NCBI GenBank assembly: GCA_036924085.1
Contig: JAVGWX010000004.1
Coordinates: forward strand, 15,276,454 to 15,340,453
From: Ariolimax columbianus
Lineage: Eukaryota > Mollusca > Gastropoda > Stylommatophora > Arionidae
Reading direction: 5' to 3'
DNA length: 64,000 bases
Part shown: positions 1 through 64,000 of the stretch, piece after piece
Numbering within the stretch: position 1 is the first letter of the stretch
How the letters are laid out: each line of letters begins with the position of its first letter
Position numbers and translations under genes: made by a program
Notes under the pieces: model-generated
Seen by the model: the letters and a program-made list of their open reading frames with translations, nothing else
Database searches by the model: none
Told to the model about the DNA's origin: nothing

Positions 1-1570
1 TAATCTGTCAATAACTAGAGAGGAATTTGACACAGCTCTATACTCCATCCCGCAGAGATGATGCTCGTTAAACTTATCAAAGCAACAAATAAAAAACCCT
101 ACAAGATTTACCTTTTCAACATGTGAACAATATTTACCGAAAAGATGTATGGCCTACAGATCACACACGGGTAATCATTCCAATACCCAACAAGTTCAAT
201 CCGGTTGATTGGAACCAATTTCCTACGAACAGCCTAAAATCCCATACTTCGAGAATTCTACTGAAGATAATGAAGAGGAGAATTAATACGAATATATAAT
301 ATGTGCTAAATGAAAACCAGTTTGGCTTCCGAAAGGATAGAGGTACAAGAGATATAGTTTGAACACTAAGGTTTCTTGCAGAGAGAATGGTAGAACGGGA
401 TAGATCTCTCTTTATATGCTTTATTGACTATGAAAATGCGTTTGACATGTTGCCGTGGACCAAACCCTTTCCTATTATAGAAAAGCTTTGGACGGATAGA
501 ACTATTTAAAAGTAATACTAAACTTGTATAAACACCAAACAACGAATATAGCACTCAGGGAGGGAATAACAAACCAAGTGGAAATCAAGAAAGGGCTGAG
601 ACACGGATGTCTATTATCTCCAAGCCTATTTTATCTGTATTCGCAGGTGATGATGGAAGAAGCCACCAGAAATTACAACATAAGGGTCAAGGTGAATGGA
701 GAACGAATGTGCCATCAATTTTGCGGATGATCAAGCCATCACAGGAGAAACATAGAAATCATTACAAAAACTGCTCACTAAGATCAACGACACAGCCAAG
801 ACATTTGTGATGATAATAGCCAAACAAACTCAAAGATAAAATATCAGCATCGAGGGGCCGAGCATAGAACAAGTACAGAGGTTTTCATATTTGGGACAAA
901 TTATTACAAAGAATGCTCGCTGTGATGTTGAAATTAAAATTAGGATTGAATTAGCACAAAACAAAGGCATTCCGCGAGAAACAAAAACTTATAAAAAACA
1001 AATAAATTCGATATTGAGATTCAGAAAAACAATAATCACTACACGTATCTGGCCCGTCGCATTGTACGGCTCTGAAACATGGACTCTAAACAAATAAGAT
1101 GAACAAACATTAGAAGCATTTCAGATCTATTGCAGGATGGCAAAAAAAAAAAAGAAGGAACGAATAAGTGCTTATAGATATAGTGTCACATAGACATGTA
1201 ATCACGAGCATGCAGGAAGGTCAATTGTTTTGAATAGGTCATAACATTGGATATGGAGCCCTTGGCTTGATTATAACAACAAAGCTTGGCTTGGTCATAA
1301 CTTGAGATACAGAGGTCTTAGCTTGCTCATACATAACATGAGACACTGAGGTCTTGGCTTGGTCATAACATGAAACATGGAGGTCTTCCAGTGAAAATAC
1401 TAGCAAGCAAAATTCAGGGGAAAAGAGGAAGTGGACGTCCTAGAAACAGTTACATCACATAGACTTGCAAGAACATATGGGTGTAGACTTATACTGAGCT
1501 CAACAGATCTGTAAGGATCAGACGACAGTGGCGTGACATGATCAGAAGACTTCAATACCAGTCTCCTGAT
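1..1570 (+). pseudogene. Decayed LINE reverse transcriptase
   Basis: Remnant of a non-LTR retrotransposon ORF2. Reading several plus-strand frames gives recognisable reverse-transcriptase pieces in the right order: a stretch with IIPIPNK near 170, QFGFRKDRGTRDIV near 320, FIDYENAFD near 420, KKGLRHGCLLSPSLFYLYS near 590, FADD near 720, ALYGSETWTLNK near 1060 and a C-terminal KRGSGRPRNS then RRQWRDMIRRL near 1415-1550. Stops and frameshifts separate the pieces, so it cannot encode an enzyme. A short tandem array (1225-1400) interrupts it before the C-terminal piece. The family is RTE- or Jockey-like by wording; the clade is not settled. The window start truncates its 5' side. Confidence 0.75.
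1225..1400. repeat. Short tandem array, ~45-50 bp unit
   Basis: About three and a half degenerate units that each contain a block like GGTCATAACATGAGACA followed by GAGGTCTTGGCTTG. It sits inside the decayed LINE, between its 3' RT piece and its C-terminal piece, so it arose or was inserted after the LINE. Confidence 0.65.
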
Positions 1571-2033
1571 TGAAAAACAGAAGACAGTGGCGTGACATGA
1601 TCAGAAGACTTCAACACCAGTCTCCAGATTGACTAACGGAAGACAGTGGCGTGACATGATCAGAAGACTTCAACACCAGTCTCCAGACTGACTAACGGAA
1701 GACAGTGGCGTGACATGATCAGAAGACTTCAATACCAGTCTCCTGATTGAAAAACAGAAGACAGTGGCGTGACATGATCAGAAGACTTCAACACCTGTCT
1801 CCAGACTGACTAACAAAGGATAGTAGCGTGACATGATGAGAAGACTTCAACACCAGTCTCCAGACTGACTAACGGAAGACAGTGGCGTGACATGATGAGA
1901 AGACTTCAACACCAGTCTCCAGACTGACTAACAGAAGACAGTGGCGGGACATGATCAGAAGACTTCAATATCAGTCTCCAGACTGATTAACAAAGGATAG
2001 TAGCGTGACATGATCAGAAGACTTCAACAAACT
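1515..2033. repeat. 58-bp minisatellite grown from the LINE end
   Basis: About nine units of 58-59 bp. Each contains GACAGTGGCGTGACATGATC and then a segment ending in CCAGACTGACTAAC. The first unit is continuous with the LINE C-terminal codons (RRQWRDMIRRL), so the array appears to be an amplification of the last LINE segment. Its right edge runs directly into the satellite-headed element body at 2034. Confidence 0.85.
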
Positions 2034-2325
2034 GGCCAAGACAATCACCTCGGCTTCCTTAGTAGCCCTTCCTGGAAACTGGCTGTTTTTTTTTGGGCAG
2101 CCTGGCTAACGCGGTGAGGGATCGACGTGATCCCCGTAGTAGTGAATGACTCGCAGATTAAGCCAAACATAGCACAACCGCCTGGAGGACCCCGGTCCAC
2201 CTTCATCAGCAAGCTCGGGATGTGAGAAAAGCTACTGCAACCCACCACTTAACGCCCTTTTCAGGGCGTACAAAAGAGTAACCTATTCATTGTGGGCATT
2301 CGCGAACAACGGACAATACAACATA
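2034..2325 (+). mobile_element. Satellite-headed non-autonomous element, copy A
   Basis: A roughly 280-bp body that recurs at 13176, 61540, 48913, 14419 and 9972 (plus) and at 19340 and 38930 (minus). Shared landmarks in order: TTCCTGGAAAC, CCTGGCTAAC, GAGGGATCGACGTGATCCCC, CACCTTCATCAGC, GCTACTGCAACCC and the hairpin ACGCCCTTTTCAGGGCGT (2252-2269), then ACAAAAGAGTAACC. There is no ORF. Like most of its relatives it has a tandem array on its upstream side. It could be a Helentron-like (HINE) element, because of the 3' hairpin and array, or a SINE-like element, because of blocks shared with the (GAA)n SINE. Confidence 0.75.
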
Positions 2326-2559
2326 ATATTGACATTTATTTGGCAAACAATCTCAAGTTTTTGTTAGTTTAAAAAAACAACCTGTATTCAGGCAACGTCA
2401 TAAGTATAAAAAATGTTTAACACTACAACTTACATTTCCAGAAAGCTTTATTAAGATATTTAACACATACTTAAATACAATTTTTAAGTTTCATTTACGA
2501 ATACAATTAAGTTAAACTTAAAACAGATTACATGTATTCAATTGAGACGTCTCGTCTAA
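2326..2559. other. Unassigned AT-rich sequence
   Basis: I see no ORF, repeat or motif that I can support here. Confidence 0.5.
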
Positions 2560-4020
2560 AATGTAAGGGAAATAACTCAAATTGCAAAACAAAGTGTTTT
2601 TAATATGTGATTTTGTTATTCTCGTCCTAGTTTTAGAGTTAACGGACTTGGTTCTTGAACAAAAATTCATCGCAGCTGTAAGTGCTTCCAAATAGGGTTA
2701 TTGTTTTCCCAACAAAAGCTGTGTTTCAGATACTTGTTCTCTAGAAAATGTTTCTTATGAAAGTCAATTAGGGAAACATCCCTGATTGTTGTCTTCAGAT
2801 CGGAGCTCTCTTGCTATTCAATTAGTTTCAAAGAGGGTGAAGATTGTTTCACTCCAACATCAAATGGGGAAGAGAAGATTTTAAACTTTAATTATTTTGC
2901 TCGAAAATAATGGGACGTGGTGAATTCTTTATTCAAAGACTTCAACTCGTCTGCAAATGAATGACAACATTGTTGTTTTGGTGCGAAAATGTGAGAAAGC
3001 AGCAAATATTGTCTACCCTTAGTTGACTTTACCACAATCGGGATTCGTTCTGAAAGAACTTAATGTGTTGTATGCAGGAAATGTTCTTAAGTTTGTGACT
3101 TGCCATTTAGTTTAATAAGAAGATTTGTAACGTCAACAAGACATGTCAATTCCGCAGCCAACTTATGCTTTTTATCTCTCACTGACGTTTTCCTTTCATT
3201 TTCATGAAAATATTGACCTCATCTTTCAAAACATTAAAAACGTATCAGCATGTTCCAGTTACTTAATTATGGCACTTCACAGTAAAGAGTGAGGTCTTCA
3301 AGCTCGGATTTAACATCTTTGAGAAACTCTCGAAACTGGTCTGGGGGTTAATGCCCTCGTTTTAGGGACATTTATGAAGGAAACTAACGTTGTCATGAAG
3401 TCCCCGCATTTAATTGGTTTTGCACAGACGTATTGTTGGTGTAACATGCAATGAAGAATAAATACATCTTCTATATTGGTGTTCATATCAGCTAACATTG
3501 TTCTGATTTTAGCTAAATCGTTTAAGTTTGACCCAATCATTGCTGGTCCTCATCGGTTCATATCCCGCTTAGTTTCTCCCCGTTAAGGTCAAATTGATTA
3601 AAAACGTTTGTTACTTCCTGGTAAAAGTATTCTTCCACTGCAGTATGTTTCGCTGCCTGAGAAGAACGTAATCCTTTCGTACAACTGAATTTAGCACAGA
3701 CTCCACGGACAAATATAACCAACTGAACGGTATATTTATCGTCTAGAACAATTGACAAAGCTTCAAATTGTGACGCAAGTTCCTTGATGCTTAATTTGAT
3801 GACCATTTTGTCGATACGTGTTGTCAGTTCAACGAAAACGACTTATTTGATCAATGTCCTTGCATGCTTAAGGACACGATACTTAAGTGATAGCACTGAG
3901 ACACTGTTAGGCAAAGTCTCTTTCGGAATATGGCTTTGAGTGATTCTCAATTTTTCACTGACCATTAAAGCTTGCCTGAGCAATGTTGTTAGCTTTATAG
4001 TTATGGAAAGAAACAAAACA
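2560..4020 (-). pseudogene. Broken hAT transposase, GTF2IRD2/ZBED-like type
   Basis: Minus-strand remnant of a hAT-superfamily transposase of the domesticated-looking GTF2IRD2/ZBED5/SCAND3 type. Pieces read in order from right to left: SFEALSIVLDD-like catalytic-region wording (SQFEALSIVLDDKYTVQLVI) near 3780-3720, VEEYFYQEVTNVFNQFDLN and EKLSGI near 3640-3560, HCMLHQQYVCAKPIK near 3450-3400, a WLSNWNMLIRF-like piece near 3260, EVFE-RIHHV near 2950 and TLFGSTYSCDE near 2710, which matches the family's C-terminal dimerisation region. Stops and frameshifts split the pieces. No terminal inverted repeats were identified. Confidence 0.75.
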
Positions 4021-4656
4021 TATGTTCGAGCAGATATAGTCTCTTACAAATTTGGAATTTTATCTTTTCACAGCTGACATTTGAATCCCTGTAATTGGAC
4101 TGCTTGGTGTTATAATAGCTTTGTAAGTTGCATTCTTTCACAACAGAAATAGTTTAAAACAAAGTAAACAAATAGGATTTTCTCTAAGCATGACAAAAAA
4201 AAAAACGACCAGTGCAGTCTTCCTAAAATACACGACGTTCACTGTTGACTGTCCTCTTCCCCAATGATGTCATATTAATAAAGCAGAAAAATCAATTATA
4301 ACAAAATAAACCAATATAAGAAATCGAATTGTACCTCAAAATATTTAGTAAATCTAAATATAATAAACTCGCTTAATACAACTTTATGAGACACGTACTT
4401 CAATGCTGACCGTTTTGGGTGACGGTACTGCTTGCCTGCACTCAAACACATATTTTGTAGAAGTGTTTAGACTGACCGTTTCGTGCCTCGTTAGCTTCAC
4501 CTCAACTAACTTTAACTTGCTTTACGTTGTAAAATTTACAAATTTACAGTCCATTGACTTCAGAATTGATGTAAATATCGAGTTCACTTTCGTGACTCGT
4601 GAAACATTTAAAATGAACTCATTATTTATTTGTAAATTTTAATTTAAGAATTTTGG
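4021..4656. other. Unassigned AT-rich sequence
   Basis: Includes a 79-codon open frame at 4403-4642 (plus) with no recognisable motif. I see nothing else to support here. Confidence 0.5.
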
Positions 4657-4936
4657 GAGCAAGTAAAGTAAAGTAAAGTAACCCATTTCACTATTGCCGT
4701 AGGAGCGTGAAATGTTAGCAATCTCACATTTCAAAGACTCGGCTATATGAGAGCTTATGCCATCTCCTCCCACTCACCGCTTTTACTTCCTGGACTGAAC
4801 CGGTACCCATTTAAGGCTGGGTCGACCCGGGAGCCATTGCGGTCTGAAAAAACATTTCCGCCTCAAATGGGGAATGAACCCAGGACCACTCAGATGCGAA
4901 ACCAGGTCGCTAACCGCTAAGTCGCGAGAGCAAGTA
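4657..4936 (-). mobile_element. tRNA-derived SINE with CTTTA tail and 9-bp TSD
   Basis: On the minus strand the element starts near 4927 with tRNA-like sequence: a TTAGCGGTTAGCGACC A-box-like stretch and a B box, GGGTTCATTCCCC, about 40 bp on. Its 3' end is at the left and carries a (CTTTA)n tail around 4661-4681. The nonamer GAGCAAGTA is present at 4657-4665 and 4928-4936 and flanks the insert as a target-site duplication. Pol III promoter boxes are inferred from sequence only. Confidence 0.75.
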
Positions 4937-5345
4937 GTTAATTTTTCTCATTGATTACAGTAAAAACGTAACAGTTTGTATGTGACTGGCGGGCTGAATT
5001 CCGCGACATTTGGAAATGTCCTCGCGAAATCAGGGTGAGGGCTGGATGCGCCCCTGGGGCTGTATGCACGTTCCCGCTCTAGAGGAATTCCGTTTCAGTA
5101 GAAATACAATTACTGATCTGTATATTGTCATCTACAATACAGGATCTATACCGCGGGGTATAGATTACATTTGTCTTTGTAACACTACCCAAGAAACCTT
5201 GTGCAATGGAATGCTCAGATTTTAGAACAAGCATACAAATGAACAGCAGCGTATAGATACTGCTCAACATTAAACAGGGCAGAATTAAGCTTGGAGTCGA
5301 CAATAAAAATTGGGGTAACAAAAATCCATTTGCTGTTCATCTTCA
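4937..5345. other. Unassigned sequence
   Basis: Small open frames occur on both strands (5010-5225 plus, 5079-5321 minus), but none has a recognisable motif. Confidence 0.4.
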
Positions 5346-5349
5346 GTGC

Positions 5350-5610
5350 GGGGATTTTTTTTCTTTTTCAAATTTGTTTGTTTGCGTTCGCCTTATTTTC
5401 TCTATCCCACAAGGCGGTTTGCGTTGCACTACGGTTTTTATTTTGCGCCTGTCGGCCGAGTGGATCCGACTTCGGCATGCATTTTTATTTAAGGGTCTGC
5501 TTCCCGGTGCATTTTCTAAGGGTTTGCTTCCCAGGGTAACGGCCGGCGCTGTGTTGGGGATCGAACCCAACACCTTCGGTAGTGCGGGGATGTCACTTGA
5601 ACTGAGCATA
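5350..5610 (-). mobile_element. tRNA-derived SINE with poly-A tail (SINE-1), diverged copy
   Basis: Minus-strand copy of the family seen whole at 6369-6627. It keeps the B box (GGGTTCGATCCCC when read on the minus strand, near 5560), the central module TGCCGAAGTCGGATCCACT, AGGCGCAAAATAAAAACC, and an A-rich tail at the left end (T-rich on plus, 5354-5375). The A-box half on the right is diverged or missing. Open frames here on both strands are by-products of this element. Confidence 0.75.
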
Positions 5611-5735
5611 ATTTGGCTGATAATGCTGTAATTGTCACATCAGAGCTTGATAGATCGCTTCTACCAAGTTGCAAAAGTTTCGATCTCCTTATAAAACTTC
5701 AAAACAGATGTCTTTATACGATTAAGAATTATGAT

Positions 5736-5795
5736 TTCAGGTCAGGTCAGGTCATCCCGTAACCGGTGAGGTCGTTGGGGCAAACATGAAGACAT
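5736..5795 (-). pseudogene. LINE 3'-end scrap
   Basis: About 55 bp resemble the minus-strand LINE end at 12395-12460: CATCCCGTAACC, then GAGGTCGTTGGGGCA and GAAGACA. It directly precedes the 26-bp array, whose first unit shares its last bases. Confidence 0.5.
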
Positions 5796-6125
5796 CCTCA
5801 TGAACCTCCTATAAGGTAGTGAAACATGAACCTCCTATAAGATAGTGAAACATGAACCTCCTATAAGGTAGTGAAACATGAACCTCCTATATGGTAGTGA
5901 AACATGAACCTCCTATATGGTAGTGAAACATGAACCTCCTATAAGGTAGTGAAACATGAACCTCCTATAAGGTAGTGAAACATGAGCCTCATATAAGGTA
6001 GTGAAACATGAACCTCCTATATGCTAGTGAAACATGAACCTCCTATTTGCCAGTGAAACATGAACCTCCTATTTGCTAGGGAAATATGAACCTCCTATTT
6101 GCTAGTGAAACATGAACCTCCCATA
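5796..6125. repeat. 26-bp satellite
   Basis: About twelve units of CATGAACCTCCTATAAGGTA plus GTGAAA, with point variants (TATATGG, TATTTGC). Unit length is constant. It has no coding content. Confidence 0.9.
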
Positions 6126-6368
6126 AATAAACACGAAGTCACTTACGGCACTTGCGATCCATCCTGGAGTGCCATGGATGAACAGAAGGACATATGGATA
6201 GGTACATTCTCGCATCGGTCTTGAACCCATGTAGATGCTCCTCGTGCAGCGAGGATGTCAGCTCCACGAATGACGGTTACGCACCCAAATATATTCTATG
6301 TAAACATTTTGCTGATGACAAACAAGAAAATAAAAATGAAAAAAAAAACCCAGCAGGTTGACCCTATT

Positions 6369-6627
6369 GTTTTTTTTGTGTTTTTTTTTTGCGTTCGCCT
6401 TATTTCTCTATTCCCCAAGGCGGTGTGCGTTGCACTGTGGTTTTTATTTTGCGCCTGTCGGCCCAGTGCATCCGACTTCAGCATGCATTTTACGTAAGGG
6501 TCTGCTTCCTCCTCCATTTTGTAAGGGTGTGCTTCCCCGGGGTAACGACCGGTGTTGTGATGGGGATCGAACCCAGCACCTCCTGGTTGTGAGCCGTGTC
6601 ACTTAACCACTAGCCCATGCCGTCCCC
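6369..6627 (-). mobile_element. Complete tRNA-derived SINE-1 with 13-bp TSD
   Basis: The best copy of SINE-1. On the minus strand it begins GGGGACGGCATGGGCTAGTG (A box GGGCTAGTGGTTAAG), then has B box GGGTTCGATCCCC about 45 bp downstream, the central module TGCTGAAGTCGGATGCACTG, GGCGCAAAATAAAAACC, and ends in an A-rich tail at the left. The 13-mer GGTTGACCCTATT is exactly repeated at 6356-6368 and 6628-6640, which fixes both ends. This is the hallmark of LINE-mediated insertion of a Pol III transcript. Confidence 0.92.
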
Positions 6628-6640
6628 GGTTGACCCTATT

Positions 6641-6900
6641 TGAGGTAGAAAGACTTGTTTAAGCGGGGCATGAAAGCACTGGGTATTGTTCAGGCACCAT
6701 GGACGATAAAGATGCAGACCGATTCTAGTGAACATGAAACACGAAGAGCCTCCTCAATGTTGGCGACAAGAAGGTCCTTAAACACTGAGGAGTGAAAGGA
6801 GAACGCAGTAAAGAGAAGGGAGAAAAAAGATCTCAGTAGATGATTGTGACCTCCAAGTCTATCCTCCTACAGTCATCGACGTCTGGAAGGGGCGTATACT
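6641..6900. other. Unassigned sequence
   Basis: I see nothing to support in this short interval. Confidence 0.4.
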
Positions 6901-6960
6901 GCTAAAACAACAACAACAAAAACAACAACAACAAACAACACCAACAAACAGCAATTACTG

Positions 6961-7035
<75 letters not shown>

Positions 7036-7394
7036 TTACTTCTACTACTGTCAATACTACTGCTGCTGCTACTACTAATACTACTACTACTACTACAACA
7101 ACTACTACTACTACTACTACTAATACTACTATTACTACTAATACTACCGCTACTACTACCACTACTACTATAACTACTACAATTACTACTACTTACTACC
7201 ACTACTTACTACTACTACTACTTACTACTAATACTACTACTACAACTTAAACTACTACGACTACTACGACTACTACTACTACTAATACTATCACTGCTGT
7301 TACTACTACCGCCAATACTATTACTATTACTACTAATACTACTACTACCACTACTGCTACTACTGCTATTACTACTGTAACTACTACTATTAAG
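6901..7394. repeat. Large (CTA/ACT)n trinucleotide field with CAA patches
   Basis: Near-continuous CTA/ACT triplets with CAA, GCT and ATA variants. All long minus-strand frames here (poly-Ser, poly-Val) are simple artefacts of the repeat. Confidence 0.95.
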
Positions 7395-7777
7395 AGGAGA
7401 TACCAAGGGCTCATAACAACAGCAAAAGAAAGAATAGAGGAATCTGAAGAAGATATGGAAATGCTCTGGGCAAAATTCAAAGACATCCTGAAAGAGGCTG
7501 CAACAGAGGCATGCGGTCAAACCAAAGAAGGGTGGAAGAGAAAGAGTACACCATGGTGGACAGAAGAAGTGAAAAGAATAATACGAGAAAAGAAAAAGGC
7601 ATGGACGCAATACCTAGTGGCTAAGAGTACTGAAGAACAAACAAAGAAATATAAAGAATATGTAAATTTTAGAACAGAAGCAAAGCAGACTGTGCTCAAG
7701 ACCAAACAGAAATCCTGGGAAGAATTTGGAGAGAAACTGGAAAATAATGATGTTCATTACGGTAGAAGAGGAGCGAC

Positions 7778-7783
<6 letters not shown>
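7395..7783 (+). pseudogene. LINE ORF2 linker fragment
   Basis: An uninterrupted plus-strand frame from about 7455 to 7784 has the wording of the region between endonuclease and RT in LINE ORF2: an EACGQTKEG stretch, then PWWTEEVKRIIREKKKAW, then a Lys/Glu-rich helical tail ending KSWEEFGEKLE. That Trp-Trp plus KK-A-W pattern is typical of this linker. Neither the endonuclease nor the RT domain is present. Both edges pass straight into trinucleotide or GTAA repeats, so it is an island inside the microsatellite field. Confidence 0.7.
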
Positions 7784-7809
<26 letters not shown>

Positions 7810-7978
7810 CAAGTAAGTACTACTACTATTACTACTAAAACTACCGCTACTAATACTACCGCTACTACTACTACCACTACTACAACTACTACTTACTACA
7901 ACAACAACAACAACAACAACAACTACTACTTACTACTTACTACTTACTACTATTAAAACAACAACAACAACAACAACA

Positions 7979-8023
<45 letters not shown>

Positions 8024-8030
8024 GCTGCTG

Positions 8031-8064
<34 letters not shown>

Positions 8065-8066
8065 AT
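7784..8066. repeat. (GTAA)n, (ACT)n, (CAA)n and (CTG)n microsatellites
   Basis: (GTAA)n at 7781-7818, then ACT and CAA blocks and a closing CTG/GCT run at about 8022-8064. The polyglutamine-like minus-strand frame starting in this CTG run is not credible as a gene. Confidence 0.95.
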
Positions 8067-8845
8067 AATTTGACAGAATGTGTATTTTGTTCTTTGTAGT
8101 GAATTTGAATGAAGTATATATATTTGATACATGTAGACCATGTAGTTTAAGTTTAATTTCTTTACAATAATCTGCTGATGTGACTTACGTGTAGCAATGA
8201 TCTGGTGCCAAATCTCAAGCTGAGATGCTGTTCTGGGTTTGAATACAACATTGTAGTAATGCACCGAGGTATGGGTGAGTAGCTTATGCAACCATTCAGA
8301 AATGTTTGTGCTCGAAGCGTTGTCATGCTTGCTATTTGCTCTCTCCTGTTTTCAATTATTCGGCAGGGTTTGTTATTTTCAACCAAAGTCACGGGTTCTT
8401 GCTGTTACATTAGGTTGTAATGGTCGTTAAAAATAACTGCCAAATAGGTTTGGACGTTTGTGAAAAAACGGAAAACTCACCTTCTGGATCGCTGAATTCA
8501 ACAGAATCGTTATGTGTATTATATGGCGCGTGCAGCTCAGTATGAACTTATTAGATTTATCGTTTGCTTTTGATAAAGCGGTTTTCTTTGATAACACAAA
8601 TACCCAGCATCATAATTTACCGGTTATCCCAAATTACGAATTATAGATCCAAAACTGCATTTTAAGTTGGCTTATCCAGCTTTTAGGGAATCCTAAATAC
8701 CTCTGTTTCACAATGTAGTTTCAGTAGAAGTTATTAACATGAAGATATTGTCAGCCTCGGGGAAAACCTGACCGTGTCGCTTGTCACGACACGAAGGAAA
8801 GTGAAACAGTGGCCTTATTATGTGGGTGTAAATAAACATAAATAG
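8067..8845. other. Unassigned sequence
   Basis: No recognisable coding or repeat content in about 780 bp. Confidence 0.4.
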
Positions 8846-8935
8846 GTACGGTCAGATACCGCGCTAAGGCGAAAACACAGACGAAACCTAGGTCCCGACC
8901 AATAGGCCTTCATCAGGGACAACGAACAAAAACAA
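8846..8935 (-). repeat. Single-arm relative of the 25.4-kb palindrome
   Basis: GGTACGGTCAGATACCGC, then AACACAGACGAAACCTAGG and CGACCAATAGG align end to end with the reverse complement of the right arm plus loop at about 25480-25540. Here only one arm is present, so this probably represents the ancestral non-palindromic repeat. Confidence 0.65.
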
Positions 8936-9971
8936 GAATGCACTAGCGAATCATAGATAAAGGGACAAATACATATATGGAGTTATATGAAAACATAAAG
9001 GAGTCAAAAAATAAACTTGGGTAACAATAAATCGTCACATCGTTCCTCTCGTGTCGGAGGACGGAGGAAAACAAACAAGCAAACAAAACTGTCATACGAC
9101 ATTTTACCCATTGCTGGGGTAGTCGAGGGGTTTTGAAAGCTGATGACTTGTCAGAGGACGGATATAACACAAATTATTATGTCAAGCCCGAGAAAGACTT
9201 ACGCGTCGAGGTCAGTCTATTGAGGTGCAATAAGCAATGCGAGTGGACGGGGGAGATGCTGATCGTCTGCAAAAGTGAACAAATCTCATAGCCATGGCTG
9301 ACTCACAACATCTCACAGCAGCTGTTCGATGATGAGATATGTGCTACTAAAATCATATCCGCACATGTATGTGGGCGCGTCGAGCACTCTACTACATCTG
9401 GTTTATCCTAACCAGTTTTTAGGGACATGAACGCTGACAGACAACGAAGATGATGTGTCATCCGCTGCAAGTAACTCTCGCTTTCATTAGTGTCCATTTA
9501 TGGGCGTCACTAATTAGGTGACATGGCGTTTGGCTACCTGAAGATTGATAGTTTCTACTGCCGTTTTTCCGCGATTGGTTAAATTTCTTCACTTTGATAT
9601 TCAGATCGTTTGGAAAATCCCATTGCGTCAACATCAGTAGACGGCCGCCGCAATGCTTTGTTTTAACTAGATAGTCGAATGGTCCGTATCAATTTCAGTT
9701 GGCGGTTGAATGCCAACCAACGCTGACAGCGCCAGGAAGCCGCCGCCACCACATAGCTGGAGAGAATTAAAGAGTTTGAGCCACATTCCGAACTAGGCTG
9801 GATGCCTAACAACTCCAGCACATCCACGTCCTGCTTCGTTCCCGCCGTCGACTGATCTAGCCGTCAGAAGCAACCCTTTTCCAGAAGTTGCGGATACAAT
9901 ATGTTGACTTTCCCATACCTACATAATGTCCACACTAATATGTATCAATAAGTTTAGGTTGAATAGCTTAA
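8936..9971. other. Unassigned sequence
   Basis: About 1 kb without a supportable gene. A 75-codon minus frame (8943-9170) has no motif I recognise. Confidence 0.4.
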
Positions 9972-10205
9972 TATCAGGGTCAGGTGACATATATTAGCCT
10001 TGTCCACGTAGAGCACTTGGAAACATTATGCGCTACTGTAGCCTGACCACCGAGGTAGGGAATCGACATTGTGAATGCAGTTGCGATGAACCTGCCGAAA
10101 AATCTTGCAATACACTTGGATGAAAAGGACGCAAGTCTACCTTCCTCAGTACGTCCCGTCATTTCAGAAAAGCTACAGGAAACGCTGTCAGAGAAAGTTC
10201 ACCAA
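9972..10205 (+). mobile_element. Satellite-headed element, diverged copy H
   Basis: Begins with one array-type unit, CAGGGTCAGGTGACATATAT, then GTAGCCTGACCACCGAGGTA, GGAATCGACATT, CTACCTTCCTCAGTA and AGCTACAGGAAACGCTG, all in family order. It has no array and lacks the terminal hairpin. Confidence 0.5.
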
Positions 10206-10234
10206 TATTGAATAACACTGTTCGACTGACTTCA

Positions 10235-10410
10235 GAAACAACGTAAACAAAAATAATTGATTAAACAAAACGTAATTGGCGAGATTTGATTAAAAAAACA
10301 GAATGACAGGATTTAAATAAACAAACTTAATAGAACACAATTATTAAACAATCATAGTGGAATGATGTTGATTAAACAAACACATTGACGATATTTCATT
10401 AAACAAAATT
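10235..10410. repeat. AT-rich tandem repeat, left part
   Basis: Degenerate units of about 33-36 bp built on TTGATTAAACAAA plus a TGACGAGAT-like block. The same repeat resumes at 11195 after the LINE insertion. Confidence 0.7.
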
Positions 10411-11194
10411 ATGACGAGATCTCTTCTCCGCATGTTTGGAATCAGTCATCAGCCGATGCAACTGGAACACCGTTGTCATCCAAATTGACGACAGGCGCCT
10501 CAATCACCTTCGATTTGTCAACGACATAGTGCTCATCACAGAGTCAGTAGCAGAAGCCAACCAAATGATGCAGGTACTCCATGTTGAGGGCAGGAAAGCA
10601 GGACTTGAAGATGAGTGTATCGAAGACCAAAGTGTTGCGCAATCGTTTCGCCAATTATTTTGATCCAGTCTTCCTTGACAGGGTGGGCATAGAGGACGTG
10701 GACGAGTACATCTATCTTGAGCGCCTTCAGTTCCACTGTGCTCCCTACGATGTGCTATAGTGCTGAGAGATGGACACTCGCAAAATTGATAGTGACCCAT
10801 GCCTCTCTCTAGAGACGTTCGGGCTGAATCATTCTCCGCAGCCAACATTTGCAAATACTTTACAATTCTGACATACGACGACTGTCCTTTGTGGTTGACG
10901 CGGTAATCTATACAGACAATGCAAAACATAGATGAGCAGGCTGCATATTACCACGAAACGATGGGGGTGGAGCATGCGACAGCAATCTGGTATCCCTGAG
11001 GCATAAGGAGACTGCGGGAAAGTCCTCACAAGCGTTGGTCAGACTCACGTGCTGTCCTCAACAACATCCTATAGTCTTCTGAAGTAGAGTTTACCACCTA
11101 CTGGACTTCCGTGGCTTAAGACATGGTCCGCTGGAGACGAAGTTGTGACCTCGCCGAGGAACGGATCATCAATATCAAAATTAAGAAGAAGAAT
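10411..11194 (+). pseudogene. 5'-truncated LINE 3' half, decayed
   Basis: RTE-like LINE fragment. RT wording: LFSACLESVI near 10425, RRLNHLRFVNDIVLITESV near 10495 (the FADD-type catalytic motif reads FVND), QMMQVLHVEGRKAGLED near 10565, then frameshifted IEDVDEYIYLERLQFH near 10690, LRHKETAGKSSQALV near 11000 and SRGLRHG near 11120. It ends in an AAGAAGAAGAATAA tail. AACAAAATT at 10402-10410 and 11195-11203 is a likely 9-bp target duplication. It sits inside a TTGATTAAACA satellite. Confidence 0.75.
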
Positions 11195-11350
11195 AACAAA
11201 ATTTGATTTACAAAATATTCTTTAAATTTGTTTAACCAAATATTTGATTAAACAATCATGTCAAGATTTGGTTAACTGAATCGAACATAATGTCAAGATT
11301 TGGTTAACCGAATCGAACATAATGCCACGATTTTGTTAACGATCAAGTAT
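11195..11350. repeat. AT-rich tandem repeat, right part
   Basis: Continuation of the 10235-10410 repeat: units such as TGTCAAGATTTGGTTAACTG and AATCGAACATAA, repeated three times near the end. Confidence 0.7.
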
Positions 11351-11399
11351 GAAGTAGACTGAAGAGAGGAGGTCCAACTGTTTAAAAAAAAATGTAATT

Positions 11400-11712
11400 T
11401 CTCGCCTGTTGGTATTTTATGTAATCAAGAAAAAGACAAAGGCCGCCGTCCATCGCAGACGATGGTGGCATCATTTATTTTGCTAGCACTATTTTTAGTA
11501 AGGATTAACTGCGCTACTTTTTATCCTCGCTCTCTCGTCTCGTGCCTCCCGACCCCAGTGGCAAATCCAGGACAAGACGACTATGGGGCGACTACGAGAT
11601 GCAGAGGACTCCGCATCAAGCACCCGTGAAAAAGACGACGGAGTCCAGAGTTAAACACACACCACCTGATCACGAGGCCTACGGCTTAACCACTTCGCCA
11701 CGGAATATCCAT
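11400..11712 (-). mobile_element. tRNA-like SINE candidate
   Basis: On the minus strand a perfect A-box pattern (TGGCGAAGTGGTTAAGCCG) lies at about 11682-11705. It is followed by about 280 bp with no ORF. The expected B-box position is degenerate (GTGTGTGTTTAACTCTG). The ends are not fixed by a target duplication. Confidence 0.5.
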
Positions 11713-12189
11713 TTTCTGTAATACTACCTATTTAATTGGGCTGTTTCATTCTTAATCCCATGGGATTAAAAAAAAGAAGGCCTTCGTGTTTAGCTAAGAC
11801 TGGTTAAAATTGCTCTATGAAAATATTCTGATAATAGTCCGCAGGGGTTGATGGGAATTCGTGTTCTTAACTAAGATACTATTGAGGAGAATATAATACA
11901 CTTGTTGATCATTAACATTAATAAGGTCTTCAGGAAGACAGAATAGCCGATGTAAATATACTCCATAGAGGCCATACAAGGTTAGTGTCACACCATCAAT
12001 TTCAAGCGACCATGTTGACGGTGGACAAGATAATCGTATTCATGAAATTGATTGAGGCTGCCAGGATTCCCTAGCAAGTGTTAAAGTAAAGATGTGAGGA
12101 AATGATGGTGTCGAGTGTTCCCAAGCGGGTAAATATCCCACGTCAGGTAGTTTATAAAGGGTTGGTGCTTCAATCTGTGTGGCTGATTG
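11713..12189. other. Unassigned sequence
   Basis: No feature recognised. Confidence 0.4.
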
Positions 12190-12335
12190 GTTTGTCCCAT
12201 CTTACACTCTTGGGAATGACAGAGCGGTTAGATGGCTTTTCTCTGGCTGCAAAATGCCAGGGTTCGATTTCTGGCCTGAACGCGTTCTATACTACCCAAC
12301 TTTAAATTGGTTCGTGACTTACAGTTAGGGCTGAA
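12190..12335 (+). mobile_element. tRNA-related SINE head
   Basis: Plus-strand sequence with an A-box-like GACAGAGCGGTTAGATGG and B box AGGGTTCGATTTCTGG 35-40 bp later, spaced as in a tRNA gene. The flanks do not fold as a complete tRNA by eye, so I call a SINE head rather than a tRNA gene. Confidence 0.5.
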
Positions 12336-12394
12336 CATTCATATGAATGCAATTGGTCACTACACCTCATGAAACGATGAGATCTTGTACAATT

Positions 12395-12600
12395 AAGTTT
12401 CTCAGTTCAGTTCATCCTGTAACCCATCAGGTCGTTGAGGCACACTTGAAGACACTCCCACAATCCCACGCCATCTCTGTCTGTCCGCTACCGTCAGTCG
12501 TGCCTCACCGGGACGAAGATTTGACCACTCAGTGATGTTGTCTGCCCATCTCTTCCTTGGACGACCCTGCCCTCTCTTTCCTGGTACGGAACCAAGTTTC
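12395..12600 (-). pseudogene. LINE ORF2 C-terminal fragment
   Basis: On the minus strand the frame reads like a LINE C-terminus: KRKGRQGRPRKRW-type wording (here ERKGRVVQGR) near 12590-12560, then a stretch equivalent to ADNITEWSNLRPGEARLTVA and VGVSS near 12540-12450, and a GYRMN tail. Frameshifts are present. A related scrap lies at 5736. Confidence 0.6.
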
Positions 12601-12754
12601 TAGTACTTCATAAAAACCGCAGTGACTGCCATGATACCACTTTTCTACATTCTCGTTGTTGTGAAAACGGTATTCATCCTTCTTGGATAACGGTAGATAA
12701 TTGATAACAATTGGCGTAATTGGTGTTATTCTTTCGGTAATGTCAATAATATAT

Positions 12755-12880
12755 GGATGCAAGCGATTGATATAATTCGTTTCTACTGCCATTGTTATAA
12801 TGGGATTCGGGGCAACGAAACAGCTGACATCCTGGCTTCACAAGCATCAGTTACGCAATACTGTAGGGAAATCAACAATT
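12755..12880 (+). pseudogene. LINE RNase H fragment
   Basis: The open frame 12757-13041 includes NGIRGNETADILASQASV, the C-terminal RNase H signature (H-x-GIRGNE-x-AD-x-LA) found in I/Jockey-group LINEs. The rest of the frame has no RNase H or RT motifs, so this is a scrap of about 40 residues plus decayed sequence. Confidence 0.6.
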
Positions 12881-13175
12881 CAAAGAATACATATTTATTT
12901 TACATTAAACGAGGTTCCCGCAGACTGTGGCGCAAGAGAGGAAGTGTGCACATCCAACTAGTTGCAGGAATTATCAGTATCCACACTCCATTTACTGAGA
13001 GACTGTGCACCTATGGGTATGTCCTGAATGCAGTGAAGTAGGGTCTTAGGAATAGAACAGAACAGCTAGAGTATAGGTATTCAAAATATTTACAAATTGG
13101 CTTGTCCCGAGTAATCTATCCTAATTCCTGGAAGGAAGACTAACCACTGGTCAAGAAAAATATACTGATACTGAT

Positions 13176-13485
13176 ACTTTTGTCAGGTTCAGGCAAAACA
13201 TACTGGCAAAGAGCCTCACTTTGGCTTCATCATAGCCCTTCCTGGAAACGGGCTGTTTTCGTGGTAGCCTGACTAACAAGATGAGGGATCGACGTGATCC
13301 CCATAGTAATGAGCGACACGCAGATGAAGCCAAGCATAGCACAATCGCCTGGAGGAGCACAATCAACCTTCATCAGCCAGCTCGAGATGTTAGGAAAGCT
13401 ACTGCAACCCGCTACTTAACGCCCTTTTCAGGGCGTACAAAAGAGTAACCTACTCATTATGAGCTTTCGCGAACAACAACCCTAG
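13176..13485 (+). mobile_element. Satellite-headed element, copy B (best body)
   Basis: Starts with a single array-type unit (GTTCAGGCAAAACATACTGG) followed by the full body: TTCCTGGAAACGGGCTG, GTAGCCTGACTAAC, GAGGGATCGACGTGATCCCC, AACCTTCATCAGCC, GCTACTGCAACCC and hairpin ACGCCCTTTTCAGGGCGT at 13419-13436, then ACAAAAGAGTAACCTACTC. It has no expanded array of its own, but a large array follows at 13560. Confidence 0.85.
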
Positions 13486-13559
13486 TTCATTCTTATGCTG
13501 ATTGTATTGATGCTCTCCGTGTTGTAAGTTGTATAATTGCTGGCATATCTACTTTATAC

Positions 13560-14418
13560 TTCAATAGGAAGCGAAGGGGACATCAGAGTAAGGTGCAACA
13601 TGCCGAACCAGGGCCCCACAATCCATCAGAGTAAGGTGCAACATGCATAACAAGGCCCCACGATCCATCAGAGTAAGGTGCAACATGCAGAACAAGGCCC
13701 CACAATCCATCCGAGTAAGGTGCAACATGCAGAACAAGGCCCCACAATCCATCAGAGTAAGGGGCAACATGCATAACAAGGTCCCACAATCCATCAGAGT
13801 AAGGTGCAACATGCAGAACAAGGCCCCACAATCCATCAGAGTCAGGTGCAACATGCAGAACAAGGCCCCACAATCCATCAGAGTCAGGTACAACATGCAC
13901 AACAAGGCCCCACAGCCCATCAGAGTAAGGTGAACCATGCAGAACAAGGCCCCACAACCCATCAGAGTAAGGTGTACCATGCAGAACAAGGCCACACAAC
14001 CGATCAGAGGTGAAACATACTGAACAAGGCCTCACAACCAATTAGAGGTGAAACATACCGAACAAGGCCCTACAACCGATTAGAGGTGAAACATACCGAA
14101 CAAGGCCCCACAACCGATCAGAGGTAAAACATACCGAACAAGGCCCCACAACCGATCAGAGGTGAAACATACCGAACAAGGCCCCACAACCAATTAGAGG
14201 TGAAACATACCGAATAAGGCCCCACAATCGATCAGAGGTGAAACATACCGAACAAGGCCTCACAACCGATCAGAGGGGAAACATACCGAACAAGGCCTCA
14301 CAGCCAATCAGAGGTGAAACATACCGAACAAGGCCCCACATCCAATCAGAGGTGAAACATACCGAACAAGGCCCCAAAGCCAATCAGAGGTGAAACATAC
14401 CGAACAAGGCCCCACAAC
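13560..14418. repeat. Two-phase 38-41-bp minisatellite
   Basis: Left half: about ten units of roughly 41 bp, CATCAGAGTAAGGTGCAACA then TGCAGAACAAGGCCCCACAA. Right half: about eleven units of roughly 38 bp with GATCAGAGGTGAAACATACC then GAACAAGGCCCCACAAC. The unit shares the (G/A)GTCAG-GTGAAACATACTGA core of the arrays at 19571, 39176 and 61140. It directly precedes a satellite-headed element body at 14419. Both long reading frames across it are repeat artefacts. Confidence 0.9.
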
Positions 14419-14625
14419 TCGTTCTAGTCACGCTCCTAGAAGCAGACTGTGACATAGCAGGTTGGCCAATAAAGTGGTGATCGATATCGTAGTCCCCATA
14501 TTGGTGAGCTTGCTGAGGTGTTTCGAGCTGCAGTACAGCCAGGAGGACCTAGATCCATCTTCTGAAGTGCGTCTCAAGATGAGTCACTGTAACCAGCAAC
14601 TACCAAGAAATATCGCAAGACGGAA
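14419..14625 (+). mobile_element. Satellite-headed element, diverged copy E
   Basis: Diverged body after the 13560-14418 array: GTTGGCCAATAAAGTGG, GATCGATATCGTAGTCCCC, AGCCAGGAGGACC, GATCCATCTTCTGAAG, GAGTCACTGTAACC. Order and spacing match copies A and B; the 3' hairpin is lost. Confidence 0.6.
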
Positions 14626-14988
14626 AAACTCAGTGCACTTGGTCTCGGAAACAGAAACTTCAATATGCGTTTTTATTCATGTGTCCTCTGCCTCGCCTTT
14701 CTGGTCTCCATGAACACAAGCACTCAGATATCTTCATTGTTCCCAGTAACGTGACCCCCCTCTCCCTTGCATTTCTGGTCTCCATGAACACGAGCACTCA
14801 GATATCTTCATTGTTCTCAGTAACATGACCCCCCCCCTCTCCCTCGCCTTTCTGATCTCCACGAACAAGATCTCTCAAACAAATATCTTCAATATCCACC
14901 CCCTCCCCATCGGTGTTTTCTTCGCCTTTCGGTCTCCATCAACAAAAGCTCTCAAACAGATATTTTCAATGTTCCCAGCCAGGTAATG

Positions 14989-15019
<31 letters not shown>

Positions 15020-15077
15020 CGGTCTCCATCAACAAAAGCTCTCACACATATATTTTCAATGTTCCCAGCCAGGTAAT

Positions 15078-15126
<49 letters not shown>

Positions 15127-15360
15127 CATTCGGTCTCCATCAACAAAAGCTCTCAAACAGATATTTTCAATGTTCCCAGCCAGGTAATGCTCTCTCTCTC
15201 TCTCTCTCTCTCACACCATTCGGTCTCCATCAACAAAAGCTCTCAAACAGATATTTTCAATGTTCCCAGCCAGGTAATGCTCTCTCTCTCTCTCTCACCA
15301 TTCGGTCTCCATCAACAAAAGCTCTCAAACAGATATTTTCAATGTTCCCAGCCAGGTAAT

Positions 15361-15403
<43 letters not shown>

Positions 15404-15461
15404 TCGGTCTCCATCAACAAAAGCTCTCAAACAGATATTTTCAATTTCCCAGCCAGGTAAT

Positions 15462-15519
<58 letters not shown>

Positions 15520-15577
15520 CATTCTGTCTCCATCAACAAAAACTCTCAAACAGATATTTTCAATTTCCTAGCCAGGT

Positions 15578-15619
<42 letters not shown>

Positions 15620-15660
15620 TCGGTCTCCATCAACAAAACTCTCAAACAGATTTCTCCAAG
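14626..15660. repeat. Compound array: 65-bp spacer alternating with (CT)n
   Basis: Roughly nine repeats of a conserved 60-70-bp block (CATTCGGTCTCCATCAACAA, CTCTCAAACAGATATTTTCA, TTCCCAGCCAGGTAATG) alternating with (CT)n tracts of 8 to about 40 bp. The first two or three units at the left are longer and lack long CT runs. The Leu-Ser-rich frames are artefacts. Confidence 0.9.
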
Positions 15661-16365
15661 GTTACTGCACTGGAGCATCCGGTGCAAGTAGAGTGATAAT
15701 ATATCTTAGTATAGTATTTTTCGTCAAGTTTGATAACTAGAAAATATTCACAAAGAAACAGATTTCTGTAAACATAAATATCACGGACATAACTTATAGT
15801 CTACCCGCAAGTCCTTATGTTCCAAGTAAGGCAAAAAGAGATAACATTGTCTACCTTACATGACTGAAAAAGGAAATCATATTTTAAAAATAATTTTACA
15901 TAACTCCTGTATTTATTTTCTTCTGGTGTGTTCCGACGCTTTAAACTTACATATTGTTTATTTATTTCAAATGTACCGAAAGGGTTGTTTAAAAAAATTA
16001 GTTTTTACCTTGTTGTTTAGGTAGATTTAATTATTTATATTTGACATCAAATTGATTGTGTGAATTGTGTTTTTAGTCCCGTTCTTCATTTAATTGTTAG
16101 TGTAAAAATCTTCGATTTTCTGTTATCGCATTAAGTTATATTCGTTAGCGTAGTTCCTTGCTTTTGTGTGCTGGTTTTGTTTGTCGATATACAGATAAAT
16201 ACATTTTGTGTATCGAAAAATGACCATAAAGTGTAGCGAAAATAACTCAGATATTATGTATCCTGCACTTAATTCTTGAACACGCTTCTGCTCTTGTCAG
16301 TTCAGTAGAAGAAATCACACAAAGTCATTACGGAATATGTTGCAAATAAGACATCTTATTGCAAT
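15661..16365. other. Unassigned AT-rich sequence
   Basis: About 700 bp, AT-rich, with no ORF or repeat that I recognise. Confidence 0.45.
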
Positions 16366-16575
16366 CAATCAATCAAAGCCGGTCGTTCCTCTCGGTGTAT
16401 AGGCCATCGACAACATCTCGCCAGCATACACGATCCTGTTCTGCTCTTTCTGCCTCTCTCCAGGTGTAATCATTTAATTTTTGTTCCCTCTCACATTTTC
16501 TTCTCCATGTATTTTTGGGTCTACTTATCTGTCTTCCCATTAGGATTCCAAGTCAAGTCTGTATGGTTATATGTT
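16366..16575 (-). pseudogene. LINE ORF2 C-terminal fragment with CAAT-type tail
   Basis: Minus-strand reading gives a GRQISRPKNTWRRK-like basic stretch, then DYTWREAERAEQDRVCWRD and GLYTERNDRL, the usual C-terminal wording of RTE-like LINE ORF2. A short (AATC)n run at 16362-16375 would be its 3' tail. It lacks catalytic domains. Confidence 0.65.
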
Positions 16576-16699
16576 AGATGGTGCCTTCCGTAGAGTATGT
16601 CCTATCAAGCCCCATTTTCTTCGATTAATTTATTGTTCTAGGGACTGTTGCTGGCTCCTTTCACATATGTCTTCATTCCTCACCATGTTCTGCTACTTT

Positions 16700-17190
16700 A
16701 TCCACATTATGATCCCTGAGTTAAAATTAACTAACTCTATCTCTGAGAGCAGACATGTTGTATTAACTCTTGGCTGAGTTAAAACTAACAACCTCAATCC
16801 ATTTGAATAAACAGTTTGTATTAACTCTGGGCTGAGTTAAAATTAACAAACTGCATCTCTGAGAGCAGACAGGTTATATTAACTCTACTCTGAGTTGAAA
16901 CTAATAAACTCCATCTTTGAGAGTAGATAGGTTATAATAATTCTAGGTTGAGTTTAAACGAACTATCTCCATCCATTTAAACAGACAGGTTGTATTAACT
17001 CTTGGCTGAGTTAAAACTAACAATCTCCATCCATTTAAACAGACAGGTTATATTAACTCTTGGCTGAGTTAAAACTAACAATCTCCATCCATTTAAACAG
17101 ACAGGTTATATTAACTCTTGGCTGAGTTTAAACTAACAATCTCCATCCATTTAAATAGACAGGTTGTATTAACTCCAATGATTATCGCAA
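16700..17190. repeat. ~57-bp minisatellite with GAGTTAA palindromes
   Basis: About eight units each with ATTAACTCTTGGCTGAGTTA, then AACTAACAATCTCCATCC and a 3' ACAGACAGGTT. TTAACTC and GAGTTAA within each unit form a small inverted repeat. Confidence 0.85.
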
Positions 17191-18198
17191 GTTAACAACC
17201 GTGAGAGAAGAGACAAATATCGTCTTCAGCAATTATGCGCGAGCAGGCGTAGTCGATGCAGTTTTTGCACAACTTTCAATTACTGGATGTCAACTCAGTT
17301 GAGACCTCTCTGCACGCACGTTTTATACGGTTCATTATGTGATAGTTCCGTCACTCTATCATCTTCTCTGCTTCCTTAGTGTTGCCCATATGTCGTTGCA
17401 ACTGTGTTAAGTAATCCTAACCGTTAGATCATTTATTACCCCAGTTATCGGGTTTATCCTGTAACTATCTATTGTAAACAAAAAGATGAGCAAGCGAGTG
17501 AAAGAAAGGAATGTGCAGGGAAGCCTGCGCGAACATATGAAATGCATTCAAACCGTGAAGTTTAAGGCATCCCATTAGGAAGTTCAAGCGATTTTCAAGT
17601 TCAAATCAGTCGATGATCGAAGGAGCAGTAGACTATGGCAGTGACTCTTGTCTTGATGTCCGGGACCATTGAAATGGCTGACGATTTGAGATCCGGAGTT
17701 ATTGAACATGTTATTGCGGTATTGATGAATCGTGCACGGAGATCAAGGCTGAACTTGTCAATGTATTTATTAAACAGGTTTTTAGACATAGAAAATAAAA
17801 AGAACAATAACACACGAGTAGTAACGCAATTTAAACTTTGAAAAAAAAAATAACAGAAGAAATAAACTGATACATATATCTGAAAAAAATCAATTAGTAT
17901 TTATAAGACATTTGTTTTCAAATCGCTCAAAGAAGATAGTTCGCGCGGAGAAGCACACTAGATAATAACAAATCAGATTGACTTTATTATGATAAAGTAG
18001 ATTACATAACTGATTGACAATGTCACAAACTTATCCAGGTGCAGACATAAATAATTATCACAATTGGTTGAAACAGACAGAGGTAACTTCAAATATCGTT
18101 TTATATGTCACACTTTAGGGCAGAGGGAGAAGGTAGTTAAAGTAATGAGGAGTGCAGGGAAGAGGTCCTTAAACGTTTAAAACATACACAGCTATCTG
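17191..18198. other. Unassigned sequence
   Basis: About 1 kb. Overlapping open frames of 68-70 codons at 17601-17841 on opposite strands have no recognisable motif. Confidence 0.4.
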
Positions 18199-18586
18199 GA
18201 TCAACTGGTACGGGATCAAGATGCTGAGCAGCGAATGAGCTGCAGTGGTCAGCGACCCATAGCTGACTGCTAGCGTCAGGACCAGCGAACCATAGCTGCC
18301 AAGACCCTTCTACACCTCCACGCGGTGATCCTGGATAACAGGCTGCAGCAGGGGAGACTGGCTAAGGAGAAGGGATCGAAGAGGGAATGCTAACCCGGTA
18401 CTCAAAAATTGTTTGCTGAAGTCGGATGTGTTGGACTGAAAGGTGCAAATATCGCAGCCAAGCTGTAAACTACGACAGAACGCATTCCGTTCTCTAGACT
18501 ACATTCTGCTACTTAAGCCCTTTCAGGGTTTGGTAACGGGAGATTGAGAACGAACGAAGAAGAAGAAGAAGAAGATCAACCGGTAC
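18199..18586 (+). mobile_element. Full-length (GAA)n SINE (SINE-2) with 13-bp TSD
   Basis: The insert starts GGGATCAAGATGCTGAGCAG (18212) and ends with (GAA)n at 18573. The flanks GATCAACTGGTAC (18199-18211) and GATCAACCGGTAC (18574-18586) differ by one base, giving a 13-bp target duplication. Internal landmarks: CTGGCTAAGGAGAAGGGATC, TGCTGAAGTCGGATG (module shared with SINE-1), GCTACTTAAGCCCTTTCAGG, and AGATTGAGAACGAACGAAG before the tail. The same start and end recur at 42049-42421 (minus) and 48301-48873 (plus). I see no clear tRNA head. Confidence 0.9.
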
Positions 18587-18664
18587 TACAGCCAGCTTAT
18601 AATAAAGTAATGAATGCGCTAATGGCAAAATTAAATGAACCACTCCTTCATCTTACCTTACTGA

Positions 18665-19050
18665 TTAATACAAAGTATATAGTCCCACATACTTTATAAG
18701 ATATATAGAGTCCCAACTGCGTTATAAGAAGTTTATATAACTACCTGTTTTATAAGAAGTATCATGCTGAAGTCGGATGCACTGGGCCGACAGGCGCAAA
18801 ATAAAATCCACAGTGCAATGCACACCGCCTTGGGGATTAGAGAAATAAGTTGAACGTGAAAAAAAGAAATTATAAGGATATAAAAAATTATATAAAAAAA
18901 AGTATATCAAAACTTAGAAGTATATAACCAGTCTACAACCGCGTTAAAAGGAGTGTATAATCCAACTATTTTATAAGAAGTATATAGTCTCAACTGTTTT
19001 ATTAGAAGTATAGTTGCAATTGTTTAATGAGAAGTATATGGTTCAAACTG
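18665..19050. repeat. Degenerate ~34-bp satellite split by SINE-1
   Basis: Units with TTTATAAGAAGTATATAGTC followed by CCAACTG run from 18665, stop at the SINE-1 fragment at 18765-18868, and resume to about 19050. Confidence 0.7.
18765..18868 (+). mobile_element. 5'-truncated SINE-1
   Basis: Plus-strand copy that begins at the central module (ATGCTGAAGTCGGATGCACT) and runs through AGGCGCAAAATAAAATCC and GCACACCGCCTTGGGG to an A-rich end. It lacks the tRNA-like head. It is embedded in the TATAAGAAGTATAT satellite. Confidence 0.8.
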
Positions 19051-19164
19051 CAGATGACCTTTTTACAGAAGGTATGTATCAAAGAGCTGCCAGGTTACTA
19101 AAATTCCCAAGACTCACACGCCGAGTGATGCTACTGCGACCTCTTGCGGTTACAGCAAAGACAA

Positions 19165-19230
19165 GACAAAAATGGTTACATACAGACTCTGCAGAGCCTT
19201 CTAAACCAGTTTAATAACGCTAGGTTATGT
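19165..19230 (+). mobile_element. CR1-like LINE 3'-UTR scrap
   Basis: GGTTACATACAGACTCTGCA followed by GCCTTCTAAACCAGT matches the reverse complement of the 3' end of the CR1-like LINE at 20738-20790. The upstream 115 bp do not give recognisable RT wording. Confidence 0.5.
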
Positions 19231-19339
19231 TAGGGAGCTCTTGCATTGATGACTTATGTAGCAGTTTATCTTACGTGATGATATTGCCAACTTCAACCAC
19301 AATAATCTTTCATTACCATTTATAACATGATGTTAAGGG

Positions 19340-19570
19340 TGGTGGCTGCTGCTGGAAGCTACTCGTGCTGAATCAACTCTAGACGACCTTTCTTTGGTAG
19401 TGGGTTACAGTAGCTCTTCTTACATCCCGAGGCGTGTTTGAGGAGGTGGACAGTGGTCCTTCTGGCTGTAGGGAAATGTGAGTCCTCTCAGTTAGCTATG
19501 GGGATTATAGAGTTGGTCCTAACCTCAATGACCAGACATCAGCGACACAACCTGTTCCCAGGAACCCGAA
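19340..19570 (-). mobile_element. Satellite-headed element, copy F
   Basis: Reverse-complement body: TCAGCACG near its 3' end, GGGTTACAGTAGCTCTTCTT (family GCTACTGCAACCC), GAGGTGGACAGTGGTCC (family CACCTTCATC region) and ATCCCCATAGC read on minus. Its array lies to the right, which is upstream in element orientation, as in the other copies. Confidence 0.65.
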
Positions 19571-19836
19571 CGAAGATCTGGGGTTAGATCTTGATCAATA
19601 TATTTCATCTGATCCTGACGTAATGTTCGGGACTTGAGATCAGTATATTTCACCTGATCCTGACGTGAGGTTCAGGACTTGAGATCAGTATATTTCACCT
19701 GATCCTGAAGGGAGGTTCAGGACTTGAGATCAGTATATTTCACCTGATCCTGAAGGGAGGTTCAGGACTTGAGATCAGTATATTTCACCTGAATCTGGCG
19801 TGAGGTTCAGGACTTGAGATCAGTATATTGTATTTG
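19571..19836. repeat. ~48-bp minisatellite head of copy F
   Basis: Five units of GATCAGTATATTTCACCTGA followed by a TCCTGACGTGAGGTTCAGGA-type spacer. On the minus strand the core reads TCAGGTGAAATATACTGATC, the same core as at 39176 and 61140. Confidence 0.9.
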
Positions 19837-20139
19837 TCGCTAACGCTAGTCTTGGTACCGTTAATGCACGAGCGTCTCACGTAGAAGACACCAATTTCAA
19901 TCTTAAGTTTCGACACTCTCCAGTCTACCCCGTAATGAACGGGTACCTGAGGTACAGCTTGGGAAGACTAAGCAATGAGAAAGAAAAAATGTGATCGCAC
20001 CAGCTAATGTAATGAAGTGCTAACCACTTTATCCCTGACGGCAGTGTTTGCTATCGGACTTTATCATTGAATGTCGTTTGTACTCTTCACCCTAGCAGCA
20101 CTCTATTGGATGTAGTGGTAGCAGAATGTAACATATAGC
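19837..20139. other. Unassigned sequence
   Basis: No feature recognised. Confidence 0.4.
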
Positions 20140-20413
20140 ATCATCATCATCATCATCATCATCATCTTCATCATCTTCATCATCATCATCATCATCATCA
20201 TCAATGCTCTCGCTCCTTTCAGGAAATATGTCATTGACAACCCGCCTCCAGCAAGCTCAGTCTTAAGTTGCTCTTTTTGCCTTTCTCCAGCTGCGGTTCT
20301 GGGACCAAAGTTCATTTTGAGTCTCTGTCCAGGTGTATCTTTGTTTATCCATCTTCCTCTTCCGGTATGGATTCCATGTCAGGGCCTGTCTGGCAATGTT
20401 TGATGCAGATTTC
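20140..20413 (-). pseudogene. RTE-like LINE, 3' part (outer element of nest)
   Basis: On the minus strand the C-terminal wording (a GPDMESIPEEED-like stretch, then QRLKMNFGPRTAAGERQKEQ) ends before a (GAT)n tail (ATC on plus, 20142-20201). The 64 bp at 20350-20413 are repeated at 24382-24445 with three mismatches, so the rest of this element continues there. The interval between is a later insertion. Confidence 0.75.
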
Positions 20414-20737
20414 AGAGGGAGGAGAGAGAAACGTAAAATAGGTTTTTTTGGATCACCCCTTGGGAGAATCTTTGCTTGCCAGTCATAAAACCACCAAGAA
20501 GACTACACCTACTATCCTGAAGATATGTGCCTTGGTGACAGTCTCTAGCTACCCAAAAATCGGCAGTTCTGGTCTATACGGATAGATCAGCATTCATATC
20601 TACCTCTTTTGCAGGGTATGGTATCCATATGAAATACCCGGATGGGTCCATATACGAGTTTTGTGATTCATTGCCGCTAAAACCGTCCAAAAAGGTTGAA
20701 GAGGAGACCGAGGCTATACAAACAGCAGTTAACTTAA
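20414..20737 (+). pseudogene. RNase H-bearing LINE, left half (middle element of nest)
   Basis: The plus frame from about 20567 reads VLVYTDRSAF, then AGYGIHMKYPDGSIYEFCDS, then EEETEAIQTAVNLT: the first two catalytic blocks of a LINE RNase H (D in YTDRS, E in ETEAI). The protein breaks off at about 20737 where CR1-like sequence starts, and resumes in the same sense at 23662. Upstream (20414-20566) little is readable, so the element is 5'-truncated. It is flanked by the 64-bp duplication. Confidence 0.75.
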
Positions 20738-23661
20738 CGTCTTTATACTGGTTTAGAAGACCCTGCAGAGTCTGTATACAACCAGTTACATTTACATCAC
20801 CTTGTTCTAAAAGCTATGCCCATCCAGTTTATTCTTAAATGCATTAACTGTCCCTGCCTCCACTACCTCCCCTGGCAATGCATTCCAAGCAGACACCACT
20901 CTCTGACTAAAAAAATATTTCCTAATATCTAACCTGGACCTCTCTTTAGTCAGCTTGTAGCTATGCCCTCGTGTTATTGTAGGTGGCTATATTTAAAAAA
21001 AACTTGTTATAGTCTAATTTATCGATTCCTCTGATCATCTTATAAACCTGTATTAAGTCACCACGAATTCTTCTCTCTTCGAGACACTGTAGGCCGGTTT
21101 TTCTGAGTCGTTCCTCATAACTGTAATTCTGGAATCCCACTATCATCTTTGTCGCTCTTTTTTGTATTCTTTCTAGCATGTTTATGTCCCCTCTATGATA
21201 AGGACTCCACACCTGTACACAGTACTCCAATCTAGGTCTAACTAAAGCTTTATACAGTTTAACGATCACTTCCTTGCTCCTATGTTTAATATTTCTTTTT
21301 ATCATACCTAACATTGCATTTGCCTTTTTCACTGCTACCTTAACTTGCTCACTCACCTTTCCTGTATGATCTATTAAAACCCCTAGGTCCCTTTCCTTAT
21401 CTATCTTTCTAATATTGTTTTCTCCCATTCTGTAATTATGTTCCATATTGGATCTACCCATGTGGATGACTGTACATTTATCTACATTAAACTTCATTTG
21501 CCAGCTTACAGACCATTCTCGAATTTTATCTAAATCCGACATCAATATATCCATTTCCGCTTTAGATGAGACACTACTGCATAGTTTTGTGTCATCAGCA
21601 AATTTTGCAATCATGGATCTCATATCAATGTCCAAATCATTTATATATATCAAGAACAAAATTGGTCCCAAAACCGAGCCCTGTGGCACACCACTTTTCA
21701 CTTCACTCCACTCAGAGTACTCCTTATGTATGCCCACCCTCTGCCTTCTTCCCGTTAACCAATTTTCAATCCATTTGGCAACTTCCCCACCTATTCCATG
21801 TGATTTTAACTTTCGAAATAATCTTTGATGAGGTACTCTATCAAAGGCCTTTGCAAAGTCTAGATAAATAAAATCCACTGGCTCCCCTTTATCTATGATT
21901 TTAGTAACCTTCTCCATGAATTCTAATAGATTTGTTAAGCATGATCTCCCTCTAGTAAACCCATGCTGACTATTTCTAATTAGATTAAATTTTTATAAAT
22001 GCATTACAATGTTTTCTTTGATTATTGACTCTAACAATTTACAGACTATGCTCGTTAAACTCACCGGTCTATAATTTGCCGGATCTGATTTTTTGCCTTT
22101 TTTGAATAAGGGGATCACTCCTGCATCTTTCCAATCCCGTGGAACAATCCCTTTTGTAAGTGATTGAGAACATAATATAGCCAATTAGATTAAATTTTTA
22201 TAAATGCATTACAATGTTTTCTTTGATTATTGACTCTAACAATTTACAGACTATGCTCGTTAAACTCACCGGTCTATAATTTGCCGGATCTGATTTTTTG
22301 CCTTTTTTGAATAAGGGGATCACTCCTGCATCTTTCCAATCCCGTGGAACAATCCCTTTTGTAAGTGATTGAGAACATAATATAGCCAATGGTTTTGCTA
22401 GTTGGTCTCTAATTTCATACAGCAATTTTGGGTGAATACCATCTTGACCTGGACATTTATTCACTTTCAACCCCTCCAATTTTTTTAAAACCATTTCCTC
22501 TGTAATACAGATTGATCTTAATCCCGCTGTATCCATGTCTCTTTGAAACATATCTATAGGCTCTGGGATCTCGGAGCAGTCCTCCTTTGTGAAGACTGTG
22601 CCAAAGTACTGATTGAGCAGATTAGCAGCCTCCCTATTCTCACTTATTATTTTCCCTGTACTGTCTATGAGAGGGCCTACTTTGTCTTTCGTTCTTTTTT
22701 TATTTCTAACATAAGAAAAGACGCTTTTACTGTTTTTTCTTAATCCTCTGAGCAAGTTTTTTTTCAAAGTCTATTTTTGCTGTTTTATTCGCTTTCTGAG
22801 ATATGTTCTGCTTGTCCAAATATTTTACATATGTTTCTTTTGATTTACCTGCCTCTATATATTTTTTCCATGCTTTATTTTTTGCTCTTCTACATTTCAC
22901 TACAAATCTAGTTATCCCCTTTTTACGCTTGGGGTTTACCTCCCTACATGGAACACATTCCTCTTTTAGCGTTTCTAGAACTGTTTTAAGACTTTCCCAC
23001 TCCTGTTCAACATCTGTTCCTACAACAATATCTTTCCAGATTATGTGGTTCGCTGCCTCTTTCATCCTCTTAACATTTGCCTTAGAGTAGTGGTATGTTC
23101 GCGTGTTTATGTTTACTTCTTTCCCTGCAATAAGATCCCAACGGATGATTTGATGGTCACTTGAGCCAAACAGTTCCCCAACGGTAATGTTTTCAATCAT
23201 ATTTTCCTCTGTTGTAAAAACTACGTCGAGTATGTTTTTGCCTCTGGTGGCTGCTTCTACATGTTGAATTAAAAAATTGTCAGTTATGCACTTAACAAAA
23301 GGTTTTGACTCTACAAGTGCTTCTGCCATATCCCATTTTATTTCTGGACAGTTGAAATCTTCTATTAATAATAATTTCTCTTTACTTGCCTTTGCTATGC
23401 TACTAATCAGCTCCTTATCTTCCTCTTTTTGACTTGATGGACATCTATAGCACACTCCAATCACTGTTTTTTCACCATCACTTTCTATTTCTCCCCATAC
23501 ACTTTCATTTTTGTTACCACATGATAAATAATCTTTGATCGTTATATTAACAGAATTTATACAGTATAATAAAACGCCACCTCCCTTAGTCTTGTCTCCA
23601 ATTATCCTATCTTTCCTTAACATTGTATATCCCTCAATTTCAAATTCACTATCTTGAGACT
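20738..23661 (-). pseudogene. CR1-like LINE (inner element), nearly full ORF2 but broken
   Basis: Minus-strand LINE with endonuclease, RT and C-terminal region. Endonuclease from about 23655 (GGGVLLYCINSVNI, VIGVCYRCPSS, and EDFNCPEIKWD where the usual GDFN has E for G; GSSDHQIIRWD). RT: DWKDAGVIPLFKKG, NYRPVSLTSIVCK, DFIYLDFAKAFDRVPH, SGVPQGSVLGPILFLIYIND and catalytic FADDTKL. C-terminal wording (RRLEYCVQVWSP-type, then [13 protein letters not shown]) runs to the 3' UTR at the left. Defects: a stop just after IVMHL (22198), a 205-bp tandem duplication that shifts frame, and a frameshift near 20961. It is 5'-truncated inside the endonuclease and lies in the RNase H of the middle LINE. Confidence 0.88.
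21978..22387. repeat. 205-bp direct tandem duplication inside the CR1-like ORF
   Basis: 21978-22182 and 22183-22387 read as identical by eye. The duplicate covers codons around motif NYRPVSLTS to IVMHL. 205 is not a multiple of three, so it disrupts the frame. AAT occurs at all three borders, consistent with slippage, unequal exchange or an assembly duplication. Confidence 0.9.
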
Positions 23662-24381
23662 ATGTACCAACAGTTTGACTTGGGCGAATTGTTGCCGATG
23701 GACTTTGTAATTGTTAGAGACTCCATGTCGGTTCTGGAGGCGCTGAAAAACACCCCATACAAAGAATGGGAGATATTCTTGGCGGGGAGGGCGATCAACA
23801 ACATTATCACTGCCCACGGGATGAACGTCACCTTGCAATTGCTCTTTGGACATAGTGGGCTGCTAGGGAACGAAATGGCATCCAGAATAGCAAAAACAGG
23901 AGCCTCGAAACAACAATTGGATAGACCCTGCAATAACAAAACAGTAAAACGAATTATTTAGAATAATATCCAGAAAATCTGGATGAGCAGGTGGGCGACG
24001 AGAACAACAGGTCGCAGTGTATTTAGCAAAATGTCACAGCCAAAAAGTAACGATGACATGAATAAACAACCTAGAAGGCATCAAAGTCTCATTTTTCAGT
24101 TCCGAATAGGACATACTAGAGTCAATAGCCACTTGATCCGCATCAATCCCCAGCACCTGCCCTTGTGCAAACATTGCTCTCATCCTGATGAAACAGTTCG
24201 ACACCTCATTGGATGCAAAGAGCTTGCGGACATGAGGAAAAGATTATATCAAGCACTGCGGGCAATTGCCAACACACTGTACGTAGCTGTTAAACAACTG
24301 AAGAAGATCTGTGTCTATATAAGAATGGCACTGGGCTGCCAAGAGCAGGCTTGCTTAGCAGCTATGGGATAACAACAACAA
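23662..24381 (+). pseudogene. RNase H-bearing LINE, right half
   Basis: Continues the protein broken at 20737: YQQFDLGELLPMDFVIVRDS (third catalytic block, RDS for the usual TDS), SVLEALKN, LLFGHSGLLGNEMASRIAK (final block: E-M-A-S where the catalytic Asp is expected), then a stop at 23959. Then HQSLIFQFRIGHTRVNSHLI and a Cys/His end, CKHCSHPDETVRHLIGC. The element ends in (AAC)4 at 24371-24381, immediately followed by the right 64-bp duplicate. It is disabled. Confidence 0.8.
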
Positions 24382-25165
24382 CATCTTCCTCTTCCGCTAC
24401 GGATTCCATGTCAGGGCCTGTCTGGCCATGTTTGATGCAGATTTCTGCAGCGTGTGTTCTATCCAACCGTATTTCCGCGTTTATCTGCTGATCCACTAGA
24501 TGTTGTTGGCTCCTTTTCCACAAGTCTTAATTACTCACCATGTTTTACAAGCCTTTATCCATTATCCGCCGGAAACAGTTATTGACGAACGACTGGAGTT
24601 TCCTCTGTATTGCCTTTGTCCTACAGGTGTCAGTTCAGTACAGGAGCACTGACTTGACTTTGGAAATAAACAATCTTAACTTGGTATTCATCTTCATTTC
24701 TCTAGATTTCCATATATTATTCTGTAGCAGGAATTTTGTCTTTGCTTTTTCAATTCTAGCGCCTACATCTGCACCTGTGCTCCCTGAGGTGTCAATGAAG
24801 CTGCCCAAATATGTGTTGGTGCCCACCTCTTCCACTGCCTCACTTCCAAGAATGTCTGGCTCTTTGTTTAAGGTGTTGATTTTAAACATATTGGTTTTCT
24901 TTATATTAGTATTTAGTCCCAGTTTGGCTGAATATACCCTTAGCTCATTTAGTTTTTCTTGTATTTGGAAATGGCTGGGTGAAAGCAGTACCAACCCGTC
25001 TGCATAGTCCAGATCCTCTAACTGTGACCACATTGACCATTGTATTCTGGTTATCTTACATAAGGTTGGCATGTTCATAATTCAGCCTATCACTTTCAGG
25101 AACAAGAGTGATAATAATAGACATCCATGTCTCCCTTCCGTTTGTACTTCAAAACTGTCTGTCAG
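24382..25165 (-). pseudogene. RTE-like LINE, RT part (outer element of nest)
   Basis: Minus strand: a GRHGCLLLSLLFLKVIG stretch near 25150-25090 (RT block 4), LEDLDYADGLVLLS near 25010 (the YADD box reads YADG), NELRVYSAKLGLNTNIKKT, EVGTNTYLGSFIDTSG, RIEKAKTKFLLQNNIWKSRE and RLFISKVKSVLLY. After that it is interrupted at the 64-bp duplication and continues at 20413 downwards. The lost second Asp means no active polymerase. Confidence 0.8.
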
Positions 25166-25336
25166 TACTTCTTCACTTTGAGTATATAGAGTATTTATTA
25201 GTCTGTGTGTGTCTTCCGCGATTTTGTCAGTCTATGAAACTATTGGATCTGTTTGACAGAAGTAGTGCTAATGTAACAGTATCCAGTATCTCAATTGATC
25301 TATACCTACCATTCTCAAACTATCAGAACAGGATAT

Positions 25337-25622
25337 ACGAATCAAGATACAATAAGGCGAGGCTGTAGCGGTTCTGTGGATGTGTATAATGGGAAAAAAA
25401 CATGAAAAAAAACTAGTAAAAGTTGATTAAGGTTGAGCTTAATCAAAATTTAAAAATGGGTATGGTCAGATACCGCACTATTGGTCGTAACGTAGGTTTT
25501 GTTTGTGTTCTCGTCTCGGTGCGGTATCTGACCATACCCATTTTTAAATTTTGATTTAGCTCAACCTTAATCAACTTTTACTAGTTTTTTTTCATGTTTA
25601 TTCCCACGAATCAAGATACAAT
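25337..25622. repeat. Near-perfect palindrome (78-bp arms, 40-bp loop) with flanking 17-bp repeats
   Basis: The left arm 25401-25478 and right arm 25519-25596 are reverse complements with one mismatch; the loop is 25479-25518. ACGAATCAAGATACAAT occurs at 25337-25353 and 25606-25622, so the whole structure looks like an insertion with target duplication or a fold-back rearrangement. There is no ORF. A one-arm relative lies at 8846-8935. Confidence 0.92.
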
Positions 25623-26089
25623 CGAGGCGTCCTATCCTCTTGAGACGTCACTGAATTCCCCCATCTTCAGTCTCTTACCTGTCAGCTGATGTTCGCACTT
25701 TTTTCGTCCGATTTTTCATAGAAATTATATCAACTTAAACGTAAAACCAATCAAATGACCTTTATTCGATTTTTCTTGAAATAGTTATTTTTTGCTTTTT
25801 TCATGTTACTTGATTGTAAAATAGCTGAAATGTTCCGACTGTGGGCATGGTGAGCTCATACGAGTTTCTGCTTTTGAAGTTTTGTCTTTCAAAAGAGAAG
25901 AGCAATTTGCTGGTGGTAAAATGAAGAAAAACATAATTCTTTTGACAGAGTTCCCCAACCTTCAGTCACAAGGGGAAAGAACTTAGTTCTCTTAGTTGTC
26001 AGACTATTTATACACTTCTCATCGCTGCTTCTAAATGGACATAGCTGTAAAAGATAAATAAATAAACAGTCAGACAAGATCCATCGTTT
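25623..26089. other. Unassigned sequence
   Basis: A 72-codon minus frame (25889-26107) has no recognised motif. Confidence 0.4.
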
Positions 26090-26640
26090 TAAATTATAGC
26101 TAGGCATTCATATAGGCTCGTAACATTGCTATAAATCATAGCTAGGCATTCAGATAGGCTCGAAACATTGCTATAAATTATAACTAGGAAGTCAAACAAG
26201 AGGCAGAGTTATAAATCATAACCAGACCTTCAGACACGAGGAATAATTATAAATAATAACTAGAAAGATAAACACGAGGCATAGTTATTAATCATAACTG
26301 GACAGACACAATATTTATAGCTATAAATCATAACTTGGCTGACAGGCAGATTTGAGGAACAGCTACATATTCATAACTAGACAGACAGAGAGACAGACAC
26401 ACAAGAGACATCGTTATAAATTATATATTGACAGACAGACAATCAAGAAGCACATTTATACATCAGAATCGGACCAACTGATAGACTTAACACATATATT
26501 AATCTGATACAGGAGAGAGAGAGAGAGAGAGAGAGAGACATAAAGAGAGAGTGCATGATAAGAGAGGTGTAAAGCAACTATGAAAGAGCAGATGAGACAA
26601 TCAGAACAAATGAAGGTGTGGCTGAGTAAGTTAAGGATTA
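26090..26640. repeat. Degenerate ATAAATCATAACTAGACAGAC satellite with GA runs
   Basis: Irregular units of about 45-60 bp built on GCTATAAATCATAACTAG plus a CAGACA-rich stretch. The same repeat continues at 28340-28418 and 35418-35540. A (GA)n run lies at 26514-26538. Confidence 0.75.
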
Positions 26641-26647
26641 GAAGATT

Positions 26648-26689
<42 letters not shown>

Positions 26690-26735
26690 GAAAGAGAGAG
26701 ATAGACAGAACGAGACAGAGAGAAACAAAGGGATA
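26641..26735. repeat. (GA)n microsatellite
   Basis: GA-rich tract with AAAGAG interruptions. Confidence 0.9.
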
Positions 26736-27225
26736 TAGTGACAGATGACGCACAATATTGTAGTTTCGGTGTTGTTGTGGTTTTTTTTAATCGTATGCCC
26801 AATTTTTTTCTTTCATTTATAGTTTCAAGCAAAGTTAAATTATCTTTTTATTTGCTTCATTCACATCTTTGTATCCCGTAACAAGAGTTTTTTAAGGGTA
26901 TGTCGCTTGCCTAAAGTGCATAATTTTATCTTCTGCAATTATAATTCATCACGTAGCCTTACGGCTTAAAAAGAGGCAAAAGGCCTATTCTGTGATTAGC
27001 TCCCTTGAAGAGATTTACACCAAAGGATTCATACGTTCAATCAGTGGTGATTTGTGCGGCCATTTACTTGACACAATGGAGAAGGATTTCAGCTTTACTA
27101 ACAGTTCACTTCACTTGCTTTACAGTATGCTCGGTAGGGTGCGTTAGTCGTAGTCTGTTCTCCCTATGCATGACCATAATATTTAAGTAGAGTAACATGT
27201 GATGATAGCAGAACGATATGTAATT
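26736..27225. other. Unassigned AT-rich sequence
   Basis: No feature recognised. Confidence 0.4.
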
Positions 27226-27455
27226 TGGGGTATAGGAAGTTCTCGATCTGTCATTAAGTCGTGTGATCCGTGAGGTCCACCTGAAGGATTTATAGAACTG
27301 ATGAATAAAGGTAGCTTACCCATGAAGTCGCCAAACACTATACAGACTAGGTTTTCATTTTACTTCCTGAAAAAAAAACAACACCGAATGTCTTACCGAT
27401 GTTTTGAACGCAGCCCCCGTGGTAAGAGAACCGATATCCATACCACTCGGCCAGC
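27226..27455 (-). mobile_element. tRNA-like SINE (SINE-3), copy 1
   Basis: About 215 bp are shared with 36259-36493 at high identity. On the minus strand it opens with a perfect A-box pattern, TGGCCGAGTGGTATGG, near 27450 and a weak B-box-like GCGTTCAAAAC about 45 bp later. The left end (its 3' end) starts at GGGGTATAGGAAGTTCTCG. It has no ORF. Confidence 0.7.
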
Positions 27456-27553
27456 CTCTCCTCAATTTGCTTTGCTAATTCTTTGCCTGATTTTGCTCGC
27501 TGGTTGAATTAAAAAACTTCGTCAGTCGAATGCTGCTTAAAAATAATGGTATT

Positions 27554-27893
<340 letters not shown>

Positions 27894-28220
27894 TCATCAT
27901 GTAGCATGTCCTTTGTAGAACGTCGCTTCCATTACAGTCTGTTTGACAGAAACTCGTTCCCTTGCCAAAACTCCAGCCTCCGCCACAGTCATACCCAGGC
28001 ATTCCTGGATATCTTGGTGCCATCGTCTTCTTGGTCTATCCCTTCCTCTTTTGCCTGGCACCATACCTTCCATCACTGTTCTCTCAAGGCCGTTGTGTCT
28101 CTTGATGTGACCAAAGTATTTGCATTTTCTATCCAAAATGGAATTGATAAACCAGTTCTCCTCAATGCTCAACTCTTGCCGAATGTCTACATGTTTTTTT
28201 CTCTGTCCAGGGTATTATAA
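27894..28220 (-). pseudogene. LINE ORF2 C-terminal fragment
   Basis: The minus-strand open frame 28172-27897 reads ILDRKCKYFGHIKRHNGLER, MVPGKRGRDRPRRRWHQDI, ECLGMTVAEAGVLARERVSV and a KGHAT end: the canonical C-terminal region of an RTE/Jockey-type LINE ORF2, uninterrupted for about 90 codons. The left end carries a (GAT)n-type tail (ATCATC on plus). No RT domain is present, so it is a 5'-truncated insertion. Confidence 0.8.
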
Positions 28221-28282
28221 GGATCTTTCTATAACATTTTGACTCGAAGGATTCGATTTATTGTCTAGAAGTTTTGGTACCC

Positions 28283-28285
<3 letters not shown>

Positions 28286-28338
<53 letters not shown>
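28286..28338. repeat. (CT)n microsatellite
   Basis: About 50 bp of CT repeats. Confidence 0.95.
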
Positions 28339-28339
28339 T

Positions 28340-28418
28340 CATATTTACATATATATCGTAACTAGACAGATATACACGGTCATATCTAAAAATTATAACT
28401 AGTCATACAGACAGACAT
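28340..28418. repeat. Degenerate AACTAGACAGAC satellite, left flank of rDNA-LINE insertion
   Basis: Same repeat as 26090-26640. Its last 14 bases, ATACAGACAGACAT (28405-28418), recur at 35418-35431 immediately after the LINE's (GAA)n tail. Confidence 0.75.
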
Positions 28419-29049
28419 CTGGGGTAGTTGTCTTGCCGCAGCGACTCAATTTCAACCAGTGTTCGTAAAGCGATCTCAGTCCCGCCAGGCGGAGCGATAG
28501 CGCGGGCTTGCGGAAAACGCTCGCCTGCCTTTCCCCGTAGAGCGAATTGGGTGCGGTTTGTTGCAGCGGCTCCTCCACCGAGGTGCGCTGGTCTGGTCCG
28601 TATCAGGAAACGTGGTCCGTCCGTGGTGATTTATCTAAGGCTTATAGCAGAGCTCGACAGTACGTCTCGCTGGTGGTCCGACTCTCGCAAAGAGCTTGTG
28701 ACCGGCAAATGGAAAGCAGGAATCGTTGCCTCGAGGCCCTGCGTTCTCCTACGGAGAATGGCAGGCAGACAGGCCAAATTGTCTCTAGTCCCAGTGAAAT
28801 TCATCGCCGAGGTCGTTGGGATCCGTTCTGCACAGAGCGCTGCCATCCCTCCTCGAGCGAGCCCGGTCGGTCGGTCGTCTGGTGCGTGTGGGAGGCCCCT
28901 GTCAGGCGGTCCTAGGTCGACGGAGTGAGGGACGGGTGGAACAAACCGTCCGTCCCGTCAGTCGGTCCCTGCGGCCGTCGTCCCAGCGAGGCTTTTTACA
29001 CACCCTTCCTCCGCCGACCGGTGTGTGCTGTACGTACGTCTCCGACAGA
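28419..29049 (+). other. Probable rDNA 5' external transcribed spacer segment
   Basis: 631 bp, clearly more GC-rich than the flanks, directly continuous with the 5' end of the 18S sequence. I infer 5' ETS from that position; I cannot confirm it without the organism's rDNA unit. It starts exactly at the base after the candidate target duplication, so its first base may correspond to a transcription start. The open frames in it (28428-28928, 28547-28915) have no protein motif and are attributed to low stop density in GC-rich DNA. Confidence 0.6.
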
Positions 29050-29791
29050 TATCTGGTTGATCCTGCCAGTAGTCATATGCTTGTCTCAAAGATTAAGCCA
29101 TGCATGTCTAAGTTCACACTGTCTCACGGTGAAACCGCGAATGGCTCATTAAATCAGTCGAGGTTCCTTAGATGACACGATCCTACTTGGATAACTGTGG
29201 CAATTCTAGAGCTAATACATGCTTACCAAGCTCCGACCCTCGCGGAAAGAGCGCTTTTATTAGTTCAAAACCAATCGTCGTTTCCCCTCGCGGGGTTGCG
29301 GCGTCCCCACTGGTGACTCTGGATAACTTTGTGCTGATCGCATGGCCTCATGTGCCGGCGACGCATCTTTCAAATGTCTGCCCTATCAAATGTCGATGGT
29401 ACGTGACATGCCTACCATGTTTGTAACGGGTAACGGGGAATCAGGGTTCGATTCCGGAGAGGGAGCATGAGAAACGGCTACCACATCCAAGGAAGGCAGC
29501 AGGCGCGCAACTTACCCACTCCCGGCACGGGGAGGTAGTGACGAAAAATAACAATACGGGACTCTTTCGAGGCCCCGTAATTGGAATGAGTACACTTTAA
29601 ACCCTTTAACGAGGATCTATTGGAGGGCAAGTCTGGTGCCAGCAGCCGCGGTAATCCCAGCTCCAATAGCGTATATTAAAGTTGTTGCAGTTAAAAAGCT
29701 CGTAGTTGGATCTCAGGCGCAGGTGGGCGGTCCGGCTCGCGCCGGTTCACTGCCCGTTGTCTCCTGCCCTACCGTCTGCCGGCTCTCTCCC
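29050..29791 (+). rRNA. 18S rRNA, 5' portion (partial gene)
   Basis: Starts at the universal 18S 5' end (ATCTGGTTGATCCTGCCAGT) and proceeds colinearly through AAGCCATGCATGTCTAAGT, GAATGGCTCATTAAATCAG, GGTAACGGGGAATCAGGGTT, GTGCCAGCAGCCGCGGTAAT and AAAAAGCTCGTAGTTGGATC into the V4 region. It stops at GGCTCTCTCCC near 29791. Conserved positions look intact, so this part is young or conserved. As a gene it is incomplete and would not give a functional 18S. Confidence 0.95.
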
Positions 29792-29842
29792 ACAAGTGTT
29801 TGGGTTCCGGGGGAAGTATGGTTGCAAAGCTGAAACTTAAAA

Positions 29843-29877
<35 letters not shown>

Positions 29878-29901
29878 GCGGCTTAATTTGACTCAACACG
29901 G
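29792..29901 (+). rRNA. 18S rRNA, internal segment after a deletion
   Basis: Sequence resumes with GTTTGGGTTCCGGGGGAAGT, GGTTGCAAAGCTGAAACTTA, ATTGACGGAAGGGCACCACC and GGCTTAATTTGACTCAACAC, then leaves 18S at about 29901. Relative to a standard 18S, several hundred bases between V4 and this block are missing, and so is everything 3' of it. The last 59 bases are the block that recurs at 30038 and 30219. Confidence 0.92.
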
Positions 29902-30540
29902 CCAACACTGAAATGATTGACATGCCGAGACCACTCTTCTGGGTCTAATATGGAACTGGTGCTGGATTTAGACCCTCAGAAATCTGGGGCTATGCCCCCT
30001 GTGGCCCGGTTTGGTCTGCATCCAGTGTTCTGAAAAAGGAACTGATGGAAGAGCACTATCAGGAGTGGAGCCTGAGGCTTAAATTAACTTAACACGCCAA
30101 TACTGCAGAATGACTATCAAAAAGTACACCTTCGTGGGGTCTAATAGAGAACATGTGCTGGAATTAGACCCTCGAAAATCTGGGGCTACCCCCTAAGAAA
30201 CTTGATTGTCTCGCTAAGGGAATTGACGGAAGGGCACCACCAGGTGTGGAACCTGCGGCTTAACTTGACTGAACACGCCAATACTGTAGAACAACTGACA
30301 AATCGAGAGCACTGCCGTTTGGGTCTAATAATGAACGTACGCTGGTATTAGACTCACGGATGACAAGTCAGCTCTCAAACACTGAAATGAAAGAACGCTA
30401 CGGAAATCGTGTTTAACTCCGCAGAAACCGCAGATTTCAAATACCTGGTCATTGACAAACAAAAGCCCTCAATAAATTCGTCTGACCAAATAGTGAACGG
30501 GTGCTGGAAATAGATCATCTGAAGACAGGTCAGTTTTACC
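29843..30540 (+). repeat. Tandem ~180-195-bp units, each with an 18S-derived 59-mer
   Basis: 18S-type 59-bp blocks occur at 29843-29901, 30038-30096 (about nine differences) and 30219-30277 (about four). Each is followed by a shared non-rRNA segment (CCAATACTG..., a GGGTCTAATA..GAAC..GTGCTGG block, AATCTGGGGCTA). Further decayed units without the 18S part lie at about 30320-30370 and 30484-30530. They form the transition from 18S to the LINE 5' region. Confidence 0.85.
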
Positions 30541-31481
30541 CTACAAATGACAGGGCGCTGCTACGGAAAACCAGCTCAAATCGAGAGTAGCCGCAGACAC
30601 TTTGGTTCACGTACCAGGCTGATAAGCCAAGGGCGCGAGGCTACCATGTGGGAGATTACGGCCGAACCCTTGTAAGCCGCAATCCCACCCAAAATCTCAG
30701 CACCACTGCAATGGGAGGCTCCTACATGCTCGGGACCTGGGGCTTGCGCCCCAGCCCTATCAGGTAGAGCCACAGTAAGAGGTCCTTGCCGTCCGCCAAT
30801 CAAAGCGGGCGGACAACTGCTTGATACTCACCTTATAGGGCGATTGGGTGCGAAACCACCAACCAAAGACTTAGTACCTGGTCGGGGTGTCGAAAACAGT
30901 AGAGCAGCCACCTCACTGTGAACTGTCAAGACTCAACCACTGACCATGAGAGTTGTCCGCACACCAGGCGAACAACATCTCTGTGACATTACCAGGCTTG
31001 TCCTCTGGCTAAATGCACACCGGCTACGATATCTACCTCTGTACGCTATCAGCCATAAAACTATCATGCTGGACGCAGAAGAGATGCAGACCAGCGGACA
31101 TTGCACACCTGCCCCACTGTGTCAACACCCCAGGTGGCGGGGAATGCCAGGCGTACCATCCCTGCATAGAAGCCAAGAAAATAAAAGGAAAAAGAGATAC
31201 CCCACTCACATGCAAATGCTACGTTTCTGGCAGGACGTGACGATCCTGGGATACAGACACACTGGACTGCCTCTCTTCCGGGTAAACCAGTCCATCTCAT
31301 ATATCATCTCACATATTATCATTGCACCCTATAGACACGAGTAGTGAAGACTCGATAGTCTAGTAAGAGAACTTCCATAAGAGAGACAACTCTGATCATA
31401 AACAACTGCTGCCTTGCAGATAGGCTGGGGACAGCCAAAGGCTAAGGAGGGCATCCCTACAGAAACGCCTGTTGAAATCGG
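30541..31481 (+). other. LINE 5' region with possible ORF1 remnant
   Basis: About 940 bp between the 18S-derived units and the LINE ORF. A frame at 31013-31240 carries a Cys/His-rich piece (HCVNTPGGGECQAYHPCIEA followed by KKIKGKR) that recalls a degenerate CCHC knuckle from an I-type LINE ORF1, but the Cys spacing is not canonical. 31400-31481 shares blocks with SINE-2 (GGCTAAGGAG, TGTTGAAATCGGATG). Confidence 0.4.
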
Positions 31482-34400
31482 ATGCACGGGGCCGCAAGCC
31501 TAACAAAACAGTGCAACGTAAATCGCAGTATGATGGCAGTACAACCTATCAGAAAAACGCATGGCGCTCATCCTGCGGAGTCCCGCCAGGCAGCGATAGT
31601 GCCGGGCCTCACGCCTCGAAGGGGCCCACCCTTGACTACTGGTGGTCACCCACCCATGTGTCGTGGAGTCAAGGCACATGGCTATGGGGCAACTTCTATT
31701 GGCCAAAACCTCAAGACCCTCAAAATACTACAGTGGAATGCGGAGGGAGTCATTAACAAAAAACTTTCCCTAACACACCACCTGCATGAAGGTAAGATTG
31801 ACGTGGCATGTATCCAGGAAACGCACCTCAACAATAACCATAAATTCTCAATCAGAGGATACCAGACCTTCCGTCTAGATAGAGAAGGCCACAAAGGAGG
31901 GGTCCTGATACTGACCAGAAACTGCATACCGAGTAGCGCGGTATCTGTCAATCACACCGGACAAGCAGAAATTGTAGGAGTTGACATAATGGCCCAAGAG
32001 ACGAAGCTCCGCATTTTCAATCTGTACGGACCACCAAATAGAGACCTATCGCTCTCGAGTATGGAGGTCAGAGACTCCAACTGCATAGTAGTTGGAGATT
32101 TCAACAGCCACTCGGAGAGATGGGGATACTCTGACACAGACAGCAGAGGTGACGAAGTGGAAGATTGGGAGATAGATGCAAATCTCTCCCTAATCAATAG
32201 GCCGGAGGATAGCCCTAGCTTCTATTCTAGAACATGGCGTACCACCTCGACTCCAGATTTGGCCTTCTCCACACAGGACATACACCATAAAATAGACCGC
32301 CAGGTGCTAAACCAACTGGCAGGTAGCGACCACAGGCCGATCAGACTAAAAATTGACATGGAAGTAGGCCCACAGGAAACAAAACCGCTCCCACGTTGGA
32401 ATTACAAACGAGCCGACTGGGACAGATTTGCAATCCTGACAGATGGGCTGTGTGAAACCATCAACACACGACACTCAAAAATGAAGCCCATGGTAGAGAG
32501 CCTAAGCAAGGCAATAATGCAAACCGCCACTAAAACCATCCCAAGAGGAGCTAGGAAAAACTATAAGCCCTACTGGAATGATGAGTTGCAGAAAGTGGAA
32601 GATGCAGTAACAAATGCTAGGAACATGGCAGAGCGAGAAAAATCCATGGAGGCAAACATCGCCCTCAAAGCCGCCGCGGCGAAGTACAAACACACTCTCA
32701 GGCAAACAGCAAGAGAAAGCTGGAAAAATAAAACGGAAAGTCTAAACCTGGACAAAGACGGGAACAAGCTATGGAAGCTAGTCAGAGCCATGAACGACGA
32801 AACCCCGTCAAATAAACAAATTACTATCAAGCAGGGCGAGAACTTGATCACAGGTAAGAAAGCCGATAACGCCTTTGTCGATCACTATGCCAGAGCAAAC
32901 CACATCGAGGTCCCTGCAGATAAGCATACAGACATTAGCGAAGAGCTAAAGGGACACGAAAACATAAATACGGCTCCTGAAGAGCACATGATGGCCAAAC
33001 TAACAATGCGCGAAATGGAAGAGGCTATGAGAACACTAAAGAAAAGGAAATCTCCCGGAAAAGACGGGATCACAAACGAAATGCTGATGGGGCTGGGCCA
33101 AACAGCGAAGAGGAAATTACTATCAGTCCTGAACCAAAGCTGGAAAAGGGGTATTGTACCCCAGGCATGGAAATACGCAATACTGGTACCAGTACCAAAG
33201 AAAGGAAAGGATAAAACAGATCCAAATGGATACAGGCCCATCAGCCTACTGAGCTGTGTCGGCAAGCTGATGGAACGGATGATAAACACCAGACTGATGT
33301 GGCATCTGGAAGAAAAACGAATACTAATTCCACAGCAAGCCGGCTTCAGACAGCACAGATCCACTGAGGACCAGGTTATCCTCATAGCCCAGGAGATAGA
33401 AGATGCCTACCAGGCACAGAAACACACAGTAGCTGTTTGGGTGGATCTGGAAAAGGCATTTGATAAAGTCTGGAAGGATGGACTTAGAGTCAAGCTAAGA
33501 AGAAGTGATGTCGGTGGGAAGATGTACAAGTGGATCAACCACTACCTCAAACAAAGAACGGCCAGAGTCCAAGTACAAGGGCAGATGAGCAAAAAGGTGA
33601 CACTCGAGCAGGGAGTACCCCAAGGGGGAGTATTGTCACCCACACTCTTCCTGGTATATATAAACGATATTACAGAGAATATACCAAGAAGAGTCCATAG
33701 CTCAATGTTTGCAGACGATCTGGCTATGTGGACCTCTGAAAAGAATCTCACCATAGCAAGAAATCGGATGCAGACGGCCCTAACATCGCTGGAAGAGTGG
33801 GCGAACTCATGGCTGGTCAAAATAAACGAGGAGAAAACCACATGCACAATATTCTCGCTTTCATTAAAACTCCAAAGTACCAAATTAAGTCTAAATGGCA
33901 AATTCCTGCAGCCAAACGACAACCCAACCTATCTGGGAGTCACATTTGATCGGCGCATGACATGGAAAAGTCAGATTGAGAGAAACCGAATGAAAGCCAG
34001 AGAAAGAATGGCAATCATGAGGAAACTTGCTGGCACAAGCTGGGGAGCAGACGAAGGCATACTAAAGATACTGTATACTGGAAGAGTGAGACCAGTTCTC
34101 GAGTATGGCATTGCGGCATGGACAACAGCAGCAAAGGCGAACTTCGATAAAGTTAACAAACTTCAAAACCAAGCCATGAGAATTATAACAGGTGGCATGA
34201 AGTCAACGCCAATTGTAGAACTTGAAAAGATTACAAAACTGCAATCCATGACCGATAGAAGAGACTGCAGAGCCCAGCTGCAGTCAGAGAAACTCCGAAG
34301 ACTGACTGACCATCCAATGCACCAGAGACTAAACAATTTGGGAAATGGGAAACTAAAGCGGAGAAACTTTGCAGAAATAGCCAAAGCAAAGATGCACGAA

Positions 34401-35390
34401 GATCCCATAATCGCACTAACAACACCAAAACCCATCAATACTGTACGAAAACCTACCTGGAGGCAGGATATATTTCCAGAAGTGGTAGAAAATATACCAG
34501 GTATTGCAAACAAAAACTGCCAGACTGAAAAAGAAAGGAGAGATACTACCCTAAGCTTCATAACGAAAAGCTACCCAAGCATGGACTGGACCCATGCATA
34601 CACCGACGGTTCTGTAACAAACACTACACAGAACGGAGGGGCAGGAGCATTCCTGAACCTACCAAATGGCAGACAAATAACACTGTCACTCGCTACTGGT
34701 AAGTACACAAGCAATTTCAGAGCGGAGGCAGAGGCACTGAGGGCGGCAGTGGAAGAAATGGTGACACACAGTGAAAATGAGAGCCAAATAGTCCTGCTGA
34801 CAGATGCTCTCGCCGTAGTCACAGCGCTAAAAAGCCAGAAAAACACTGAGCTTAATGACTTAAGAGCAGCACTCTGCAAACTGTGCCAGCAGTCCACACC
34901 AAAAATGGTAGTGGTACAGTGGGTTCCGTCACACTGCAACATCCAAGGCAACGAGGAGGCAGACAGACTGGCAAAAGAAGGTGCAAGACTACCACAAACA
35001 GATACCAGTATGACGTACGAAGAGTCAAAACGGCTTATCAAAGCCAGATACATGAACAAATGGGAAACCGAACATACTGGTTACACCAAAAACGATGCCT
35101 ATTACCAGTTGAACCGAAGAGAGCAGGTCGTTGTCTTAAGACTTCGCACTGGCCACAACAGACTGAGGTACCACCTATTCAACAAATTGAAGATAGGGTG
35201 TACCGACGAATGCCCGTGCGGTACTGGTAAAATGACCGCTGAACATCTGCTGCAGAACTGCCCGACATACGAGGATCAGAGAGAGCAGATGTGGCCATTA
35301 CCAGTGGAACTGCAAGACAAGCTCTATGGCAGTAGCGAGAGCCTCAGGATGACCGCCGCTTTTTTCGAAAAAATAATGGTTACTGTCTGA
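31482..35390 (+). CDS. LINE ORF2: endonuclease, reverse transcriptase, RNase H, Cys/His (1302 aa, intact)
   Basis: Single uninterrupted ORF of a non-LTR retrotransposon, probably of the I group. It nicks target DNA and copies its RNA there. AP-like endonuclease: LKILQWNAEG near residue 80, QETHL near 112, GDFNSHS near 205, GSDHRPI near 283. RT: NGYRPISLLS near 584, DLEKAFDKVW near 655, QGVPQGGVLSPTLFLVYIND near 710, catalytic FADD near 743. RNase H: YTDGS near 1039, FRAEAEALRAA near 1080, LLTDALAV near 1105, WVPSHCNIQGNEEADRLAKE near 1145-1165, with all four acidic positions present. C-terminal CTDECPCG...HLLQNC (Cys/His, near 1240). The start used is the first Met at 31482, inside a SINE-like module; the conserved endonuclease only begins near residue 80, so the true start may be later. 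All main motifs are intact. It is followed by a (GAA)n tail. Confidence 0.93.
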   Translation: MHGAASLTKQCNVNRSMMAVQPIRKTHGAHPAESRQAAIVPGLTPRRGPPLTTGGHPPMCRGVKAHGYGATSIGQNLKTLKILQWNAEGVINKKLSLTHHLHEGKIDVACIQETHLNNNHKFSIRGYQTFRLDREGHKGGVLILTRNCIPSSAVSVNHTGQAEIVGVDIMAQETKLRIFNLYGPPNRDLSLSSMEVRDSNCIVVGDFNSHSERWGYSDTDSRGDEVEDWEIDANLSLINRPEDSPSFYSRTWRTTSTPDLAFSTQDIHHKIDRQVLNQLAGSDHRPIRLKIDMEVGPQETKPLPRWNYKRADWDRFAILTDGLCETINTRHSKMKPMVESLSKAIMQTATKTIPRGARKNYKPYWNDELQKVEDAVTNARNMAEREKSMEANIALKAAAAKYKHTLRQTARESWKNKTESLNLDKDGNKLWKLVRAMNDETPSNKQITIKQGENLITGKKADNAFVDHYARANHIEVPADKHTDISEELKGHENINTAPEEHMMAKLTMREMEEAMRTLKKRKSPGKDGITNEMLMGLGQTAKRKLLSVLNQSWKRGIVPQAWKYAILVPVPKKGKDKTDPNGYRPISLLSCVGKLMERMINTRLMWHLEEKRILIPQQAGFRQHRSTEDQVILIAQEIEDAYQAQKHTVAVWVDLEKAFDKVWKDGLRVKLRRSDVGGKMYKWINHYLKQRTARVQVQGQMSKKVTLEQGVPQGGVLSPTLFLVYINDITENIPRRVHSSMFADDLAMWTSEKNLTIARNRMQTALTSLEEWANSWLVKINEEKTTCTIFSLSLKLQSTKLSLNGKFLQPNDNPTYLGVTFDRRMTWKSQIERNRMKARERMAIMRKLAGTSWGADEGILKILYTGRVRPVLEYGIAAWTTAAKANFDKVNKLQNQAMRIITGGMKSTPIVELEKITKLQSMTDRRDCRAQLQSEKLRRLTDHPMHQRLNNLGNGKLKRRNFAEIAKAKMHEDPIIALTTPKPINTVRKPTWRQDIFPEVVENIPGIANKNCQTEKERRDTTLSFITKSYPSMDWTHAYTDGSVTNTTQNGGAGAFLNLPNGRQITLSLATGKYTSNFRAEAEALRAAVEEMVTHSENESQIVLLTDALAVVTALKSQKNTELNDLRAALCKLCQQSTPKMVVVQWVPSHCNIQGNEEADRLAKEGARLPQTDTSMTYEESKRLIKARYMNKWETEHTGYTKNDAYYQLNRREQVVVLRLRTGHNRLRYHLFNKLKIGCTDECPCGTGKMTAEHLLQNCPTYEDQREQMWPLPVELQDKLYGSSESLRMTAAFFEKIMVTV

Positions 35391-35417
35391 CTGCGTACGA
35401 AGAAGAAGAAGAAGAAG
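35391..35417 (+). repeat. LINE 3' end and (GAA)n tail
   Basis: The stop codon is followed by CTGCGTACGAAG and six GAA triplets. The second copy ends in the same way (CTGCGTACGATGAAGAAG). Confidence 0.9.
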
Positions 35418-35431
35418 ATACAGACAGACAT

Positions 35432-35545
35432 ACACGCTTCACAGTTGTAAATCACAACTAGACATACAGACAGACTCGAGACATAGTTATGCATCATAAT
35501 TTCACAGACAGCAGGATGCATAGTTATAAATCACAACTGGACGAT
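35432..35545. repeat. AACTAGACAGAC satellite, right flank
   Basis: The repeat resumes after the LINE (GTAAATCACAACTAGACATA, CAGACAGACTCGAGACATAG) as at 26090-26640. Confidence 0.7.
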
Positions 35546-35580
35546 ATATGCATATTTGAATTAAGGTTTCTAATTATTAT

Positions 35581-35620
35581 TGTGGGGGGGGGGGGGGGGG
35601 GGGGGGGGCGGGGCGGGAAT
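35581..35620. repeat. Poly-G tract
   Basis: A run of about 26-28 G interrupted once or twice near its end. Its length is unreliable in any assembly. Confidence 0.9.
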
Positions 35621-35698
35621 TGTTCGGTTAGCTAAGGTCTCAAACTAAACTTGCTTGAATTCGATTCATGAACTAAGGAGGTTGTAACTCAGTTGAAT

Positions 35699-35765
35699 AT
35701 GAACCAATTACAGAATGGATGCTGAGGTCAGATGCACTGAGCTAAAATGCGCAAAACACAATTGA
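35699..35765 (+). mobile_element. SINE-1/SINE-2 module scrap
   Basis: GATGCTGAGGTCAGATGCAC, then GAGCTAAAATGCGCAAAACA resembles the SINE-1 central module. The head and tail are not recognisable. Confidence 0.5.
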
Positions 35766-35990
35766 ACGCGCTCCTTGTTTAAAAACAATGCAAACGAGAA
35801 ACAAATCCAGATACTTAAAGCAAAAATTGGTTCTTATAATGGCAAAAGAACTTATTTAATGTATTACGTATATAAATAAAACATAATTTAATTGTAAAAC
35901 AATTGATATATAAAGTACAGAATATTCATTAACAAAACTCACATGCTCATAATCATCAAAACTGTACATATATGAAAGGATGTTTTATCT
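35766..35990. other. Unassigned AT-rich sequence
   Basis: No feature recognised. Confidence 0.4.
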
Positions 35991-36220
35991 ACCCATACAG
36001 ATTTTGTCTCCTGTCTGTCTCGCATTGCCAGTATTGTTCTTCCTTTTCCTGCGTGAGCATGCAGCTTTGTAAGATGAGTTCCACAGTCATGGTATGCTCT
36101 CCACATGAACATTTGTCATCTGTCCCAATTCTCATTTTGTTGAAAAGATAACAATTGAGTCTGTTATGACCAGTTTTCAGTCTGAAGATGAGGACTTGCT
36201 GTTCTCTAGTTAAAGGTGCA
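35991..36220 (-). pseudogene. C-terminal piece of a relative of the 31.5-kb LINE
   Basis: Minus-strand translation gives REQQVLIFRLKTGHNRLNCY, then LFNKMRIGTDDKCSCGEHTM and LILQSC, which aligns residue for residue with the C-terminal Cys/His region of the LINE at 31482-35390 (REQVVVLRLRTGHNRLRYHL ... CPCG ... LLQNC). It is a 75-residue scrap of a related family with intact Cys/His spacing. Confidence 0.8.
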
Positions 36221-36258
36221 TATATGCATGAGCGTAAGTTGATTCCCCATAAGCCAAT

Positions 36259-36493
36259 ATGTACTTTGGGGTATAGGAAGTTCTCGATCTGTCATTAAGT
36301 CGTGTGATCCGATTTCTGAGGTCCACCTGAAGGATTTATAAAACTGATGAATAAAGGTAGCTTACCCATGAAGTCGCCAAACACTATACAGACTAGGTTT
36401 TCATTTTAGTTCTTGGAAAAAAAACAACACCGAATGTCTTACCGATGTTTTGAACGCAGCCACCGTGGTAAGAGAACCGATATCCATACCACT
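36259..36493 (-). mobile_element. SINE-3, copy 2
   Basis: Matches 27226-27440 over about 220 bp at high identity, with a short insertion (GATTTCT) near 36310. The A-box end is replaced at about 36493, so the tRNA-like head is lost or diverged. Confidence 0.75.
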
Positions 36494-36800
36494 TTGATTT
36501 ACCTTTCGGCTCCAAGGGAATCAAAGGCCCACCAACTAAGCTGGTCACTGTTCCAAAAGACTGTGTCTGAGCATTTACAAAGGCAGTTTCAATTGTAAAA
36601 AATGATGCATGATGAGGATGCTATCTCCACACACAATCCTCTTTAGTTGCCTTTTTGCGATAATCTTGGTTCTTTTCAACCCGGTTACCACTTGGGTTGG
36701 ACTTACTATAGTTGATAAACATTTCTCCCAGTTGTTAACTTCACCATACAATCTTCTTCTCTGTACATACTTGCAAATTCTATGTCTTGCTTGTATTTAG
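36494..36800. other. Unassigned sequence
   Basis: No feature recognised. Confidence 0.4.
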
Positions 36801-38170
36801 CATCGGTATCCCTTTGTTATTCATTTTCGACATTACTGTCCAATTCTTTCACAATTTTACCCTATTCCTTCACAAAATCACGCCCTTCTTTCACAGTTTC
36901 ATACAGTTCCGTCCCATTGCCTTCCCATTATTTCTTAACATCATACATATCTATTACACGTTCATATAGTTCTATTAATAAATTAATAATTCTACTACAA
37001 TTTCTCGTCATTCTGTCACATCTTGAAGTGCTTTCACAATTTATTCCAGTTCTGCCACAACTTGAAGTGCTTTCACTATTTATTCCAGTTATTTCACAAC
37101 TCGAAGATCTTTCATAATTTCTTTCAGTTTTGTCACATCTTGAAGTGCTTTCACAATTTATTCCAGTTCTGTCACAACTCGAAGTGCTTTCACGATTTAT
37201 TCCAGTTGTCACAACTCGAAGTGCTTTCACAATTTATTCCAGTTCTTACAACTCGAAGAGCTTTCAATATTTATTCCAGTTCTGTGACAAATGAAGACAG
37301 CTTTACACAGTTCTTTCACAGTTTTATGCTGTTTTAAAAATTGATTTTCGTGTTTTTGTTTCGCAACTTTAGACAGTTCTTTAACAATTTCAGACAATTC
37401 TATTTCAGTTTCGTATAATTCTGTCACAATTTCATTAAATTCTTTCACAGTTATTTTACAGATTCATACAGTTCTACTAAAATTTCATAGTTTTTTGTTC
37501 TCCTAAGCTTTAAGATGTTATTTACGAACTTCATGTAGCTATTTCATTAAGTTGCCATCAAATTCTTTCATAATTTAATTCAGTTCTTTCACAATTGAAA
37601 TCTGTTCTCTTGCAAGGTCGCGCAGTTATTTTACAATTTAATTCCAATATATCACAAGATCATACAGTTATACTACAATGTAATACAGTTCTTTCACAAC
37701 TTTCAGAAGTTTTTTCACAATCTCATGCAATGCTATCGCAACATCATTGCTTCTGTCACAATTTAAGGCAGCATTTTCATAACTTTACACAATTCTTACA
37801 GAGCGCCTTCTTGTTTTATCAAATTTCATGCTGTCTAGCCCAATTTACTGGAACCGTATCACAATGGCATGCCATTCTTTCCCAGTTTTAACGAAATTCT
37901 TTCTCAAATTTCTACCAGTTACGTATCTAGTTAAAGCAATCTTTTCACAGCTTCACGCAGTTCTTGCAATTGTATCAAATATAAAACTGTTTTGTTACAA
38001 CTTAGCACAATTATTTAACAATTTCCTACAGTTTTTCTCTCTCATATGTTCCGGTTCTATCACAATCTTCTGCAATTGTATCTCCATTTCCTACAATGCT
38101 ATAATGATTTCTACAATTTGGTGCATGTCTCACAATTTTAAGCAGATCATTCATAACTGTGACCGTGCAA
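36801..38170. repeat. Long degenerate satellite, ~28/57-bp period
   Basis: About 1.4 kb of drifting units built on TTCTTTCACAATTT plus an ACAGTTCT-like block; best preserved at 37020-37260 (CTTGAAGTGCTTTCACAATT, TATTCCAGTTCTGTCACAAC). The predicted frames on both strands are repeat artefacts. Confidence 0.8.
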
Positions 38171-38929
38171 ACTAAACACTCTGCTTATGTTATGCTGTTG
38201 ACATCGACTTGTTTGTTGGATTTTCTTTTAATTAGTTGAAAATCCGTCAGATTGCCTTGGTCTGGATACTAAACAAATTTTAGGAGGACAGCTCATAATT
38301 GGTACTCACCGCTTCTACAATGAGAAAAACTGGTTACTCATTTTTGTTGTTGCTGCAAACACTCTGTAGTATCTTAATCTCATATTTACCTAGACCGAGT
38401 GATCTATTAATGTTCTCAGTTGAACCATGTCACATTATTTGTCATGCACAATAAATCAATCAATTCGCTTGTTCTCCTGGGTCACGCGGGCAAGTAAGCA
38501 AACGTATCGTGTCGTTTCATCTGTTTTCTATTTCCCCGATCCGATTCCTGGGAAGTTATGCATTGCTAAATTATGTAATAATTTACCTGATTACATTAAT
38601 GAAAATAATAGAAATTAAAACATAAATAAACCAAGCGAAATCATCTGTAAACTATGTCAACGGTTAAATAAGAAATGTCATAAAACATACCTAGTATTGA
38701 ACATAAGGAAATATTGTCAAAGAAGATAGAAGGCTTCCTTGACCTTATGCAAATGCAACTAACGAGTTCAAATTGTTTAGTTAAGAAGACCTCATAACAA
38801 ATCAAATGCAGATCATTAATAGTACCAAAGCATGATGAGTATTGATAGCTCAATAAGTGGCAATCTCGTTTTTTCTCGCAGGTCACAACAGAGATACAAA
38901 GGGAGCGGGGAGGGGCGGCGTTGCGAAAC
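38171..38929. other. Unassigned sequence
   Basis: Open frames of 63 and 81 codons have no recognised motif. Confidence 0.4.
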
Positions 38930-39175
38930 GGTTGTTACTGTTGTTTGATGCTACTCGTACTATCTCTTGACAATGTTTCTTTGCTGGCAGGTTACAGTGG
39001 CTCTTCAGACAACACTAGAGAAAGTGGGCCAGGATCATCGTCCTGGCTGTAGTGCAATGCGGAGCTCCTTGTTAAGCTCAGTATAAGGTGGATCATAGTT
39101 TCGATCCTCTCTTTGTTACCAGACTGATGTAGTACATGATGTTTCCAGAAGCACGAACGAGGACGGAAGGAAGGT
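38930..39175 (-). mobile_element. Satellite-headed element, copy G
   Basis: Reverse-complement body with GATGCTACTCGTACTATCTC (compare GGAAGCTACTCGTGCTGAAT in copy F), GGTTACAGTGGCTCTTC and ATCATCGTCCTGGCTGTAGT. The array lies on its upstream side at 39176-40465. Confidence 0.65.
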
Positions 39176-40465
39176 GTCTTGATCAGTATGTTTCACCTGA
39201 CCCTGGTTACTTTTCTCTCCTACCTTGATCAGTATGTTTCACCTGACCCTGGTTACTTTTCTCTCCTACCTTGATCAGTATGTTTCACCTGACCCTTGTT
39301 ACTCTTCTCTCCCACCTTATTCAGTATGTTTCACCTGACCCTGGTTACTCTTCTCTCCCACCTTGATCAGTATGTTTCACCTGACCCTGGTTACTTTTCT
39401 CTCCCACCTTGATCAGTATGTTTCACCTGACCCTGGTTACTCTTCTCTACCACCTTGATCAGTATGTTTCACCTGACCCTGGTTACTCTTCTCTCCCACC
39501 TTGATCAGTATGTTTCACCTGACCCTGGTTACTCTTCTCTCCCACTTTGATCAGTATGTTTCACCTGATCATGGTTACTCTTCTATCCCACTTTGATCAG
39601 TATGTTTCACCTGACCTTGATTACTCTTCTCTTCCACCTTGATCAGTATGTTTCACCTGACCCTGGTTACTGTTCTCTCCCACCTTGATCAGTATGTTTC
39701 ACCTGACCCTGGTTACTCTTCTCTCCCACCTTGATCAGTATGTTTCACCTGACCCTGGTTACTCTTCTCTCCCACCTTGATCAGTATGTTTCTCCTGACC
39801 TTGATTACTCTTCTCTTCCACCTTGATCAGTATGTTTCATCTGACCCTGGTTACTCTTCTCTCCCACCTTGATCAGTATGTTTCACCTGACCCTGGTTAC
39901 TTTTCTCGCCCACCTTGATCAGTATGTTTCACCCGACCCTGGTTACTCTTCTCTCCCACTTTGATCAGTATGTTTCACCTGACCCTGGTTGCTCTTCTCT
40001 CCCACCTTGATCAGTATGTTTCACCTGACCCTGGTTACTCATCTCTCCCACTTTGATCAGTATGTTTCACCTGACCATGGTTACTCTTCTCTCCCACTTT
40101 GATCAGTATGTTTCACCTGACCCTGGTTACTCTTCTCCCCAACCTTGATCAGTATGTTTCACCTGACCCTGGTTACTCTTCTCTCCCACCTTGATCAGTA
40201 TGTTTCACCTGACCCTGGTTACTCTTCTCTCCCACCTTGATCAGTATGTTTCACCTGACCTTCATTACTCTTCTCTCCCACCTTTATCATTATGTTTAAC
40301 CTGATCCTAGTAACTGTTCTCTCCCACCTTGATCAGTATGTTTCACCTGACCCTGGTTACTCTTCTCTCCTACCTTGATCAGTATGTTTCACCTGACCCT
40401 GGTTACTCTTCTCTCCCACCTTGATCAGTATGTTTCACCCGACCCTGGTTACTCTTCTCTCCGTC
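39176..40465. repeat. 46-bp minisatellite head of copy G, ~28 units
   Basis: Very regular units: CCTTGATCAGTATGTTTCAC, CTGACCCTGGTTACTCTTCT, CTCCCA. On the minus strand it carries the AGGGTCAGGTGAAACATACT core shared with the other arrays of this family. Confidence 0.97.
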
Positions 40466-40762
40466 ACCTAAAGCTGATTGGTCTTCGGTACCGCAGAAAC
40501 GGTTAACGTGAACGGATCTCAATTCAAATATGTTTGTTTTCAGATTCATGAGATAACAAGTCATTGTACTATATGGACAATACCATTAAATAAAAATAAA
40601 TACAGAAGTCTAATGTATAAGCCAATTAGGTGGAAAAACATAGTACAAGCTTTAGGAAACATGGCGAATGAAAAAAACAATTATACTGTGGTAGAATTTG
40701 TTCAATTAAAGATATGGACCTTCGACGAGTGTACGTGGAGTGTGTTACTAATTACACGAGCA
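40466..40762. other. Unassigned open frame region
   Basis: A 95-codon plus frame (40478-40765) with no motif I recognise; it starts in the last satellite unit. Probably not a gene. Confidence 0.3.
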
Positions 40763-41052
40763 TGAATATCTGGTGAACATATGCTGAATATTCGCTAAAC
40801 ATCTGCTGAACATCTGCTGAATATTTGCTGAATATCTGCTGCATATTTGCTAAACATATGATAAACATCTGTACACGATTCGCTAAACATCTGCTGCATA
40901 TTTGCTAAACCGCTGCAGAACATCTGCTGAATATCTTCTGAAAATATTCGGAATATTCGCTAAACACCTGCTGATTATTTGCTAAACACCTGCTGAATAT
41001 TCTCTTAAAATCTGCTGAATATCTACTGAATATTCGCTAAACATGTGCTGCA
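40763..41052. repeat. Degenerate ~14-bp ATCTGCTGAATATT repeat
   Basis: Repeated ACATCTGCTGAATATTTGCT-type units with TTCGCTAAAC variants. Confidence 0.8.
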
Positions 41053-42038
41053 AAAGTTCTGATTGCATGACCAGCATATAAAACCGTTATGGCCAGCATT
41101 AATACCATTCATGAACAATCTACAAAGAAATGCATATAACCCAAGGTTAGCTACTTTCTATATATATATTCACGTCCAGTGTACAAAGAAAATAATGTAG
41201 CCAATCTTATTCATGACTACATTTATTCAAACGCTGGCCAGACATATATAACACTTCTTCCCATGATATGCTCCAGAATTTTGTTCTATTTTTTCTAATA
41301 TTTCTGGCTAATGCCCTATATTATGTTCTTTTTGTGTGCATACTAGTCTAGGATGTTGCAAACCTCAGCTGTACATACCACCAGTTTGTTATCTTATGTG
41401 AACTATCTCGGTCGATGTCAGTCTAAATTTCCACGTCTGAAGTCTCGCACTGTAATGTCCAATTGTTGAAATGGCATCTTCAATACAATCTTATTCTACT
41501 TAGCCCCAACACAATATTCTTGTCCTTATCAATACATCTTAAACGCAATCCTCTACTAATCGATGCCATCTTCAATACAATCTTCTCCTTCTAATCAATT
41601 TCCCTCCAAAATGAACATAATATCCCAACTACAAATGGAACCTTACTATAAAGTGAATTCATGCAGTCGTGACTCATGCAGCAACGTGAATCCATAATTA
41701 GGTTAGTGTCTCCGTGCACGCCCATGTAGTTGTCTTTTACGATAAGTATGTAGGTACAGTGGTTCATTCATCCTCAGTAAAGATCATCCCGGGGTCTAGA
41801 CGGAGGTTTTTGCAATCACTGTGAATCCTTTAACAGCTTTCTAAACAATACAAGTCGTGTTCGTCCAGCCATCTAGCCATCATGGTCGCTAGTGACCAAG
41901 CCGTCAATGTGTAAATATGTGTGCTTTCAATAAACATTTCAAAATTAGTAATTTATCTATCGTTTATCGATATCTTCAAGACTTTGTTTTGAGTACATTG
42001 TTATGCAAGTGTAAAAATAAAGTTAGCTGCCTTTACAA
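41053..42038. other. Unassigned sequence
   Basis: About 1 kb, AT-rich, with a weakly repetitive patch at 41480-41590 (CATCTTCAATACAATCTT twice). No gene supported. Confidence 0.4.
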
Positions 42039-42048
42039 AGGTGATGGA

Positions 42049-42080
<32 letters not shown>

Positions 42081-42431
42081 CGTTCGTTCTCAATCTCCCA
42101 CTACCAAACCCTGAAAGAGTAAGTAGCAGAATGTAGTCCAGAGAACGGAATGCGTTGTGTCGTAGTTTACAGCTTGACTGCGATATTTGCAACTTTCGGT
42201 CCAACACTCCGACTTCAGCACACATTTTTTGAGTACCGGGTTAGCATTCCCTCTTCGATCCCTTTTCTTTAGCCAGTCTCCCCTGCTGCAGCCTGTTATC
42301 CAGGATCACCGCGTGGAGGTGTAGAAGGGTCTTGGCAGCTATGGTTCGCTGGTCCTGATGCTAGCAGTCAGCTATCGGTCGATGACCACTGCAGCTCATG
42401 TGCTGCTCAGCATCTTGATCCAGGTGATGGA
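42039..42431 (-). mobile_element. Full-length SINE-2 with 10-bp TSD
   Basis: Minus-strand copy: (GAA)n tail at the left (CTT on plus, 42051-42080) and the 5' end GGATCAAGATGCTGAGCAGC at about 42421. AGGTGATGGA at 42039-42048 and 42422-42431 flanks it. It carries the module TGCTGAAGTCGGAG and the block CTTACTCTTTCAGGG near 42110. Confidence 0.9.
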
Positions 42432-43090
42432 AACAACGTCGGACAAGACAGTATTGTTAACCGAAGCTCAGGCTTGTTCTTGTCCATAATTCCTTCTGGG
42501 AACACTAGCAGTCAGCTCCTCGCAGAAAGCTTGAATACATAATGCAATCTTGCCGCAGTAACGTCTCTAAATTGTTTTAAATAAATAACTTGTTCACAAT
42601 TATTTGCAGCGACATATTATCTCATGCTTGGTTAGACTCAGTGGTTCTAGTCATCTAAACCTTATAGCCAAGTTTTTGATCTTATCGACTTCCATTTGTA
42701 ACCTTTTAGATCTAGACATTACACATTTTACCAGAGTTAATACTGCGTTCCCTTACTAGGGAAGAAATAACAGGCCCACTGTACCCTCATTCATGTCGTA
42801 AAATACGATCCAAGAGAGATGTGCAACATATAATGAGCAACATGATGGAGTAAAACAAATTGCTACAAAAACTAACGCTGCAAAAGCAAACAAAGTGCTT
42901 TGGTGCAGTCTTCCTAAGCGAGACCAATTATAGTGACAGTCTGTACTCCGGATGGAGAGAAAAAGAGGAAATATATTATATTTTTGGTCTCGATTACCTA
43001 ACATGATCTGCTGTCGTAAAGGTCAGATGGAACTAATATAAACTGGGCTTACGGTTTTAGAAATAATGTCAAGTCGTTCGTTACGTAATA
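42432..43090. other. Unassigned sequence
   Basis: An 82-codon minus frame at 42756-43004 has no recognised motif. Confidence 0.4.
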
Positions 43091-44225
43091 TTTAGTGGTG
43101 AGGCTAAAGTGAGATCTAGTGCCGAGGATAAAGTAAGATCTAGTGACGAGGCTAAAGTGAGATCTAGTGACGAGGCTACAGTAAGATCTAGTGACGAGGC
43201 TAAAGTAAGATCTAGTGACGAGGATAAAGTAAGATCTAGTGACGAGGCTACAGTAAGATCTAGTGACGAGGCTAAAGTAAGATCTAGTGACGAGGCTACA
43301 GTAAGATCTAGTGACGAGGCTAAAGTAAGATCTAGTGACGAGGCTACAGTAAGATCTAGTGACGAGGCTAAAGTAAGATCTAGTGACGAGGCTAAAGTGA
43401 GATCTAATGACGAGGCTACAGTAAGATCTAGTGACGAGGCTAAAGTGAGATCTAGTGACGAGGCTAGAGTAAGATCTAGTGACGAGGCTAAAGTGAGATC
43501 TAGTGACGAGGCTACAGTAGGATCTAGTGACGAGGCTACAGTAAGATCTAGTGACGAGGCTACAGTCAGATCTAGGGACGAGGCAACAGTAAGATCTAGA
43601 GACGAGGCTACAGTAAGATCTATTGACGAGGCTAAAGTAAGATCTAGTGACGAGGCTACAGTAAGATCTAGGGGAGAGACTAAAGTAAGATCTAGTGACG
43701 AGGCTAAAGTAAGATCTAGTGACGAGGCTAAAGTGAGATCTAGTGACGAGGCTACAGTAAGATCTAGAGACGAGGCTAAAGTAAGATCTAGTGACGAGGC
43801 TAAAGTAAGATCTAGTGACGAGGCTACAGTAAGATTAGGGGAGAGACTAAAGTAAGATATAGGAGAGAGACTAAAGTAAAATCTAGTGGTGAGGCTACAG
43901 TAAGATCTAGTGACGAGGCTAAAGTAATATCTAGTGACGAGGCTAAAGTGAGATCTAGTGACGAGGCTACAGTAAGATCTAGAGACGAGGCTAAAGTAAG
44001 ATCTAGTGACGAGGCTAAAGTAAGATCTAGTGACGAGGCTACAGTAAGATTAGGGGAGAGACTAAAGTAAGATATAGGGGAGAGACTAAAGTAAAATCTA
44101 GTGGTGAGGCTACAGTAAGATCTAGTGACGAGGCTAAAGTAAGATGTAATGGCGAGTCTAACGTGAGATATAATGGCGAGGCTAACGTAAGATCTAGAGG
44201 CGTGGCTAGCTTAAGACCCAGTTCC
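43091..44225. repeat. 24-bp satellite, ~46 units, with ~215-bp higher-order repeat
   Basis: Unit GACGAGGCTAAAGTAAGATC plus TAGT, each with an AGATCT hexamer. AAAGT and ACAGT variants alternate. Because 24 is a multiple of three, a 248-codon frame (43109-43855) stays open and would read DEAKVRSS/DEATVRSS. A block containing AAGATTAGGGGAGAGACTAA occurs at 43831 and again at 44046, marking a higher-order duplication. No splice, start context or other coding evidence supports a protein. Confidence 0.95.
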
Positions 44226-44615
44226 AAGGCTAACGGACTGTGCCATCTGAAGTGACATTATTGAGTACTCTAGTGCAGCGCTTCCCAAACATTTCAAGGT
44301 GTCGGACTGGCAGGGATTTGTCAATTGCAGAAGGAACCCTCACCTAAAGTACTTATTATTGTTTTTTTCTATTTAAATGTGTATTAACATTTGAGTGATT
44401 TATATACCAAAAGCATTCCATCAATTTTTATGTGAACAAAATATGGCGGACATAATGTTTTACGCTCACTACTTCAGGGATCACGTCGATCCCACCAACT
44501 CGTTAGCCAAGCTGCCAAGTAGGATATCACGTTTCTAGGCTGAACTGCAGGGAAGTCTTGACCAGAATATGATGCCTAACCACGACTAACATGTCTGATC
44601 AGTATGGTGTGCCTG
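44226..44615. other. Unassigned; possible hAT terminus
   Basis: GTGCAGCGCTTCCCAAACAT at 44273-44292 resembles the usual hAT terminal inverted repeat (CAGTGGTTCCCAAAC type). I find no partner terminus, so this is weak. Confidence 0.25.
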
Positions 44616-44885
44616 ACCGAACGTTAGTCTTTCTCCCCACAGGCTGCTATTTCTGCACCTTTCTGCTCGACATATCCGATTTCAGCATGGTATTTTTGGG
44701 TACAAGGCTTACCTTCTCTCGTTGGTCATTAATCTCTTTGCTAGGCTGCGCAGCTGCAGTGTGTTTCAATGGTCGCCATTTGGAGGCGGAATAGGGTATT
44801 GGTCAATAAAGAGTAACCGACCCTGATGCAATCAGCCAACTATGAGATGCTCGGTACTGCCAGCTCGCTGATTGCTGCATGTTGG
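44616..44885 (-). mobile_element. Diverged SINE-2 relative
   Basis: On minus: TGCTGAAATCGGATATGTCG, AGCAGAAAGGTGCAGAAATA, then CTATTCCGCCTCCAAATGGC and TCAGCGAGCTGGCAG. The order matches SINE-2 and the copy at 47435. No tail or target duplication was found. Confidence 0.65.
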
Positions 44886-45289
44886 TCCCAATATGTCTAA
44901 ACAGCCTCTAATTAGATTTGGAAAATTCTGGCAAAACCAGCTACCTGAACAAAAGAACAGTAAGATAATGTATAGATACTTCGGAGATCCGAGTATAGTT
45001 CGTCCGTGCAACAACATCGCGTCAATGCAAGACTGAGAACATGTAGACTTTCAACAACCGTACACCGCAAAATAATACATATGCATGGAATCCTGGTATT
45101 CGAACATGCATGTTAATGTCTGTTGCCAGGTAGCCAAATGTTATCGGCTATCAGTAGTAGGTATTTTAAACGTCTTTACTAGGCTTACTAGGCCTATGGG
45201 AGGGTACAAATAACTTGGACAGATTTTTAACTTGAATTTTGTCTGGGCATCGGCCGTTAAGCCTACTTTTTCGAGTTTCAACTGCTAAG
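44886..45289. other. Unassigned sequence
   Basis: No feature recognised. Confidence 0.4.
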
Positions 45290-45500
45290 GAATTTTTAAC
45301 GTGTTCGACACTAAAAACAGGAATCCGATCTCACTACCCAGAGAGCAATTTTTGCCAGAAGATCCACGTCAAAAAATGCCGGTCTCCACCGTGATTCAAA
45401 CCCGCTTACTCCGGCAGCCAAGGTTGACACCATACCTTGAGACAACAGAGCTCCCACTACATTTGTTTGGTGCATTAATAAGACAAAGAACACAGTCGTT
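45290..45500 (-). mobile_element. Possible SINE-like element with B box
   Basis: Minus strand contains GCGGGTTTGAATCACGGTGG near 45405, a B-box-like stretch, preceded by GGAGCTCTGTTGTCTCAAGG. The spacing is loose and no second copy was seen in the window, so this is tentative. Confidence 0.3.
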
Positions 45501-47434
45501 GATTTCCATATCATTTCCTGAACGTTATTGTTGTACTTGAAAAGAAGCTGCGAATACAGACAGTTAGGTGCAAGCTAGTTCAGCGCTAAAACAAAATATA
45601 TAATACAACAGCTATTTAGAAATTAGTTTGTTCTGTTTGAAAAATCCTTATACCTTACGGTAAATAATATGTTTTGCTTTCCCTAATTCTGTGCACAGTT
45701 CCTGGCAAAAACAGAGATGAGCTCTATTAGGGATGTCTCTCCGGAGCTAATATTTTTATTGCTCTGACAATTCCAAGTTCACGTTTTATTGTAATACTTA
45801 AAGCTGTTCATCTCTTTTCTGAAGCTTTTAATATCTTCTCTTTCTGACTGGCCTCTAATGCAGGAATTGATTCCAGGAAATCGAACTTTATTTATGCTTC
45901 GTGAATTATCGTTCGGCGCAATGATAATCGAGTAAATAGGAATTATCGTGATCATAATCACAATACATGCACATATAGACATTGATTTTGTATCATCTGC
46001 CGTACCAATATTGTTACACTGTTTGGGAATCGCTATTATAATCGATTCATATGTTATTTGTCTGAGACGGGTTTCCATGCAATTCTCTAACCCGGGCAGC
46101 TCCGAATCGCCGAATTTGTAGAGGTCATCGGGCAACAGCATTGGGCAGCCATTAGTTGTGCACGTGCAGCAACGATCTCATTTTTATATATATTTCCAGG
46201 AATCTATTGAAAGGAAAGTCTATAGAGACTCTTGTGTTAACAAAATACAAAACAGCCTGGGCATTAATACGTACAAAGGGATCTATTGTAATTTCTCAGA
46301 AGGCTATTAGCAAAGTGGCCATTCTAAAGTGCAGACTGTCATTCATGTAGCAGCATTTCCTTACATCTCTTATAAATGTCAATGACAAATTGCTCACAAT
46401 ATCTGTGTAATATTTGTACCGATTGATCTGTGCTGGGGGATTTTGTAAACAGGATAAACTATTTTATAAGTAGCAGTTGTATTATTTTGTTTTAATGCTA
46501 AACTAACTTGTATCCAGCCATCTGTATTGACAACTTCTTTTCAAGTGCAACAATAACGTTCAGGAATTTATATGGAAATCAACGATTGTTTTCTTTGTCT
46601 CAACAATGCATCAAACAAATGTTGGAAACATGCACAATGCAATGAGAAACAAAATTAGTTGGACATAACATAATCTGCAGAAACTTTGTCAAATTAAATG
46701 AAAGAAATTGTATGCATGCTGAAAGATGATTGATAAACTGTCATTGATTTTAGCAATGGAAAAGATGAGACAGTTGTATTAAAACCTTCGATTGCATGCA
46801 AATGTAGTAAAATCAGAGATTACATGCTAAGGAATTCATTCATTATTACGATTACATTTTAAAACTTGTTTGTATTTGTTGTGTGGTGTGGAGTTCAAAT
46901 TGGATTTACTGAGCCAGTATTGTATTGGCTGTTGTGAGCTAGTGTTGCAACACGATTTCTGATATGTCGTCTATCCATCTGTATTTTGTCTTCCATCGGA
47001 CTCCTCGGATTCCTATTACTCTAGGCGAGCAGCTTTTGATGAAAGAAACATTAACATTCTCATGACTTAGCCGTAATATTCGGTTGTATGTCCATCTATA
47101 TCTTAGAAGTGATGTGATGGTGTCAAATGTTGGAAGATATCCAGAATGAAGAAATGCGTCGGGTCTTGGTGATACTTGTTTGGACTTCTGACTATAAAAT
47201 CATGAAAGCTCAAGTCAAAACATGATTTCAGAATACAAGAAGCATACAGGAAAACAACACTGTGATGTCTGAAATATGTAATGGCAATCCCCAAACGTGT
47301 GAAGAGCTAATCTATCATTTGGAAGCCCGGCTTCGACAATTACTAAACAAACAATACGACCTCTGGATGTCACAGGTATGGGGGTTAACAAAAGAAGGAT
47401 AAAAGTGCAATGGACAAGATGATTAAGACTAGTA
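45501..47434. other. Unassigned ~1.9 kb
   Basis: The longest open frame, 45779-46141 minus (120 codons), includes a hydrophobic stretch, CACIVIMITIIPIYSIII, that could span a membrane, but I recognise no family and no homologue motif. 46960-47020 has weak LINE C-terminal wording on minus (RGVRWKTKYRWIDDI). Nothing firmer. Confidence 0.35.
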
Positions 47435-47755
47435 CTTTTTCTTCTGCGGCGTTCGCCCAGAAAAGGACGTTCTGTCATAGTTACAGCGAGGCTGCGATAT
47501 CTGCGCCTTTTGGCCCTTCACACCCGATTTCAACTGGGTTATATTTAGTATCGGGTTTGTCTTCATTCTGCAATCCTTATCCCTTGGTCAGACCACACTA
47601 GTGACTAGAGCCGACTGTTTCCAGGGCCACCACGTGCAGGCGGAATAGGGTCTTGGTCAGCTAGGGTTCGCTTACCCTGAGGCAAGCAGCCAGCAATGAG
47701 TGGCTGGCTACTGTCAGCTCATGCATTGCTGAATTTTGGCCCGGGACTAACACAC
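47435..47755 (-). mobile_element. Diverged SINE-2 relative with short tail remnant
   Basis: On plus it reads CTTTTTCTTCTGCGGCGTTC then GCTGCGATATCTGCGCCTTT, CCCGATTTCAACTGGG, CCACCACGTGCAGGCGGAAT, CAGCTAGGGTTCGCTTACCC and GTCAGCTCATGCATTGCTGA, each block matching SINE-2 at 42049-42421 in order. The (GAA)n tail is reduced to a remnant. Confidence 0.75.
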
Positions 47756-48290
47756 GTGACCCGCATAGTAAACGTATTGCACACGTCACAGGACAACAGC
47801 TACCGTTCCAGCGAACATGATTAGATGATTTAAGTTAGTCACATTGTGCAAAATGGAAACATTTCTGAGAAAAGAAGTAGTGGAAAACCGAGGGAAATTA
47901 TTGACCCAACATTCAACATTACTGGCTGGGTAAAGCTGAATACAATAACCAACAGTTTGTGGTGAGTCATCATCGACTATATCAGTCGACAGGGCACTAG
48001 TTGATGTTGATAATTACGTTAGTGCAATCAGTCTATCCAACTGCTGTTTTAGAGGAGAATGCATATTTATTTAGAGAAGCACATTATTATCACATAAAAG
48101 GCATACAAAGCGTTTCATCAGCAATAAAACAATATGAAATATTTGCTACATCCCAGCAGAGCAATGTTTCCCCAAAGTGGTGATCCACGGACAAAAACTA
48201 TTCTGCGAGCCCGCAGTCACCTTCCCGCAAACGGGGTCAAGAGACTGGACAACAAGAATGTAGACGTTTTCTCGGTTGTGTCTCGACTTC
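47756..48290. other. Unassigned; possible hAT-type terminus near 48155
   Basis: AGCAATGTTTCCCCAAAGTG then GTGATCCACGGAC (48158-48192) recalls the CAGTGTTTCCCAAAGTGTGG termini of hAT MITEs. Only one end was seen. Confidence 0.3.
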
Positions 48291-48883
48291 GAACGATCTT
48301 AAGGGATCAAGATGCTGAGCAGCACATGAGCTGCAGTGGTTAGCGACCCATAGCTGACTGCTAGCGTCAGGGTCAGCGAACCGTAGCTGCCAAGACCCTT
48401 CTACACCTCCACGCGGTGATCCTGGATAACAGGCTACAGCAGGGCAGACTGGCTAATGAGAAGGGATCGAAGAGGGAATGCTAACCCGGTACTAAAAAAA
48501 TGCTTGCTGAAGTCGGAGTGTTGGACCGAAAGGTGCAAATTTCGCAGCCAAGATGTAAACTACGACACAACGCATTCCGTTCTCTGGACTACATTCTGCT
48601 ACTTAAGCCCTTTCAGGGTTTGGTAGTGGGAGATTGAGAACGAACGAAGAAAAGCCAGCCAAGCTGTAAACTACGACACAACGCATTCCGTTCTCTGGAC
48701 TACATTCTGTTACTTAAGCCCTTTCAGGGTTTGGTAGCGGGAGATTGAGAATGAACGAAGCCAAGCTGTAAACTACGACACAACGCATTCCGTTCTCTGG
48801 ACTACATTCTGCTACTTAAGCCCTTTCAGGGTTTGGTAGCGGGAGATTGAGAACGAACGAAGAAGATGAAGAAGAACGATCTT
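48291..48883 (+). mobile_element. SINE-2 with triplicated 3' end and 10-bp TSD
   Basis: The 5' end GGGATCAAGATGCTGAGCAG lies at 48304. GAACGATCTT at 48291-48300 and 48874-48883 is the target duplication. The body matches 18212-18573, but the last ~105 bp (AAGCTGTAAACTACGACACA to GGGAGATTGAGAACGAACGA) occur three times in tandem (about 48540-48648, 48653-48757, 48758-48866) before one final GAA-type tail. The first two junctions keep only stubs of the tail. Confidence 0.92.
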
Positions 48884-48912
48884 CGGTAAAACCTAATTGC
48901 CTCTCGATGAAA

Positions 48913-49080
48913 ACACGCAGATGAATCCAAGCATGGCACATCCAACTGGAGGGCACACGACCACTTTCATAAGCTCAATCTGGTTGTGAGGAAAGCTACT
49001 GCAAGCCGTTACTAAACATCCTTTTCCAGGACGCATAAAAGAGTAAACCTACTTAGTGAGGACATTCGCCACAACACTCT
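48913..49080 (+). mobile_element. Satellite-headed element, 5'-truncated copy D
   Basis: Begins inside the body (GATGAATCCAAGCATGGCAC), then AACTGGAGGGCACACGACCA, GTGAGGAAAGCTACTGCAAG, an altered hairpin (CATCCTTTTCCAGGACG) and CATAAAAGAGTAAACCTACT. Confidence 0.75.
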
Positions 49081-49497
49081 CTTTCCATGTGGATTTCAAT
49101 TCAGCTAAAATTTAGCTATAATGTCCGGTTTCATTTTGAGAATGTATCCTAATCATGTCCACGATATAGTCCCAATTTTCTGCTGTCTTGGTTGTTGCTA
49201 CACTTTCTTATATTCATGTTCTAATTGTCCATTCGTGTACACTGATATTCTAACATTTTAATCACATATACTGGCGACTATTTTCAGTATTGATTTTCTA
49301 ACATTTAAACAATGAATATTGGTATTCTTAATATTTCTACCACACATATTGATGCTCCAACATAATATCCCAATAACATATACATATATGTTCGTAACAC
49401 TTCTATAATATGTACTGACAACGCAACATTTTTCTTACATATATTTCCGTTTCAGCAATTTTGTGTCTGTCACACTCATGTTCCAACATTTCTACGC
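49081..49497. other. AT-rich, weakly repetitive
   Basis: Loose ~30-bp recurrence of ATATTCTAACATTT-like text. No gene. Confidence 0.35.
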
Positions 49498-49501
49498 TTC
49501 G

Positions 49502-50238
49502 TGTTCAAATAAAACTGGACCTAACTGTACCAAGTCACGTACGTACGATGCGCATAATGACGTCACTTCTGAGTTAAACAGTACATACCAACCGTCAAGT
49601 TAGCAAAATTTCATTTTCCTTCCACTCATAGTTTTCCTAGCGAACTGGCGGGTGTGATACGGAATCCGTCCAGACTTGATCAGCGAGCGGTGATTCGGTT
49701 TCTAAAAGCTGAATGATGTCGACCAGTTGACATTCATAGCAGAATGCAGGTATGGTGACAAAAGTGTAGCGAACGTAAGCTCCGTCGACGGCTCTCCCGA
49801 ATTGCTGCATCTATTTTGGCGATGGCATCTTCTAACGCAACAATAGGCGAATGACCTGGTCTAGGAAGATCTTTCGTTCACTTACGTCCTTCTTTAAACA
49901 TCATTGTCCAGTTCTTCACCATCGACTTCGACACAGTTTTGTCACCATACACTGACTGCATTATGCGATGAATATAAACTGGTCGACATCATTCAGCTGT
50001 TAGAAACGGAATCACCGCTCACTGATCAACTCTGGACGGATTCCGTATCACACCCCCCCCCCACCCCCCCCCTCATGTTTCAGTTGTCTGCTGAGTAAAC
50101 TATGAGTCGTAGGATAATGACATTTTGCAAACTTGACGGTTGGTATGTGCTGTTTACATCAGAAATGACGTCATCATGTGCCTCGTACGTATGTTCACTT
50201 GGTGCAGTTATGTCCAGTTTCATTTGAATACGCCTCAT
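49502..50238. mobile_element. Mariner-like fold-back: two 5' halves head to head
   Basis: The ends are inverted copies (left: TTCAAATAAAACTGGACCTA... ACGTACGATGCGCATAATGA CGTCA; right: reverse complement). The homology extends inward past the TIR for over 200 bp into coding sequence. On minus (50085 to 49745) a mariner transposase N-terminus reads: AVIPFLTAE, VYIHRIMQSVYGDKTVSKSM, KNWTMMFKEGR, then RPGHSPIVALEDAIAKIDAA and IRESRRR. The left arm encodes the same start on plus (DQRAVIRFLKAE, RPVDIHSRMQ) but stops after about 30 residues. No catalytic DDD/E region is present. Confidence 0.82.
50042..50073. repeat. Poly-C tract in right arm
   Basis: Two short C runs with one A, inserted in the right arm of the fold-back between the coding part and the terminal part. 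Confidence 0.85.
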
Positions 50239-50529
50239 ACAGCACAGCACATTCTACTTCATGAGCCTTGATCCTTACTAGAAGCATAACTTCAGTTGAT
50301 CAAATAAGTAGAAGCTTGAAAAGTTGAAAGAAAACTCTAAGATCACTCCTATTAACATGATGAGATAGAATGACTAAAACACTAAAATAACGCCTTTCTC
50401 ACGAGATTTGGAATGTCCCATGTATATTTACACTCACCAGCGACCGCCATTGTTTATTCCCATTGCTGTTGAAAATCGGTCTTAACCATAACTCCAGATG
50501 CGCTGTGCCATCTATGTTTGTTGGCTTCC
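50239..50529. other. Unassigned sequence
   Basis: No feature recognised. Confidence 0.4.
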
Positions 50530-51510
50530 TTTGCTTTCAATTTTAACCTTTTCCACAATATGTTATGTTCTACCATCTCTACTTCCACTAACCTCTGCCA
50601 CAATATGTTCTACCATCTCTACCTTCACTAACCTTTGTCACAATATGTTCTACCATCCCTACCTTCACTAACCTTTGTCAAAATATGTTCTACCATCCCT
50701 ACCTTCACTAACCTTTGTCACAATATGTTCTACCATCCCTACCTTCACTAACCTTTGTCACAATATGTTCTACCATCCCTACCTTCACTAACCTTTGTCA
50801 CAATATGTTCTACCATACCTACCTTCACTAACCTTTGTCACAATATGTGATATCATCTCTACCTCCACTAATCTCTGCCACAATATGTTGTACCATCCCT
50901 ACCTTCACTAACCTTTGTCACAATATGTTATGTTTTACCATTCCTACCTCCACTAACCTTTGTCACAATATGTTATGTTCTACCATCTCTACTTCCACTA
51001 ACCTCTGCCAAAATATGTTCTACAATCCCTACCTTCACTAACCTTTGTCACAATATGTTCTACCATCCCTACCTTCACTAACCTTTGTCACAATATGTTC
51101 TACCATCCCTACCTTCACTAACCTTTGTCACAATATGTTCTACCATCCCTACCTTCACTAACCTTTGTCACAATATATTCTACCATCCCTACCTTCACTA
51201 ACCTTTGTCACAATATGTTCTACCATCCCTACCTTCACTAACCTTTGTCACAATATGTTCTACCATCCCTACCTTCACTAACCTCTGCCACAATATGTTC
51301 TACCATCCCTACCTTCACTAACCTTTGTCACAATATGTTCTACCATCCCTACCTTCACTAACCTTTGTCACAATATGTTCTACCATCCCTACCTTCACTA
51401 ACCTTTGTCACAATATGTTCTACCATCCCTACCTTCACTAACCTCTGCCACAATATGTTCTACCATCCCTACCTTCACTAACCTTTGTCACAGTATGTTC
51501 TACCATCCTT
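50530..51510. repeat. 40-bp satellite, ~24 units
   Basis: Unit TTCACTAACCTTTGTCACAA, TATGTTCTACCATCCCTACC. The right two thirds are almost homogeneous; the left third has ACTTCCACTAACCTCTGCC variants and a few 45-bp units (TATGTTATGTTCTACC). Confidence 0.97.
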
Positions 51511-52695
51511 ATCGCGATAGTCTCCCCACAACAACGTAGCTGCTTCCATCTTAAAAGTTTCGTGATCGTCCCATGGACGTTGGTATAGATTATTAATAGT
51601 TATCGCACTCGGCGCAAGGAGAGTTGGTTATAATTGTTAACAATTAAAAACGAATTATAATTTAAATTATATGCATGCATGTCTATCTGCCTTTCTCTGT
51701 ATGGTTGTCTGTTTGTCTGTATGCATCACCCTTTTGTGCATGCATGCATCCATTCACATATCAGCATTCTTTCCACCAATACGGAACTGGTTTCCCAAGA
51801 GAAGATCATCTTTGAAATTGAATGTCCAAAATATTAATGTGTCTATCCGGGTTTTTTTGGTTCTCCTGGGAAAGCAAATTATATCATTTCTCGAATACAT
51901 TTTTTTTTGGCTGGCTGCTAATTATTGGAATGACCTAAGATGAAATTCTTGTGCGTGGGACTAGAACTACTTCATTGAGCACATTTATCTCATTGTAGTG
52001 TAGTTTTTAATACCTTGAACTTTGAAGATCTGACGAACATATAAAGAGACTGAAAATATTAATGCTAATTCATGCGTGTGAGATATAGCAAATGACCAAG
52101 GCAAAAGAACAATAGATTTCACTATGCGGAATGAAATCTTCACGAAAAGCGGTCAGGGTTATTGTTTATGACAGAGTCAAACATGAAGATAATGCCTCAG
52201 ATATTAGGAAGCATGTCGACAGCCACATTTAAATGATTTCGGTATATGCCAGAAAAATGTAAAGTCTATACGGTACAACACTATTCCCAGAGCGTCAGAG
52301 AAAGAAGAAGACAATGCACACGATTGGTCGACAGTATTGACGATGCACTATGTATGCATAGATTGAAAATTGTACACATTTGGCATATGAAAGAAGATTG
52401 CACCTACCAACGTCGCGTCGCTGTCGATGGCAACAGACGAGACAAGATTATATTATTATTAGTTGCCAATCGCACGCCAAGAAAGCGACAGCGTTAAATA
52501 CGTGTATTCAGACGTGATGACAAATGACTTTAGTTCGATTGGACAGTCTCGCGCGTGGGGCACACGTAGACAACGTCTGTGATTGGACCGCTATGAACCG
52601 TCACTTCGGGCAGCTGGTTTTTTCTACTCTGCAGCAACGAGTCTTTTCTCGGTGATGTGAGCACCTGTTGCAACAGACATTAACAAGCATGTTTG
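51511..52695. other. Unassigned ~1.2 kb
   Basis: Open frames 51671-51943 (90 codons) and 52246-52497 (83 codons, basic end) show no recognised motif. No feature supported. Confidence 0.35.
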
Positions 52696-55418
52696 AATAC
52701 CAGAACTCTAAACCAAACAGCAAGAGAGAGCTGGAAAAACAAAACCGAAAGCCTCAACCTAGACAAAGAAGGGAATAAGCTATGGAAGCTAGTCAGAGCC
52801 ATGAATGACGAAACCCCTTCAAACAAACAAATTACCATCAAGCAGGGCGAAAACTTGCTCACTGGAAAAAAAGCCGCAAACGCTTTTGTAGAACACTATG
52901 CCAAAGCAAACCACATCGAGGTCCCTGCAGATAGGCATACAGACATTAGTGAAGAGCAAAACGGGCACGACAACATCAATACGGCACCAGAAGAGCATAT
53001 GATGGCCAAATTAACAATGAGTGAAATGGAAGAGGCCATGAGAACACTAAAGAAAAGGAAATCTCCCGGAAAAGACGGGATAACAAACGAAATGCTGATG
53101 GGGCTGGGCCAAACAGCGAAGAGGAAACTGCTATCGGTCCTGAACCAAAGCTGGAAAAGGGGAATTGTACCCCAGGCATGGAAAGACGCAGTCAAGGTAC
53201 CAGTACCAAAAACAGGAAAGGACAAAACAGATCCAAATGGATACAGGCCCATCAGCCTACTGAGCTGTGTCGGCAAGCTGATGGAACGTATGATAAACAC
53301 CAGACTGATGTGGCATCTGGAAGAAAAACGAATACTAATTCAACAGCAAGCCGGCTTTAGACAGCACAGATCCACTGAGGACCAGGTCATCCTCATAGCC
53401 CAGGAAATAGAAGATGCCTACCAGGCACAGAAACACACAGTAGCTGTTTGGCTGGATCTGGAAAAGGCATTTGACAAAGTCTGGAAAGACGGACTTAGAG
53501 TCAAGCTAAGAAGAAGTGATGTCTGTGGGAAAATGTACAAGTGGATCAACCATTACCTCAAACAAAGAACGGCCAGAGTCCAAGTACAAGGGCAGATGAG
53601 CAAAAAAGGTGACACTCGAGCAGGGAGTACCCCAAGGGGGAGTACTGTCCTATATAAGCGACATTACAGAGAATATACCAAGGAGAGTCCATAGCTCAAT
53701 GTTTGCAGACGATCTGGCTATGTGGACCTCTGAAAAGAATCTCACCATAGCAAGAAATCGGATGCAGCAGGCCCTAACATCGCTGGAAGAGTATGCGAAC
53801 TCATGGCTGGTCAAAATAAACGAGGAGAAAACCACATGTACAATATTCTGGCTTTCAATCAAACCCCAAAACACCAAATTAAGTCTAAATGGCAAATTCC
53901 TGCAGCCAAACGACAACCCAACCTATCTGGGAGTCACATTTGATCGGCGCATGACATGGAAAAGTCAGATCGAGAGAAACCGAATGAGAGCCAGAGAAAG
54001 AATGGCAATCATGAGGAAACTTGCTGGCACAAGCTGGGGAGCAGACGAAAGTATACTAAAGAAACTGTACACTGGAAGAGTGAGACCAGTTCTCGAGTAT
54101 GGCATTGCGGCATGGACAACAGCAGCAAAGGCGAACTTCGATAAAGTTAACAAACTTCAAAACCAAGCCATGAGAGTTATAACAGGAGGCATGAAGTCAA
54201 CGCCAATTGTAGAACTTGAAAAGATTACAAAGCTGCAACCCATGACCGATAGAAGAGACTGCAGAGCCCAGCTGCAGTCAGAGAAACTCCGAAGACTGAC
54301 TGACCATCCAATGCACCAGAGACTAAACAATTTGGGAAATGGGAAACTAAAGCGGAGAAACTTTGCAGAAATAGCCAAAGCAAAGATGCACGAAGATCCC
54401 ACAAACGCACTAACAACACCAAAGCCCATCACTACTGTACGAAAACCTACCTGGATGCAGGATATATTTCCAGAGGTGATAGAAAATATACCAGGTATCG
54501 GAAACAAAAACTGCCAGACTGAAAAAGAAAGGAGAGATACTACACTAAGCTTTATATCGAAAAACTACCCAAGCATGGACTGGACCCATGCATACACCGA
54601 CGATTCTGTAACAAACACTACACAGAACGGAGGGGCAGGAGCATTCCTGAACCTACCAAATGGCAGAAAAATAACACTGTCATTCGCTACCGGTAAGTAC
54701 ACAAGCAATTTCAGAGCGGAGGCAGAGGCACTGAGGGCGGCAGTGGAAGAAATGGTGACACTTAAAGAAAATGAAAGCCATATAGTCCTGCTTACAGATG
54801 CTCTGGCCGTAGTCACAGCGCTAAAAAGCCAGAAAAACACTGAGCTTAATGACTTAAGAGCAGCACTGTGTCAACTATGCCAGCAGTCCGCACCAAAAAG
54901 GGTAGTGGTACAGTGGGTCCCATCACACTGCAACATCCAAGGCAACGAGGAGGCAGACAGACTGGCAAAAGAAGGTGCAAGACTCCCACAAACATATACT
55001 AGTATGACGTACGAAGAGTCAAAACGGCTTATTAAAGCCAGATACATGACCAAATGGGAAACTGAACATACCGGCTACACCAAAAACGATGCCTTTTACC
55101 AGTTGAACAGAAGAGAGCAGGTCGTTGTCTTCAGACTTCGCACTGGCCACAATAGACTGAGGTACCACCTATTCAACAAATTGAAGATAGGTGGTACCGA
55201 CGAATGCCCGTGTGGTACCGAGAAAATGACCGCTGAGCATCTGCTGCAGAACTGCCCGACATACGAGGATCAGAGAGAGCAGATGTGGCCATCACCAGTG
55301 GAACCACAAGACAAGCTCTATGGCAGTGTCGACAGCCTCAGGATGACCGCCGCTTTTTTCGAAAAAATAATGGTTACTGTCTGACTGCGTACGATGAAGA
55401 AGAAGAATACCAGAACTC
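52696..55418 (+). pseudogene. 5'-truncated, frameshifted second copy of the 31.5-kb LINE
   Basis: Starts at about 52709 in the segment equivalent to 32699 of the intact copy and runs to the tail at 55405. AATACCAGAACTC at 52696-52708 and 55406-55418 is a 13-bp target duplication. It reads at over 90% amino-acid identity to the intact copy by eye. It is broken by one extra A in a run at 53602-53607 (+1 frameshift) and by an 18-bp deletion near 53650 that removes part of the SPTLFLVYIND stretch of RT. RNase H is complete except for YTDDS instead of YTDGS near 54600. The C-terminal Cys/His region has CPCG and LLQNC intact. It lacks the endonuclease. Confidence 0.93.
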
Positions 55419-55739
55419 CAAGTAGTGAGCATCTTCTACGATATCAGTACGTCAGGCTGAGCAGTTCAATGCAATGTGCTGCTATTAGGTGGCATAAAGA
55501 AGAAAAAGGATCAGATATATTTTCAGTCTTTGTATAGTTTCTTCAGAACGTTTGCTAGTCTTGAGCTCACACCACAACAGTTGCTAAAGGAAGCGCTTAG
55601 CAGGCATGCGAGCAACGTGCTCAGTCCACCTAATCTGAGCTCTCTGCAACAGCGTAAGGGTGCTCCAGGGTCAAGCCCTGCTGAGGACTTCAGAGTTGAG
55701 TACTTTATCATCCATCTGATCTGCAGCAGCCTGTGGAGA
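55419..55739. other. Unassigned sequence
   Basis: Opposed open frames at 55476-55757 (plus) and 55523-55747 (minus) lack recognised motifs. Confidence 0.35.
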
Positions 55740-56300
55740 CAGTTCATGGCGAAATAGTTGAGCTTCCTGGCATGTCTGCTATAGCCCGCTCACTTTTTGC
55801 ATGCGTATAGTAAGCACCCAACACGATGATCTTGATGTTCGTGATAACGCTAATGCCGTACCGGTCCCAAACATTTGCTTGTAGGTTTCCACAACCGATA
55901 CTTGCCTTGGCAATCCTGTTGTGGACCTGAGAGTCGATATTCACTTCTCTGGTAAGAGTACTATCAAGGTAGGTAAAGCTATCAACTGCTTGTATGTGTT
56001 GGCCCGTACAGTGATGGTTTGTTCGTGTTAGAATTTCCTGGCAGCAGGTAGAACCATTATTGCGTCTCTTTGTGGTGATTGTACGATCAAAGTTTGTACA
56101 CACAGTTGAAACTGTCCATGGTGGTCTGCATGTCCAGTTCTGAGCACGTGTTAATGGCACTGCCATCAGCAAAGAGGAGTTCTAAGATGGATGCTTCTTT
56201 CACCTTTGTGGGGGACCGTAGGTGCCTCAGATTGAACAACTGTCCTTCCGTCCTGTACCCGATCTGTCCGCCAGTGGCACAGCCGTAACAAAACAAATCA
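55740..56300 (-). pseudogene. LINE RT 3' half, decayed
   Basis: Minus strand: IGYRTEGQLFNLRHLRSPTK near 56260-56200, ELLFADGSAI (FADD reads FADG) near 56175, HIQAVDSFTYLDSTLTREVN near 56000-55940, DSQVHNRIAKASIGCGNLQA and NVWDRYGISV then TNIKIIVLGAYY near 55860-55830. This is the familiar RT block 5-7 pattern of a widespread metazoan LINE group. Frameshifts split it. Confidence 0.78.
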
Positions 56301-56815
56301 TAGCAGCAAATACCAAACTAAAGAGCTTTGAGACCAGAACTCAGCCATATTTGACCCAGTTTATGACATCATTCAGGACACGAGCCGACATACTCTCATG
56401 AAACTGACATACAACTGCGATCAATGTTCTAGGGCAACCATATCTCGCCATACTATTCAATTCCTTCTATGTTGACAGATTCAGTATGAACACACATCTA
56501 TTGAGAGTAAATTTGTTCACATGCCTCGTGTAGAAACCAAGTTTCAGTAAATACATAAATACATGCTATGGTCGTTGCAGACAGTTTCTGTACATATACT
56601 TTGTAACTAAGGTATTCAATCAGAACGACTTCGTTTCTGATACCAGGTAGCCAGAAGCTGTTTATATGTACTCCAGTCTTAGCCGTGGAGGACAGCATTG
56701 AACAACTGACTTCACTCAGTTCATTTCTCTATCTCATTTGTGAACGAGTTTCTTTCAGTAATTAACCAACTAAGTGAAGCTTTTGTTATCCATAGCTTGC
56801 ATAAGTTCGCAAGAA
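56301..56815. other. Unassigned sequence
   Basis: No feature recognised. Confidence 0.4.
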
Positions 56816-56898
56816 CATCTCCTCTCTCGCTCTATCTAATTCTTTCTTTCAATCTCTCTCTGTCTCTCATTCTTTCTCTCAATATCTCTCTTACTCGG

Positions 56899-56935
<37 letters not shown>

Positions 56936-56940
56936 CTCGC
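56816..56940. repeat. CT-rich microsatellite
   Basis: Imperfect CT repeats, best at 56900-56930. Confidence 0.9.
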
Positions 56941-57009
56941 ACAAACACATACAAACCACTTGTATGTATACCTAACAAAGTTCAGTTCAATTCAATTGGC
57001 AACTCAACA

Positions 57010-57265
57010 TTGAATGTGGGTTGAGATGGGTTTCCAACATCCTCCATCATTTTCCATGAGGATACCTTCTGTCAGGCTTTTCACTGCCTGTTTTCTAATA
57101 TTAGCTCCCCACTTTCCACGTTATTTACTCCTGCCGTGTTTACGATCCACCCTTCCTTTCAGTATTCTCTTCACCAAAGTGTAATGTCTTTTAATGTGGC
57201 CAAAACATCTTAACTGTCGGACTCTGATTTCGTTCATCTAATCTTTTGCATCCTTCATTTCTCCC
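57010..57265 (-). pseudogene. LINE ORF2 C-terminal fragment
   Basis: Minus strand: MNEIRVRQLRCFGHIKRH near 57240-57190, TLVKRILKGRVDRKHGRSK near 57185-57130, then KWGANIRKQAVKSLTEGIL near 57110-57050. This is typical LINE C-terminal wording with stops between the pieces. Confidence 0.7.
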
Positions 57266-57928
57266 GATGCTTCCTTAGTTTTCTTTCCTTTTCCCGAGAT
57301 GCACTAAAGTCTTCACAATTTTAATTTTATGTTAGCGCACGCGCACCCACGCACGCACACACACAAGTTCTAGTATCTAGCTCCTGACAAAATGTATTCC
57401 TCGGTGATTCCATTCAGTCCCACGGCTTGTCACTGGTTTCAAGTGTTTAATCAGATACATCAGTCCATTCATTTCGATCTTCAGTATTTGCGTACATTCC
57501 GTAGTGGCTGATTTTTGTGTTAACTGTCACTTTTGATGCAATAATAATACCTCTTCTACCCTTCATCTATTTCTGCTCTATCCACCATGGTGATATCCTA
57601 TTTAGAGATTTCAGAAAATATTTCGACTGATGAAGATCTTTTCCATATTTAATTAAACTACTTTATTTTTCTACTATTTTGATCAGTTTTGGCTACCAAT
57701 GCTGCTCATAGTCTAGTTTGTATCTAATTTTTTAGCTTGACCTTGTTAAGCTGGTCACTTTATGTGCGCCTACTTCACGCTGCTAGAAGGTTTTGTGCGT
57801 CACCCCTAATCTGGCTGCATTTTGTTGAGTTGGATACTTTTGCCGCTGCGACACAATTATTCAGCTGTTCCGTCGACTGCTTCCGGTGACAGATAGATAG
57901 ATTATCCTGCCCACTGCCAAACTTGCCG
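57266..57928. other. Unassigned sequence
   Basis: A short (GC/CA) run at 57333-57364; otherwise nothing recognised. Confidence 0.4.
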
Positions 57929-58200
57929 CTAAATTTGTTCTGTGACGCCTGCAAAGTTAAGTATTTTGGGGTCTGGAATCGCCTTTCTTTTGTGAGGTAG
58001 AGTGCTCATATTCATTGTTGCTCTAACTGGCCTGTGGTCAATGTCTATATTTAACCGGTGCAGTACTTCTACGTTAGTAACAAATTTGATATCGTTAGTC
58101 AAAACAGTCAATTTTGACCTCAGTTCCCAAGCGAAGTGACAAGTCCATATTTTCACATCAAGTTTCTGGAATGCAGTTATTTCAGCAAAGACAGTCACGC
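57929..58200 (-). pseudogene. LINE endonuclease fragment
   Basis: The minus frame reads FQKLDVKIWTC, VLTNDIKFVTNVEVLHRLNI, then DIDHRPVRATMNMS. This is the end of an AP-like endonuclease; the usual SDHR motif reads IDHR. It ends at about 57930. The upstream continuation is interrupted at 58200 by the mariner arm. Confidence 0.65.
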
Positions 58201-58254
58201 GCTCCCGTCCTTAATTTTTTGTGGCATTAATAAAAACAAGTCTTCATGTGGGCA

Positions 58255-58395
58255 GTAACGACCTCAAGGATAATGCAATTTTGCAAACTGACGGTTGGTA
58301 TGTGCTGTTTGCACCCGAAGTGACGTCATAATGTGCATCCTACGTATGCTCACTTGATGCAATTAGGTCCGGTTTCATTTGAACACTCCTCGTAT
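58255..58395. mobile_element. Solo mariner arm (same family as 49.5-50.2 kb)
   Basis: AATTTTGCAAACTGACGGTT, GGTATGTGCTGTTTGCACCC, AGTGACGTCATAATGTGCAT and GGTCCGGTTTCATTTGAAC align with the right arm at 50118-50235. Only one arm is present. Confidence 0.75.
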
Positions 58396-58419
58396 AATTA
58401 GGAGAAGATTGTTTGACCT

Positions 58420-58690
58420 CGACTTTTAGTTTCAGTGTTGAATCCTAGAGCTGACAATCAGAACTGACTGAGCATCTAGTGCGTGGCTACTGGCAGCAAT
58501 AAAGTCAATTCTGCTCACGTTTTGTCCGTCCTTATCACCAACTCTAATTTCGTCTTCAACATTACGCCATTTGAGGTGCGATTCGGTATAAGCACGGGCT
58601 TCACTGAATCGAGACATGTAATTAACAAATGTAAAACTTTCCATTAGTTGATATTGTCTCAACAGTTGGAACCCACTCATTAGGCTGTAT
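58420..58690 (-). other. Unrecognised open frame, possibly more LINE
   Basis: 82-codon minus frame including GDKDGQNVSRIDFIAASSHA. The RIDFIAA part could be the IDFI block of an endonuclease upstream of the piece at 57929-58200, which would make the mariner arm an insertion within one LINE. This is not certain. Confidence 0.35.
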
Positions 58691-59267
58691 GATATTACAC
58701 CTAATTTGTTTCCAGTACGTTAAGCCTTAGGCGGTCGGGTATATTTACCCTTGATTTCAGCCAATCTGTCTGGTCGGTCGTAGAATACATCGTAACGTCT
58801 ATTCCCTTTGGCCATTATTTGACAATTTATATATATAGTAAATTTCTGGGTACTTTCCTTTGGACTGCTTGCTATGCCTGGGGATGGTACATCTCAGGGG
58901 GCTTTCAGACCTTTGACATTTCCCGGCCTCTGGGAGTTGTTTAGCCCAAACGGTTTCCGACTAACAAGCCTCGTCAGCTTGAAGCCTTGTATGTTTATGA
59001 TTACATAAGCACCGAATCTATATTCCAAGTTAACGTTTCTGTCAACCAACATGATCCTATAATTGCGACAAGTCTTAGGAACGAAAATATATTTTCCAGG
59101 TTCCATAAATGTCTGTCTAGTGGAACAGCAGAAACCTGGACAGTCCTGATAAAATTGTATCAGGTACTAGGACACAAATCAGGACTATAGTTTCTACACG
59201 TTTTTTATAATTTAGTGGGGATCTCGTCAATCCTCTCCTAACTATAGGTTTTATCAGAGATAACAAT
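58691..59267. other. Unassigned sequence
   Basis: Opposed small frames at 58894-59190 lack motifs. Confidence 0.35.
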
Positions 59268-60215
59268 GGACAGCCAGGCAAGATTCTAGCAGCAGCTTGT
59301 AGATGAGTGGTAATAACAATGGACGGCCATGTAAGATTCTAGCAGCAGCTTATAGATTAGTGGTGATAACAATGGACGCCAGGCAAGATTTTAGAAACAG
59401 TTTCTGGTGGAGATAACAATGGGCGGCCAGCCAAGACTCTAGTAGAAGTTTCTGGTGGAGATAGCAATGGACGACAGACAAGATTCTAGCAGCAATTTGT
59501 AGATTAGTGAATATAGCAAAGGACGGCCAGAGAAGATTTTAGCAGCATGTTTTATTGGAGATAGCAATTGACGACTAGACACGATTCTAGTAGCAGGCTT
59601 TAGTGCCGATACGATGGGGGTTTTTGTGGAGATACAATGGAGGACCAGATACAATTCTAATAGCAGGTTGTTGTGGAGATACAATGGAGGTTGCTGTAGA
59701 GATACAATGGAGCACCAGATACAATTCTAATAGCAGGTTGTTGTAGAGATACAATGTGGGTTGTTGTGGAGATACAATGGAGGACCAGATACAATTCTAA
59801 TAGCAGGTTGTCGTAGAGATACAATGGAGGTTGCTGTGGAGATACAATGGAGTTGTTGTGGAGATACAGTGGAGGACCAGATACAATTCTAATAGCAGGT
59901 TGTTGTGGAGATACAATGGAGGTTGTTCTGGAGATACAATGGAGGACGAGACAAGATTCTAATAGCAGGTTGTTGTGGAGATACAATGGAGGACCAGATA
60001 CAATTCTAAAAGCAGGTTGTTGTGGAGATACAATGGAGGTTGTTCTGGAGATACAATGGACGACCAGACAAGATTCTAGTATCAGTTTGTAGTGCAGTTA
60101 CAATAGAAGACTAGACAAAATTATAGTAGCAGTTTGTAGTAGAGATACAATGGACGACCAGACAAGATTCTAGTAGCAGTTTGTAGTGGAGATACAATGG
60201 ACGACCAATTGTCCT
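59268..60215. repeat. Degenerate ~46-bp minisatellite, several variants
   Basis: Units of GGAGATACAATGGAGGACCA, GATACAATTCTAATAGCAGG, TTGTTGT and shorter derivatives. The left part uses GATAACAATGGACGGCCA and AGATTCTAGCAGCAG. Unit order and length vary more than in the other arrays. Confidence 0.9.
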
Positions 60216-60884
60216 AATTAAATTCGATATCACGTTGATCATGTCACATAGTTGATTTGTTTGAGTTGCCACGTCCGTTAGAAGTATCACAATTGACCCT
60301 ATGACCTGACGATACCACTCTACAAATTAGTGCGAGCAAGTGTAAAAAGAAGGCACTACACAATGTAGCAATAGCTCGTCGATCCTTCTACACAGATTTT
60401 GATGATGTCATGCGAGCTACTAATCAGAAGAGCCCTGATCCACACGCAATATTTATTCCAGCATGAATTCAGCTGGACTTTAATCTTAACTTAATGAAGC
60501 CTTACAGAATATACATCTTAGGAAATAAAAGTATTTGCCATCAGCGTTGTTATTCCTCAGTCGATCGCTACCGGGCATAGCTTGTTAAGATATCCCGTTT
60601 TAGAAGGACTTGCCCACAGAGAACAATACAATGGAGGTCACTAGTGAATGAAAAGCTTACCACATTAAAAATATAACCGTAGAAACTGGTGTCTTAATTT
60701 ACGCAAAGTTCGATGACGTCAGCAAATAGGCTGCCATAAGTAATTTTCCTGTTGAACCCCAGAAAACACATAATAAATACATAATAAACTAAAAGTTGTA
60801 GTTAAAAGGATTATGCTGAAAAAGCACATTGACAACACACATTCGCAACACAAACACACACACATCCACGTACACACACCCAAA
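60216..60884. other. Unassigned sequence
   Basis: No feature recognised. Confidence 0.4.
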
Positions 60885-60892
60885 TATATATA

Positions 60893-60979
<87 letters not shown>
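60885..60979. repeat. (TA)n microsatellite
   Basis: About 95 bp of TA with one TTTA interruption. Confidence 0.98.
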
Positions 60980-60981
<2 letters not shown>

Positions 60982-61134
60982 AACCTATTTGTAAGTTTTA
61001 TAAGTTTCTTGGTAGGATTGCAGTACGATTGGTTGCCATTACATTCCATACTCAGGTGAAGGATGTCGTACGTAGGAAAAAACCCATATCTGCCAGGCTG
61101 GACAAGGCGATATTCGAATTCGGTGTGTACGTTT

Positions 61135-61545
61135 CACGCCGATGCCAGGCGCCAATGAGGCTAATGTATGGTCAGACAAAACACGCTGATCAGACAATGC
61201 TAGCCAGGGTCAGGTAAAACAGACTGATCAGACTGCTAGCCAGGGTCAGGTAAAACAGACTGATCAGACTGTTAGCCAAGGTCAGACAAAACACGCTGAT
61301 CAGACAATGCTAGCCAGGGTCAGGTAAAACAGACTGATCAGACTGTTAGCCAGGGTCAGATAAAACACGCTGATCAGAGAATGCTAGCCAGGGTCAGGTA
61401 AAACAGACTGATCAGACTGTTAGCCAGGGTCAGACAAAACACGCTGATCAGACAATGCTAGCCAGGGTCAGGTAAAACAGACTGATCAGACTGTTAGCCA
61501 GGGTCAGGCAAAACGTACTGATCAGACAATGTTAACCAGGGTCAG
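61135..61545. repeat. 36-37-bp minisatellite head of copy C
   Basis: About eleven units alternating between CCAGGGTCAGGTAAAACAGA/CTGATCAGACTGTTAG and CCAGGGTCAGACAAAACACG/CTGATCAGACAATGCTAG. It contains the family core and leads without a gap into the element body. Confidence 0.95.
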
Positions 61546-61830
61546 GAGAAATATACTTGCGAAGACCCTCACCTGACCTCCTCGTTGGTCGTCCTGGAAA
61601 CGGGCTGTTGTCGAGAACAACAGTCTGGCTAACAAGGTGAGGCTCGACATGATCCCCGTAGTAGTGAGCGACACGCAGAAAAAGCCAAGCATAGCACAAC
61701 GGCATAGATGACCCAGGTCCACCTTCATCAGCACGCTCGGGATGTGAGGAAAGCTACGACAACGCGCCACTTAACGCCCTTTATAGTGCACACAAAAGAG
61801 TAATCTACTTTTGGTAGGCATGCGCCTCGC
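61540..61830 (+). mobile_element. Satellite-headed element, copy C
   Basis: Body: TCGTCCTGGAAACGGGCTGT, CAGTCTGGCTAACAAGGTGA, GATCCCCGTAGTAGTGAGCG, CACCTTCATCAGCACGC, GCTACGACAACGCGCCAC, a weakened hairpin (ACGCCCTTTATAGTGCAC), CACAAAAGAGTAATCTAC. Best example of array plus body in one unit. Confidence 0.85.
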
Positions 61831-61844
61831 TGTCTTATACATAC

Positions 61845-61845
<1 letters not shown>

Positions 61846-61893
<48 letters not shown>

Positions 61894-61925
61894 CGCACGC
61901 ACCCACGCACGCACGCACGCGCGCG
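61846..61925. repeat. (TA)n-(CA)n-(CG)n compound microsatellite
   Basis: TA, then AC, then GCAC/GCGC steps. Confidence 0.97.
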
Positions 61926-62162
61926 CAAACATGTAAAGTTATTAGACATCGCAAGCAATGAGGGCCACGTAATCAGACGGTTTTGTCTTAATAAAATGAT
62001 GTGCGTTGTATTTTAAAGTATAGTGAGAAACAAGTTGCCCTGGTCATCTAACTTTTCCAAAATTACCTTGGATCAGTGGCAAGACTATTGGTCGTCTCGA
62101 CTGTAGGTAACTAGGGATGCAGGCATTTTGGTCGTACCTCCCTTGAGGTCACAAACAAAGAT

Positions 62163-62230
62163 CCATACATACATACATACATACATACATACATACATAC
62201 ATACATACATACATACATAAATACATAATT
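62163..62230. repeat. (ATAC)n microsatellite
   Basis: About 15 units of ATAC. Confidence 0.98.
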
Positions 62231-62735
62231 TGGGGGTAGCGAGGTCTGGGCTGGCGTCCCGCTCGTTAAAGGAAAGTCTTTTATAGCCTCTCCTTTCCAG
62301 GTGTAGAGATCGCCGCCGAATTCACTTGTTCGGCTTGCGTGACAGGAGTTTCCATGCCAATGGTGTAACAGTTCCACCCCGAGCAAGAGAGTTTAGGGAA
62401 GGGGTGATATGGTTGTTGATAACAAAGGTATCTGAATGCGTGCCAAGGTCACTCTCTGTCTGGTCACTAGGCCAAGGTCACTCACTGTCTCAAAGAAAAT
62501 CGGAGTCGGGGAAAGAATGTACAGGTAGGAACTGACCACTGGCGTTCCGATTTGGGTAGTGGTGGGTGAGTGACAGACGGGAGTTCAGCGGAGCTTGCTG
62601 CGATAGATGAGTGACAGGTGTTCAGAGTATTTCGTTCCAATAAGGACTGAATAGAGCCATCCCCCTGAGATCCATTGGTCAGCTCTGATACTGCTTGAGT
62701 GTATATAACACTAGACAAAGTTTAGCTCAGGCAGA
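62231..62735. other. Unassigned; TATA-like motif
   Basis: Contains GAGTGTATATAACACTAG at about 62697-62714, which could be a TATA box. No ORF follows. Tentative. Confidence 0.25.
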
Positions 62736-62980
62736 CTGGATGGAGAGGGGATGAGAGAGAGAGATAGAGAGAGAGACTGTAGATAGGAGTCCGTTTAGCT
62801 CACCGATTTGATAGAGGAGCGATTGATAGACTGTTGTATGAATGTTAGTGATAGAACAGGATCGCTTAAAAGGCTGGCATGGAGAGGGAATGAGTGAATG
62901 TAGAAAAGTGTCTGGTTTAGTTCACCGACTTAGATAGAGGAGCGATTGATAGAATTTTGTACGAATGTTGGAGATACTGC
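62736..62980. repeat. Two ~115-bp direct repeats
   Basis: TGGAGAGGGGATGAG...AGTCCGTTTAGCTCACCGA...GATAGAGGAGCGATTGATAG (from 62739) recurs with changes from 62879. The first copy contains an inserted (GA)n run. Confidence 0.75.
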
Positions 62981-64000
62981 ATACGCCATTTTGAGTCGGG
63001 GTCCAGCCGCTCAAATAGGTGTGTATGGGAGTTTTGTATTAATAGATAATCTGAACGTGTGTTGTACGCAGGACACCTTGTAAACGATGTATGTCCCGAC
63101 GAGTTAAGTGAGTGTGTAGATCGACTAGGTGAGATCTAGATGTGTGTGTGTGTGTGATGTGTGTACGGCAATAGCACTGGGGTTTTGGTAGTTGAGAATT
63201 CCATCAATAGCTAATGCTTAAAATTTCCGCTTTAGTTTAATATTTATATTAACATATATAATATAGGAATATTTAGTTAAAATGATATGTATTGTATTGT
63301 GTTTGTAATTTCACTACTCATTTTTCTGGTATGAGTATTATAAAATAAATATGTCATCTGCTGTGTGCTATGTTATTTGCAGTGTGTGGTCATGAATGAT
63401 GTGGATGAGTGATAATGTTCTAAGTTAGAATAACCCTAGGGCAAACAGTGTGATCTGCTACAATGGCCTCTCCTTCATTATTGTGTCCCCAGCTGCACCT
63501 TCATGAAATATTCCCTGTTTCTTACAGAGCGTGCTGTGGGGGCCCGATCGAGTACCCGGCTGTATAACTGGCCGGGCCGATTGGGATCATTAGCCTTGGC
63601 TAGGAGCCAATCAAAGAGAATGTAAACTCTGACTCCAAATCCGGGTAGACGAAGTTCGTTAGCCTGCTCAGGCCGTTCGCCAAGGAGAGACGGAACTCTG
63701 ATTTTAAGCCCCCACCAATGTCAGGAAGTGAAAGCTCGTCCTGGGACGATGGAACTATCATCGGATTTCTCGAGTCACTAGCATCTGCGGGCAACGATTC
63801 CACTGCCTTGTGGAAACCTCGAGAGAGGGAAGGGCTACAGAGTAAACCCAGACAAAAAATCCGTAATGGTAGAACTTAAAGCGGATGGTTTCAAAATTGC
63901 AAACTCATTCCGACAGCTCCTGCAGCTGGTGCCAGATTGTAATGTTTTGCATTCCTATGGATTACACCAGTGAGACCGAGAGAAGGATCCTGCAGTTTGG
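62981..64000. other. Unassigned; possible weak coding remnant near 63740-63900
   Basis: A plus frame reads DDGTIIGFLESLASAGNDST near 63739-63800. DDGTIIG resembles an RT catalytic box seen in some retroelement proteins, but the surrounding sequence does not support it well. The window ends here. Confidence 0.25.

Follow-up and report, generated by a model that had tools for sequence, protein, structure and literature searches.

The R-type LINEs of ribosomal DNA (rDNA), such as R1 and R7, insert inside rRNA genes. R2 and R8 also belong to this type, R8 targeting 18S, and they resemble the family described here in being LINEs tied to the pre-rRNA, but they insert in rRNA genes (as outlined in the parts of PMC5035012 considered here), whereas the copies examined here are scattered through the genome and bring their rRNA segment with them. 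Closer in structure are the L1 chimeras with U6, 5S, 28S and other RNAs, for which the portion of the source used here counts 18 loci carrying 28S, of median length 269 nt, and tens of loci carrying other RNAs (PMC13174262). They share with our family a cellular RNA on the 5′ side of a LINE, target site duplications (TSDs) and an endonuclease motif, and template switching or ligation is proposed there; in contrast, the family described here has thousands of copies and one joint, its 1.9-kb head extends to the inferred start of Pol I transcription, and a partner element bears the same head.

An R2 element of Drosophila ambigua has a 156-bp U12 snRNA 5′ extension, probably from a single jump or from one inserted unit that was duplicated (PMC3414825), and is thus comparable as a template jump that may found a subfamily with a foreign RNA head. 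Unlike the present family, R2 is site-specific in 28S, and the text of that report available to us describes no renewal from a host gene. The Cassandra elements are similar in that their rRNA-derived part tracks the host rRNA gene; unlike the LINE studied here, they are LTR elements, and this part is derived from 5S and supplies an internal promoter (PMC10853983, in excerpt). The SINEs with 5S or 28S heads likewise place an rRNA-derived head on a LINE-mobilised unit (PMC13174262, same portion), whereas the head described below sits on an autonomous LINE and comprises ETS plus two thirds of 18S. Among titles and abstract openings, with preprints and most subscription papers outside this scope, we recognised no account of such a family.

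Results

Structure of the element

The LINE copy in the window (the whole stretch of 64,000 nucleotides of Ariolimax columbianus DNA analysed here) spans positions 28417-35417, about 7 kb, with all features on the + strand, and is flanked on either side by the TSD ATACAGACAGACAT, at 28405-28418 and 35418-35431. A preliminary description had read this 14-bp repeat as a possible target duplication, with the element starting at 28419. The duplication stands, both copies being found, and exact TSDs of at least 10 nt occur in 17 of the 20 other copies fetched (none was found in L016, which has one mismatch, L019 or L027), but the element starts at 28417: the final AT of the TSD overlaps its own first bases, fetched copies have a like layout, and ATCTGG opens the 17 fetched copies with the start listed.

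The head, which makes up the first 1.87 kb, consists of 633 nt of 5′ETS (28417-29049) followed by 18S 1-1240 minus a deleted stretch. From its first base onward, the ETS part matches the transcribed spacer of an actual rDNA unit (L057, C50:317300-319700, the single unit read), the homology opening directly after ...GGAATGTATATT, and we infer that 28417 probably corresponds to the pre-rRNA transcription start, +1. The 18S part (Rfam match, E 4.2e-175, and alignment) comprises residues 1-744 at 29050-29793 and, 3′ of a deletion of ~388 nt, residues 1133-1240 at 29794-29901. Since 19 of the 20 fetched copies retain the missing stretch (L027 ends differently), the deletion is, by this comparison, private to the window copy among the copies compared. 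The second 18S segment and the joint between 18S and LINE, designated X (29901/29902), were both placed by comparison with 18S and with the fetched copies.

Beyond X lies a LINE 5′UTR (29902-31481), whose first bases are still 18S-like, from about position 1260. It contains two degenerate 18S pads of about 60 nt each, their edges taken directly from the sequence, at 30037-30096 (about 87% to 18S; counterpart in L018 at 135-196 after X) and 30218-30277 (about 94%; counterpart in L018 at 315-377 after X), as well as a decayed 28S rRNA 3′ end at 30552-30954 (model 3005-3399 of 3401, 64.2 bits). What had been called tandem 18S-derived units are indeed 18S-derived, but they are these two pads within a 5′UTR that also holds the 28S remnant. 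An intact ORF of 1302 aa (31482-35390) and a (GAA)n tail (35399-35417) follow; with such small corrections, the proposed order of ETS-like DNA, 18S, deletion, 18S, intact LINE ORF and tail is present. This LINE occurs a second time at 52705-55407, as a 5′-truncated copy flanked by a separate TSD (GAATACCAGAACTC).

The ORF encodes endonuclease, reverse transcriptase and RNase H, as judged by a domain search (Pfam PF14529, PF03372, PF00078 and PF00075). Its top PDB match is L1 ORF2p (E 1e-29), its top full-length protein match stands at 68%, and its nearest named protein matches are uncharacterised Littorina saxatilis proteins. An AP-type endonuclease and a reverse transcriptase in one ORF, together with variable TSDs, a tailed 3′ end and 5′-truncated copies, identify it as a non-LTR retrotransposon. 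Within the assembled rDNA no fixed site in rRNA genes, as of an R-type LINE, was found, the copies lying at unrelated dispersed flanks; the arrangement is that of U6/L1-kind template jumps, with a cellular RNA in sense on the 5′ side of the LINE and within one TSD pair.

Copies across the genome

At least 2,839 exact copies of the +1 5′ end (a pattern that leaves out C at −14) and 6,262 X joints (at most 3 mismatches) are present in the genome, each reversed-pattern control giving 0. The rDNA unit L057 has C at −14 and T at +21, and hence falls outside the +1-start pattern. A homology search with the window head returned 39 other scored matches, dispersed and at 99% (40 of 2,830 candidates were scored), and all 20 long copies fetched align from 28417. 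An exact +1 is missing upstream of 64 of the 100 X joints listed (of 6,262), and an exact X joint is missing downstream of 25 of the 61 +1 starts listed (of at least 2,839), a missing partner may reflect mutation, truncation, deletion, another joint or the letter barred by the pattern. T-T-R-A-A is enriched at −14 to −10 in the 100 flanks listed. The 18S sequence continues through X in 278 places, real rDNA counted in, versus the 6,262 X joints, and a non-autonomous partner element of ~3.5 kb has the same head and the same X. The copies are dispersed and inserted with TSDs, their 5′ ends lie at +1, and one joint, X, is dominant.

The same ETS-18S-LINE joints beside different TSDs establish a mobile chimera, the outcome foreseen when a genome search for dispersed copies was first proposed, and the TSDs and recurring starts support the insertion here of a single unit, derived from RNA, that extends from the inferred start of rRNA transcription as far as the LINE tail. 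With so many +1 starts and X joints, the idea of a one-off read-through product can be dropped. The companion idea, a family that had adopted a Pol I promoter, is not supported either: copies start at +1, the head is not evolving with the element, and the rDNA promoter adjoining +1 was absent in all 23 of the 5′ flanks searched (20 fetched copies, the window copy, L058 and the second head of L042; best agreement 11/30 identities), so that none of the 23 carries the upstream Pol I promoter of a Pol I-driven element.

Descent of the head and of the LINE

Compared with L057, the majority sequence of 19 heads (L027, which terminates in an inverted LINE piece, was omitted from the 19-copy comparisons) shows 13 substitutions and 3 indels across the ETS but differences at 0/1,241 positions in the 18S (p 5e-7), pointing to functional rDNA as the probable source of the head. 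A systematic sample of 10 fetched +1 copies of 12 planned (L049 and L055, in which the 18S is broken off and only the first ~200 nt match, were omitted) holds no LINE bodies and avoids best-match bias for this ETS/18S contrast; several ETS versions are found among its heads. One of these versions, that of L047, is separated from the sequenced rDNA unit by 2 substitutions and 2 indels.

Between LINE subfamilies A (12 copies) and B (7 copies) there are 0 fixed differences in the 1,873 nt of the head; the fixed differences start 15 nt after X, beyond which divergence reaches up to ~24%. The 11 A1 copies have shared variants at 0/1,873 sites in the head versus 66/5,486 in the LINE (p 5e-9), with private rates of 3.7 and 4.9 per kb per copy, respectively, in a set that is biased against shared head variants, the 20 long copies having been the top matches in the search with the head of the window copy. 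Adding two A2 copies brings in 3 shared head sites, each linking one A1 with one A2 copy, and 8 shared head sites occur among the 19 copies. With no shared head variants among the A1 copies where the LINE has 66, and with an 18S that is unchanged while the ETS has changed, these comparisons indicate that the head is probably not inherited together with the LINE. Its evolution is not that of the element, so that it seems to be furnished by the host and not adopted; among the sequences compared, the head apparently follows functional rDNA and not LINE descent.

The rDNA arrays lie on contigs apart from the dispersed copies. C39, examined as a candidate LINE-bearing rDNA contig, was rejected, its flank being ordinary DNA and its head beginning at +3. 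In the rDNA contig search, 18S alignments opening at query 354 were seen, which is probably a search margin; the 18S of L057 is uninterrupted.

Joint X and other chimeras

In 19 of the 20 CGG-type joints listed, the last 60 nt before X match real 18S at 97% identity or more, the exception being L043, with another joint 41 nt upstream; L023 is absent from this comparison owing to a mutated X motif. Beyond X the LINE remains collinear with 18S except that about 19 nt of the latter are missing. Several copies are joined differently: 18S to 1293 precedes +1 in L042, 5.8S-ITS2 precedes +1 in L036, ITS1 is joined to the LINE in L041 and L044, 18S to 41 nt of 18S-X-LINE in L043, and the 28S 5′ end to 18S 1062-1240-X-LINE in L037. 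Among the 100 flanks listed, 3 have rRNA directly upstream of +1. The junctions of 18S or ITS2 with +1 and of ITS1 with the LINE show what appears to be template jumping onto rRNA; the joints vary among these chimeras, yet X dominates. A common 3′ end of a 5.8S-ITS2 intermediate was considered and rejected, the shared edge being the end of the L032 segment and other copies ending differently.

Discussion

The best model, which we hold to be somewhat probable, is that the head comes from pre-rRNA by strand transfer in reverse transcription, the autonomous LINE and its ~3.5-kb partner forming one family. An ancestor would have acquired an 18S fragment via a template jump, and the 18S-like stretch adjoining X would today provide a landing pad. 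In target-primed reverse transcription, the enzyme would copy LINE RNA as far as the 18S-identical segment immediately before X, shift by homology onto the abundant pre-rRNA and stop where that template ends, at the 5′ terminus of the 45S precursor. Because the reverse transcriptase would finish on pre-rRNA, every new copy would obtain a fresh head with its 5′ end at +1, even if the source copy had no promoter. It counts against strand transfer that, given the near-identity to real 18S over the 60 nt before X, the putative switch would almost always have to occur no more than a few tens of bases from X. The wider proposal, that the 5′ end is non-heritable, with nearly every round completed on the host's nascent 45S pre-rRNA via an 18S-identical strand-transfer site and the first 1.9 kb host-supplied anew and kept from decay by selection on the host 18S gene, seems to us evenly poised.

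The main rival, possible but doubtful, is a LINE resident at X in some 18S genes, from which the Pol I promoter of the unit would drive one co-transcript, +1-ETS-18S-LINE. Reverse transcription would then place this RNA at scattered sites, where the resulting copies would be dead ends. Such a source explains the sharp, constant joint more simply and gives the 5′ end at +1; it would also fit heads that match functional rDNA in several ETS versions and the same X in several LINE subfamilies, and 18S-targeted LINEs are known, namely R8 (PMC5035012, in part). However, searches with two patterns in which a (GAA)n tail adjoins 18S, together spanning roughly X−23 to X+30, gave 0 matches in an assembly where the arrays are only partly assembled, 14 matches on small rDNA-type contigs pass X uninterrupted, the first bases of the LINE after X are themselves 18S-derived, and the family inserts at dispersed sites. 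Elements resident in rDNA are expected to be homogenised and hence to show little divergence between lineages, and the source lineages here diverge beyond that expectation.

In a self-contained chimera the ETS-18S head would be an ordinary inherited part with an internal promoter, and the whole unit would be mobile. One joint common to thousands of copies and to several subfamilies is what this reading would give, but it is already disfavoured, and improbable, given 0 inherited head variants versus 66 in the LINE, no fixed A/B difference in the head beside the divergence past X, and a source 18S that is unchanged while the ETS changes. Joining at the RNA level before reverse transcription, in which a 5′ fragment of rRNA would be ligated or trans-spliced onto LINE RNA at X, is very unlikely: the joint is constant, and RNA ligation is an option proposed for U6/L1 chimeras (PMC13174262, in the portion used), but the collinearity of the LINE after X with 18S speaks for homology and not for end joining. 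Although rDNA-like sequence is prone to misassembly, an assembly artefact or rDNA spillover, and with it the earlier proviso of an assembly join or a head confined to the tandem rDNA array, is refuted in practice by thousands of dispersed starts and joints with their own flanks and TSDs and by rDNA arrays assembled separately on other contigs.

Published chimeras of LINEs with cellular RNAs, in the accounts as far as drawn on here, are rare events or possible small subfamilies, whereas here a family numbering thousands of copies has the chimera as a standard form, and the sequence evidence indicates renewal of its rRNA head from working rDNA. Questions that can now be tested are whether homologous strand transfer, as used by retroviruses, is open to LINE reverse transcription, whether the nucleolus or its vicinity is where this occurs, and by what means a 5′ end persists without inheritance. 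The dispersed heads may form a record of past versions of the host 5′ETS. They also endanger 18S-based surveys and rDNA copy counts in Ariolimax columbianus.

Anatomy of the window element

In the window, which lies on contig C4 of the 2.29-Gb genome, a 5'ETS, 18S rRNA sequence and a LINE form one retroposed unit between two copies of ATACAGACAGACAT (28405-28418 and 35418-35431), a target-site duplication (TSD). The 633-nt 5'ETS (28417-29049) leads into 18S 1-744 (29050-29793) and, across a gap of ~388 nt between 29793 and 29794, into 18S 1133-1240 (29794-29901). Among the copies seen, this deletion is the window element's own, the stretch being present in 19 of 20 copies fetched elsewhere. 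Beyond the 18S/LINE joint, X (29901/29902), follow a 1.58-kb 5'UTR and an intact ORF of 1302 aa whose domains are endonuclease, RT and RNase H; the unit ends in a (GAA)n tail. A second, 5'-truncated copy of this LINE, 94% identical, lies at 52705-55407 (+) with GAATACCAGAACTC at each end. There is also a 28S rRNA-like fragment at 9465-9924 (-) (model 1898-2354, 138.5 bits), which matched none of the LINE references compared with it.

A dispersed family

The preliminary description had asked whether this was a one-off or a mobile family, and the same joints are indeed found in dispersed copies with TSDs of their own. A genome search with the head (5'ETS plus 18S 1-1240) gave 2,830 candidates, of which the 40 scored were the window itself and 39 further loci matching at 99% and spread over many chromosomes. 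Twenty of these 39 were fetched with their flanks; all 20 align from 28417, their flanks are unlike one another, and 17 have an exact repeat of ≥10 nt that adjoins the tail or lies no more than a few bases from it. Genome-wide, the exact 21-base start at +1, the inferred pre-rRNA start, occurs at 2,839 places (the pattern takes any base except C at -14), a lower bound, and X at ≤3 mismatches occurs at 6,262; both reversed-pattern controls gave 0. In the first 100 flanks listed, T-T-R-A-A is enriched at -14 to -10 (the pattern excludes C at -14), which fits an endonuclease site with ~12-nt duplications.

The 20 fetched copies comprise 12 autonomous LINEs like that of the window (A, including L019 and L025 as A2), seven B copies (L013, L014, L021, L022, L024, L026 and L030) and L027. 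Exact TSDs are present in 10 of 12 autonomous copies, all seven B copies and not in L027; L016 has a TSD with one mismatch, and none was found in the L019 flanks searched. The B copies have the head and X in common with A, differ beyond X and end in a related (GAA)n-like tail; their ~3.5-kb length from +1, their TSDs and the lack of a long ORF within that length mark them as a non-autonomous partner. A third variant after X (CCAAACACTG...), with 18S joined at the same place, was seen in L035, L037 and L039, three of the loci found via 5.8S. In L027, ETS-18S (1-1106) is joined to an inverted LINE piece, as twin priming would give. Codon changes in the A1 ORF divide into 28 synonymous/17 non-synonymous among the shared and 55/139 among the private ones (p 4e-5), and by this difference in ratio the A1 source lineages are under protein selection.

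Source of the head

Tandem rDNA units 12.2-12.3 kb apart are assembled on the small contigs C50, C222 and C190, arrays useful as an rDNA reference for the species, with single matches on C67, C100, C169 and C298. In one real unit, L057 (C50:317300-319700), ...CCCCCGGAATGTATATT is followed by ATCTGGGG; the elements begin where promoter-side homology to this unit ends, a point which we take to be the Pol I start. The rDNA promoter at +1 was absent in all 23 flanks checked.

Against L057 as sole reference, the majority sequence of 19 heads is identical over 1,241/1,241 positions of 18S, while its ETS has 13 substitutions and 3 indels (p 5e-7 for the contrast). For a systematic sample, one in eight of the listed +1 starts was picked (10 fetched, of which 8 could be used over 1.3 kb). 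Compared together with L042, L012 and the real unit, it gave 32 informative columns in the ETS, gaps included, versus one in ~637 nt of 18S. The sampled L047 differs from the sequenced unit by 2 ETS substitutions and 2 indels, the compared 18S being identical. Different ETS versions occur with X: in six of the 10 heads sampled (L047 and L050-L054), an exact X joint follows downstream. A head evolving freely in a selfish element would be expected to lose its 18S as fast as its ETS. Since the 18S stays unchanged while the ETS varies, the heads most likely come from functional rDNA with several ETS versions.

Descent of head and LINE

A and B show no fixed difference across the 1,873 nt of head (19 copies); fixed differences begin 15 nt after X, and divergence climbs to ~24% within 500 nt. 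Of the eight shared head sites listed for these 19 copies, none splits A from B or sets A2 apart from the others; one of them links L023, L025, L013 and L026 across subfamilies. Among 11 A1 copies, window included, 66 of 5,486 LINE sites are shared variants, defining consistent groups, versus 0 of 1,873 in the head, where the choice of long copies as best matches to the window's head biases against shared variants, a bias from which the systematic sample's contrast of ETS with 18S is free. Private mutations number 3.7 (head) versus 4.9 (LINE) per kb per copy. Adding the two A2 copies gives three shared head sites, each uniting one A1 and one A2 copy. These site patterns indicate that the head is not inherited together with the LINE.

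Mechanism

We propose that the enzyme would copy LINE RNA through X into 18S-identical sequence, transfer there to pre-rRNA and finish at the pre-rRNA 5' end. The ancestor probably joined 18S further downstream and later lost ~19 nt at X, because in the bases just 3' of X a resemblance to 18S remains, starting near position 1260. We regard the transfer itself as about as likely as not. The main rival, in which the LINE resides in 18S at X and is read through from the rDNA promoter, would account equally for the dispersed family, the functional-rDNA heads and the +1 start, but it predicts a LINE tail adjoining 18S downstream of X, for which two patterns (about X-23 to X+30) gave 0 matches, and 14 matches on small contigs run through X (arrays partly assembled, only 40 candidates scored); we consider it rather unlikely.

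The proposed transfer to pre-rRNA has parallels in other joints. 18S to 1293 (L042) and 5.8S-ITS2 (L036) are joined to +1, the former to that of another head; ITS1 meets the LINE 26 or 694 nt downstream of X (L041, L044). The 28S 5' end is joined to 18S 1062-1240-X-LINE (L037), and 18S up to ~1375 to 41 nt of 18S-X-LINE (L043); L040 reads LINE-rRNA-LINE. These alternative joints show that the enzyme moves readily onto rRNA. rRNA lies upstream of +1 in 3 of the 100 flanks listed, and 18S runs through X at 278 places, real rDNA among them. At C1:43936242-43936276 (-), ETS +5 to +18 lies directly 5' of +1, as if the enzyme had copied the pre-rRNA end twice. Dispersed 5.8S with ITS pieces, many fused to LINE sequence, was also seen (L031-L040, L045), and such copies are a hazard for rRNA-based surveys.

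Relation to known systems

In the literature searched, judged by titles and the starts of abstracts, no LINE family with an ETS-18S head was recognised. According to the portions consulted, R8 inserts in 18S (PMC5035012), R2 in Drosophila ambigua may have given rise to a subfamily with a U12 head (PMC3414825), and an octopus LINE study treats an RTE element, its consulted portion drawing no link to rRNA captured by an RTE element (PMC9115989). The chimeras formed by L1, with 28S in 18 cases (n=18) and otherwise with small RNAs, are scattered in the account consulted (PMC13174262), whereas we file the window family as a LINE for which a template-jump chimera is a standard form. Two old 18S pads and a decayed 28S 3' end lie in its 5'UTR, which suggests that this LINE lineage has long been capturing rRNA.
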